From Dillenia suffruticosa (Eukaryota > Streptophyta > Magnoliopsida > Dilleniales > Dilleniaceae), in NCBI GenBank assembly GCA_033439265.1, contig JAVTVX010000030.1, positions 4,404,501 to 4,468,500 on the forward strand: 64,000 nt of DNA. Direction: 5' to 3'. The notes below the pieces were generated by a model. It made no database searches, was not told the origin of the DNA, and was given only the letters and a program-made list of their open reading frames with translations. The position numbers were made by a program, and so were the translations under genes. Positions 1 through 64,000 of this stretch are shown here, piece by piece. How positions within the stretch are numbered: position 1 is the stretch's first letter; each line of letters begins with the position of its first letter.

Positions 1-300
1 TTGCTTTCCCCTCCCCACCCTTGGTTTTTGTTCTTCAAAATTGAGGCTACCTGATTCCAGACACTGATCATGTCATTTATTATCTTACATAATATGAGTG
101 GAGTGCATGTCTGGTTCTTACCTTGAACATAAAATATACACTCCTTCATTTGTTAATTCTCTGAGGAACAGAAATTGAAAGGTTGCTCTGATGCAAACAA
201 AGGGTCTCTGTCGCCTTTGTTGCATACTTAACATAATTTTGGCATGATCAGGCTGCAGAGCTTAGCAACCAAGACTCAAATCTCGACACATATGACTATC

Positions 301-361
<61 letters not shown>

Positions 362-1785
362 CTCTCTCTCTCTCAACCAGAAAGAAAGGGGGTTGGGATT
401 TCACCTTTAAGGCTTAGAAAGCCAACTCCCTTTCTAAGCTTAGACCCCATCCTCACCGTAACAAATTGCAACTATCACATAATTTAAGTACCAATTTCTA
501 TTATCCAAAAATAATAATTTCTCATAAACTTAATTAGTAATTTAATGACACCAACATACCAATATTTAGTGTTTTGTGAGCTTGGAAGGAGAGAGAGGGG
601 GGGAAGAGAGAGAGAGAGAGAGTGGCCAAGATTGATCTAGAGAGAGAAAGAAAGAGAGAGAGTGATTGATTGAGCTAGAGAAAGAGAGAGAAATTGACAT
701 GATTTCAATCAAAATCAACACTATTCCTGTTAGAATTGACCTTTCTGGTCGTTTCAAGTTGAAAGGCAAAGATGGAGATAGTTTGGGTAAAAGAGGAGGA
801 AGACACTAAGAAAAGGAAGAAAGAAAAAGAAAATGGTAACTTCAGGTGAAATTGTTTTTTATTATTATTATTATTATCTTTTATCTATTATCCCTTTTAT
901 TTTTGTAGCACACACCCATTGACAGCCAGGAGCAATAGTTGCCAAATTTGCAAATCAAGGGGTTTTTTGGCCAGTTTTGAAACCATGGGGAGAAACTTGC
1001 TAACAAAGTAAACCAAAGGGGACTTTTCCAGTTTTGAAACCACATTGGGCAACTTGGCAATGTTGCAAACCACAACGGGTTGTTAGGAGTTTTCCTTATT
1101 TTTAAACCTCAAAATCAACACTGATGTCAATACATATCCTTAAATGGGCACCTGCTACCCAAAGCATGTTTACCAATATATCAAATGTGAAACCAATCTA
1201 CCATTTTTGCAGTGGAATTCGCAACCAAATAACAGTACTCCTTTATGCAGACGGCCATAGGACATAAGTCTCGGTCAAAATTGCCTACCCAACAAAATTG
1301 GACAATCCATACAGTCTCAGCCAGAATTCTGAGCAATAAACAAAACCACTCAGGACAGGGAAGATTTAAAAGGGATCCGAATATGTGAATAGGCCATATT
1401 GCAGGCACATGAACACTTTAAGCACAAGATAAAAATCAAGTTTAGGTAATTGCACATGTAGCTTCCAACAGCTAAATTTTCTCCAACCAAACAGTAGTCA
1501 ATATTTATGCAAAACTGAAGAACCACCTAAGACTCAGAAACTAGGTTCCTTCCAAAAGGCCAATTTCTTGTGTTCTTATTTACTGTTGAAGAAAGTTCGT
1601 AGCAAATTTAAGTCGTTCTGACTTGTTAAAAAAAGGCTGCCAACACTATCACCAAAAGACTTCCCCCTGCATAGTGTATGTCAAATAGATAAAATATCCA
1701 TTACATACAGGGCAGCCATACTTTTCAGTTATCAGACAGAAGTTCCATTCCAAGTCTCAAGCTAAACAGGTATGTACAAACTTAC
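1..1785 (-). other. Part of a long ATX-gene intron running off the left edge
   Basis: After the donor at 1785-1784 (GTAAGT on the minus strand) I find no downstream ATX exon down to base 1; no segment encodes the residues that normally follow the extended PHD. The stretch is ordinary intron sequence with a CT microsatellite and GA/CT-rich pieces around 585-680. The short reading frames in it look like noise. Confidence 0.7.
303..374. repeat. (CT)n microsatellite, interrupted
   Basis: A perfect run of 27 CT units at 303-356, a short break (ATCAA), then about six more units to 374. It lies inside the ATX intron. Likely length-polymorphic. Confidence 0.97.
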
Positions 1786-4700
1786 CTCCATGCCATATCC
1801 AGCCCTTAATGCACACATTGCATGAAAATAGGTGGCACATTTGCAACACTGTGTGCATGAACCATGGGTTTGCTCACAGATGACACATCTCTGGAATAAA
1901 AACAAAAGGAGAGATCAGCAGAGCTGAGAGAATAGATCACAACACCAAATTTTGACAACCAAACAGAAATTCAAATGGAAACCTGAGACTAGTGTACAAA
2001 TGAAAATAAAACCAAGTACCACTTAATAGAGTGAAAGAAAATATGTGGAATCACCGAGTAACAAAAGCTTGAAGAAAAGATTCAACTATTTTGGCACATT
2101 GCACAGAGAAAAAATATGTCACGCCAACATATGATTGAGAAGATAAAAAGGAAAGAACTAAAACGAGGAAACGAAACATTTAAAAGGATCATAATCACAA
2201 AATTAAAATGCAACAACAACAATAATAAAATGAATCTTAATGCAAAATTTTGGGGTCGATTGTTTGAAAAACCAATATAAGAGAACAAAAAAATGAAAAA
2301 GATATAAAATTAAAGCTTGAAAATAAAAAATAAATAAATAAAAAATCGAAGATAAAACTAAAAATTAAAAATAAAAATAACAAAAATAAACTATTCATAA
2401 AAATTTATAATAATGATGATGATAATTCAAATTCTCCTATATCGCTCGTTCATATCTAAAGTTATCTCTTCAATTAAATTCTTGACACTCATATATTTAC
2501 TGATAATTTGTATTTAAATTTTTAACGACATACCCCGACGTTTCACTAAATCACGTATATCTAAATTCTCGCTCCACCTAATTAGTGCGTCTTTGGGTCT
2601 TTGTTACACATGTTCAAACCATCTTAAACGATACTCTCATTTTATCTGCAATTGAATTTAATCCTAATTTAGTACGTATGTCTTTATTTTTAATCCTATT
2701 TTTTTCTAGTTTATCGTACAACCATCTGAACATCCTTATCTCAGGTATAACCATTTTATACTCTTGTTGTTTAATGACACAACACTCAATATCATACAAT
2801 AATACAGATTTTACTATAATTTTATAAAATTTCTCCTTCAACTACAATAATATCATATGATCGCAATTTACAATGATATCAGATTTTATAATCCAAATAC
2901 ACTTCTCTATTTTATCAAATCCACTAGGGTCCTATGATACATATCCTCATTTATTTTATCATCGCTTTGGATGATTAATCCAACATATCTAAAATGTTTA
3001 CTCTTTGATACATCATATTCTTTTAATTTAAATATTTTCTCATCATTCTGATTACTACCACCAAACGTATATATTATATACTCCATTTTTTACCAACCCA
3101 ATCTTAATCTTCTAAATTCTGATGTGTCTTTCCATAACTCTAATTTAACACTAATACCCTTCTTAGTTTCATTGATCACACTATATCATCTACAAAAGAG
3201 CATATACCATAGTACTTCATATTAGATTCTTTTTGTAATTCCATCCATCATTGTAACAACAAGGAGGGGAGTAAATGTCGAACATTGGTGAAGCCCTATC
3301 TTAATTGAAAAATTATCACTTGAACTCCCACAAGTTCTAACATTGGTAATAAATTCTTCATACATATTTTTAATGAGACCAATGTATTTCAAAGAGATCT
3401 TATTATTCATCAACATCCACTATAATATGTCTCTAGAAACTCTATCATATATTTTTTTTATCAATAAATACCACATGCAAGTCTCTCTTCTGCATTCTAA
3501 ACATCTTCATCAAATGTTTAAATAAGTGAATCACCTCAATGGTGGATCGTCCTAACATGAATCCAAATTAATTTTGATATACACTTTCATCCATTCTCAA
3601 TATATATTCAATCACTCTCTCCAACAACTTCATAGTATGAATAATAAGTTTAATTCCCCCGTAATTGAAACAATCTTGCATATTTCCTTTATTCTTTTAT
3701 ATTGGTACAACTATACTCTCCCTCCGTATTTGGATATTTTCTTAGTTTACCAAATTTTATTAAAAAAATATCCATGAACATTTCTATCTCCACTTCACAC
3801 AAATACTTCTACACCTCAATAGGGACGTCATCAGGTCCTATACCTTATTATTCTTCATTTTTTTAAGGCATCCCTTACTTCATAAGAACGAATTTTACGT
3901 TTAAAATCCTTATTTATCCCTTTTATATATATTGCAATATCACCGATATCTCTTATACCATCAACGTTAAAGAGATTATTTAAAAAATCACTCTAACGTT
4001 TTGTTATGTCATCATTTCTTACAAGAACACTATTCGTCTCACTTTTAATGCACCTAACACCGTTTATGTCTTTTTCCTTCCTATCCCTTAGTTTGACAAT
4101 TCTGTAAATCTCTTTTTTCCATTTTTAATTTCTAGTTTTTTATATAATTCCTTATATACCTTACTTTTTGATTTGCGAATAATCTTTTCCACCTCTTTTT
4201 TTGCAATCTTATACTTCTCAAATGTATCATTAACTCTCTTACTTTTAAAGTTTTTATAATACTCTCGTTTGGTTCGTATAATAGCTTGGATTTCACCAAA
4301 TTCGTTTGGGTTGAGTGGTCGGTCACTCTATCCTCTTAACTAGAGGTCTCAAATTCGAATCCTGAGAATAGAGAAAAATGATATGGAAGAGCCAACCCGT
4401 TAATTGGCCCATAGTACTCACACCGGAAGTTAGGCAAAACTCGGATACCAGTTGATGACAAGTTATCCACTTACACCAAAAAATAATAATAATAAAAATA
4501 ATAATAGTTTGGATTTCTTTATTCTACTACCATAACTTCTTGCCTATTGGTGTCTAACCCTAGATATGCCAAAATCCCCTTATCTAAATTCTTAATATTA
4601 TTCAATATTTTACCACATGGTTTTCAAATCATCATTAGCAAATTAGGTAGCTACTCGAATTAACTTGTCTCTAAAGATTGTCCCCTTACCTTTTAGGTAC

Positions 4701-7700
4701 ACACACATCTAAATCTAAAAGTCAATATTGAGTTGCTACACTCTCCCTTGGTATAACCTTATAATCCCTACAGATCACTCTATCGCCACTTCTAATGAGG
4801 AAGAAATCTATTTGGCTGACATTCGACCTACTTCTATAAGTAACTATATTTCACTCTTTTTTTTTTTGAAAAAAATATTTACGAGTATCAAATCGAATGT
4901 CGTGGCAAACTCTAAAATGATACCTCCGTCTCATTTCTACTACCAAAACCAAAGTTTCTATCTATGGTTCCAATATTCTCATCTACATGTCAATTTAGAT
5001 CTCCTTCGATAAATAACTTCTCTCCACTAGTTATAGCTTATATAAATTCTTCTAAATTTTCTCAAAACTATTGTTTATTAGTTACATCTACACCTTTTTG
5101 AAAAATATAAATATTAACTATATTAATTATGTTTTCCCCACTAACAAGCAAAATTCCATCTACGTTCTTTTTGCTCTCTACTACATCCTCTTATAAGTCC
5201 TTATGGAGAATTATTCATATCCCGTTCTTATTTTTGTCCTTATCTGTGTATCAAAACTTATGACTATAAAGCTCTACTTCTCTAGCCTTCTCCCCCTATC
5301 TACTTAGTTTCTTAGAGATAGGAAGTTTTCACATAGAAACTACAAAAGAAATTCGGTTTTAGTTGCAATAAGAAGCATGCAAATATAAAGATCAAAAAGG
5401 ATTAAGAAGCTTCATGGACAAACTACAAAAGCTCTGGATTTATGTATTACAATACAATAACTATGCTTCTTTTGGTTACATATTTCTTACTAACATTTAG
5501 AAATTGAACCTTACCTTTGCAAAAGAACTAGGCAGGATCCTCATGATCCCGACAGCAGGCTCCATTGTTTTATCATTTGAAAAACCAACCTCGGGTCGAA
5601 ACCAAGCACATGTTACATGAATCCAGAGCCCATCAACATCAGTTGGCTTCAAAGCACCACCTGAACAAGCAAAATACACATTATGGTCAAAGATAAACAA
5701 TCATGAACAATAGTAACTTCTGAATATATGACATCTAGACTGCATTCCCTACAACACCTGCATATTCTTCACAGTATAAAGTATGAAAAAAAAAAAAAAA
5801 AAAATTATTTGTCTGTTAGTATATATAGTGAAGGAGAAAAAAAGGAGCGGTTTCTATGTATGCAGAACTACCATGAAATTGGGTCTATGAAAAAGAAAAA
5901 TGGATAAACTGATACGTGGCGCTACATAAAAATATTTGAGGATCAAAAAGAATATTTGGAATTTCTTTAAAAATATATATATATAGTGGCGGTATATATT
6001 GTTGATATTGCACGTGCACTTGTCAACAAGACTCTTACGGTACAAAAGCTATGGCAAGTATGAGTAAGCACATTTTAATTGCAGGAGTGCACCACAAAGT
6101 TGTTAATGTTAAAATCAACGAGGATAGGGCAGCAAAATTATTAATGAGCAGCTATTTTATCATCTATGCTACCGTGCATTCCCTGAAGCCAATTCCCTGG
6201 AGCATTAACTAATAAAAATTGTCTTTCTTTCCCCCAAAAACAACAAATCTTGCCATTATAAAGCTGTATATCAAAAATAAAACCTTCCAAAATCTACAGA
6301 GACTTATAAATCCCAAATACCATACCATGATATTTGAAAATCAAGCAAAATTATATAACTTGCCTTTCACAGGACAAAGGCAGCATTCCCTCTTAAGGTC
6401 AGGTGTTTCACATGCTCTGCATACCCATGAAGTTAAATTTTGAACATCTCTTGCACCATAGCACTCTTGATGGACAGCAATTTGACATCTGGTCAACAAT
6501 GGTAAAATTAACAGATTCAAACAATTACAACATCATCTTTACTTAGAAGTTGACAAACAGTTAACAACTCCAAACTATAAAAGGTTGAACTTTTTAAACA
6601 CCAAAAGAAGAAATTATTTGGAAAAAGAAGATAAGCAAGCTAAAATTTAGTCCATAGAGATAGCACCTGTTGCAGATAATCATTTTGTTAGTGTCCCAAT
6701 CTTCAAACCATCTACAAATTGCACATCGTTCCGTTGTCCACTTTGCATAAACAGGCTCATATTTCTCTGACGAAATGAAATAAATATCACAAAGCCAATT
6801 TGATACCAAGAGCAATTATTAAAAAAGAAAGGCGTTTTAAAAGAAAGGAACCGTGTCACAGTTTTCACATGTAAAGAACCCAGAAGATACTGGTTTACCT
6901 CGTAGAAAATCATCTAACTGCCTCTTAGCCAACTTTGCTGGATTAAAACCGATTGCAGTAAATTCAGCAATCTGCAGCAAATGAAGCAGAAGCTGAATAA
7001 TCTTTCTGCGTGACAAAATACAAGCAGCAAGGAATACAGGTGCATTTCATTATTATGCTCTTCCTCACTTTTAGGTAAATAGTCTTAACATTGAGAAAAG
7101 CAATGTGTGTGTATATATGTGTACAAGTACCCTTTATAAGATGCAAATCTTCAAAATCATCATTGGATAGATGTTCCACAAACATCAATCCTTAAAATTG
7201 AAAGATATCAAACATTTTGAGACTACACAAGGTCAACAGGTAAGAGGTTCTTGCCTAGGAAAACATGTCTCAGCACATTACATAAGTGACAATCAGACAA
7301 GTCAAAAACTGAAAGGCAACAGACTAGTGGTGCAAGAAGAGTTGAGTACATACCCATCTCTCCAGTGTAAGCGTTGAATCCTTCACTTTAACACTATACT
7401 TCCATTTTTTAGCTCTACAACCAGTGTGCTTTTCCCACTCACCAAGAGTCCGCTTCGTTGTATCACACAAATGGCACATACAAACAACACTAAAGAATGT
7501 GAAGCAATAGGGGAAAGTGTCAATGTAGTCTAATAAAACTTAAGAAAGCTTATGCATGCAGCAATTAAGAAGAATGAGGCTTTTCTTTTTTCGTGGTCAG
7601 ATCGATAAGGTCATAGCTACTTTGTAGTGCCTTCTTGAGCATAAAAATAAATAAATGAATGAAATGGTAAATGCAGGTAATTTTTTTTTCTTTTCCTTAC

Positions 7701-10700
7701 TCTTTTTCTTTTGGGGGAGGGGAAGGGGAGAGGTTTTTAGTCTGCCCTTGTAAACATCAAGCAAAAAGCAAGGGGACCAATGCAGCACAATTATTGATCA
7801 TCCCAGAATTCCTGATTGATTATTCTTTTACTGAAATCCTTTTAAAAGCATAAAAGGGAAAGAGAAATTTAAGTCTGGGGAATGAGAAGCAGATTATCAG
7901 CAGAAACAAGACAAACTGGAGATCCGAAAACTGACATTTGACACCCACCCAAAATCCAAAAAAAAAAAAAAAAGAAAGAAAAAGTTACATCATCTAGCAT
8001 GTTGCAAGTTCTGCATTTTGTCAGATAAGAAAATAATATTAATTATGGGTATATATCCATTCCTTTACCTAATGCTTGAAATAGGCTATTAAAAATTGTA
8101 GCTGTAATGCAAGAAAAATGGCTATAAGCTATATTATCAATGACTATACATAATACAAATATCAGCACATGTAGCTTCAGTAGGGTGCCTCAATTGAATG
8201 TTTCACCAATATCTATCACAATAAAGACAAGAATCCAAACTAAAGCCACATCAGTCTACAGTCTACAACTATTATGCACAACCATTGTCATCATTTTTGT
8301 CCTACTTTCTCAATCTTTTACATCTTTGCCTCTATGGCAGTGGCAATGTATATCAACTTTTCCGTTTTATGATTTTCTGTGAACAATTTCATTACATTCC
8401 TCAATAAACATTCGTGCCCACAACCTCAACCCACATGGAGAATTTGGAACAAACACTAAAATAACAACACATAACTTAAGACTCTAAAACAGTATAGTGA
8501 CATGCATAGGACTTACAGGTGAAGGCTTGGAATATATGTCCCTTCCACACCATTGCAGACAACTGTAACCTTATCAGGAAGTACAGCCTGACTGCTGCTT
8601 TTGGTGGACCTGAAACAAAACAAGTTATCAGGTAAACACCAAAATGAACAAGATGTGTAATTTGTTCCAAAAATGGATACCAAGGGTAAAAACATCAGAA
8701 ATGTCTGACATACTTGACTTTGGGATTGCATTTTTCAGAAGCTGAAAATCCAGAACTAGATTTTGCTTTGCAGCCGGGACAGAAATATTCAGTATTCTTG
8801 AGATCCTTTTAAACATCTTCCACTCGGTTACTGTCTTGCTAATATTATTAGAAAAGGAAATATTTGGAAACATGATACCAGGATAATGTGCAAACCTTCA
8901 AAAGCTTCAAGGAGATATTGTCACACTTAGCATGGACCCAAACATTACAACCATCACAACAAACCTATTCCAGAAAATATGACAAAAGGAGCCTGTGAAG
9001 GTCAATCACCTCTTGTGAACAAATCAAATAAACTCAGATGGCAGAAAATCTCACCCAACGTCTAACGTCTGAATGATGCCAGATCTTCTTGCATATACCA
9101 CAATATTGTTTTGACTTCGCTAACTGTAATTATAAACCCACCCCCACCACCACCCCCCCCCCCCCAAAAAAAAGGAATATACCTTAACAACCTTTTAGAA
9201 AACAAGGCCTAAATGAAGTAATGTGAAAAGGACCATTTCTACAAACCTTAGCACAAGGGTTACACATGAACTGGACTTCATGAGCTGAGCTCTTGATTTT
9301 CTTCGTGTTTTTGCAAGAGAACAATAAGCCATAACCATCACAGACCTGTCTCTCCCCTTTCTTACCACTTTCATCCTGAAGAGAAAATATATTCAAGCCT
9401 TCATTGTTGGACAAACTGGAAAGCCCAATCTTTACAAAATAATCAAGTCCTCTTTAGAACACATGACGTTCAACCTCACTTGGTAGAAGAAAAATTAACA
9501 TTCTACAAGTAAATTCTATTGTAGGAATGAAAAAAATCACACAAGACAGAAAATATGTGCAAACTTGATTAGGACTCCTAAATGTAAAAATTCAGATTTC
9601 CCTTCCCATGGGACAAAGATGAGTAAGCTTTCTGATAATAAATAGAATAAATAAGTTAATCTTTTAAAAACATTAATCTGCTTACATAAATTATCCTATC
9701 CTCGATGCTTTGAGCATAGCATCTATTTCACTTCATGTATATATATAACTCACAGACAAAGCAACAGAATAGTAGATGTCAATTGGATGTGAAATCGTTC
9801 AAATTTATGCAAAAATGAAATCCCAAGCGTTTTTTTCTTTTTCTTTCCTTGAAAGAAGGAAAATTTTATTCCATGGGAAAAAGGATAAAAAGGAAAGGAT
9901 AATATATTCTTTATAAGATTAAACTTAAGGAGGGAATCTTCAAATGCATGATTATCAGGGGCAATCTAACAAGGCTGTGTTTGACCGTGACCTCAACTGG
10001 CCTCCTTTTGAACATAAGTTGCATTTAGCGTCAAAATAATTTGTTCTAGTCGAGAACACAACAAGCGAAATAAGACAAGATGACCCATAAAATAGAGATG
10101 AGAAGAACCTGACGAGACATCACCAGGTTTTAATCATTTTAAAAAGGGAAAAAAAAAAGAAAAAAAAAAGAAAAAAAAAAAAGGAAAAGCTGAAAATCAG
10201 TAAAGCGGCCATGCTGGCGTGTGCCTTTATGGTTTATCCATAGAAAACTCAACAGCACTTTGACTAGCTACCCAATATGACGTTAAGAAATGGAGGGAAG
10301 TTTCAAAATGAACTTGCCATATACTGGGAGTTGCATTCCTGATCCTGATTTGAACCAGTGCCCTCTTGAGCTCCGGCAGAAAATTTTTCAGGATGCACTG
10401 TCTGGTCAGATGCACAGTGTGGATCCACGAAACCATTTTCTGCTAAAAAGGCCTCCTCTACTGCCCTTCGAAAATCATTCACATTGGAGGTATTCAACTG
10501 CTTCTGATCCTGAAATCTGAGCAAGACAAAATTTCAGCCAAAAACTCCTATTTTTCTCGCTCCAAAGTCCAAATTAAGTACTAATGCAGCCAAGACAGAT
10601 GACACAATCACCTGTCAAAATACTCAGCAAAAGGAAAAATCATTCCATCTCTTGCCCACGAATAATCCTGCACATTACCATTTGCTAAATTTCAATCAAA

Positions 10701-11670
10701 GCACAAAATTCCACGCCATCCAAAACAAACTCAAAAGAGATTAACAAACAACGGACATGGATAGCATTACCCTTTGTTTCCCATCTTTAGAGAAGCCGAA
10801 AAACATGACACAGAGAGCACCCGGAACACAACACCGGAGCACTTTATCAGGGGCCTGTGACTTAGGATCAATGACAATGGCGGGCCAAGTGGGGTATTTT
10901 TTACCCGATTTTGCCCAAACTATATCACCCAATTCAAAGTCCTCTCGCTTGAAATAACCCTTTCTCCTCCCCACCCACTCTCTTGCCTTCGCCGCAGCTT
11001 TCCCCCTCTCCCTGGTACAGTTAACAAACTTGTTCTGCAGATAAACCTCATTGTCCGCCAAACTAGCATTGCGAACTGAGGTTACTTCATTGCGTGGTCG
11101 CATGTACATAGTCGACTCGAAATCCTTAGGACTCATGTATGTTCCCCGGATGTCCTCCACAGCAACTGGGTACAAGGTAGTGTCACGTAACGTTGAACTA
11201 TCCTCGTCTTTCTTTCTCTCAACCTCGGTTATATCAAAATCCGACTCAAATTCATCATTACTGGTTTTCTCTTTCTTCCATGGATCAAGAACTGAGTCAT
11301 TAAATCTAGTAGGAAGAACCTGAGCTCGTCCCCGGGACGATTTCAACAATGGAGGACGATGACGGGACCTTTCAGAGCTGTAATTATTCTGAATTCGCCG
11401 ACTGTTTCTTGAACTCGACTGGACTTCCCCGCAACAGTTGGACAATTCACTGCTCCAAGAACCTGCGGCGCTGCTAAATTCATCGTACGTTTCGATTCTT
11501 AAAGGATCCAAACCGCTCTCCGCTGGCATACAGTACTCGTCTAACGTTTTCTGTTTCTTCGGATTCACAGCGATTACGTTTTCCTCTTCTTCTCTGTCGC
11601 AATTGGGGTGTTCGAGCCAGCATCTTTTAAGATTCGGCATTTCAAATTTCAAATCTCGCTTAATGATCAT
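1786..11670 (-). CDS. ATX3/4/5-type histone H3-lysine-4 methyltransferase (trithorax-like), 3' part outside window
   Basis: Nuclear chromatin regulator of the plant trithorax class that methylates H3K4. Exons (high to low): 11670-10771, 10667-10612, 10516-10325, 9415-9247, 9123-9055, 8964-8896, 8805-8714, 8609-8517, 7489-7354, 6971-6899, 6766-6667, 6488-6364, 5660-5515, 1890-1786; phases agree throughout, giving 775 codons. Seen: PWWP domain from about residue 248 (core YPTWPAIV); a PHD finger (YCGICKKIWHH, then VCCDGCNVWVHAKCD) at about 446-477; an extended PHD from about 617 to 772 (CAICRWFEDWD, CPVKGGALKPT, HVTCAWF, CVICEQTHGSC). Family members are about 1,020-1,040 aa, so roughly 260 residues with the SET and post-SET domains must lie left of base 1. 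I chose the ATG at 11670 because family N-termini begin MIIKR-like; an upstream in-frame TTG is not needed. The exon 3/exon 4 junction is the least certain. The GC donor after exon 12 and the LINE in the last visible intron are listed separately. ATX3, ATX4 and ATX5 cannot be told apart here. Confidence 0.93.
2211..5330 (-). mobile_element. Degenerate RTE-type non-LTR retrotransposon (LINE) in an ATX intron
   Basis: Read on the minus strand, this runs from an apurinic endonuclease-like part (about 5290-4950; GEKLFIEGDLN is the family's GGDLN region, also DKDKNKNGI), through a linker, to reverse transcriptase pieces: YIGLIKNMYEEFITNVRT with IGLHQCS at about 3416-3222, and KFYKIIVKSVLLYDIECC with EIRMFRWLYDK at about 2841-2614. 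The 3' end reads as CCCCAAAATTTTG followed by (TTATT/TTGTTG)-type repeats at 2211-2260, typical of RTE tails. Many stops and frameshifts show that it is inactive. The LINE is in the same orientation as the host gene and fills most of the 3.6-kb intron 1891-5514. The ends are approximate, and no target-site duplication was found. A SINE is nested at 4295-4500. Confidence 0.85.
4295..4500 (+). mobile_element. tRNA-derived SINE (family A, copy 1) nested in the RTE LINE
   Basis: The head has tRNA-like internal promoter boxes: TTGAGTGG near 4311 and CAAATTCGAATCCTGAG near 4350 (box B type). The body has GGATACC, and the tail TTATCCACTTACACC is followed by an A-rich end. Flanks are a 17-bp direct repeat, ATAATAGCTTGGATTTC (4278-4294) and ATAATAGTTTGGATTTC (4501-4517), with one mismatch: a target-site duplication made inside the LINE. 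The LINE reading frame resumes across it. Confidence 0.85.
6362..6363 (-). other. GC donor splice site (GC-AG intron) after ATX exon 12
   Basis: The minus strand reads GTGAAAG|GCAAGTT at the end of exon 12 (6364). This matches the classical minor donor AG|GCAAGT. The next exon begins at 5660 with GTGGTGC, and only this junction gives the conserved CPVKGGALKPT. The alternative GT two codons earlier would bring an immediate stop. Confidence 0.85.
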
Positions 11671-12540
11671 CGTTAAAATCGCCAAATCCCAAGAATCGGC
11701 TTCATACAGAGAACAAAACCAATCACAGGCCCTAACTCTCGAACAAATCCCCCCAAAACCCTAAATTGAACTCCAAATTACAGACACCCAAAAACTCAAA
11801 TTCACAATCGAGTTCAATTCCCGAACAATCACGACTAAAAACGCCAATTTTCGAAACCCTAATTCATTCCTCTCAAAGGAAATCAGACAACCATATTCGC
11901 GATGATCTCAAAGAGAGAGAGGGAGAATCAGGAATTCGGTTCCGAAAACAATCTTGTAAAAAGAAAAAATCGAAAATTCAAGAGATAGAGAGGGGGGAAG
12001 ATTTCGAATTTGGGTTTGGCATCGAAGACAAAAGCTTACTGATGAGGGGTTATGAAAGAACTGAGAGAACAAAATTTACGAATCTTGTGTATGTGTGTAT
12101 GTATGTGTGAATGTGAATGTATATATTTGTGTGCCTGTGTTCCAAAATTTAGAGAGAGAGAGAGAGAGAGAGAGTTTTAATACAATAAGGGAAATAGGTT
12201 GGTGGCGGTGCGCGAGTTAATTTTGGCTCCAAGGTTTGGGGAATTGGAGTTTTTCGAAAGAGAAAACGAAACAAAGAGAGGGAGACGACGGTGCATCGGT
12301 AGAAGCGCCAACCCCGAAAACTTTTGGGCGGTTGTACAAAATTTTTCGTCCCACTTTGGTCTCAGTTTGCCAAGTCGGGGAGGGCAGTAAAGTGATGCCA
12401 CGTTGGCACTTGCTTGCTGGGTTCGAAGGAGAGAGAAGAAAGAGAATCCACCGATACCGAATATGTTGGGGAAGAGTGACGTGGTCGGCACGAGCTGGCA
12501 GTTTCCTTTGTTATTGTTAATTATATAGCAAGCAAGCATT
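11671..12540 (-). promoter_or_regulatory. 5' leader and promoter region of the ATX gene
   Basis: Upstream of the ATG lie about 400 bp of CT/GA-rich leader, an (AG)12 tract at 12151-12174 (CT-rich in the sense direction), and a less AT-rich block at 12190-12530. Open frames on both strands at 12177-12539 have no recognisable protein character and are read as promoter DNA. No clear TATA box was found. The transcription start is inferred to be near 12,050-12,180. Confidence 0.5.
12151..12174. repeat. (AG)12 microsatellite
   Basis: Twelve perfect AG units near the inferred ATX transcription start. GA/CT tracts near the start site are common in plant promoters. Confidence 0.95.
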
Positions 12541-12659
12541 CTTCATGGAAATAAACATTTTTTGAATAAAATTGAATTATAATATTTTTAAATTTATTTT
12601 TCAACGAAGGCGAATGAACCTAAGCTACCAATAAGGAAAGTCATCACGTTACGATTATA

Positions 12660-13285
12660 GAATAAATAAAATATTATTATTTGAATTTATTCCTAAAAAT
12701 ATATAATTAGGTATACATACGCCACCGGATCATACCAGATTAAATATTTTTTTAAATTAAAGAAAAACAAATATTTAATTTTATCAATTCCTTTTTCTTC
12801 TATAAAAAGACATTAATTTTGTGATTTAAATTTATTATAAAATATTTAATTAAATATTATTATAATTTGAATTTACTTCCCAAAATTAATGTCTTTTTAA
12901 TTAAAGATTAAAAATATTTAATTTTATCAATTTCTTTTCTTTTTATAAAAAGACATCGAGAATTCACTCCCAAAAAAATCTAATTAAGTGTACATACGCC
13001 GGATCGTACCAACTTATGTTTTTTTTGTTTAATTATAGATTAAAAATATTTAATTTTATTATTTGATGTTCTTTTTAAAAGCACGATGAGTTTATAATTT
13101 GAATTTATTGTGAAATATTTAATTAAATATTATTGTGATTTGAATTTAATCCCTCAAAAGAATCTTATTAGGTGAATATACACCGGATCACGCCAGATTA
13201 TGCATCTTTTCTAATTAAAGGTCGAAAAATATTTAATTTTATTATTTCCTTTTCATTTTATAAAAAAAGACATTAAAGTTTGGCA
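12660..13285 (+). repeat. Degenerate tandem repeat, about three units, with a conserved CGCCGGATC core
   Basis: Three AT-rich units share the order: TTGAATTTA..CC, AATTAGGTxTACATACGCC, CCGGATCATACCAGATTA, then AAATATTTAATTTTAT and TATAAAAAGACAT. The cores lie at about 12710-12742, 12990-13015 and 13170-13200, so spacings are about 280 and 185 bp. No coding potential. Confidence 0.75.
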
Positions 13286-13744
13286 AAATGAATCCAACCT
13301 CATGTCCAAAAGGGTTGTAAAAAAGAGAGCCTTACAATAGTGTGTTTGGCAACCTGAGGAAGGAAGGAATAGGATGAGAAAAGAAAAAATTAAATAAAAA
13401 TCATGTTTTGTAACAAAAATATGTAATGAAAAAGAGATGAAAAATAAAATAAAATAAAATAAAATTACGTTTGATTGGATGAGAAAAAAAGAAAATATAT
13501 GTTAAAAAATACAATAATTTACTATTTTATCATTTTTAAAATTTATTATTTTTAAAATAGATAACATAAAAATAAATTTAATATTTGAAATTTTAAAAGG
13601 AAATCCGTTCTCTTCAAAACCTATTGATTTGGTGGAATTAAAAATTTGAGCTTAGAAAGTTTTATAAAAGCCCACTAAAATATTTTCCTCCGATAGATTG
13701 TTTTGTCAAATATGCGTAGATTTTTTAAAAACCATTCCTCTCTC
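13286..13744. other. AT-rich intergenic DNA, nothing recognised
   Basis: Low-complexity A/T-rich sequence including a short run of AAAAT units near 13445. No coding, RNA or mobile-element signature is visible. Confidence 0.6.
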
Positions 13745-14518
13745 TAGGGGTGAGTATTATTTCATTAAAATCGAAAAAACTAATTTCGCCGAACCATTTA
13801 TTTATATTTTGTATGGTTTATTAAGTATTCAGTTTGATTTTGGGTAAAATCAAACTTTAATTTAATTTATTTAGACAATTATTAGTTTTAGTAATGTTTA
13901 TTTCGATCAAATCAAATTAGCCGAATTAATTAAAAATATTATACATATTTTAAATAATTTTTATTCATATAAATATTATTATATTATTATAATTAAAATT
14001 AAAATAGAAAAAATCTAAAAATTAAAACTAATATAGTAAAAATTAATGAAAAACATTTAACTTCCACATTTCAAGTTCCAAATTTCCAATTTCTAGTCCA
14101 TTTTATGACTTTTTCACTCCCAAACTTAAGACTCTTATCTCTTCCTCTCCTTCTCCTATTTCATTTCTTTCCTACTCCCAAAATTTAATTTATTTGAAAT
14201 TTGAAATTTTCAATTTTCAATTATAAGTAAATTTTGAATTTTAAAATTATAATTTATAGTTCCAAATTGATATGAATGATACATAAATTATATTTACATA
14301 AATATGAATAAAAAGTAGTATTATTTAAAAGTCTTTTATAATTAAAGATTTCAACAATTTGGTTAATTTGAATAATTAAATCGAATTAATTATTTAATTT
14401 AGTAAAATGAATTATTGATTTTTAATTTATTTGGTTAACTTATGATTATAAAAATTATATAACGAATCAAATCAATTATTTTAATTATTTCGATTACGAT
14501 TTAATCGAATACTCTCTA
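13745..14518. mobile_element. Probable non-autonomous TIR element (hAT-like MITE)
   Basis: The left end TAGGGGTGAGTATTATTTC and the reverse complement of the right end, TAGAGAGTATTCGATTAAAT, are imperfect inverted repeats, each followed by ATTAAAATCG- or TTAAATCG-like sequence. The interior is made of CGAATTAA/TTAATTCG-type repeats without coding capacity, as in the widespread plant elements that start TAGGGGTG. The 8-bp target duplication expected for hAT is not clear. Confidence 0.5.
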
Positions 14519-15006
14519 TCTTTTCCACCAAAACCCACCATCCATCCAAATGAATCAAAAGAGCATTAGGAGACGATGGATTTTTTGCACAAAGGAATGG
14601 TATTCCTTAATTCCTTTCATGAGGTCTGGCCTTAACCACATAGGGTGGTGTCTCATGCACAAATGATGCAAATGAGATATTTGATCAACGTTGTCTTTTG
14701 GTTAGGCTATATTCAAATATTTTTAATCGATGCTATTTTCACAGCAATTCATTACCAATGGTTTAGAAATGGTTCTTAAGGATCTTCATCTAAATCTAGT
14801 CAATTTTTGGAGCATTTGTTTGATAGTAGTTTCTAGTTTTGTAACCTTGGTTTTGTTCATGGTTTGTGGTTTTTAATTTTCATATCGTTGCTAGATATGA
14901 TCACAATTTTGGAATAGTTGGTTTTTGGTTCTTAATTTAGAGAAATCAAAACCAAACCTTAAAGTTCGATTTCATTTCTAGAACCACTTATTTTGAGTCT
15001 GGTTTT

Positions 15007-15124
15007 TTTTAGGTACTATGGTTAGACCACCAACCCAGTATCCGGAGTTTCGCCCTGACTAATCTGGGTCGATTGCTTGCAGGACCCAATTGAGGGGGCA
15101 AATCTTCCAATACTGATTTTTCTG
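15007..15124 (-). mobile_element. 5'-truncated SINE (family B, copy 1)
   Basis: On the minus strand it matches the 3' half of the copy at 54408-54602: CCCTCAATT, the segment around GATTAGTCAGGGCGAAA, GGATACTG and GTTGGTGGTCTA. It is flanked by TTATTTTGAGTCTGGTTTT (14988-15006) and TTATTTCGAGTCTGATTTT (15125-15143), a 19-bp target-site duplication with two mismatches. The tRNA-like head is missing, so this is a 5'-truncated insertion. Confidence 0.8.
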
Positions 15125-15625
15125 TTATTTCGAGTCTGATTTTGGTTTTAAATGATTTTAGTTTCGGTTATAATTTTAAACTATTTCGATTTTGCTTCTA
15201 GAATTATAAATTTAAAAAATAATAATAAAAATAAATATCAATCTTTTCTTCTTTCTTTTATTAAAAAAAAGAATATGAATAATGCAGTTAATTAATAATA
15301 AAATGATTTTAATTAGAAGTTTATTGTGTTTTATTTGTTAACCGAGCCACTTAACCGATTCAATTGTGAACATTCGAAACTCATTTTATTTCGTCCCATA
15401 AGGAATAAGTTATTTATATGTAATAATTTTTCATGATAAATATTTAATACTCCTATTAAATTTATAAAATAATTTATTAAATTAGTTTTTTAATATAAAA
15501 TTTATATATATTTTTATAACTGAATTTTAATGTGAAAAGTAGATTTAACATTAATATTAATTTAAATAGAAAATTTTTTAATATTTTCAATTTTTAATAT
15601 AATTTATTTTGTAGTGAACGATTTA

Positions 15626-15669
<44 letters not shown>

Positions 15670-15693
15670 ATGTGTGTGTGTGTGTGTGTGTGT
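15626..15693. repeat. Compound (TA)n(TG)n microsatellite
   Basis: About eleven TA units followed by about twenty-three TG units with one TA interruption. It borders a SINE-like tRNA-type head at about 15700-15800. Confidence 0.95.
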
Positions 15694-15699
15694 TTGAAA

Positions 15700-16000
15700 G
15701 GAATCAGCTTAAACTAATGGTTAGAATCGAAAATGACGGTTCGAACCCAGAGTTCTCACTTCTCGGTTATTCAAAATGATGATAAAAAATCCAACCTTTA
15801 GATATAATTTTTGATTTTTTTTTTAGATATCTTGACTTGATCACAATTCAATATTTGAAATTTTGCTTTGATTAATGTAGATCGAATGTCGTAGGGCTTA
15901 TTTTTAGGGATAGATCTCCTAACATTATTTTTTTCGAGTTTAAAGGGAATCGAACTCCTGACCTAATTAAGGGACGAAAGTGCCTGTGCTAATCCTAAAC
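15700..16000. mobile_element. Two adjacent degenerate SINE segments
   Basis: At about 15705-15800, plus strand, there is a tRNA-like head: TTAAACTAATGGTTAGA (box A type) and GACGGTTCGAACCC (box B type). At about 15812-16000, minus strand, a family-A-like copy carries GAGTTCGATTCCC, ATCTATCCCTAAAAATA and CATTCGATCTACATTAATC, comparable with the copy at 22383. Boundaries are approximate and no target-site duplications could be read. Confidence 0.6.
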
Positions 16001-16111
16001 CGTTGATTAGATCTGATTCATGAACCGTTGACTATGGTTCGGTTTCTTTTGATTTCATGGTTTGGTTTGAATCGTGACCGTGTCTAGTAGTTGCTCCGTC
16101 GAGGGTTTTTT

Positions 16112-16374
16112 TGGGCTTTTCTCTATTTGGGTTTTGATTTGAATCTTGTTTGGGCTAGTGATTTGCTTTGCAGTTTTGTTGTTGTCTGGGCTTCGTTCCC
16201 TTGGTTTGGACACGTTTAGCCCGTTTCAAAAAAGAGGAAATTAAATCGGCCCAAATCAAACCTATCCTTTTAGAAATTGGGCCTATGCCGCCCATAAAAC
16301 GGGCCAGCCGATAATTGTAGTTCCATGGTTCTCTTCTTGTACCAAACCCTAGTTTTTCTTCACTAGTATTTATA
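16112..16374 (+). promoter_or_regulatory. PFD2 promoter: site II elements, telo-box, TATA-like box
   Basis: TGGGCT/TGGGCC (site II type) occurs at 16112-16117, 16151-16156, 16187-16192, 16248-16253 (as GGCCCA) and 16278-16283. A telo-box AAACCCTA lies at 16344-16351 and a TATA-like TATTTATA at 16367-16374. In plants, clustered site II plus telo-box is typical of growth-linked housekeeping genes bound by TCP factors; that use here is inference. Transcription probably starts near 16,395-16,405. Confidence 0.7.
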
Positions 16375-16435
16375 CGACTGAACGGTAGTGGAGCATTCTT
16401 AATTAGACCCTGAAGAACTTCGTGTAATCGCCGCG

Positions 16436-19421
16436 GTAAGTCTTGTATTTTGTAATCAAATCGACTTTGATTTTCATTTGTAACAGGTCGAATTATACAA
16501 CACTTGATTCAGTTTCGACTTTGCTGTTGTCGATTTCTTTGAAATCCTAATACATTATTACACAGTATTCCAGTGATTGTTTGTTTATTTATAACAAGCT
16601 TTATCCAGAGTGCATTGCTTAGTTCAAATTTTGATTCTTTGTTCTAATTCTCAGCAGAAGTATAGGATGTTTCTTTGTTTGTTTGCTGTCCTTATATATA
16701 TAACTGGATTTTTTTTCATTCTTTTTTAAATTAGTGAAGGAAATGATAGTTCAAGAATAAAAGGTATGAAGGGGAAGACCTTATTTTGTATTTGACGAAT
16801 TCCAGAAAAAATAAATAAATTGTATTTTTTTTTTTAGTGTGAGTCTTTTGTAATAGCGTATTTATGGGTTTTTAGTTAAATTGTGATTTAAAGTGAAAGA
16901 AAGGAAATGATGAGTTAAGTAAAAGGTTTGAGCAGGAAGACATTGTATAGTGACTGAATAGATGAATTTTTGGGGTGCAAAATTTTGGAAACTGAAGAGA
17001 GCCCCTGTACTTGCACAAGTGGTTGCAATGTGACTTTCGCAATCTCTTCTATAACAAATGCTTCCAATGTTTTGGAAATTTTTGGGTTGTATGAAAAGGC
17101 GTGGGTTGCTTTCTAGAATTGAATGCTGACCTAGACTTCTCCCAACATTTGCCCCAAAAAATGCATCTATTGGTCGCTAGACTGCTTTTTGCATTGATCA
17201 AAACCTCCTTGCTGATCCTTTCACTGCTATTCCTCTTATCCCTTTGTCTGTCTTTCTTTTACAATTCTGATTTTATTGATTTAATTGGTTTTAAGTTAAC
17301 ACTTTGGTCTTAATTGGATCTCAAATGGCAAAAGAAAAGATTTCATGACACTGTATAGGTAAGTTTCTTTTCTTCCTGTGCCACATCAGCTTGCCAACTA
17401 ATATCGGGTGCCTGTAAGTGCTGAACATGGATACTCATGTCAAGCAGACTGAGAAAAATAAACTCTGTAACTCAACATGAAATCACTTTGTGGATAAAAA
17501 ACTGAATGACTTAAATGACAAAATTCAACATAGCATGGTTTCAATAATGTTGAGATGTTTAAAGATTCCACTTAATGCTTTTCAATAACCAATGGAATTG
17601 CTTCACTTTGGCTAATGACTGAGTTTTACACCATGCATCATTATTCATTTATGTATGTTATTTCAATGTGTAAATCATATTTTTCAATTCTCCGCTCTTT
17701 TATGTGTTCTTGTTGATCTGATCTTTGAATAGTTTGCTTTTTGGCTCTTAGCATGTTGCAATCAGCTTTCCACGGGTTTACTGCTCTCTCTCTCTTTCTC
17801 TCTATTATAAGGCAGAGATTTTCCCAGATTAGCAAAACCTGATTACCAAAATGGTTGATTATTAAGATTTGATTTTCGTTAGATACTATGGAAAGAAAAC
17901 CAGAGATGGGGTTTCCGAGACATGGTATTAATTTCAGAAAATGTTTTTTCTTTTTCTTTTTTGGGGTTTGTTGTATTCAAGCTTGTATTTGGCAGATTCT
18001 TATGATGTTTGGTTCTGTGTATGATTGCAAATCTTTCATTAGATGTTGCTCTCTGCTTATATTTTGTTCATGGTTGTTTGATGAAACTTAGAAGCTGGTG
18101 TTTTGATTTGTTGTCGGACATGTGTTTGTCTAGTTGCCTCAAATCGATCCTTTGTTTATCTGAGGTGTGGTTATGTTCTTCTATGTATTCTATGCCAACC
18201 TATTTGTTTGGCGATGCTGAGTTTGTATTTGATGTGCATATTGGAATCCAAGTCATGTTCTTTCATTCTATGGTGCTTTGCTCATAGAGTCTGAAGTAGT
18301 ATATATGACATTGCATGTAAACTTATGTGTCAATTCTAATACCTGATCTCATGATTTGTCACAAAGAGGACTATTTGGGCTGCAGTATTAACAATTCTGT
18401 TTTGTAGCTATGATGCAATTATTTCTGGATTTTTTGGTGTGTGAAATCTTTCATAATTGTTAACATGCAATGGTCTACAGTTTAAGATGCAATGTTGTTT
18501 AATGTTGTGCAACTCTTATGAGTTATGGTACTGAGATAATGAAACTTGTGCAATAAGTGGGCTTAGACCCCCTAAGTACATTCTCAGGACTCTATTTTAG
18601 ACTAAGAAAAAGATCATTTTTGTGCTTAAAATCATATTGGACCTTTTCTTTCCCTTTTTTGGGTGATGATGTCAAACCATCTTCATTCTTTTGCATGGAA
18701 GAATATGTGGTCATCACAAAATTTCCTGCCTTGCCTCCATTTGATACAATGATGCCTCATCCTTGTTTGGGGCTTGCCTGAGTAATATTGTTGACAAAGG
18801 GCGTATCAGTAGCTCTTCAGCATGCTTGAATATTTCATCAGTGGATTTCATGCTTCTATCCCTTGCTCTCTCTTTCTTGTATTCACTGTGAATTGTCTTT
18901 GTTTGCACCTTCTGGTGATTAACCTAAGTACTATTACTTTAGCTGTTTTATGAATATGTTTTCTTTTGTTTCTCTCTTGTTTGATAAGTTGTTTGTGCTT
19001 TTTATCCTAACCAAAAATAATGCTCAAGAAATAGTACTTTGGTTCAGTTGTCTTGCTTTGGTCATGTTTATCATCTTTCTTTGCTCATGTTTAAAAATAA
19101 TGCTTAGAAAGGCATTCATTTTTCTTGTTCTCTTGGTATTGGACATGTTAATCATGTTGTGCTCTCTTGTCCCCATTCATCTACAGAAGGACGAAAGTGT
19201 TGTTGGAACAACTTGAGTGTAATATCAATAGCTAGAAGTGCCTAAACTAAGAGGTTCACTTGCTTATGAAGCATTAATTGTTTGTCCTCTTGATGTGTAT
19301 TAGCCAGCAACCCAATGGTTGCCAAACGTGTTCATGCTGATTTATGCCACTATCAGAGTGATAGTTTGATAATTGCTACTTCCTTGCCACAATCTTGACT
19401 TGTGCTCTTCGTTTTTTCCAG
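16436..19421 (+). other. 2,986-bp intron in the 5' leader of PFD2
   Basis: The donor CGCGGTAAG at 16436 and the acceptor TTTTTTCCAG ending at 19421 remove nearly 3 kb between a short leader exon (about 16,395-16,435) and the coding exon, whose ATG follows the acceptor by four bases. The interior is T-rich intron-like sequence. Its open frames, such as 17101-17313 and 18009-18294, are hydrophobic T-rich noise. Whether further leader exons exist inside cannot be seen. Confidence 0.65.
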
Positions 19422-19425
19422 AATC

Positions 19426-19875
19426 ATGGCAAGTAAAGCTGCAGGTGATGGAAAAGAACCGGCAAATGAGCAAATGATAGCCAATATGTATGCTTCTTTG
19501 AGGTCTGAAATCAACCAAATATATTCCAAAATCACGGAATTGGAGATGGAAGTGAGTGAACACTCTTTGGTGATTGGAGCTATACAACCACTTGATCCAT
19601 TAAGGCGGTGCTATAGGATGATAGGTGGTGTTCTTGTAGAGAGAACTATCAAAGAGGTCCTGCCAGCTGTTCAGCGAAACAAAGAAGGGCTTGAGGAAGT
19701 AATTTCTAGACTTAATGAGGCATTGGAAAAGAAGAAAAAGGAAGTTGCTGAATTCGAGGCTAAATACAAAATTAGGATCAGAAAAGCCGATAATGATGTG
19801 AAGGATGAAGGTGGTCGGAAGGAGGGTTCTGCACAAGGTGTCCTTGTTGGTCCTGCAGGTGGAAATGATCAATAA
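19426..19875 (+). CDS. PFD2: Prefoldin subunit 2 (beta-type)
   Basis: 149-residue beta subunit of the hexameric cytosolic co-chaperone that hands unfolded tubulin and actin to the CCT chaperonin; plant prefoldin also acts in the nucleus. Seen: an N-terminal helix with NMYASLRSEINQIYSKITEL, the family hallmark LDPLRRCYRMIGGVLVERTI forming the beta hairpins, and a C-terminal coiled coil ending KKKEVAEFEAKYKIRIRKA. A short charged/glycine tail follows. Length matches the family. The ATG at 19426 is four bases after a splice acceptor; the extra upstream codons of the open frame belong to the intron. The whole coding region is in one exon. Confidence 0.95.
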   Translation: MASKAAGDGKEPANEQMIANMYASLRSEINQIYSKITELEMEVSEHSLVIGAIQPLDPLRRCYRMIGGVLVERTIKEVLPAVQRNKEGLEEVISRLNEALEKKKKEVAEFEAKYKIRIRKADNDVKDEGGRKEGSAQGVLVGPAGGNDQ

Positions 19876-20040
19876 TTTGTGGCAATTGCAGTGTGTTACA
19901 TTAGTCTCTATATTTTGAACAGTTAGGGAGAAATTTTATTTGCCTTTTGTATTGTCTGGGGACTTGATACTTTGCTCAAGCTCGACTTAGTTGTAACATA
20001 TGAACATTGTTGTGTGCTAAAAGGCATTATCATCTTTTTC
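19876..20040 (+). other. 3' untranslated region of PFD2 (approximate)
   Basis: T-rich sequence with TTTGTATTGT- and TGTAACAT-like far-upstream polyadenylation signals. The end is inferred to be near 20,030-20,040. No separate gene is visible. Confidence 0.5.
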
Positions 20041-22380
20041 GGCATGTGAGTTTCTTGTATCCAACCATGTAGAGTCACCCTGCAAGGTATCTATTGGCGG
20101 ATTGTTCATGACTTCTTGCCTTGTCGTTTGCGCCTGGTTTTTGCAGAGAAGAGATCAACCATGTTATGCAGATGCCATTAAACATATTTCTGGTGAGCAG
20201 TTGGTAGTTGCTTAAATTAGCTGAACTTTTTGTTGATAAAGGGCCCACTTTTTCATTACACTAAAATTCTTGCTTGTGCTGTTTTGTAGGTTCACTCATT
20301 CAGTGAATTCATATGCTATGTTGCCATTGCCATAATCTTAATCTGGACCCCTGGGACACTTGTTAGTGTCCGTCAATTTAGATCTGATTCCGCTATGAGT
20401 GAAGAACTTTGCACACCTTAACATCAGGCTTGTACAATGGCTGCCCTTGAAAATGGTGTGGACAACTTTAGGCATAAACTGCTCAGGTCAAGAGGTGCAA
20501 AACTTTTGCTTGCAGAGGGAGTGATTTCATGTGTATCGTATGGATTCATTCTAAGTTGCTTTCCATTTTGTTTTCTGGTGTGCTTCCGTGCCTCATAAGT
20601 AGTCGTGTCTGGCTGCTTTGGTGATACGATAGGGACAGTGTTTGTCTTGCTCTTTGTTGAATGTCTGTGTCCCTTGTTCTTCTATGTTGATGTCCATATC
20701 CTCATTTAGTCAATTTTTATCATTTTTTTATGTTTCCTAATTTTGTTTAGGACACTTGAGTCCATAATTGGTGGTGCATGAATCAAGTTATAGGGTTAAC
20801 AAGGCTTTCACTTAAGCGTTGGGCTCTGGCATGACTACCAAGTAGGGTGTGAACCATCAAATTTTGGTAAAATTTGAACTGATTGGATGTAAGCTATTTC
20901 TGAATTAAATGTTTCTTTGATGCATAGGCTCGGTTATGGAGTAACAAAAATATAATGTAAAAAACTCAGATTTTTTTTATTATTTTATTATTTTTTATAT
21001 ATAATCTTAGTATTTCTCACAAACAATTTTACATACCAAGGTAAAAATTCTCAAAAACTCAGAATTTCTCTGTAAATGAGGGTGAATTTATCACAATATT
21101 AATAAATTTTGGCATTAAATGTCAATTTTTCTTCCATTGTGCACACACTGCGTCTTATTGGGGCATGAGGCAGGAGTAATATGCATGCCGAAGAAATACA
21201 AGGTTGTCTTTTTTTTCTTTTTACCTGTCAGTATCAGAGCTATTCCATTAATTTGGCTGAGTACTCTGGGACCCGTCAGACTTTCTCAATTTCTGTCTTT
21301 TTTAAGGCTCAAAATTTGAAACTTGATTAAGGAAATTTAGCACCCTATCACTACACCCATAACTACACCCATAGGAGATTGGTTTTATCTCTTTGTTGCT
21401 ATATATTGATTTCTTGTGGCAAAAATACATTTCATTAGATATGATCAGCAATCATGGAAGACAACGCTACAAAGCTATTCTCATGCTTGAAGATGTTCCA
21501 CAATTGCTTAATAAAGGCACTCAGATCAACCACTGATATTGCCAACGTGGTGCATGCTTCTCTTTGTTTATGAGCTATTACCAAATCCATAAAGACGTGT
21601 CATGAATTACACACCCAAAACTAAAACGCAAGTTACAGACAGATAGTTGATTTAATAAAAAAAATATTAAATTTTATAATAAAAAATTAGGATCGAATCT
21701 TAAGAATTGAAAAAATTACGCTGAGAGAGATCATCTTTAAAGAGAATTCAACGGTAATTCATATCCGATTAGTCAAAACATGGCTACAAATGTCGTTGGT
21801 CCAATTACTCGAAAAAAAGAAAAGAAAATTCTAAAATGAAAGCCAAAAGCAAGAGTTAGGCACTTACCATTCAACAAAGTGGACAGAGAGCTGGTGGAGT
21901 TACAAATTGCGTAATGCTTTATATTAATGGCCTAAATAAATTAAATGTAACGAGGAAAATAATATTAACAAAAAATAAAAAATTTTCAGACTCGAGTTAT
22001 CTTGGATCTCTCAAAACAACATTCGAATCGAACACAAAATTTTATGAAGAAGAGGAGATGTATTTTTCGCTACTCCGCGCATGTTTCACTATTAGAAAAA
22101 TATTAATTGAATTCTTTTTCGACCAATAGAAAAGATTTTTTTTTTTAAAAAAAAAAATTAGAATTCATTTTTCAAGACAACAAATTGTTGGCATGCTAGA
22201 AATTCTAAACCAGTGGAGTATAATAAAATTTATTCGCAAATTATTTTTAAAAAAGAAAAGCATACCATAGATAGAAAATAACATTCCGATACCGTTATGC
22301 GTGTCTGCTTGTAAATTTATCGGTTACAAAATAAGATTATGAAATTTATATATTTTAAATTTATTTCAGATTAAATTCTT
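20041..22380. other. Intergenic DNA, no gene recognised
   Basis: Mixed-composition DNA with no conserved protein, RNA or transposon signature. It is T-rich to about 20,940, then AT-rich. Reading frames such as 21119-21319 and 21914-22129 show no family features. Confidence 0.55.
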
Positions 22381-22382
22381 TT

Positions 22383-22550
22383 AGATTGAGTGATTAAGAG
22401 TACTCTAGCCTTTTAATTAGAGATTTTGAGTTTAACTCTGAGAATGATGAAAAAAGATTTGAAAAGGTCAATCCCTAAAATAGACTGTACAATATTCGAA
22501 TCGGATTAATCGGATAAAATTCGGATACCGATGATAAAAAAAAAAAAAAA
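22383..22550 (+). mobile_element. SINE (family A, copy 2)
   Basis: The tRNA-like head GATTGAGTGATTAAG is followed by a decayed box B region (GAGTTTAACTCTGAG), GTCAATCCCTAAAATAG, ATTCGAATCGGATTAATC and TCGGATACCG, then an A14 tail. It aligns by eye with the minus-strand copy at 60273-60422. The target-site duplication is unclear. Confidence 0.75.
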
Positions 22551-22592
22551 TCTTGTTATGGGGCATTCTGGTTGGTGGACTCTAACCGGCTT

Positions 22593-22846
22593 GTCCACAC
22601 TTTGATTGGCCATTTTTGAACCAATCACCCACTCAAAATTTCACACTTCTGTCACCCCTAAATGCTAACCCACCGGCCCCTTTCTCGGCCTTTTGGCTAA
22701 GATCAAGTGTAGTAAACGCTAAACCACCGATAATATCACATGAGAAATTACCAAGCGGCACGTCGAGCACACTATACTCGTTTAAAAATGCCAATTCACT
22801 TTTTAATCTTAAAAAATGTATTGTGTCATTTTCGCAGCATAAATTA
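22593..22846 (+). repeat. Local segment duplication, copy 1 (contains the U2 insertion)
   Basis: Aligns with 23190-23396: GTCCACACTTTGATTGGCC, TTGAACCAATCACCC, TCACATGAGAAATTAC, AAGCGGCACGTCGAGCACAC, CGTTTAAAAATGCC and TTTTCGCAGCATAAATTAA, with scattered mismatches. The only large difference is a 54-bp expansion in copy 1 (a 40-bp insert plus its flanking duplication). Both copies carry CCAAT and near-telo-box motifs, so the segment may derive from a gene promoter; no gene follows. Confidence 0.85.
22675..22714 (+). pseudogene. 3'-truncated U2 snRNA retrofragment
   Basis: Bases 22679-22714 match the 5' end of plant U2 snRNA from about nt 4 to nt 39, including TTTCTCGGCCTTTTGGCTAA and ending exactly at the branch-point-recognition GTAGTA. 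The remaining ~155 nt of U2 are absent, so this is not functional. It is flanked by AATGCTAACCCACC (22661-22674) and AACGCTAAACCACC (22715-22728), a probable 14-bp target-site duplication with two mismatches. The sister segment has the single uninterrupted site AACCCTAACCCACC at 23257-23270. Confidence 0.88.
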
Positions 22847-22849
22847 AAA

Positions 22850-23189
22850 ACATTAAATTAAAAAATGATATTTTGTGAGAATACAATAAAAGAAAATATG
22901 GACAAATGATCAAATATGAAAATATAAGAATATTAAAAATATAAGAAATTTTATTTAAATATTAATTATTTTATAAAAATAATAAAGTTTTCATTTTTTA
23001 TAATAAAAATTTAAAATGATCAAATATGTAATTATTAATCATAATTAAGAAAATAATATAAAAAAATTATAATTAAAAAAATAAATAATTCATTGAATAT
23101 AAAAAAATATAAGAATTTTTTGTATAAATATTGTTTATATTGAGACATTTCCAAAACAAATAATATTTCAAAAACGCATGGATCAGAGA
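22850..23189. other. AT-rich spacer between the two duplicated segments
   Basis: Very A/T-rich; AATATAAGAA-like words repeat (for example near 22922, 22937 and 23100). No coding or RNA signature. Confidence 0.6.
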
Positions 23190-23396
23190 TCCAAACTGTC
23201 ATTGGCCCTTTTCGAACCAATCAACCCCTCAAAATTTTCCACTCCTGTCGCCCCTAAACCCTAACCCACCAATAGTCTCACATGAGAAATTACAAAGCGG
23301 CACGTCGAACACACTATAGACTATACGTTTAAAAATGCCTATTCACTTTATGATCTTAAAAAAAGTATTGTGCGTTATTTTCGCAGCATAAATTAA
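23190..23396 (+). repeat. Local segment duplication, copy 2 (empty site)
   Basis: Counterpart of 22593-22846 without the U2 insert. It keeps CATTGGCCCTTTTCGAACCA, the TAAACCCTAACCCACC stretch and AAGCGGCACGTCGAACACAC. A TATATATATATG run at about 23503 and CTTTGACTTTG lie downstream, but no gene model could be built. Confidence 0.85.
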
Positions 23397-24724
23397 GAAG
23401 ACTACCAAATCTAGTACCGCCCCACTTAGGAATTTCTTTCCTAGCTTTATTTCGACTCTCCTAGAAATCCATTTTCATCAGCAAGCACCCACTTTGACTT
23501 TGTATATATATATGAACTCAAAGTTCTCTTGCTGCTGGGAGGATGAGAAAGTAACCAAATCTATCACATATTATATTTCTAATTTGTGTGATAATGCTCA
23601 GAGAGAATATGGGGGATAGGATTACTTTGGTAATTTGGTTAATTAAATATCAAACTAAATGCTTTTATATTACAGAAAGGTAGGAGCAGAAAAATCAGGA
23701 TTTTGCACCACTTTTAGCAAAACAAATCCAAATGAATGCTCCATGTTGCTTTGCTGATCTACTACCCAATGGGTGTACGGAATAATTGCAGATAATTTGA
23801 AGGTGCATAAGTGGGAGAAAACGTCATGCAGTTGGTCATCTCCTTGGTCTAAATGTCATTGATAATAAGAGAAACTTCAATATTGTTACGTGCATTAATA
23901 ATAATACAAAGTTTAATTGGACCCTTGCAAATGATTAAATTAAATAAGTCAGAATATGATTCTATACACAGAGATGGTGAGAACAAAAAAAAAAGCAAAA
24001 AAAAAGGGAAAGCAAAACATTCAGGTTTATGGTCGAGCGGGCCAGGTCCTAAGGTTTTGTCCATAGAACCGCGATAGACTTCTGTGATCGAATGGATGAA
24101 GTCCCATCATTTCAACTGTGAATTATAGGACTAACTCTGTAGGATTAGGGGATGATTGTTCATGTGGTCTGGCGAAGGAAAGAATCTCCTATAATCTAGC
24201 ATGAATCATGAAGACAGTCTCTCATGGCCAAGTGGACTGAAATCCCATGATTGAATGAATTAAATTTTATGGTTTCATTACAAACTATTGACGCAGCCCT
24301 ATGGCTTAGATGTAGGGTACGGAACTAACTCCTATGTTTCGATGTGGACCATGATGTTTAGTTCATTGTGGTGGTGGAGTCGAGCATATCGCATGGTCTC
24401 AACCATGAACTACAGGTTTGAATCCTTTTTTATTGGGGGACAATGGTCGGGTGAGCACCAACAAAACACTTACCTAATTCGACCGTGGGACTATGATATA
24501 GATCATGGGACTTGTTTCTACTAACATTGACTATAGAATTCAATTCTAGCATCAAACACAATAAACTCATGCTTTGTTGTATTCAATAATCAGATTTTAT
24601 GTGGGTTAAACAAGAAGTGCATTTCCATCTTTAGTAGAGGCCCGAAAGCTCCCATTTTTTTTTTTTGGATTATAAATGAGTGCGGGGAGAAACTAATTTA
24701 TAAAAAAAATCGTTTTCGAATATC
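23397..24724. other. Intergenic DNA with faint internal repetition, origin unknown
   Basis: Around 24095-24430 there are loosely similar pieces such as CCCATCATTTCAACTGTGAA, GCATGGTCTCAACCATGAAC and ATGGTTTCATTACAAACTAT, suggesting decayed tandem or transposon-derived DNA. No protein family is recognisable, and the frame 24288-24524 has no homology that I can see. Confidence 0.4.
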
Positions 24725-25085
24725 TCATATTAAAGAGTGATACATCTCGCTAGGAGGGAAGAAAAATTCGTGAAAATCAGGAGAGAGCGATGATCCTAGT
24801 TTGGTCAGGACATTCACACAAGAGTAACCCTCATGGGGCACAAAAATCCCCTCATGCCCTAAGGTGCGACGACTAAGATATTGGCATTCCGTGAGGATAC
24901 GAAGATCTGGGTGAGCGGGGTCCATCTTATAAGAAAGCATCGACACAAGATCTGCTGACTGACACGGTCTCTAGGTTAATAGGGAAGAACTGGTTACGGA
25001 GCAAAAGAAAAAACACCTCGTGAGTAGTGCACAGCTCCACGGTGAAAGGGTCTGTCACCACAAGTTGGTGTACCCACGGAGCGCT
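24725..25085 (-). mobile_element. Fossil RNase H-like end of an L1-type plant LINE
   Basis: The minus strand reads, in broken frames, TVELCTTHEVFFLLRNQFFP (the ELWALRDGL-like start of the domain), MDPAHPDLRILTECQYL, and HEGYSCVNVLTKLGSSLSPD followed by FHEFFFPPSEMYHSL. The order and the closing LAKLG...PP...L pattern match the RNase H-like domain that ends many plant LINE and retroelement-derived ORFs. No reverse transcriptase part is visible upstream. Strongly decayed. Confidence 0.6.
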
Positions 25086-25870
25086 TGGAGCGGATAATTG
25101 CATATTCTCAATTTTTTTTTTTAAATTTAATTAGTATTCATGATTTATATCTATTTTACACTAATTTAGTTATAATTTTACTCTCACTTATTTATTTAAA
25201 ATTCATTCATTTAATTAAATCCATATAACTTTTTTTTTCAAAAACCTATTATATAACAAAAACAAAATATGATATCACAATAATATATTTTAAATCAATA
25301 AGAAAAATATTTTATAGTTTTTGAAGTAAAAAAAGAAAAAGATAAAAAATATTGCAACTCCAAAAAATATTAATTCATGTTTGTAATTTGAACAATTTTC
25401 TTATAAATTTTTTGCAACCCTTGCTTTTGGATCTTAGGTTTGCCACTATCACAAATTCACCTTAAAACCAAGGACTCATAATCCAGACTAATTACGAAAC
25501 AGTCTATCGGTCCCAACAGCGGTCCCAACAGCACGAAAATGGAAATTTGATGATCCATTTATATTTAATTTATAGATACTTGGGTAAGGGGGCCATCTAA
25601 TCTAGAAACCTGAAAGGGGTAGAGGTTGTGATTTACTGGCCATCATTAGCCAACCATCCCAAATATAACAAGAGGTGATTCTTGCTATACCCTTCGAAGA
25701 AAAATCAGTGCCCTCACCAAAAGACTAACATTGAGTCTTCCAAATGATCCATAGTGTGTAAACAAAGAACAGAGCCCATGGGCACCCCATGTGGAGGGCG
25801 AAGATTGATTATTATGAACCAGTCACTCTTTTTCAGGCTGATTCCCAAAAAGTATCGTAGAAAGAGAGGA
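25086..25870. other. AT-rich DNA left of the CACTA remnant
   Basis: Poly-T/A-rich to about 25,430, then mixed sequence containing a short direct repeat CGGTCCCAACAG (25509-25532). The left terminus of the CACTA element should be near here or further left, but no CACCGTAAAA-type end or subterminal repeats are visible. Confidence 0.5.
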
Positions 25871-25911
25871 AGATCCACATGGTACAACATATGGCTATAG
25901 TTATTCGTATA

Positions 25912-27765
25912 AATGGACTAAATGGAGTATATTTTAAGATTTACCATATTGGAAGAGTTATTTGGTTCATCATAATTTTGATGTAATACATATCGAGAAG
26001 AATATTTTTGATAATCTGATAAATATAATGATGAATATCACTAGGAAAACGAAAGACAACTTGAATGCAAGAAAATATATGCGACTCCTTTGTAAACGAC
26101 TCACTCTTGATGTCGATGAAAGTAGTAGGGGACCAAAATCTAAAATAGTTTATACATTGAATAATGATCAGAGACGGATTGTTTGTGAATGGTTGAAATC
26201 TTTGAGATTTCCTGATATAATGTCTTAAATCTTAGAAAATGTGTCGATTTGAAGGAATGTAAATTGATTGATTTGAAAAGTCATGATTGCCATATATTTA
26301 TGGAAAGACTAATTCCTATTATTTTTAAAGAATTCTTACCAAATTTTGTTTGGGGTGCCATTACGGAGTTAAACATTTTTCTTCATGTTATTTGCTCGAC
26401 AGTGTTGAGACATTTACACATGGAGATATTAGAGAGAGAGATTTCAATCATTTTGTGTAATATAGAAAAGATATTTTCACTGTCATTTTTTGATTCTATG
26501 GAATATCTTTTGATTTACTTGCCATATGAGGCGAAAATTGGAGGTTCTATCAAACTTCGATGGATATATCCATTTGAAAGGTGAGTTTTTTATTTTTTAT
26601 ATTTCGTTATCAAGGCAAATAAAATTACTAATTTCATTACATATAATTTTTTAATACATTTTATTTTATTATAATTAGATTCCTATATCGTTTGAAAAAA
26701 AAAAGTGAAAAATAAGATATGTGTTGAAATCTCTATTGTCAATGCATATATTATGGAGAAAGTAACAACGTTTATATCATATTATTTTGAGTCTCACGTT
26801 CAGTACAAGAGGCAGAGAGTGAGAAGAAATGATGAGGGTTTTATTGATCCCAATTTGAAGTCATTCTCAATTTTTAACTATAGGTCGACCAAGTGGACCA
26901 TGTAACCGTAGATACTTAACTGGTCAAGAATGACGGACAGTCCACACATATATTTTACTGATCTGTTCAGAAGTGATACCATATTTCGACTTAATATATA
27001 TTTTCTATTTTATATATTTCTTATGTCGTAAATTATTTGTGTTAAAATTTATTTTATTTGATGGTAGGATTTTCCAAAACGTATATTCTGAATTTTCGAC
27101 ACATGAGTTTGATCGTTTCTGCTATGAAAAATTTACACCATGGTTCAAAAAATATGTAAATAGACTATAAATTATTTAAATATTTACTTTAAAACATATT
27201 AACATATTTATTTGATTTTAGATCTATGATAATCAAGTTCAAGTTAAGCAAGTATTGTTAATCCATCTATTATGGGGTCTAAAATCAATGGTACGAACTT
27301 GGCCAACATATTTCATAAACGGATATAACTTTCATACTGAAAAATATGGAATGGGAAAAACGACAATGAATAGTGGGGTTTGTGTTCAGTCATCCAATGA
27401 TGGTGGATGTCAAAATGATTTTTATGGTTTGTTGAATAAAATTATAGAGGTAGAGTACCATGTTCTAGAATTACGGGTTGTTTTATTTATGTGTCGCTGG
27501 TTTGACCCTGTCAAAGGGATAAAAGTATATCCACAGTTTAATTTAATTGAAATATATCATAAGAAATTATATAAAAGATATGAACAATTTGTGTTGGCAC
27601 AATAAGCGATTCAAGCATTTTATATTTTATATCATAGTTTGAAATATGACAAAATTGATTGATGGGCTGTTTATAAAATGAAAGTACAAAAAAAAATTGA
27701 GAAATATTGGGAAGATATAGTATATCAACAAGATGAAGTTGCCAACATATTTTAGACCGAGAAAT
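25912..27765 (+). pseudogene. CACTA tnp2-like transposase remnant with following DUF4218/DUF4216-type parts
   Basis: The remnant begins in the C-terminal part of the tnp2 transposase: KSYLVHHNFDVIHIEKNIFD (preceded by WTKWSIF, a stop, then DLPYW), NLNARKYMRLLCKRL, and later KECKLIDLKSHDCHIFMERL, with EILEREISIILCNIEKIF and LIYLPYEAKIGGSIKLRWIY (DUF4218-like). Next come IMEKVTTFISYYFESHVQYK and, after intron-like AT-rich gaps, VLFMCRWFDPVKGIKVYPQF with NLIEIYHKKLYKRYEQFVLA (DUF4216-like). It closes with LLRDPSGVVIDVDAS and an acidic tail. Single-base indels and in-frame stops (27603, 27660) break it. The N-terminal half of the transposase is missing. Confidence 0.85.
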
Positions 27766-27861
27766 ATAATATTCTATTGTTACGGGATCCTAGCGGAGTA
27801 GTAATAGATGTGGATGCAAGTGAAATTCATGAAAAAAATGATAAAAATTCTAATTTTGACA

Positions 27862-27925
27862 CAGATGATAAGGATGAGGATGAAGATGAGGATGAGGATG
27901 AAGATGAGGATGAGGATATTGATGA
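27862..27925 (+). repeat. GATGAG/GAAGAT trinucleotide-type repeat encoding Asp/Glu
   Basis: A run of GATGAGGATGAAGATGAG-type units in the acidic tail of the tnp2 remnant, giving alternating D and E residues. It fits expansion of a codon repeat within an acidic C-terminus. Confidence 0.85.
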
Positions 27926-28261
27926 TAATTATGTTGAAAAGTCTAATTTTGAGACATATGATGAGAATGATGATGACAATGAAGATTTTGATTTTTGATG
28001 ACGGGTAAATTTTGCTCTCTGAATATAATAAAAATCAGATATTTATTTATTTACTGTCTGATTCTTAAATTTATATATTTGATTTGTTAATATACTATCT
28101 TTTTTCTTATAAGTCATTAGAGAAGATTTCTTAACATTTTGGTGTCTTGTTTATTCGCATTTAATTTGTCAAATTAAATAAGATAAGTTTATTTATATTG
28201 GTCATTATGCATCTGATGAACATGCAATTTTTATTTTTTTTAATTTTTGTTAATAATAAAT

Positions 28262-29575
28262 TATGGTTGACAGTTTCAACATGGCGGCCATTAATGAAAT
28301 TTTGATGGAAAGTCACGCTTTTCACCATCATAGTCCGCTTTGGCATCTTCATAATCCCATTCTCTTGCTAGAAATGTACCTTCACCTCCCCCTTCTATTG
28401 CAAACTCTTTGCATTCTCAACAAATGGTTAGTAATGTACCTTCGTCAGTCCCTTCGGTGGAACACTTGTATACAGATAGGGAAGACAATCAAGAGTTGAT
28501 AACCCTTTACGGAAATTCGTAAGTACTAAATTTTAAAATTTCAGATGTATTATTTCTTTTATTTATAAAATAAATTATTTTTTTAATTATCTTATTTATT
28601 TAATATTGTTTATTTGAAACTTTATGATAGATTTACAAATTCTGTACATGTTATTCATGAGTTTAATAGAATAGTGAATAACCATTGGGGAGGAGATTCG
28701 ATGACTTACACAATCACTTCAGAAGAAACAAAAGAGCTATAATGGAGCGAGTTCAATGTAAGTTATCACAATTATTTTATATATGAAATTAAGTTAATAG
28801 ATTTATAATCAATTAATTTTTTTCCATTGTAACGACTATTCATTTGAGACGAAACTGAAGAGTTGGAAGTAAGAAGAATTTTCAAGAAAAAATGTGGCGA
28901 TCACATCCGACATATTCTAAATCATGCGAAGAGATACGAGAAAAAATCAAACTGTATAACCGAGCAAAATTAGGGTATGATTGTGAATTTTTGGGAATCG
29001 GAGGAGAGCAAACGAAAGAGTGAGCAGAATAAAAACAATCAAACTTATAATTCAGGGGAATTGTCCACAACGTATATGGGAGGCTCGATCAATATCGGTG
29101 AATATAGAAATAGATTGATAATTTTATACAAACACTAATTTTTAAATCTAATTTAAACTATTTCATTATTTTTAACGGTGTTTTTTTATTTTAGACTAAG
29201 GAAACGGGGACCGAGTCTTTATTCATTGATACTTTCACGCGCACATTTCAGGAAAAAGACAAGATTTGGAGCAGGGAGAGAGATAGAGCAATTAAGGTTT
29301 CTAATTTCAAAACTTTCAATTATTTAATGAATATTCTCAATGTTAATTTGAACATATAATGTTGAATATATCGTAACAATGTAAAAATATAAATTTATTA
29401 GGTTAATCTTTCCCAATTTTATTTTTATTGCTGATTTGATTCTTTGATTCTAATGAATTACTTGATAGAGATACTATTTTTTTTCATTAATTTCAACTTA
29501 TTCAATATTAATATGAATGTTCATAATTTAGATCTTATATAGTTTCATGATTTATATTACAAATTTTTTATTTTC

Positions 29576-29623
<48 letters not shown>

Positions 29624-30160
29624 AATCAAGATTATATGTGCTTATATTATATTGTTATTGTAAATTTATTTTAATTTTTCTTAATGACAATACAAGAGAA
29701 ATATGATGAGTTATCATGCAGAAACTCGAGTGCTAGTGATGATGCTGGCGGATCTGAGCCATCTGTTGATAACATGAAAACATGGCTCGAGGTGACTGAT
29801 GGACCAAAAGGGGGTAGAATAGTTTGGCTAGGTTAATTGAGCAAAATTTATGAAATCGTTGATTTATCTTCTTTCACCCCACTAGCAGTCATGGTAGAAA
29901 TAAATCAATTGAAATAAGAGGTGAATCATTTGAAGGAATTACTGTTGTAAAGAGATCAAGAATTCAATAAACTTCAAGCAGAACACATGCAAGAAATGAA
30001 CAAGTTCCGTAGGCAGCAAATGTTAATCATGTAGTATCTTTAGTTAGCCTCCGCTCCAAATTAGATTTCCCCTTCTATTTCTCCTCCCGATAATGCTCGT
30101 GATGGTGATGAAGGTGATGATTTCTTCGACGACGATGATGATGTGATGGTTTTGGAGGTT
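28262..30160 (+). pseudogene. CACTA TNPA-like (Ptta/En/Spm) transposase remnant
   Basis: Read across several frames and introns: FTNSVHVIHEFNRIVNNHWG followed by TYTITSEETKEL (about 28630-28740); SEQNKNNQTYNSGELSTTY then MGGSINIGE (about 29020-29100); KETGTESLFIDTFTRTFQEK (about 29200-29260); KYDELSCRNSSASDDAGGS with TWLEVTDGPKGGRIVWLG (about 29700-29835). It ends in a coiled-coil region with EVNHLKELL and an acidic DDFFDDDDD end near 30,130. This is the domain order of plant Ptta/En/Spm-type transposase proteins. Stops (for example near 28741 and 28970) make it non-functional. Confidence 0.8.
29579..29621. repeat. (TA)n microsatellite
   Basis: About 21 TA units in an AT-rich, intron-like gap of the TNPA-like remnant. 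Confidence 0.95.
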
Positions 30161-30469
30161 GTACTTGAAATTGTATACTGTTATTTGACTATTACATTTT
30201 GATACTCGTTACATTGATTTTTTTTGTTATATATGGTTATTGATATTTTAACATTTAAACTTGATATTGCTTTTATCTTTGATATTACTATTATAATTTC
30301 TTGTTAAATTTTTAACTTATTGATTTTATTGAATAGTTAGTTATATTGATAAGTATAGATAGATGAAATTTGATATAAAAAATGATTTTGATGATTAATT
30401 GTTGATGAGGTTGGATGAATTGGTATAAATACAGGTTATATAGGGAAAAATGATCCAAATATACTAATA

Positions 30470-31023
30470 AAATACATATTCGTTGCAACATACATATTTG
30501 TCGCAAAATTTATCCCTGAAAACTATGCATGTTGCAAATTTCGTTTCTAAAATTGAATTGTAAATTTTAATTTGCGACGAAAATTAGATTTGTGGTAAAT
30601 AATGGACAAAAATATTTCATGGTAAATTTGTAAAAAATTCTTTTTCGTTGGTAATTTGCGACCAATAACTTATTTATTACAAAATTTGTAAAAAATATTT
30701 TTTCGTCGCAATTCGTCACAAATTTATAATAAATAAAATTTTTGTTGTAAATTTTGTAACGAAAATTTTATTTATTACAAATTTGCGACGAATAAAATTT
30801 TCATTGCAAAATTTATTACACATTTATGATAAATTTTATGACAAAAAAATATTTGTTAGAAATTTGTATCACGAATAATTAATTTTTTGTCCCAAAATTT
30901 TATAACGGTTTATTAGCAACAAAAAAAAATTGTTATAAAATTTGTCGTAAATTTATTTTAAGATGAATTTTTCTTACAAATTGGTTACAAATTTTGTCAT
31001 AAATTGATATTTTTTTTACGGTG
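30470..31023 (+). repeat. CACTA right subterminal repeats and terminus
   Basis: Many short degenerate repeats in both orientations of the type TTTGCGACGAA / TTCGTCGCAA and TTTGTAACGAAAATTTTAT (for example near 30581, 30703, 30748 and 30785). Such arrays are the transposase-binding subterminal regions of CACTA elements. The array stops exactly at the terminal ACGGTG (31018-31023). Confidence 0.8.
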
Positions 31024-31026
31024 ATT

Positions 31027-32790
31027 ACCAAATAACTACTTATTTCAAATCTTAAGGGCCGCTGTAGCATATTTAATGAAACCAATTAGAGACCGCCCAC
31101 CGTCACCCTCTCTCTAAGAGGATACAAAAATTTGATGGAACTATGAATGGTGAAACCAGCCTACCTCAAACCTAAAAGCCCAAAACAGTCGGGGAGGTGA
31201 AGATGTCTTGCTAGTATGGAGAAGAATGGGATGACAATCTCCATGGAACCAAGGAACTTAACCACTAAGGCTTTAGAGAATTGGATGCAACCCTAAGGTC
31301 TCCGCTAGCTGCATTGGCGTCGGAGAAAGGGGAAAGATCGAACGGCAGGTTTCCATCACATCATACGTAAAAATCATAAAGTCAACAGAAAATTTTCAAA
31401 TTCTCTCTCTAGTGCTATTACTAAGGGGGGTTTTTCTTAATATTTCTCCAAAAGTATGGAAAGCTCCCGTTTATAAAGATATTCGGAAAGCTCGGGCTCA
31501 ATTTTTTTTTTTTTTTTTTTTTTTTAAGAACTTTCTTGTGTACTCGTGCGTCCATAGTTTACAAACTTCCTACAGTTAGTACATATGACATGTGTGGGGA
31601 GAGTTGTGTTGAATTAATGATATAAAGCCACAATTGTATGAAGTTATGAAAACTTGCAAGTTGTCTAAAAGGTGTGAGGTGTGATTAATATGGGAGGGTG
31701 TTGCATTAGATTATCCACCCCGACCCAACATTATTTTTCCAAAATCTCAATACCTACGATCAAATATGAAAGCCTCTCCATTGCCTGATTAAGGTCTTGT
31801 ATGCCCACGTGTCACGGCATAGCGCTAATCAACAAATAAAACACTACAAAACCTACACTAACGAAACCTAATAGATAGACCCTGGGGAGGTCTTTGAGCA
31901 AAAGAAAATTTAAGGGCAAGGGTGGTGCTTATGGGGCTATGAATGGGGTGAGCCTAACTTTGTGCTTGTGACTTTAGTTAGCCAGCCATGGTGGATATTT
32001 CTTGCCCAGTTCCTTGACAATGTGTTGGAAGGGTGCAAGCTAGACACATTCTACTTCATCCGATAATCTCCTACCTAAGACTCCAAATCAATCTTCAGCT
32101 ATTGAATATTAGGACATTGGATCATTGAATAAAAGGATTATATTTTGTTATAAATAAAATTATAAAATATATTGTTATAACTGATTTATGAGTACCTTAC
32201 TTCAAATCGGTTAATATAAAATGAAACCGTATTACTTATTTTATTTAATCAATTATATTCGCACTCCAAAAGAAATAATATTTTGACTTTAGAAATAAAA
32301 CTTTAGAACGAAATTTTTTGAGTTTTCTTTTTTAAAATATTTCTTCTGGTCTCTTGATAATTAATTAATTAACAAAATAGAAATCAGAAGAAAGCAATAC
32401 CGAGTAAAGAGTAATATCTTGTATTTCTTTCCATCTTCCTGCCCCAAGCTTTGAAGCATGTTTAGTTCCCTCAAACCCCCCCCCCCCAAGAAAAAAAAGC
32501 TTGAAGCAAGTGTGTTCTATGCTATTTATAACAATAATATTGTGCGATGATGAGACCTCCATGACAGCCACCGATTCTCTCTCCAGGTTTATTGTGCGGC
32601 TACGATCAATCCAACCAAACACCAAATTTTTTCTGATGGAGCCCGCAAAAACTTTTCTATACCCGCAATTGCAAATCGCTGAAAAATCCAAAATTTTTCT
32701 CTTCCTCTTGACATTTTTGAAAACAAAAAGAAAAAATTGAAGTTGAAAAATATCAGAGGAATTTTTTAATCAATTTTCAAGGGGCAGAGG
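31027..32790. other. Intergenic DNA upstream of the REC/TSS gene
   Basis: No gene was recognised. It contains a poly-T run at about 31502-31525, moderately GC-rich blocks at 31,080-31,400 and 31,620-32,080 that look like old repeat DNA, a CACTACAAAA word at about 31840 with no partner, and a poly-C run near 32477. Confidence 0.5.
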
Positions 32791-32794
32791 CCGC

Positions 32795-32858
32795 CATAAA
32801 AAGCCAAACCATCCTGACTGTTAAATCTCCGCCCTTCCTTCCTTATCACACCCCCCGC

Positions 32859-32894
<36 letters not shown>

Positions 32895-32995
32895 CCCTCT
32901 CCTCTCACACTCTCTCTCCTCTATCTCTTGTGAATGAGAGCTACGTAGCCCAAAAACCCTTCAAACTTTGAGTCTTCTTCATTATCCATTCTTGG

Positions 32996-33031
<36 letters not shown>

Positions 33032-33415
33032 CCAAGCGCAACTACACTTATTCCATTTACACTCATATACTCTATTGGGTTTTTCTTATACATCTTGTGG
33101 ATTGAAGAAAGCTTTCTTGTTCTCTCTTCTTCAATTTGGTAATTGTTCTTCGTGCTTCACCAGGTCTTTAATCAAGTCAAATTGGAAGTCCTTTATTCTT
33201 CTTATGTTTGAATTCCAATTTTATATTTTTTATATCCGAATCCATTTCTTTGGCGGATTTTCTAGTGCAGTTGTCTTGTGGGTATTGAATTTCAACTTGG
33301 GTTCATTGCAGTATTCAAGAATTTGATATTAAAGTCAGTAAACACCTCCGTCTTTTCCTCTGTTTTTTTCTATAGGTCTTCTGTTTCAGTTTTGCTGATT
33401 CAGTAGAGCTCAAAA
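32795..33415 (+). promoter_or_regulatory. Core promoter and 5' leader of the REC/TSS gene
   Basis: A TATA-like CATAAAAAG lies at 32795-32803. It is followed by a pyrimidine-rich leader with CT microsatellites at about 32862-32891 and 32999-33028. A leader intron is likely: donor TTTG|GTAATT near 33137, acceptor CTATAG near 33375 or TTTCAG near 33389, just before the ATG at 33416. The positions are inference. Confidence 0.5.
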
Positions 33416-36400
33416 ATGGCTCCTCGGAATGGGCGAGGGAAGCCCAAAGGCGAGAAGAAGAAGAAAGAAGAAAAGGGTATTGCTTCTTTTTCACTAAAAT
33501 TTGCCCATTTATTTGAAAATTGTCAATTTTGTTACAGACGAAACGTTTCGATTCTTTTGAAAGCTCTCTAAAGACACGTTTCTTCTTTTGTTTATGCGAA
33601 TTTCCGCAGCTCTTCCAGTGGTAGTAGACATCACTGTAAACCTACCTGACGAATCTCGTGTTGTTTTAAAGGTTTGTTGCTTTTAAATTCAATTAAACTC
33701 TCTCCCCCTCCCCCAAACATAATTTATAAAACTTCCAAGAAATTATCTCTTTTTTTTTTTTAATTTTTTTTGCAGACTCAAGTTTGTTTGTGCTCTTCGA
33801 TCCTTGCATTTTTCCTAATTTGTATTCCTTTCTTTTGTGTGGTTGCTGAGTTTTGGCAGACTTGGACTTATTGACTTTCTTAATTTAAGATTCCAATTTT
33901 AGCCTTGGTGTTAGGTTTTAGGTCACGGCCAAAATTTGAATCTTTCGGAGATGACAGCAAAGTTAGGGGAAGAGCCTATTTACTCCATCCAACATGTTTC
34001 ATGGAGCCAACAACTATTCCGTACAAAACAAAAATGTCGAAACATCGCATTGCATTATTTCTTACCTAGTTGTAGTTGCGTGTACGTTTAAATGATTATT
34101 TAGTTAAAATATAAATAACGTGTTAAATAATAATTGATATTTATTTTATTTGTTTATACAGGGAATATCAACCGACAGAATTATAGATGTTCGAAAACTC
34201 TTATCAATTAACACAACAACTTGTAATATTACTAATTTTTCATTGTCACATAAGGTAAGAGTTTAGTTTTTTGCATTCAAATTTATATGATTAAACTGTT
34301 TTATTATTATGTATTTTTTAAATGTGAATATAGTAGAGAAATAATGTTATTATATATTTTTAAAAAAAATTGTATATTGAAAATTAATATTTTTGTCCTA
34401 CTTATTGTATTTTTGGCAGGTAAGAGGATCAGGATTAAGGGATACAGTCGAAGTTGCCGCGCTTAAACCTTGTGTGCTTACTCTCATGGAAGGTAAATTA
34501 CCAGAAAAGTTTAAAAAATAATGAAGGATAAGAATGGAAAATCCAAACGACGCCGTTTTTGTTGGGTTCAGAGATAATTTAAACAGGACTCATAAAACGA
34601 CACCGTTATTGTTCCTTATCTTTGCGGTGGCACTGATGTAATTTAGATAGTCTATTTGTCCTTTGTTATTATACTTCAACGGACAGATTTGCTGAGGCGC
34701 TTTTCTTGTAACAGAGGAATACGATGAGGAAAGTGCTTCGGCGCACGTTAGACGGTTGCTTGACATCGTTGCTTGCACGACGAGTTTTGGACCGTCGACG
34801 GCGAAAGACGGCGGAGCTGTCGGGGCGAACAAGGAATCGAGGAGCGATGGCGGAAATGACAAGAATACTAGGGGTGCGCAGGATAAGGGATCGGGAGGGA
34901 AAAAATTGGAGAAATCGCAAGAGAATGCGACGAAGAAGTCTGATCCGACGAATGATCCTTCGTCAAAAGACTCTCCTTCGGTGGTGGACGGAGAAGAAGA
35001 GATGAGCAATTCGTGTCCTAAGCTTGGGTGTTTCTACGATTTCTTCTCTCTCTCTCATCTTACTCCTCCTCTTCAATGTATGCCCGTCTCTCTCTAGAAT
35101 TTTCAGTTAATTTATGAATTTCTGGCCTTTTTATCTTTCTAGAATTATTATTCGATTTGTATAATTGAAGGTTGTGGGAGAAACCCTAATTGTTCCGGGG
35201 CAATTATGTGCCACACTGAGAAATCCTAATTTACCACCTCTGAAAGATAATCAATGCTGCATTTGTCGGATAATGAATTGGGAGTATAACTATTTTGACT
35301 AATACTTCTGGTTGTACTGTGTATGAGTAATTAATCAAATTTAATGCCATTTTGATTTTATCCAAATTGTGCCAAATAATTTGGTATTAACGTTAGAACA
35401 TATAACTATACGAGTGAACACTTGATGTTTTTCCACCAAGGTGGTAGCCCACTGGCAATGCTTTTGTCCCCTTTTTTGCAAGGTCACTACGTTAGATACA
35501 CTTGTGGTAGCGGATGGGTGTTGGAATACTATATTTACGAGGGTGTGGTGGCAGGTTCACTGTTCAGGCATTATCTAAGCCTCAAACTAGACATTTCATA
35601 ATAGGTAGGCTTTTGATCACCTAAAGTGGGTAGGTGTGTGTGGGTCCTGCTCCTTCCCTTTGTTCAACCAAAAAAAGAAAAAAAGAGAATGCCAATTTTT
35701 TGAAATTCTTGAAATTATGGAGGGCTGTCATAACAAAGTCTGACCTAATTTGTAGGATTTTGTCATTTTCTTTTTAATTTTAAAGAAACATGTTGTACTA
35801 TCTTGGACGGCTTAATAGTGTGGATAACAATGTCTGAGTATATTTTTTATGATTGTATCAGTTATAAGGAGGGCTAAGAAACCACAGGGTGATGATACTT
35901 TGGAAGATGACCATCTCTTTGCCATAGAAGTAAGGCATCTTCTCAAGTAATTTTCAAGTTTAATACTATGGATGTGGTTTTGATTTGATTCAATTCATGG
36001 GGCCATCTCAGATCTACGGTTTTTCTTTTTTTTTTTTTTAAATTTTTTACCAGGTGAAGCTTTGCAATGGAAAGATGATCCTAGTAGAAGTTTGCAGAAG
36101 AGGTTTCTGTAGCATAGGAAAGCAAAAAATTTTAAGTCACAACCTTGTTGATTTGTTGCGACAAATTAGTAGAGCTTTTGATAATGTTAGTGTTATTATT
36201 GCTTTTTTTTGGGGGGGGGATTTTCTGGTTGGAATGTGTTGACCCAAGTTTTGTTTTAATTTTTCAGGCATATGATGATCTGATGAAAGCATTCTCAGAG
36301 CGTAACAAGGTGCACACAGCTCTCCCTGATTGTCTACTTCAAGCTTGCCTGAACATGTGACTGTCCTTTATGCCAACCTGATAAGTGTTTTCTCCTTTCT

Positions 36401-39400
36401 TTCCTAACATTTTACTTGTTCTTTCTAGTTTGGCAATCTCCCCTACGGTTTTCGAGCCAACACATGGCTCATTCCTCCTATTGCTGCACAATTACCCTCA
36501 AGTTTCCCTCCTCTACCTGTAGAGGACGAAGCATGGGGAGGAAACGGAGGCGGTCTTGGAAGAGATGGTAAAAGTGATCTGATACCATGGGCTGATGAGT
36601 TTGCCTTCCTTGCATCTATGCCATGCAAGACAGCAGAAGAAAGACAAATTCGAGATAGGAAGGCATTCCTTCTTCATAGCCTATTTGTAGATGTTGCCCT
36701 TTTTAGAGCCATTTCAGCAATCCAGCATGTAATGGCACAACCAGGTTTGACTCCCCATTCAGGTGAAAAGGATGAAGTTCTTTACAATGAGAGGCTTGGT
36801 GATCTGAGTATCTCTGTCATGAAGGATGCTTCCCATGCAAGTCTCAAAGTGGATACTAAGATTGATGGGATTCAAGCCACTAGATTGGACAGGGATAAGT
36901 TAGTAGAAAGAAACTTGTTGAAAGGGATCACAGCTGATGAAAATACTGCAGCCCATGTAAGTTAATTGCTTCAAAATTGGTCAATCAGTTGGCTTTTCTT
37001 CTTATTGTGTAGATGTGTTACAATTGACCTAGAGAATTTAAATAAATCAAATATTGTGGCTGCAGGATGTTGCCACTCTAGGAATTGTCAATGTAAGATA
37101 TTGTGGTTTCATTGCTGTTGTGAATGTTGATGGTGGAGACAGGATCAGAAAGGGTCCTCCTTTTCAAAGTACCGAACCTTTTGATCAAGCTGAGGGTGGA
37201 GCTAATGCACTGAATATCAACAGGTTTTCTCCTTTTGCTATAACATGCCTAATATGATAATGCATAAGCCATGCATTTTCTATTTTTTTTTTGCATTTTT
37301 ATTTTTTATTTTTTTTACCTTAATTGATAATGTGAAACTTTTGTGTATATTTGTTGGCAAATTGATTATAGTAATTCCGCTTGATCGCAAAGGTCCATGT
37401 CTTGTACCTTTGCAGTGTTAGATTAGTCCTTGTGAAGCATGTGGCGCACCAGCATACAGACAAATGCACACACTGTTCATGCATCTTAATTTTCAAAAAC
37501 AGAAATTATCTCTAATTGCCAGCTTGAATCACATTTGGATTTTTTTTACCTCTAGATATCCCCAATTAATTTGACAAAAATCAATCTTTGTTAATATTCT
37601 GTCTCTAGAAGTAATTTCTCTTTTAATATTTATTATCCACTCTAGTTCTTGTGATTGAGAGATAACTGGCAGGATAAACCATTCTCACAAAACTATTGTC
37701 GAATTTTCATAGTGTATGACTCAATCTGGGGATGTAGATTTTATCTTACAGCTGATAATGTCACACCTTTCAGTTTTTATTTCTCTGTTCTGGTTTTTTC
37801 TTTTATCAAAATCTTATTAATTATTTGCACTTCTCATTTCCGTTGGTAGTTTGAGATTGCTTCTTCACAAGAAGGTAGCTCCTGAACGTGCCAAAGCAGG
37901 ACCAAGTACACAATCTTTGGAACTTGAAGAGCTCAGAGCATCCCGAGCCTTTGTGGAGAGATTGTTGGAAGATAGTCTTGCTAAACTTCAATCAGAGGAA
38001 GCTGAACAAGATGTCTTTGTGAGGTGGGAACTTGGAGCATGCTGGATACAGCATTTGCAAGATCAGAACAAAACTGAGAAAGACAAGAAGCCATCTGGTG
38101 AGATGAAGGTTGAGGGACTTGGATCAGCTCTTAAATCCCTCAAGAACCACAAAAAGAAGTTAGAAGGTGGTAACCGCAGAATGGCATTCGAGAATGCAAA
38201 ATCTCACAATGAAGGTGTAACTGGGGAAGCTGAAAAGATTGCGTCAGCTATAGAATCTCAGCTTGAAAATAATGCTCATGAAAATGAGCTTGCACTGAAG
38301 AGAATATTATCTGATTCAGCCTTCACACGGCTAAAGGAAACAGATACTGGACTCTGTCGCAAGGTAAATGTCGTTAAGGCTTTTACGTAACTTGTTTGTT
38401 CAGTAAAGTAGGATAACCCTTTACGTTTTCTTTGCGGTTGGCAGTCTATGCCGGAACTAATTGATATGTCACAAAAGTACTACAACGAGGTTGCGCTACC
38501 AAAGCTGGTAACCACAGTGCTTGGTTGCATTTCATTGCCATTTTATTTTGGTAACAATGGTACAAATTTTTGGATCCATCATGGGATGCAGGTTGCAGAT
38601 TTTGGCTCTTTGGAACTCTCTCCTGTTGATGGCAGGACTTTGACAGATTTCATGCATACAAGAGGTCTTCGTATGCGTTCTCTGGGACATGTCGTGAGTG
38701 ATTATTCTAAACTTAGATTTCAGATGCTTAGGTTTGTCTTGTAGGTATTAATGTTGTGGAGTTCTTAATCTTCTCTTTCTTTCCGATATGCATGGAAAAT
38801 TTTCCATTTTTTATTATTCTTTCACCCACTTATATCGTTTGGACAATGAGCTTGAATATGTTGTAACATGAGGAACCTGCATTGGCAAGAAAGTCGAGTG
38901 AAACACATGATATTGATCACTGTAAATGATCAAGAGCTGGCAGAATCCATTTTCTGGACCGTATAATGTCTGTCGTATTACAGCCTTGATGTTTTGTTTC
39001 CTATTTCTTTTCCCACATGATGCGAGTACAAAAAGGTAGAATTTATCTAGGAATGGGAAATTTCTCTTCAACGACAAGGATACTACTTATTTGAATGCAT
39101 GCTGATTACATTTGTAATTTCCCAGGTTAAACTTTCTGAAAAGTTATCCCATGTACAGTCTCTCTGTTTCCATGAGATGATTGTCCGAGCTTTTAAGCAC
39201 GTCCTGCAAGCTGTGATTGCTGCTGTTGGGAATACTGACCAGCTGGCTGCAGCGATAGCTGCTGCGTTGAATTTAATGCTTGGTGTTCCTGACAAGTCCC
39301 AATCAAGTCAATCTTCTAATGTCCATTCTGTCGTGTGGAAGTGGCTGGAGCTATTTCTGAAGAAGCGATATGAATGGGATCTTGGCAGTTTGAATTACAA

Positions 39401-42400
39401 AGATGTGAGGAAATTTGCAATTTTGCGTGGATTATGTCATAAGGTAACTTGTACTACCCAAAAAATCCCAGAAGTGGCTGTTGTTCACTTCTCATTGGTC
39501 TAATTTGTTTATTTATAATTTGAGTTTGAAGTTGATACATGGAGATAAAATTTGAAATTTTGGTATATTTTTAAAGGTCCGATACTTTTTCAGGTTTGAG
39601 TATTTTTTTATTTTATTCCTTGTTATTTTTAAAAGTCTTATCCTCTTTTTTATTTTAAACGTCTTATCCTCTTTCTTGTATTTCTGCTGCCTAACTAGAA
39701 TTTCATTTATTCTCATAGAAAGAGAGGTGACATTGTAAAGGGTATGAACATTCTAATTCTGATTGTGAGTTGGAAACTTTTGATCAACAACATTGTGTTA
39801 ACTTGGTGGGCAAGTGATGCTGCAGAAGGTTGACGTTGAAATTGATTTACATTATGATGGTCATGTTTCTCATATCGATATAAATCAGAAAAAAATTTGT
39901 TTAAGGTTTTTATTTTGATGTCTATTTTTTGTTCATTTCCTTATTTGAAGTTACAACTTTCAAGTCTATAAGTAGATTTAAGTTTTGTGATAGTCTTTTC
40001 TTCTCTTCTCTCTCCACCTTCTATATTTGTTTTGTCGTAGTTGCTCCTTTTTTACCTTTCCTATCACCTTGTTTCCATCTTAATTTTCTCTACTTTGTGT
40101 TTTACCTCTCTTCTTGTACAGCCCTCTTTGCTTATATTAATTCCCCATCATTAATTTTTTTAGAACTTGGATGCTAATATTCTGATTTTCTGCCTATATT
40201 ATATTTCTTTGGCTCCTAGATCTGTGTACACCTCTTAATTTTTGGCAATCAGGCAACTTTTGGGTTCCTTATAATGTTGGGATAACTTAGGAAAATTGGG
40301 GTCTGTTATTTCATTTCCTAATGTTGGAACTTGGAACCTGGAACCCCACTATTATGAATACTTTCAGGTGTTTACATAAGTGATCAAGAGAATCAGTAAA
40401 AGATAAAAAATGAGTGTTTTTTTATTATTTTTTTTATTTTTAATTTTGTAGGTGGGAATTGAACTTGCTCCGAGGGACTTCGATATGGATTCTCTGAACC
40501 CTTTTCAGAAAATGGACATTGTTAGCCTTGTTCCTGTATATAAGGTGCATCACTTGAATTTGCTTTGAGACAGAGTGCAAGTTTATTTTTTTAATCCATT
40601 ATTACATTGAGAATGTTGCACCTCAACTGTGCTACCCAATTGCAGCAAGCAGCATGCTCATCTGCTGATGGACGCCAACTTCTCGAGTCTTCAAAAACTG
40701 CTCTGGATAAAGGAAAACTTGAAGATGCAGTCAGCTATGGTGCTAAGGTATTTCTTTTGAAGACAATCATCTGTCAGTAAAGTAAAAAGAAAAAAAATAA
40801 TACTATGAATTGACCCATGGTGCCAATCTCTTATTTTATATATTCATTTTGTGCTGTATGAATTGGTCTTTACAGGCCCTCACAAAGCTGGTTGCTGTTT
40901 GTGGTCCATATCATCGAATGACTGCGGGAGCTTACAGCTTGCTTGCTGTAGTTTTATATCACACAGGAGACTTCAATCAGGTCTGTTACCTTCTTGCCTT
41001 GCCTTTTATTTCTGAAGGGGATGTAAGCCTGTGATTTCATTGAATTCCCTAACCTCATTCTAAGTGATTTTTCACTGGGTATATTAAGAGCGTTCCCTTT
41101 GCAGGCCACTATTTATCAGCAAAAAGCCCTGGATATCAATGAAAGAGAGCTAGGACTTGATCATCCTGATACAATGAAGAGTTATGGGGATCTTGCTGTG
41201 TTCTATTACAGACTTCAACATACTGAGTTGGCTCTAAAGTAAGTACTGTTGTTTTTGTACAAAAATAGAGGACTATAAATTGCACCATTAGAAGTTAGCT
41301 GTAACTCGGTGACCTCTTATCTATGCTGTATGGTCGGGACTAAACTCTGCCATCCATCCTAAATTCTAACCATGTTATTTTTGGAAATCCTCTTCTTATC
41401 ATGAGGAAGTCAATGTTCACCAGCTTTTCATGTTATCTATTTCTTTGCGAATACTATGGCTGGTGGAAAGATTTTATACAATTCCCCTGAGAGGCTGTTT
41501 GAGTAGTGCTTGGGTTGGCTATGTTAAAAATGATCACAGAAATGAGACTGTTCTCTAAGAGTTCACTTGAATGTTTTTACTGTTATTATCTATGTTATTT
41601 TTAAAGTTCTTTGTTTTAGTAATTTTAACTTTCAATGCCAAATTTTCTGGTTAGGTATGTAAAGCGTGCATTGTACCTTTTACATCTAACCTGTGGCCCA
41701 TCTCATCCAAACACTGCCGCAACCTATATTAATGTGGCTATGATGGAGGAAGGCCTGGGAAATGTGCATGTTGCCCTCAGATATCTCCATAAAGCTTTGA
41801 AGTGTAACCAGAGGTTACTGGGTCCTGACCACATTCAGGTTTTCCTTTATCTACATAATGTTCTATTAAATTTTTGTGCATGTGATTCACTGCTGCTCCA
41901 ACAGAGCCAGCTACAAGAAGAGTGGTCTGGTGGTAGGGTGTCAGAGTTTTAGTTAATTGGAAGGCGTTGGAGTACAATATTTATTAGTTAGATTAGCATT
42001 GTGAGGTGTTTTACGAACATAGATTTAATATTGGTAAATGCTATCTCACACGTGACTATTGTGATATCACTCATCTAAATAATCTAATTTTTTCCATGGT
42101 GAGTAATTGAAAAATGAAAATTCTTGCTGTTTTGGCTATTGAGTTCTGGATAGCTGTCTGTTACTATGTATTAGGGACAGTTTTAGAGCTGGTGGATTAT
42201 GCCACAGAGTTCAACATATATGCTATGTAGGCAGAAGGGAGGAGCTAGCTAATTCTGTCTTTATTTTTCTAAAGACTGCTTTTATCAACGTTACATGGGA
42301 CCTAAGATATTGGTGATTAGAACTTAATTTTCATTGCCATAATGCATTTTAAGGACTTGCCGACTGTAAAAATTTCTCCTCCTCCACTAATTGTTCCTTC

Positions 42401-45400
42401 GTGGTTTGAATATTTTCTGTTTTATATGCCTTTCAGACTGCTGCAAGTTATCACGCAATTGCAATTGCACTCTCATTAATGGAAGCTTACCCACTAAGTG
42501 TTCAGCATGAGCAAACAACCTTGCAGATTCTCAAGGCCAAGCTGGGGCCTGATGACCTACGGACACAGGTAAATTCATTTGGTTTGGAACCAAATATATA
42601 TGTATTTTTTTTAATGTGAATCTCTTGGATTATAATATTGCATTTGATAAATACTTGTAAATCACAAATTATTATTATGGCAATGATGTTGCAAAAAGTC
42701 TATGGCCTCATCTACTTGAGAAGAATAGCAGGCAGGAGAATTCATTAAAAAAAAAATTGCGGGCAGGAGAATCATTCTCCTGAGAAGTTTTAAAGTATTA
42801 CGCAAATGCCAAATAATGGTGTACATCATTTTCAAAATTATTTTTAAACTAGTAGCAAGAGTTTCTATAAGTGGCATTTAAATGATGCAAGTATTTTATG
42901 ATCTGGACCTGTTTGAGTTTAACTAGTGGTTGCTCCAGGATGCTGCTGCTTGGCTCGAGTATTTTGAATCGAAGGCTTTTGAACAGCAAGAAGCTGCACG
43001 AAATGGGACCCGGAAACCTGATGCATCCATTGCCAGCAAAGGGCATCTTAGGTACATTAAAATTTCTCCCCTGACAGTGGATGCCTATAGGGCTTATCAT
43101 ACTGATTTTTTTGTCTGCTACAAATAGAGATTTGCCAAATCATCTATGACTTCGCCCCTATTTAGTTTGAGATGGAAAGGAATATCATATTGTTGGGGGA
43201 GGGTTAGGGATGTACCCTCTAGTCAAGAATAGCTGTACAGATTTTAGAATATCCTGGGCATTTTATAGTCTGGACCAGAACAAAAAGAGAGAAACAACTT
43301 TAGTTATTGTTTGGCATCCCTCATGATTCAGACTGACTAAAGTCATTTGAATTGGAGATGTTGGATCCTATGTTCATCCCTTAAAGCTTTTCTACATGAG
43401 GGAAGTTTTTTCTTTTGGTTGCCTTTGCTAATTTGCTCGCTGGATGTTTGTCTCAGAATTTGGTAGAGAAATTCTGACACCAGTAGTGTACAGGACTGTT
43501 GCAACTTGAACCTTAAATTCCGAGGTTGGCAAAAAATTAAAGCACTAAAAAGGTTCCTGTTATAGTTGGAGCAACAACACTCCCTATTCCTAGGAGAAAA
43601 AAAAAAGGTCATATTTTTAACTATTTTGTTGTGTTGAGACCTTTCTATTTAGACCCTTACTCACAAAGTTGTCTTATTGGCACAATTAAGACTTTAGGAT
43701 TCCTCCTAAAAATGGCCCTCGGGAGCCCTATGTATGTACAAAAGGATATACATGTATGGCTTTCTTTGTTCTCATCATAATTTATTTTTACTGATTTACT
43801 TGACAGTGTTTCGGATTTGCTTGACTACATCAACCCCAGTCAGGACACCAAGGGGAGAGATACTGAAGCAGTAAGGAGGAAAGGCTCCATAGCTAAGGTA
43901 AACACTTTTTTCCTCCATTTCTGTTTACTTTCTGTCTTTACTAGTAACTGAATTGACTTATGAGGCTTAGCATAGATGCTAGAATGTGAATGTTTTGCCA
44001 TGGATTCTGCTTTGAACTTTTTGCTGCTTCGCAAAGTTAGCAGCCGCCCAAAGGAAGGATTCTGATAGTACAGAAAAGGAAAGGCTACCATAGTCCTTTA
44101 GGCAAGACATTCTGAAACTAAATGAATTAGTTTAGCAATATGTTTCCAGTTAAGTGGTGGACTTAATGTGAGGAGTTCCATCTTGTTCTCTCGTAATTTG
44201 TTACTGGGGAATCAAAAGTGATAAACAAACATTTGGAATCAAATGAGTTGAGTAAAAGGTACCCAACTTTTGGCACTTAAGAAAGAAGTTTTGCGATTTG
44301 CAAACTTAAACCATGTTGCTGAGCAAGGTTGCGTTCATACAAATAGTTAACTGTTAGTCTGTTACCCTTTTTTTTGGGGGCGAGGGCTCTGTATGAATTA
44401 GCTAGAGGCCACTTATTACTGACTATTCTGCAATGACAGTCTGCTTTGTGCTCAGACAAATACAACATTGTTTTGGGTATTGTAATAGATTAGATCCCAG
44501 GAGCCAGCCAATCCATGTCTTTAGGTAAGAAGATATTCTAATCCTTAATTTAAGCACTCTTGGATATCTTATGCACTGCATGAGTTCCTCAAAGAATTTG
44601 GCCTTTTCTTTTTCTCTTTTGTGATATAAACTTTTCCTGTTGTAGCAAATCAACAGATTCAGTATACCATACTCAAGCCTCAATCAAGCTTATTTTAACC
44701 TTCTTAGTTCAGGGTGCTTTACTATGATGTTTCTGATGCTGAATTTGATACCATTTTCTGTGTATATTCTTTGTACCATTTGAGATCATAATAGCATTCC
44801 TAATTTTCTTTGCAGTCAAGGGGAAAATCAATTCCAAATTACAGCATTGCACGTTCTGATGCATCTTCGAAAGAAGCCTCAAATGAGGCATCCGATGAAG
44901 AGAAACAGGTTTCCGAATTTGCTGACAGCACTGAAGCAGTTGAAGAAATCAGTTCTCTTCCATCGGTGTTTGAACAGCCTGTGCTGGAAGAAACTATTTC
45001 AAAAGTACAAGAACTTCCTAATGAAATTGTATCTGAAATACATATGGAAGGAGATGAGGGGTGGCAGCCAGTTCAAAGGCCTAGGTCTGCAGGTTCTTAT
45101 GGTCGGCGGTTGAGGCAACGTCGGACAGCCATCAACAAGGTCTACAGTTATCAGAAAAAGGAAGTATCTGATGCTGATGTAGACCATGCTAGAGCAAAGA
45201 ACACTTATCCAAATGGGAGATATTATTTCTTGAAGAAACGAGCCATATCACCTGCAGGTCATACAGATTACCACAATGCTAAGAGTCCCTCTTCAGTCAA
45301 CAAGTTCGGACGGAGGATAGTCAAAGCCGTGGCATATAGGGTGAAATCCATGTCTTCATCTAATAAAGATACTGCTTCAGAGACAAATAAGAATGCTCAA

Positions 45401-47011
45401 ATTGGTCTTGCAAGCAGTGGTGCACAAAATGAGCTTGGACAAATTTCACAGAGGAGTTCCATAGTAAGCCTTGGAAAGTCACCTTCTTACAAGGAAGTGG
45501 CACTCGCCCCACCGGCCCCACCTGGAACTATTGCTAAGTTTCAGGTTATGATGTCCCAAAATGATGCTTCTGATAACAAGGAAGTCGGGGATGGAAAAAT
45601 TGCTGAGAAAAGAGAGGAACTCAGAAAAAATGCAGAGACTGGAAACATAGAAGAAGAGCATACAAAAATTGTTGTGAACACAATTGATCCTATGGGAGAT
45701 GAAGTTGAGGCTGTTGAGAAGAAAGAAATCAGTCACTCGGATGTAATGGTTCATGATAATCCTTCTGAGATTGTGCCGGAATGCATTGTTGTTAGTGATG
45801 ACACTTCTGAGATGGTGATGGCATGTGGGGAAGATGTTGCATCTGGCTCCATTGAGGTCCATAAAGTCACACCAGAAAGCATTGCCACTGATGCAGTGTC
45901 AAACACACTTGACTCTCCTACAGTGGAGCCATGTGAGAAAGAACCATTTATCAGTTCTGAGCCCAAAGACAGTTCCAACCCCACGTCGCAAGGCATAGAT
46001 GACTTGAAAGACAAACCACTGGTTATAAATAGTGGTGATACTAAAGAAGTGCAAAACAAGAAGTTGTCTGCGTTGGCTGCTCCATTTAGTCCATCACCTG
46101 CCATTGCACGAGCTGCACCTGTGCCCATCAATATTCCTCTTCCTCCTAGTCCTGCGGCTGTTTCCGGTGTTAATCCCTGGCCAATTAACATGACTCTTCA
46201 CCCAGGGCCCACTCCTGTCATGCCCACTGTTAGTCCAATGTGTTCTTCACCTCACCATCAATTCTCATCACCTCCGCCAACACCAAATATGATACATCCA
46301 TTCCCCTTTATGTATCCACCTTATACTCAACCACAACCAGTTTCTTCCACCAACTTTCCAGTGACAACGGCCCCCTTTCATCACAATCATTTTGCATGGC
46401 AATGCAATATGAACCCTAATGCATCAGAATTTGTTCCTAGGACAGTTTGGCCGCCTAGTTGCCATCCAGTGGAGTTCTCCATTTTGCCCCCTGTTATTGA
46501 GCCAATTGCGGGTACTGCTTTGGCACCAAAAGTGCAATCTGACAATTCTGAAAGCTCGAGTCCTGTGCCAAATATCCCTGTCAATATTCACTGTGAGGAA
46601 GAAACTGCAAAAGAAATGACTGCTTCCTCACCAGTGGTGGTAGATGCAGAAAAAGTCAATGGGAATGCTGTGGAAGGTGTGCAGGAAAATGGTATTCTGA
46701 ACTTGAGTGCTGCCGAAAAGGCTGAGAATGAGTCCTCCCAAATGAAGTTTCCAATTGATGATAATGCTAGCAATGGCAATACTCAAGGTTCTAAACAACC
46801 TTGCAAAATGGATGGTGAGAGGACCTTTAACATCCTACTACGAGGAAGAAGAAACCGAAGGCAGACTTTAAGAATGCCTATAAGTTTGCTCAGCAAACCA
46901 TATGGCTCGCAACCTTTCAAGGTTATATATAATAGAGTGGTCAAAGGAAGTGAAATGCCAGAATCTGCTTGCTTTTCCTCTACTGAGGAGTCTGCTTCTA
47001 CTGCTACATAA
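33416..47011 (+). CDS. REC/TSS-type CLU-family protein with TPRs (REDUCED CHLOROPLAST COVERAGE / TSS)
   Basis: Large cytosolic/nuclear protein of the FRIENDLY/CLU superfamily. REC homologues set the share of cell volume given to chloroplasts; TSS was found as a suppressor of STIMPY. Exons: 33416-33476, 33610-33671, 34162-34254, 34420-34492, 34715-35077, 35862-35929, 36054-36185, 36268-36309, 36429-36956, 37066-37223, 37850-38363, 38445-38507, 38592-38693, 39126-39443, 40452-40544, 40646-40747, 40876-40980, 41105-41238, 41655-41838, 42437-42568, 42939-43051, 43807-43897, 44816-47011. All phases fit, giving 1,908 residues, slightly above the usual ~1,800. Seen: basic N-terminus [17 protein letters not shown]; ubiquitin-like CLU-N region (about 24-100); S/G/K-rich linker; CLU core with [12 protein letters not shown] (about 300-560); an eIF3-p135-like part (about 640-860); TPRs (about 905-1110; [26 protein letters not shown]); and a 731-residue last-exon tail with [10 protein letters not shown], a Pro-rich stretch and a conserved basic end ([19 protein letters not shown]). 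REC1, REC2 and REC3 cannot be separated. Confidence 0.93.
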
Positions 47012-48700
47012 TCTGCTATTGTGCTGTTCTTACAAGAAGCTATATTTGCACATAAGCAAATATGTTCCCTTAAGCAAAGCAACCAGATAGGAGTGGCTTG
47101 GGATGATTGCAGTTAAGATGGTCTAAGCTGCTTTTGAGAGTTATATTTTGCCAAACTTCTGGAAAGACAGGTTTGTGCCCAATTCCTCCTCCAGTTCACT
47201 TTCTGTTGATAACAATTGCACTTTCTCCTTATTTATTTATTTTTTTCATCCTTGCTTGTGATATTCTGGTGTTGGAATTATAATGCAGCCGGTAGGGTAG
47301 ATCTTCTCCATGAGTGTGCCCGTGTGTGCTTGTGTTTTTTTGGACTTTATTTTTTTGTACTTGGGTTGGGTTGGTGGTGGTTACACTTATTAACTTGATT
47401 TTTCATTTTGTACCGTATTACAGTCATGTTCTAATAGTGACATAATAATGCAGACGCTTCTCAATTTATATTGTCCGGTCCATGCACAAGCTTTTGATGG
47501 AGGAATGATTGTTAAATTTTAAAGAGTTGCAATCCTATCCTTTCGTTGGATCACTTTTTTGATGTGATTACTTGTTATTTGCCAAGTAAAAAGAGATAAG
47601 TCCATAGGATAATTGAACTATGCATATACTAAGACTGTACTTCCAATTTAAATGTAGTATTCTTAGGACTTGTCATCTGTAATTTTTTTTCTGTTTTGTT
47701 AGATTCTAAGACAAAGGTTTTGTTAGATTCTAAGACAAAGGATTTAGATACTAAGACAAAGGATTCCTATTCAAAAAGAAGTAAATTTTGCAAGTGCCAC
47801 AAAGGGTTTCACTTGCGAACAACTTAGATTTGACTATTGCTTTAAGCATCTCCCTGAGGCTTGCTTGCATATTGCAGGCAACTCACCCACATTTTCTCAG
47901 CATCTCCCTGAAGTAAATTTTAATATGTTCAAACATATTTGTGACATTGAGAGACTCCTCTCTGTTATCTATACGTTTGTCAGCATTTTCTCATACTTTG
48001 TTTTGCATTGTTTGCAGGCTTGGGATGAAAAGATTAACCTCGTTGGTAGAAATGGACCAGATTGTCTTTGGAGGGGATTAGTCTCTTGATCTAGTCAGCA
48101 AATTACATAAAAAGAAGACTCAAGATCACTTTTACTTTCTTCATGGCAATGAATTCCATATGATTTGATTTTGCTGTATATGAGCTCAAGGGTTTTTTTG
48201 ATGGGGGTACGAGGTAATCATTTTTGTCAACATACACTTGATCTTGTCCAAAAATATCGAGCCAACATTCTTATTTCTGGTGGAAACCAATTTTTTCTTC
48301 GTTACCTAGTCTCCCTACCATTTACAAAGTATATAATGCAGACTGAACGTGGAAGCAACCTTTTTGGCATGCTATGCTGATTTTCCATATTCAACTAGAG
48401 TTTCGTATCATTGCCTTGATGATCTATCATCTTTCAAGTCAATACTTGTTCAGAGCATTGCAGTTCTCAATGGCAAATGTTAGTTCTCTAAAGAGAGATG
48501 ATCTGAAGACCATCTCAGATACATTGTATTTTTTTTTTCTTTTTGGGTTTAATACTGAAAGGGGTGCAGGGGGCTACATGTGTTGCTACCCCGTTTTAAA
48601 TGCTGGCACGATGATCTCTGCTAGCTGTAGAATGTCTAATTTGAGGGATGGTTCCTTTGCTTGCATACATGCTTCTAAGCTAATATAGTTATTTCATCAG
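47012..48700 (+). other. 3' UTR of REC/TSS and intergenic DNA
   Basis: T-rich sequence after the stop; the transcript probably ends before 47,500. Tandem copies of TTAGATTCTAAGACAAAGG lie at about 47698-47763. The frames at 47865-48089 and 48374-48688 have no recognisable domain. An intron-like ending TTTGCAG before 48019 is noted, but no exon could be confirmed. Confidence 0.5.
47693..47763. repeat. Short tandem repeat, about three units of 20-23 bp
   Basis: Two near-identical units of TTTTGTTAGATTCTAAGACA followed by AAGG, then a diverged third unit with TTAGATACTAAGACAAAGG. Non-coding. Confidence 0.85.
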
Positions 48701-49278
48701 TCATGGAGAAAATGATGGTTTTCAACCGATCACAGAAAAAAATTGATAGTTTTCTAGATCTTTCTGAAATCAAATTGCACCGAATCCATAGTGTGATATA
48801 GAAATTTGATCACTTTTTATTGGATTAAAATTTCTCGAATCCAAAAAATAAATTAAAGTAACCGATGAAATTTTTCTTGCTTTCTTCAATGGAGAAAAGA
48901 AGTGAAGCAAGAACAGAAACCAGAAACATATAATCGATTTCCATGTAAAGAAGAGATGGTCTTTTGTTCCTTGGAGTTTATCCTAGGTTGATAATTGTTG
49001 TTGAAATCCTCAATCATACTAAATGACTTCTCCATTTCCTCAATCACTCTTATATACACACAAACAATGGTACATGCAAGTGAAGTTCATCACTTAATAG
49101 AATAAGCTGCAGAAGCAACGGGACATCTGAATGCGGTGCATATAGCAGACACTTCAAAACTCACTCAGGCCATGTACCATGCGTCAACAAGAGCACTGCA
49201 TAGAAATCTGCATCCCTCTTCATCTTCGAAAACTCCTATGCAATAGTAGCATATTTCTTAGAGAGAGGGGGGGGGGGT
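48701..49278 (-). other. 3' flank of the CYB561 gene
   Basis: Downstream (lower coordinates) of the CYB561 stop at 49279. It probably includes its 3' UTR, and a G run at 49267-49277 touches the stop codon. AT-rich beyond; nothing else recognised. Confidence 0.5.
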
Positions 49279-51573
49279 CTATGGAACTGAATCCACTTTG
49301 AATGCTGGAGGAGGAACTATCTTCTGCTGCGTTTGTTTTCTCCTATGCAAAACTTCCAGAACAATTACTGAGAGCATAACTAGGCTAATAAGAAACCCAA
49401 AGACTCCCTTCCGATCATCCCCAGCATGCGCTATTTGCATTCCAATCACTATATTAACTACCCCCAAGAGAACTGCAATCCTTCCAAACCAATGATGGTA
49501 CAAATTCCAGTGTCTTCGGAACTTGTCATCCTTGTTCGGGCGGAGAAAGAAAGCCATTATCTGAAGAGTTTTCAAGGTTAATGATTGATAATAGAAATCT
49601 TGTCCAAAGGGAGATTGGTAGTAGAATTTTTATTCAATTTGAAACAAACCTGAAGAGCGCTGAGCACAAGAGTAATAATTCCAATGGCTCGATGACCGAC
49701 AACTTGTGCCCGGGTTTCTTTGTAGAGTTTGGTTCCTAGTACCACAGCAGCAAGCACTATAATGAACCCAATGAACTGGATGCAGGTGTGGAGATAGTAC
49801 CAGAGAGGATCTTTATGCTTCAAATATCTCGCGATTATTGCCCCTGCAGGAAGGAGGAACCCCCATCCAAGTATTCCCAATACGCCATGACTAGTTTTCA
49901 TATTTTGGATATGTGAAAGTGTAGCTGGCACTGAAGCTGAAAGAGCAGAATCTACCTCTTTTAGGTCTTAGGGTTGAATTGAGATAGAGCTACTAAAAAC
50001 ATAAAACAAGCATGGATTGAGTTCCAAATTAGCCGACTCCATTGTCAGCACATAGTATATAAACATAGAACTCTTCTGTTTAACATAGTATTAGAGCCAT
50101 AATCTAAACTCATTCCATTGATGCACCTATGATTGTCTGATATTTGAGGAGCACAACTATCTGTGCGGGGGAATGTTAAACCCCAAGGTGGTTGACTCCA
50201 CCTAAGTGCCCCAAAATTCTATTATAGTCTGAGAGACCTAATGTTAAGAGGCCTAATTTGGGGGGGGGGGGATCACGGACTATTCTGTTTTTGAATGATT
50301 CTTTTTTCCATACTTTCCTAAGTTCTCATACAATTTGCCTTAAAAAATCAATTGCTTTAAAGGCTTAAGCTGACTAGGAATGTCCCTCTAACTTGGTGCT
50401 TGATGAGTTCAAGATGTCTAACCTTTAAAAACCTTAAACATATGAATAACTAAACCCTAATTAAGGCTAGAACAAAAGAGTGTAAACCAAGATGAGGGAA
50501 AGAGCAAACCTTTAGAGAAGTCAACAAGAATGGTAGTTCTGTCGTCATGCATAGTCAGATGGTGATGGTCTGGATATTTACTTGAGAAAGCTAATACAAC
50601 GCGTTCTTGAGTGACATGATAATCAAACTTGAGCTGAAACGCCATGTAAAGCCTAGATTTGAAGACTACAGCAAAGGGTGGCACATTGGTTAGAGGTAAT
50701 TCCCCTTTGTTTGGAATGACTTGGGATACCGCAATACCACGCAAATAGTACTGCAGGGTGATTGGTTTGCCTACTTTGTTAACCCATCCTACCATGGCAC
50801 TCGAACCAGGCATCATTCCATCCTTGGAAATCCCCATAGCTACCCATCCTGTTGTGTAAGGCGCTGCATATATGATTGTTAACACATGATCCTGACTCTG
50901 TGTGTACTGCCAAAAACCAAAACACCAACGCCCACAATCGTTAACACAATGGCATACCATAAAAAGATACAAGCAGAAGTATAGTGAACCCTAGTCTGCA
51001 ATACAGGCGCTTTCACATGCAAGCTCAGAAAAGGCTTTTTTTTTTATCTGTTGAGATTTTGATGTGGGTGGTAGAATGACGGATCGGTTGGCAAAACTAA
51101 TATGTATTTTGCTCAAATCTTCAACCCTAATTCTGTTCAAAAGGGATGATCTAGAGACCACAATCTTAAGCCTCGGTTTTACTTCAAAAAAAAAAAAAAA
51201 AACTATTAGTTTAGGGCAAAAAGTCAAATAGAAACCGATCATGAATTAAAATTAATTCTAAAAATTTATAATATTCTCATAATTTCTTGATTCAAACAAA
51301 ATAGGTAATCTTAATGCGGGTCTCGGATAATACAGATAACAAAGTGGTTTAGTGGGTTTATCAATAATCTTATTTGCGTGATTGAATCACATTTAGACAA
51401 ATAAAAATGAAAAATAAAAGGGCTGCATACTTTCAATCTCAACCACCAAAAAAAGAAAGAAAAGCAAAAAAAAAAAATCCTGACATGGAAGCATTTTGTA
51501 GAAGAATTTAATTGACAGACAATCTTCCAATTTTTTCCTTAAAAAAGATTTTGGATTTTTCTATCTAAAAATA

Positions 51574-51610
<37 letters not shown>

Positions 51611-51930
51611 CACAACCACCTGCCAAACCCAACCTAAGGGAGGGAAAAGAAAAAAAAAGAAAAAAAAAAAGGCATGAACTGATTTCGCCATGAAAATAAA
51701 CATAAAAAATTCAAAAAAAAAAAAAAAATGAGAGTCAGGGAAAAACGATGAAGACTTACTCGCAAAACAGTACCCCAACCCGTATAACATGCAAGACTAC
51801 TCAAATTAGCGTAGGCCTCTGGAAAAAGCCATGTCGGATATGTTTGACATTCATCTTGCCCATGACCTTGGGCCTCCACCTCGGAAACCCCGAATATAAT
51901 CAACCCCATAACCAATATCACAACCCTCAT
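49279..51930 (-). CDS. Cytochrome b561 and DOMON domain-containing protein
   Basis: Membrane redox protein (CYBDOM family) thought to carry electrons, often from ascorbate, across the plasma membrane to apoplastic acceptors. Exons: 51930-51760, 50906-50510, 49936-49650, 49560-49279, giving 378 residues with consistent phases. Seen: a signal peptide from MRVVILVMGLIIFGVSEVEA; an extracellular DOMON domain at about 50-188 (IIYAAPYTTGWVAMGIS, MAFQLKF, PDHHHLTMHDDRTTILVDF); then a cytochrome b561 core with four histidines spaced for two b haems: H206 (KTSHGVLG), H239 (WYYLHTC), H271 (VVGHRAIG) and H307 (NLYHHWFG). C-terminal TM then HRRKQTQQK. I chose the ATG at 51930 because it opens directly on the signal peptide; an upstream in-frame ATG at 52113 would add a non-hydrophobic leader. 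It is convergent with the REC/TSS gene. Confidence 0.93.
50911..51759 (-). other. First intron of CYB561, with a long homopolymer
   Basis: The 849-853 bp between exon 1 (donor GTAAGT at 51759) and exon 2 (acceptor TTGGCAG before 50906). It includes a T run of about 28 at 51577-51606 and several A runs at 51654-51728, so assembly here may be length-uncertain. Confidence 0.75.
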
Positions 51931-52200
51931 TTTTCTCAAAACCTTAAAATCCCCGCAAAAAAGAAAAAAGATGAACGAGACGAACGAATGGTGGCTTGCT
52001 CGGACGGTGTGGGGGATATGAAGCTGATGAGATCGACGGCTGGGGACGTCGCGGTGGAGATGGCGGTGGTTAGTTATGAAAGTTGGAGGAAGATTATCCT
52101 TCCCGCCAAACAAAGGTGTTTTTCTCTTTTCTCTTTTTCTCTTTTCATGCAGATTTTGGGTTTTAACGAAGTTCTGGTTTTCCGAGCTGGACTAGATTAG

Positions 52201-54390
52201 TTTGCTGTTAAAAGTAACTAAGGAAACCTAGTTGGATTAATTAGTTGGGTGTAATTAGAGTAACTAATTGAGGCTTTATCTTCCTATAATTTTGGAGTTG
52301 GAAAATGCCTTCGGTTGACACCAGATTAGCTGTTCAAGTATGGGCCAATCAGAGATTGCCACAACAGCGCAGTCTAAATTAAGGCCGGTTAGTTTAATGA
52401 ATATCATATTATTTTAGATTTATGGACATAATTTTTTTTTTTCAATTTTCTATGATATTTGCTAATTGTAATGTTATAAAATAGTAAGATGGTGTTTGGT
52501 TAATGAGTATGGAATCAAGAATAGATTTAAAATCTCTGTAACTTGTTTGGGTTAAGGAAATGGCAACGAAGGCATAGGTATGAAATTTTCGATCTAATGG
52601 AATTTACAAATTTCAAATAATTTGGTGGGTTTCGACCGAAACTCGGGCCGAAACCCAAGAAAATTAAATTTCAATTTTTGCTCAACCATTTAGCCCCAAC
52701 ACCTCCTCCTTTTTCCATTCAGCTGCCCAATCCTCGACTGATCTCTCACCGGCGGCATCCCCTGCAAATCCATCCTTGAAATCGTCGTCGAAAGCGACTC
52801 CGACAGCTTGTCCATTCCTTCAAATCCTCCTACTCTAATGTCTTCGCGTCATTATCATCATTTGATTCGTTTGACTTCTTCTTTGTACACCCAGATCATG
52901 CTGCAGACCAATTGTTTGATTTATTGCTTAAATTGAACTCCGTATTACTTAAGGGAGATAGTCTTGGCTTTTGATCATCTTGGGTTTTTGAATTCCATAA
53001 TTTTAAAAATTTTGTAAGAATGTAAAATTTTTAATATATATTCCCTTTTAAGAATGCAAAATTAAGTGTTTAATTTTTTATTTGGAATTTGAGTTATTAA
53101 TATTTTAATATATATATACCTTTTTAAATAATTAATTAATTATAATCAAATTTAAAAAGTTGAATTGTTTAGATTAATAAATATAATTCTTTTCTGTCAA
53201 TTAGATTGAACATTTTTTATTATAAAAAATTTATTTTTACCATAAATATTTTTTTACCATAAAATTGACAATTATAATAAAAAAAAAAACCCATTTTGTC
53301 AATTATAAAAGATTGATAATATTTTTTTATCAGACTTTTTTTTATCATAAAATCTATTTTTTATCAAATATTTTTTATCATGAAGGGTATTTAATAAAAA
53401 CAAATTTTTATTGGGGACAAAAATAACAAATTTTCATTTTGAAAAATATACAAATCAAATATCAATAATGAAAATAATATTTATTTCAAAATTTGAATCA
53501 AACAAGAGATATCAAATTTCGATTCAAATTTAGATTTCTAAAATTTTTTTATTTTGATTCTGATTTCGATTTTCAAGTATGAACTAAACGCTTCCTAAAA
53601 TTTTATTGGCAGTATATGCTACCGTTAAATTTTTATCCGGTTTATTATATGAAAAGTAAATAATTTTTGAGAGGAAAAAAGGTAAATTACTCGTCACGAC
53701 TATATATTTTTAAAGATTAATTTCTTTTCTTGTAATTTCCTAAAATTCAAACAAAAATTTATAGAAAAATAATTTAATCAAATGTATTACAAATAAGATT
53801 TCACAGTAAAATGTGTGGCCGACGGTCTAGTTAAATTAGAAATATAATTAAATAATTATTTCTTGAAATTCCTTTTTTGATTGCAACAAATAATTTCCCT
53901 GAAATCATTTCAATAATTTGATAATCTCTCCAAAAAAAAATCAAAAATTTATGTAAAGTTTGTACGAGTTTCACTTGGGGACCATCAATTCACATTAATC
54001 AAATAAGGGGTGAGAGTGAGTTGTGATAGAATAGAAAAATAACAAAGATAGATAGTTTTTTTTTTTTTTTTTTTTGTGAAATATTATGGACACAAGACAA
54101 TGGCATTTTCATGGGTCATAAGCTTGATCAAAGATCCTGAGCTAGATTGAAAATCAACATTATGTTATAAATCTTAAAAAATTTGGATGGATGATCAATA
54201 TATAAAAAGTAAATAGTTTATAAAAATACACGTGATACCAATATTACTATTAATAATACCTTTTATATGTCAATATCATAATATAAAAATATCATATATT
54301 TGAGAGAATATTTGATTTTAAAATTTTCTATTTATGTACACATTTTAATTTATATAAATACTCATTTTGTAACTTCGTTATATATATACA
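52201..54390. other. AT-rich intergenic DNA between CYB561 and WSD
   Basis: No gene was recognised. A less AT-rich patch lies at 52,640-52,900. The rest is A/T-rich with repeated words such as TTTTTATCATAAAAT near 53,220-53,390. A poly-T run lies at 54057-54076. Confidence 0.55.
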
Positions 54391-54407
54391 ATACATACAA
54401 GAGAATA

Positions 54408-54602
54408 CCAATGTCTGATAGCTCAATTGGTTCGGGAACTGACGTTTCTTAACCATGGTCGGGAGTTTGATCCCCCATGGGAATAGAAAAATCAACGCTG
54501 GGAGACCTGCTCCCTCAATTAGGCTCTGTAAGCGGTCAATCCATATTAGTCAGGACGAAAGATCGGATACTGAGTTGGTGGTCTAGTTATGGTACAAAAA
54601 AA
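54408..54602 (+). mobile_element. tRNA-derived SINE (family B, copy 2, complete)
   Basis: The tRNA-like head has TAGCTCAATTGGTTCGG (box A type) and GGGAGTTTGATCCCC (box B type). The body has CCCTCAATTAGGCTCTG, ATTAGTCAGGACGAAAG, GGATACTGAGTTGGTGGTCT and a short A-rich end. It is flanked by ATACATACAAGAGAATA (54391-54407) and ATATATACAAGAGAATA (54603-54619), a 17-bp target-site duplication with one mismatch. Its body matches the truncated copy at 15007-15124. Confidence 0.88.
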
Positions 54603-56049
54603 ATATATACAAGAGAATAAAAAATTTCTCGTTCTCTCTCTTTATTTTCTTTTTTAATATTCTCTTTTATTTATAATACGTTATCAACTCAAAATTCTGT
54701 TCAATCGAGTACGAAATTCTCGTCAACGAAAAATAAGTTTTTTTATATAAATTTTCTATAACTTTTATTTATTATTTTTATATAAAGATTTTATTAAATA
54801 TTATAATATTTTCAAAATATACTCTGTGATGATGGTAGTTTGATTTGATTTTTATGAACTTGGTAAACCCTTTACCAGGCTACACCTCCTTGATGAACTT
54901 TTATGAACCACCCCACTTTTTGGTGAATTTATGCCTCCCTTTCTTTGATGAACTCGTCCGGGTTCACACCTAACCATATATAATACAATGTTTTGTTTGG
55001 GAATGATTTGTCTGACAAGAATTATCCAACCGTAATACAATATTTTCTTTGAGAATGACTGGTTTGACAGGAAAACTAATTCACTTTGACAATCAACTTA
55101 GAGTTTTAACAAACTTCTTTTAACTAAAATGCTACTCTATATTTTACATATTTGAGTTAAATCAAAACATGTAAGATGAAGAAAATGAAATGATGAGCTT
55201 GCCTTTGTGTGACACTTGGAGGGGGAGGAAGAGCATTCTCAATCTTTCTTAATCTTCCATTACCCGTAAGCTAACAAGTCCCAAGAAGAACCATCTTTCT
55301 TCTTGAACAAGAAATGAATTTGATAAATGCCCTCGTGATATTATTCATAACGGCAACATATTTGATATTTTGTTACCAACTACACGTCCAGATTTCTTAA
55401 CGAAAACTTTGAGTTTAAATTTTAAAATTGATAAAACAGACTCTAAGAGAACTATTCCTAAATCAGACTCTACTACTGTTCAAAATGAATTAATCGAGCT
55501 TTTAGATATTGATAGTCAAGATAAAAAAAAAAAAAAAAAAAAAAAAAAAAGAAAAATTGATATTTTGTTAAATCATGAATAGCATACCCTTGAATGGTGT
55601 GGACATTACACTTAAATGGTAACTCTTTTTAGGCCTAAACATGGGTTTTAAATATAGGAAAAGCAAGATTAGTTTTGCTCAAAATATTTGATTTATATAT
55701 GATTTTGTATCTCTTTAAACAATAAAGATAAAAAAAATAATAATAAAAAACCAACCTTTTCTCTTCCTCTCCATATTCTCGTTGGCTTCTCTAAGTTGCT
55801 CTCCCTGTTTTTCAATTTTTTCTGAATAATCAACAGAATCTTATCCCTGTGGAACATATTTTTTATTAAAAGAAAAAAAATTGCACAACTATCTACTTAA
55901 TTTGGACTTCACACGTTGGACTGAATGCTTTGAGTACTAAACTTGAGTTATCTTTTGTAACTTCAACTCCTAGGATTTGTAATCACCATTAACCCTACTT
56001 ACTCTCCTTAAACATAAGAGTTTTGGAAGAACAAAAGTGCAACTTGCTA

Positions 56050-56052
<3 letters not shown>

Positions 56053-56097
<45 letters not shown>
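56053..56097. repeat. Compound (CA)n(TA)n microsatellite
   Basis: About fourteen CA units followed by about eight TA units. Confidence 0.95.
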
Positions 56098-56621
56098 TGT
56101 TTATCGAAATCTCTGAATTTAGGATAATACGAAAGAATAACTGTCTTTTATACAATTACCGAATAAATTAAAATCATCATTACTCAAAACATACTCTCTC
56201 AAGAAAAAACTATACCTAGTGCACCATAAGATTATATCTGCAAATTTAAATTTAGACACACCACTTTAGCAGGAAAGGTTAAACTATTAAATTATATGCA
56301 GTTTGCTTATCACTAATTATAGATTCACTGCTCACACATGAATTCCAACAGAACTATTTCAAACCAAAATAAAACATTTTAAATAACAAATATTTCAGAA
56401 TGGCCTCCATGGTTTATACAATTGTTAAATGGAATCAGGAAGTACTTTAAAATGAGAACAAGTATCAACCAGCAGAAAATGAAAATGTAAAGTACAACAA
56501 ATAATTGAAGAACAGACTAAGGCAAAGTTTTTCAACTGACGCCCATGTCAACTAAAGAGTCTAATCATCACAACAACATTAAAAATACCTAAGAATTGCA
56601 TCAATGATGCACCATTCAACT

Positions 56622-56636
56622 GGGGGGGGGGGGGGG
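56622..56636. repeat. G15 homopolymer directly after the WSD stop codon
   Basis: On the sense (minus) strand this is a C run that starts one base after the TAA (56638-56640), so it is in the first bases of the 3' UTR. Length is prone to sequencing error. Confidence 0.95.
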
Positions 56637-56637
56637 C

Positions 56638-59600
56638 TTAACTTTTTGCAAGCCCTTTTGCTATCACAGCCTCCTTGACAAGCCTTAGAGACTCTTCAAT
56701 TTCATCCAAAAGCCGGTCAGGGTCCGGAACAGCTTTTTCATCAACTGATAGCACAACTGTCATTTGATTAATGTAACTTTGGAAATTAACCATCAATGCC
56801 TGCCATCAGGTGAAAAGCTTTCATACTCGATCCACTTGAAATGAAAAGAACTTATAAAGGACTTGTATTTTACATAAAATACGGCACTTACATGAGGTTG
56901 TCCATAAGAACTTGGAGCAAGATAAGCCATAGAATGACCATAAAATCCAATTTCTTCCATCGGTCCAACTAAGTTAGAGAAGCACATTGTGGTGTGATCA
57001 AGAATTCTATGGGACATAGCACCCGCCCACTGTGAAATGTCACAAAAATGGAGAAAAGTTAAGTTGATCTTGAGTTGTACCTTTGTTATTTTCCAAGGAG
57101 ATCGTACCTTAAAACCTAAGAGTTTGAGGACTATTTCAGCTATGGAAAATGTGTAAATAGCTTCAAGAGAGCACTTTTTACGATCAATAGTTGCCTTAGC
57201 TTCGTGAACATAATCTAGTGGATCATCGCGTAATGCAATCTTGAATGGGAGGAGCACATAGCCTATCCAATTTCCCCACTTTGCCTCAGTATTCTTCTCC
57301 ATCATATCAGCTAAAGCCTATTTACACCATACATTAAACAAATATACTTAATTTTGGAACATATAACATAGTATAAAAATATCAAACATTTAGTATAAAT
57401 TGAAGTACTGGCCTGAATTCCTGCAGAAGGTCTTATGTTGATGAGAAGGGTGGACCGGAGGCGAATATTTTTAGGAAGATTGTTTCTGTGCTGTGTTGAT
57501 CCTTTGTCTTCCTTACTCTCCTCACCTACATAGTTCGAAGATATATCTTAATGTCACATAATTCACCAAGAAATTGCCAAAAAAAGAAAAAAAAAAGTTT
57601 CAGAGATATGAAGTCTGACCATATCTTCTGTTTAGGTACCTAGACAATCCAGCTTGTGTAATCCCCAGAGCAACATCATTTATAGTCTGCAGAAGTTAAA
57701 TGCAGTTGCATATAATTTTTGAGTGACACATTATTATGATATCTAAAAGAAAATTTCTGAGGTATTTCCTATACAAAGAAATCTATTTGCCATGAAGATT
57801 TTGAACAAAAGAGAAATTCAAGGTCAAATGATGAAATAACTATTGGTTTCTTATACAAGAAAATGGCATGGCACTTTGGGAAGAGGAAATGCTCGAATCC
57901 CAGACCTAATGATCATAGTGCATTCTTAACCAAATTAACCAAGAATTGTAACTTTGTCTAGAAGAGACTTACACCCTTGATTGCATTCTTAACCAACTTC
58001 ATGTCATCCAAGCTAACTGTCCGGTGCACAAACCGTCTGGGGGTATGCGCGGCCTCAGGGCCACCTTTGAGAGGGGTGTCAGTATCCTTCAAGAATAAGG
58101 CAGTGGCCAGAAACATCGACACATCAATGACAGTATTCCACATCATTCTAATAGCAAACAGTATCCCAAACAAGTACTTTAACACCCCTTTTGAACTTTC
58201 TGTTGCCTTCTTTTTGCAACCAGGAATTGTGGGTAGTTGATCCGGGTCTGACATTTTCCGGGTACATGCTAGCAAGAGGGACATGAGGGAGGTGCCATCC
58301 CCGAGGGAGTGGTGGATCCGGAATACACCAACACTCTCCGCCTGCGAGGTCCGGACGTGCAGGAGATGAAGATCCCACAATGGCTTGGACAAGTCAATTT
58401 TTGTTGTGCTCAGGTTGCGGACATAGTCTTCCACAAACTTGTCGGGTTGGTCTACGTTCGGGTCCACATCCGGGATTATTATGTGCTTGTCTAGGTCCAC
58501 TTTGGTCCTCATCCATTTCATGTTTCCGTCCTCATCTACAACCTGAAATTTCAACTTTCTGTTAAAGCTAAAATGATTTGTTGACTTGAACTTCCCCAAC
58601 ACGAACGGGCAATGATACCTAGCTCAATCTATGATTATTGTATTAGTTCAACAGTCGATCATTTTTACCATCCCATTGTATGGAGAATGGAGATTTCATT
58701 GGATGACAATTCAATGATCGCCAATCTTACAGATATAAAAAACTAAAATGATTTTACATAAAAACTACAAATTTTCTAATCATAAAATCAAATAAATTAA
58801 AATTATAAATTTATAATAGAAACATTGTACATATGCAATAATAGAGTTTTGTCTAATTTGGCCTACAACGTGCCATCTAAACTGAATAATTTTGGTTTCT
58901 TTTTCCGTATAAAGAAATTAAACCTATTCATGAGCAGGTGAAATCGAGTCTGTGAAATCCAATTTAGGTTTATTTTCATAGGTATAACGAAAAGATATTA
59001 CACTCGCTTAATTTTAGATTTCAGGTTCAAGCCATAAAAATGAAGAAATAAAATTTAGGAGAATAACCCCTTAATGGAGCTGATAGTATTCGGATCAAAT
59101 TAATCAAAGTGAAACTCGAATACCAATTAGTGATAAGAAAACCCACTTACAAAAAAAAAATCAAGTTTGAGTTTAACAAAACAATCAAAACCAACGATCA
59201 ATCGGTTGAGTGGATGAAGTCGCTTCGCCCCTTAACCAAGGACTTGAATTTAACTCGCGACTTCATTATAGAGCAAACTATGTTAAGAGACCCCCATCCT
59301 CTGAAAAGAGACCTCTAGATGGGTTGAGTTAAATTAATCAAGATGAAACCCCATATACCGATCGGTTGGGGAAGTGTCCGTGTGAACCCTTAAAAAAAAA
59401 AAAAAAAAACAATTGAAGTCCAACTTGGCCCATCCTGAAAATTGGGCTCCTATACATAGCCTACACCCACACGTAATATGGTGTTAAGGACTTCATTTTT
59501 TTTTTCTCAATCCGGTGGGTATACAATGATCAATTTGTTAATCTTACCTAATTCAGATCGAACTAACAACCAGATCCATTAAGGTGCGAGTCTCCCATAT

Positions 59601-62410
59601 CTCTTTTTTTATTTTCAAAAATCGAATCCAAAAATTTAATTAAAAAAATCTAATATTCTTATTTCTAATCAATTAAACTCTTTTTTTTATCGGGTAATAT
59701 TCAAATTTGTATGATTTAATTAGTAGCCGTTGCATTCATCATGCCCCGGCCCCATTCATCTAGGTTTATCATGATCATGAGCTAACTTTTCCCAATTTGA
59801 ATAAAGCAAATCCCCTAAATTTGACATAGCTGTGCTTGCCACTAGGAGGCTTGGGCCTCCAAAAGTAGGGGTTAATTTTATCCAAAATTGAAAAAGAAAT
59901 TTTCCAATCCACAACTCAAAAATTATATCTAAATATAGGTAGAAAGATTCCAACATATTATTTGGGCAACACTGAATTTGAATGTAACGAGCATGAGTTT
60001 TAATAATTATATGAAGAAAATTACCGTTATTGTATAATTTTAAACATACGGATCTATATTAGACCAAAGAAAAAACATTCAGAGAATAACTCAAATAAAA
60101 GGATTTTTTTTCCTTTAAAAGGAAAATAAAAAATCCCACCAATGGCATTGTAACCCAGATGTAAAAGGATGTCCAATATTTTGGTACATGGCCTTAAATA
60201 CTAACAACTACCTCAAATGTTAGGTATTAATGAAATAGACTTAACCAACCTAAATGGCAAAGAGGAGACTTTTTTTTTTATTATTTGATTAATCCGGTTT
60301 GAATAATGTAGGATTTATTTTAGGGATTGACTCTATCAAATCTTTTTTCGTTATTTTTAGAATTTGAACTTGAAATTTCTGATTAAGAAAATAAAATGTC
60401 TTTCACCAAAATAGTTTGGTATAAAGAGGAGACTTTGTGACGCCATATGGACACCTTTCATTTATGTCGATCACATTCACATTAAATTTTGTAATAAATT
60501 TTATTGTGGGAAAGGCCACAAAAAAAAAAAAAGGTACAACCTTTTTTTCTGGGGTACCCCCGGGATGCGTGGGTAGAGAAGCTTCCTTTGGCTTCAGGTT
60601 CATAAATTTAAGGGCACCGACACAACTACCCTACTTGCGCTGCGCTGTAAAATCTTCACGATTGAAACAGTAATTTTTATTTATTTATTTATTTTTAACT
60701 CTTAAGTACTGAAATGAAACAGCTTCCCGATAAGTAATTCAAGCCAAACAGAGTGGTTCAAGAAATTTGATATTAAATTCAACTTAATTAGATAGAATTT
60801 TTAATAAAAAATAAATTGTACAATATTAATTTTAATTTTTTTAAAGAGAAATTTAATATCAATTCGTGAAATTATATATTTTTATTTTAACAAAAAATAA
60901 AAATAAATTAAACCAATTTAAAATAAATTAGAAATTTTCAAAGACAGGGAGAAAGGAAAAGATTCACCCACTCCCCGGGTTGCGAAAGCTGGACCAGGAA
61001 CAAGGTTTTTCATGTGAATCCATATATATATATTTTTTTCTTTCATCTGGTATTCACGTTTTACTCGATTAATTTAATTTAGGTATTACAGGATCCATTT
61101 TAAGAATTAACTCTCTTAAATCTTTTTTTTTTATTTCTAAATCTCAAACTTGAGATATCTAGTTAAAGAAATAAAGTATTTAATACTCAATTCAAAAGAA
61201 TTTGATTATGAATCCTTATATTAAATGTATAGTAATGCCCCGTTATATTAAAGATGTATAAAAATGTCTAGAATTTTCTTTTAATTAAATTACTATAAAA
61301 TATACCTTTTTCAATACTAAACATTTATTTTTTTAATAATTATACAAGAGATGTATGAGATTCACACAAAATTCATCTAACTAATGTCATTGATCCTCTA
61401 TATGACTTTTGAATAATTACATATGTCTAACATATTTATCATATAAACTTTAAAAATAGTGACTAAAATTTTGATGCTATTAAAAAAATTCTATAATTAT
61501 AGAAAAATCAAATCCAAAAAATAAAAGAAAATAAACAAAAGATAAAACCCCAAACAAGCAAACAAATTGGAAACCAATATAGCTAAGTTTTCTTCACCTA
61601 AAACACATCTATCAATTAAAAGCTTAAAAATAAAAAATACAAAAAGCATAAGCGCCAAGTTCATATAAACTTTGATAATAAGTTATAACTCAACTATTAT
61701 CGTGATCATTTTCTTTAAAAATCACAAGTTCGAATCTTCCTATAAAAAAATATATATATCTATGCAAGCTTTTTAGGCCTAACAAGTTTGTCACCTTCAT
61801 ATAATATGTACATATATTTTATACCAACGAACTAATTATTTTAGTGGCTGAACACACAAATTTTTTAAACAAACTCTCGATTTTGAATTTTATGGATGAA
61901 AAAAAATTAAACAGAGAGAGATTTGTCTCTTAAAACTCAATCAAATTTGAATCAGATTTAATTGACTTAATATAATTATTGGATAAAGATAATTTTTATA
62001 ACTATATATATATATATATTATATAATAGAAACATGTTAATCTACACAAGCTTTAAAAAATTTGTTTAGTGTCTAAAATTAGATAACAATAGCTTATGAA
62101 TAAAGAATAATAAGAAGAAGAAGAAAGAAAAATGGGGTACCTGTAAGCTGGAGAAACGAGGGTGCTTGAGAAGAGTATGAGGCAATTGGGCCCTTAAAAT
62201 TTCAGGATAGATTTTGGTGTTGGAACCCATAATAGCTATAATATAAACGTTGAAATCCGGTTCATGAAAAAGCCTCGCTGATGGACTCAGCGGTTCTTCT
62301 TCTTCCCCCTCCACTACTCCCTCCAAGCCGCCGTTCACAGCGTTGGTTTGTATCGGCTTCAGCCCTCCTCCTTGCTTTCTCCGTCTCATTGCCCCTTCTA
62401 AAACCTCCAT
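56638..62410 (-). CDS. WSD1-like wax ester synthase / diacylglycerol acyltransferase
   Basis: Acyl-CoA-dependent O-acyltransferase that makes wax esters (some members also triacylglycerol) at the endoplasmic reticulum, usually for cuticular wax. Exons: 62410-62141, 58542-57973, 57686-57620, 57525-57413, 57317-57108, 57029-56892, 56799-56638, giving 509 residues, a normal length. Seen: the N-terminal PLSPSARLFHEPDFNVYIIA; the family PLW motif (144-146); the catalytic HHxxxDG as HHSLGDG at 167-173; a hydrophobic middle region (about 222-250); TINDV with the conserved ND (283-284); GIQ-ALADMMEKN, WGNWIGYVLLPF; and SNLVGP (428-433) in the C-terminal DUF1298-type domain. All catalytic residues are present. 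The exon 4/5 junction needs a GC donor (CAG|GCCAGT at 57412). Using a GT three bases further on would change GIQALADMM to GIQATDMM, away from the family pattern. Confidence 0.93.
57411..57412 (-). other. Probable GC donor splice site after WSD exon 4
   Basis: On the minus strand exon 4 ends ATTCAG|GCCAGTAC, and the next exon starts TAG|GCTTTAGCTG. This pairing gives GIQALADMMEK, as in WSD relatives. The competing pairing (donor GTACTT four bases later, acceptor TTTAG) also keeps frame but shortens the conserved motif. Confidence 0.6.
58985..59160 (+). mobile_element. SINE (family A, copy 3)
   Basis: Decayed head (TTCAGGTTCAAGCC as box B), GAATAACCCCTTAATGGAGC, TATTCGGATCAAATTAATC, AACTCGAATACCAATTAG and TGATAAGAAAACCCACTTAC, followed by an A10 tail. 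The 3' part aligns with the tail of the copy at 4295-4500. Confidence 0.75.
59190..59409 (+). mobile_element. SINE (family A-like, copy 4)
   Basis: Head ATCGGTTGAGTGGATGAAGT and CCTTAACCAAGGACTTGAAT with box-B-like GACTTGAATTTAACTCG. The body has GAGTTAAATTAATCAAGATG, CATATACCGATCGG and GTGTGAACCC, and the tail is A18. A possible short target duplication AAAACAAT lies on both sides. Confidence 0.7.
60273..60422 (-). mobile_element. SINE (family A, copy 5) with a perfect target-site duplication
   Basis: On the minus strand: TTCAAGTTCAAATTCTAAAA (box B region), GAGTCAATCCCTAAAATAAA, CAAACCGGATTAATC and a poly-A end (T run on plus at 60271-60279). It is flanked by the perfect 14-bp repeat AAAGAGGAGACTTT at 60259-60272 and 60423-60436. 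Confidence 0.9.
61032..61205 (-). mobile_element. SINE (family A, copy 6)
   Basis: On the minus strand: CTCAAGTTTGAGATTTAGAA, AGAGTTAATTCTTAAAATGG, TTAAATTAATCGAGTAAAAC and GTGAATACCAGATG, then an A-rich end. Possible diverged target repeats are ATGTGAATCCATATA (from 61012) and TTATGAATCCTTATA (from 61206). Confidence 0.7.
61680..61760 (+). mobile_element. SINE head fragment
   Basis: AAGTTATAACTCAACTATTA, then ATCACAAGTTCGAATCTTCC (a box B type sequence), then an A run. It resembles the tRNA-like head of the window's SINEs; the body is missing. Confidence 0.45.
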
Positions 62411-62547
62411 TGGTATGCACGGTTCTATTCGAATTTTTTTCCTTTTTATGTTCTAAGATTGCTCCTTCACTTCTGTTTTTCAAGGGGGAAAAGGTTAAAA
62501 TTGTAAATGGGGATTGAACTGGACGCGGGTTCGGGAACTTCTGTTTC

Positions 62548-62555
62548 CTTTTATA
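62548..62555 (-). promoter_or_regulatory. TATA box of the WSD gene
   Basis: On the minus strand TATAAAAG, about 140 bp upstream of the ATG at 62410. This is a consensus plant TATA box at a sensible distance and implies a transcription start near 62,520. Confidence 0.6.
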
Positions 62556-62559
62556 GAAT

Positions 62560-64000
62560 TTTAGTTATAAAAATGCCCTTGATATTGGGTGATTATTACT
62601 AGGAGAGGGACTATTAGGGGACAGACAAGAACAAGAGGGTGTAAATGATCTGCCACCTGTATGGAGAGATGAGGGTTTTGTTATAGGGAGTTGAGGGGTC
62701 ATTAATGGAGTCCTTTAATTAAAAGAACAGAGCTTAATGCTCATGTCTTTAGCTCAAGAAGGGAAATCGAGAGGAGTCCATTGGTTTGGATTTTAGTGAA
62801 CTTCATTGGCTTTTTTCTTAATCTTATGGGATACGTAATACTGTTTTCTGATAAATTATTATAAAAATAGAAATTTTATTAAGGTTTCTTTTTTTTTTAT
62901 ACATTTTTAAGATAAAAGATTTAAACTCAAAATTTTACGATACAGTTGAGATAAAACTTTTGGCCAGATTCTCTATTTTTCAGAGGAGAGTTTGAGGATT
63001 ACACATGTGAACTCTTCTTAACTCAGGATGTAATACATTATAATTAGTTAATTTATCTATATAATATTACAACAAAAGATTTTGTCTGTCCACTTAACAT
63101 TTTGAGAGTTTTCAAATGTTAAATTTCCTAATTTCTCTTAATCAAAAATGGAAATATTGTATTTTTTTTTTATTTTTCCTTTTGTTTTAATTTTAAACAA
63201 AGTTGGGGCAGAAGGAGTATAATATAAGATTTGGTTAATCATATTACATAGTATTAAATGTATTTTATGCATTCTTTTTTCCATTATCTTAGAGTATTTT
63301 CTTTTCTAATAAAAAATATAATTCACAATATTACAAGAGATACGAGACTCGACCAAAGGACTATGCATTTCATGGTTTGCATATATGTGAAACTTTCTTT
63401 TTTCTTAATCTCCTATTTGTCGTAGTAAAAGAAATAAGAGAATGAGTTGCCAAAAGAAAAGACATTGGGATAAGTACACAAGATGGTGCCTTCTTCTTAT
63501 ATCAAAGGTAGAAGAGGCTAATCTCAATGACTAATGTTTAACTTTTGACCTTTCCTTGATGGGGATATCTCCTACAGCTACCCATCTCTTCCATTCTTTA
63601 AAATTAATTAGCATTCATAGATGTGAAATCTAAGATGCACTAAGAACCATAAGCAAGAAAAATGACCTAATTTGTAAGGTCTTGTTTCATGATCTCCAAT
63701 ATGAACCCAAAAGGGATAAAAACAAATGCACTACCAACTTCTTGAAACATGTCAATTGATAGCATACCCTACATTTCATAAGCTCTGCGCGGGGGGAGGA
63801 GGGGGGAATCCATTTCTTTTATGAGGAATATGTTATTTAACTTTTACTCGAAACTGTCAAAGGTGATCTCTTTTTTTTTTTCATAATCATTCGGTATTTA
63901 GATTTATATTCTGACTAATTTGGTCTGAACGTTATCATGTTTTATTTTTATTTTATTTTTAAATTTTAAACTTAAAATTTGATTAAAAAATTTTATATTT
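62560..64000. other. Intergenic DNA at the right edge, upstream of WSD
   Basis: AT-rich with poly-T runs and a GGGGGAGGAGGGGGG purine tract at about 63793-63807. No gene, RNA or complete element recognised. A SINE-like poly-T segment at about 62,885-62,960 is too decayed to call. Confidence 0.55.

Follow-up and report, generated by a model that had tools for sequence, protein, structure and literature searches.

The closest described counterparts of the element reported here are the tailless retropseudogenes, which are recognized by flanking duplications, the lack of an A-tail, and ends that fall where the source RNA is single-stranded (Noll et al. 2015, PMC5322556). In that report, internal priming by the nicked target at single-stranded RNA regions is given as the explanation of the class, the target consensus is TT/WAAAAWWX(0–17), and 2,402 human cases are selected. 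The screen used there allows at most 5 unmatched nt at the 5′ end and calls for a 3′ truncation of at least 10 nt, a length of at least 30 nt, an identity above 69%, and a duplication of 8–35 nt that is at least 70% identical and lies within 15 nt of the 3′ end. A tRNA-derived tailless class is attributed to Schmitz et al. 2004 (as cited in PMC5322556). Among plants, the same report gives only eight U2-derived tailless copies in maize, and from this additional restrictions in plants are suspected. Two further accounts are relevant: the duplication lengths of full-length L1 elements peak at 14–16 bp, and 22 mostly 3′-truncated ncRNA copies similar to the present one are described (PMC2912911, Mob DNA 2010); and L1-like retrocopies with duplications have been proposed in dicots, together with the remark that in plants the major route is held to be through LTR elements (PMC4838847).

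A copy of the 5′ part of U2 snRNA is present in the window (the whole stretch of 64,000 nucleotides of DNA that was analysed), together with a closely situated paralog of its surroundings that lacks it. The copy most likely arose by reverse transcription; it neatly exemplifies a known type of event and is not a new phenomenon. The locations of the features are given in Table 1.

Table 1. Features of the U2 insertion and of the paralogous empty site (positions in the window).
Feature	Length	Sequence	Position	Strand	Comparison or content
Filled copy of the duplicated host segment			22594..22855	+	182/208 aligned bases identical in alignment with paralog
5′ target-site duplication	17 nt	TAAATGCTAACCCACCG	22659..22675	+	15/17 identical to 3′ copy
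Insert proper	37 nt		22676..22712	+	GCC + U2 nt 4–37
3′ target-site duplication	17 nt	TAAACGCTAAACCACCG	22713..22729	+	15/17; two mismatches vs 5′ copy
Paralogous segment with empty site			23190..23404	+	87.5% identical over 208 aligned bases
Empty site, single uninterrupted copy		TAAACCCTAACCCACCA	23255..23271	+	14/17 identical to either duplication copy

The sequence at 22679–22714 (+), CCTTTCTCGGCCTTTTGGCTAAGATCAAGTGTAGTA, is identical at 36 of 36 bases to nt 4–39 of the U2 stretch in contig L002 and ends at GTAGTA, in full agreement with the initial annotation, which had described a match of 36 bases to U2 nt ~4–39 stopping at that motif. The same annotation spoke of a 40-bp insert; a U2 insertion it is, but the stretch between the repeats is 37 nt. 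The GCC at the start of the insert is unmatched and stands in place of the U2 ATA (nt 1–3), and U2 nt 38–39 (TA) are at the same time the first two bases of the 3′ repeat, and are thus common to both. An origin of the GGCC preceding the match in a second piece of U2 was considered and rejected as chance, the likeness being one of 4–5 nt seen by eye.

The length of the match is well outside the background. When the window is shuffled 100 times by single bases and only the given strand is compared, U2 matches reach at most 16, and the longest on the window's other strand is 13. A 30-nt core of the copy (22680–22709), allowing up to three mismatches, occurs once in the window and 0 times in 100 shuffles. 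SINEs with snRNA heads are found in crocodilians, and they lend some precedent to a reading in which the insert is the head of a repeat family of this kind, but we regard it as extremely improbable, given that the core is found only once in the 64-kb window at up to three mismatches and that the insert runs directly into the duplication, with neither body nor tail. The Rfam U2 model scores the fragment at 40.2 bits (E = 1.3e-4 for the whole window), and because this lies below the gathering score of 46, the default Rfam scan of the window lists no row. Relaxing the threshold to E values of up to 1 for the whole window yields eight rows including U2, none at its gathering score; two of these (Phe_leader, E 0.0027 and 0.078) were dismissed as matches to A/T runs and the remaining five are weak (E 0.074–0.64). 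At E values of up to 10, the region 22400–23500 has six further rows, all with E of at least 2. When five plant small-RNA sequences were compared with the window by blastn, there were four matches of 12–16 nt (E 0.29–0.43).

Only two genome-contig stretches matched exact U2 patterns and could serve as references, both in MAG records (L001 and L002); the two patterns found 0 and 0 stretches in viral contigs. The longest exact match to the window copy is 33 in L001, as against 36 in L002. We take the 5′ end of L002 to be that of a plant-type U2 and that of L001 to be animal-like, and therefore the source of the copy looks like a plant-type U2. The L002 stretch that was compared comprises 1838 of the 9838 bases of its contig and ends inside U2, covering it to nt 77. 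This contig is filed as a Trichormus (cyanobacterium) MAG and bears the 5′ part of a plant-type U2 at 1762–1838; our guess is that it is possibly host-plant DNA. L001, a 5.6-kb contig filed as a bacterial MAG, has matches to U2, U1, 5S rRNA and the histone 3′ stem-loop (three of the last) clustered at 118–4586, and probably represents eukaryotic contamination with a linked histone/5S/U1/U2 cluster.

The insert is flanked by direct repeats. A flanking direct repeat with two mismatches had been noted previously and both the repeat and its two mismatches are present, but its real length is 17 nt and not 14 nt. Repeats of 17 nt with at most two mismatches and the same geometry occur at 86 of 64,000 window positions (with 300 around the site excluded), and the chance of such a repeat is therefore about 0.1%; with the left copy restricted to at least 40% G+C the count is 36 of 24,920 positions, and for a 14-nt repeat with two mismatches, as described earlier, it is 269 of 64,000. 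From comparison of the three available sequences, each copy of the repeat appears to carry one private change, and the differences are too few for dating the insertion. Selection on the unchanged U2 bases was considered as well and rejected; at a rate of two changes per 34 duplication sites, 0 of 36 has a probability of 0.11.

The previously reported related segment, 0.6 kb away and with a single uninterrupted site, is borne out by the alignment of the two segments, in which the site lies opposite one large gap of 54 nt, corresponding to the 37-nt insert plus one 17-nt repeat; the three other gaps are of 2–3 nt each. Since the gap is 37 + 17 and the paralog has a single copy of the site, the arrangement is that of an insertion that duplicated its target site, with the empty site still legible in the paralog. 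Pre-existing tandem copies of CTAACCCACC, which had been named as the finding that would speak against an insertion, are absent from the empty paralog, which has one copy. The simplest order of events is duplication of the segment followed by insertion into one copy. The initial annotation also raised the reverse direction, in which the second segment once carried the insert and lost it precisely; only the direction of the change is at issue here, and a retrocopy origin would fit either way. Formally, two paralogs by themselves do not distinguish gain from loss, but a loss must remove the insert together with exactly one 17-nt repeat and leave no scar, and we know of no excision of retrocopies; loss thus seems barely credible.

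Several other features of the segments are apparent. Both 0.2-kb segments contain ATTGG/CCAAT motifs. The sequence AAACCCTAA, presumably a plant telo-box, is present at 23256 in the empty copy and at four other + strand sites in the window, and the U2 insert is located at the telo-box position of the duplicated segment. The duplicated 0.2-kb segment may be a promoter-like piece. A functional U2 snRNA gene was considered and rejected at this locus: after nt 39 there is no U2, the downstream sequence is host segment shared with the paralog, and the rest of the Rfam alignment is poor. The U2 copy is probably inert, because it has no U2 beyond nt 39 and because its upstream sequence is host segment shared with the empty paralog and not the flank of a U2 gene.

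With the L002 U2 standing in for that of the host, the copy lies within all of the applicable numeric cut-offs of the PMC5322556 screen. First, the 5′ end is nearly complete, with U2 nt 1–3 replaced by GCC and nt 4–39 exact. Second, the 3′ truncation is extensive, the copy ending at nt 39 of a U2 that reaches at least nt 77 in the L002 stretch and 192 nt in L001. Third, the duplication is 17 nt, 15/17 (88%) identical, and adjoins the 3′ end with a 2-nt overlap. Fourth, the copy is 36 nt at 100% identity, or 36/39 (92%) over nt 1–39, as measured against L002 and not the host's own U2. As to the remaining characters of the class, in the Rfam U2 structure line the GUAGUA end is unpaired, lying after stem I and before the stem that follows; when the L002 U2 stretch is folded as a single strand, nt 34–36 pair with nt 2–4, unlike in Rfam, and nt 37–42 are left unpaired. 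There is no oligo(A) tail, as AACGCTAAACC follows directly after the copy with no A-run. The target site, CC/TAAACGC, fits the consensus TT/WAAAAWW at W and AAA but not at TT or the fourth A, the consensus being no strict rule.

We consider it very probable that this is a tailless (3′-truncated) U2 retropseudogene, formed when a LINE enzyme working in trans carried out target-primed reverse transcription. A LINE endonuclease would nick the bottom strand at CC/TAAACGC, and the freed 3′ end (...GCGTTTA-OH) would pair with the UA of U2 GUAGUA (nt 38–39). Reverse transcription would run as far as the U2 5′ end or stop just short of it, and after second-strand cleavage 17 nt away, repair would leave three unmatched bases at the 5′ junction. 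In favor of this are the 36/36 match to U2, which begins no more than 3 nt from the 5′ end of that RNA, the 17-nt duplication (15/17), the paralog gap of 54 = 37 + 17, and the TA overlap without an A-run. There are also points against it. Before the nick stands CC in place of TT, and the WAAAA motif is matched only by T-AAA; an overlap of no more than 2 nt often arises by chance and is weak evidence; and folding pairs U2 nt 34–36 with nt 2–4, contrary to the Rfam structure. The three bases at the 5′ junction are unexplained, and the treatment of extra 5′ nucleotides in PMC2912911 concerns L1 itself and leaves the GCC here unexplained. In PMC5322556, plant cases are so few that extra restrictions are suspected. 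A Pfam scan of 40 of the 146 window ORFs (at least 70 aa) found no reverse transcriptase, although the enzyme would not have to be encoded nearby. The scan did find, at 26216–27602 (+), ORFs with DUF4218 (9.3e-19) and DUF4216 (2e-9) domains, which we take to be typical of plant CACTA (CMC) transposons; this is possibly a decayed CACTA element. These two domain matches, together with the plant-type U2, are the grounds for regarding the host as a plant.

A single copy is insufficient to establish a mechanism, and the same junctions bear on other routes. The main rival is double-strand-break repair without a LINE, in which fill-in of a staggered break yields the 17-nt duplication and a short stretch copied from a U2 gene or RNA patches the gap. 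Filler DNA and patch-like tandem duplications occur at plant breaks. The three unmatched bases at the 5′ junction suit end joining, the pre-nick CC misfits the L1 motif, and a 2-nt overlap is equally suitable. Nonetheless, copying from DNA would not account for a start so near the 5′ end of the U2 transcript (within 3 nt) or for a stop in an unpaired stretch, no upstream U2-gene sequence is seen (as judged against L002 only), and the T/AAA with which the duplication opens is a partial fit to a LINE nick. It therefore seems unlikely that break repair produced the copy.

The end of the copy at nt 39 can also be approached from the RNA. Self-priming was proposed earlier to account for truncated snRNA pseudogenes, and a cDNA could have been made first, either from a U2 fragment ending at about nt 39 or from a U2 3′ end folded back at nt 39, and then inserted; that the 3′ end of the copy overlaps the target by only 2 nt would agree with this. 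Against it, PMC5322556 looked in human for matching truncated U2 RNAs and for truncated copies with an oligo(A) tail and reports no convincing case, in part without showing the data, and we hold such an origin to be improbable. LINE-type internal priming, break repair, self-priming and the repeat-family head are not fully exclusive readings, since the self-priming alternative can share steps with LINE-type internal priming. Self-priming or template switching, put forward in the initial annotation, is not needed: internal priming by the nicked target is the published explanation (PMC5322556) and fits the 2-nt TA overlap, if weakly.

A more specific role for the branch-recognition sequence may be envisaged, in which GUAGUA of U2 paired with a branch-point-like CTAAC in the target, so that the base-pairing function of U2, and not random priming, would have set nt 39 as the 3′ limit of the copy. 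The 5′ duplication copy (TGCTAAC) and the empty site both contain CTAAC, and the 3′ copy has CTAAA. If this were so, plant U2 copies should repeatedly end at nt 34–39, with targets enriched in CTAAC. We find it highly improbable, as the orientation of the copy needs bottom-strand priming, which shares only TA with U2, and CTAAC is a common 5-mer.

The value of the locus lies in a clean tailless snRNA insertion in what looks like a plant genome with its empty site alongside, for which the plant U2 count to compare is the eight of maize (PMC5322556). It had been called unusual in a plant, and plant cases are indeed few, but it is not unprecedented in view of those eight copies and the 30-nt minimum applied to them. 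A search of published papers for the U2 letters gave no match within the open-access literature, and other plant cases may exist. Alone, a single U2 case adds little; a survey of such copies would reveal whether internal priming on structured RNAs is tolerated by the LINEs of plants.

Comparison with known systems places the copy closest to the U2 copies of PMC5322556, with which it shares a near-complete U2 5′ end, a single-stranded 3′ truncation, no A-tail, a flanking duplication, and T-AAA at the duplication start. It differs in being near the 30-nt floor (36–39 nt), in having an empty-site paralog 0.6 kb off, and in a target that starts CC/TAAAC and not TT/WAAAA. The L1-like retrocopies of dicots (PMC4838847) are likewise from plants and have similar duplication lengths (15 bp at 93% and 17 bp at 61%, the reality of the latter being discussed by the authors), but derive from protein-coding transcripts, and several of them have poly(A) tails. 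Chimeras of U6 and other RNAs with LINE-1 (PMC13174262) similarly involve non-coding RNA moved by LINE machinery, often with duplications, whereas the present copy is without joined LINE sequence, 34 of the 37 insert nt being U2.
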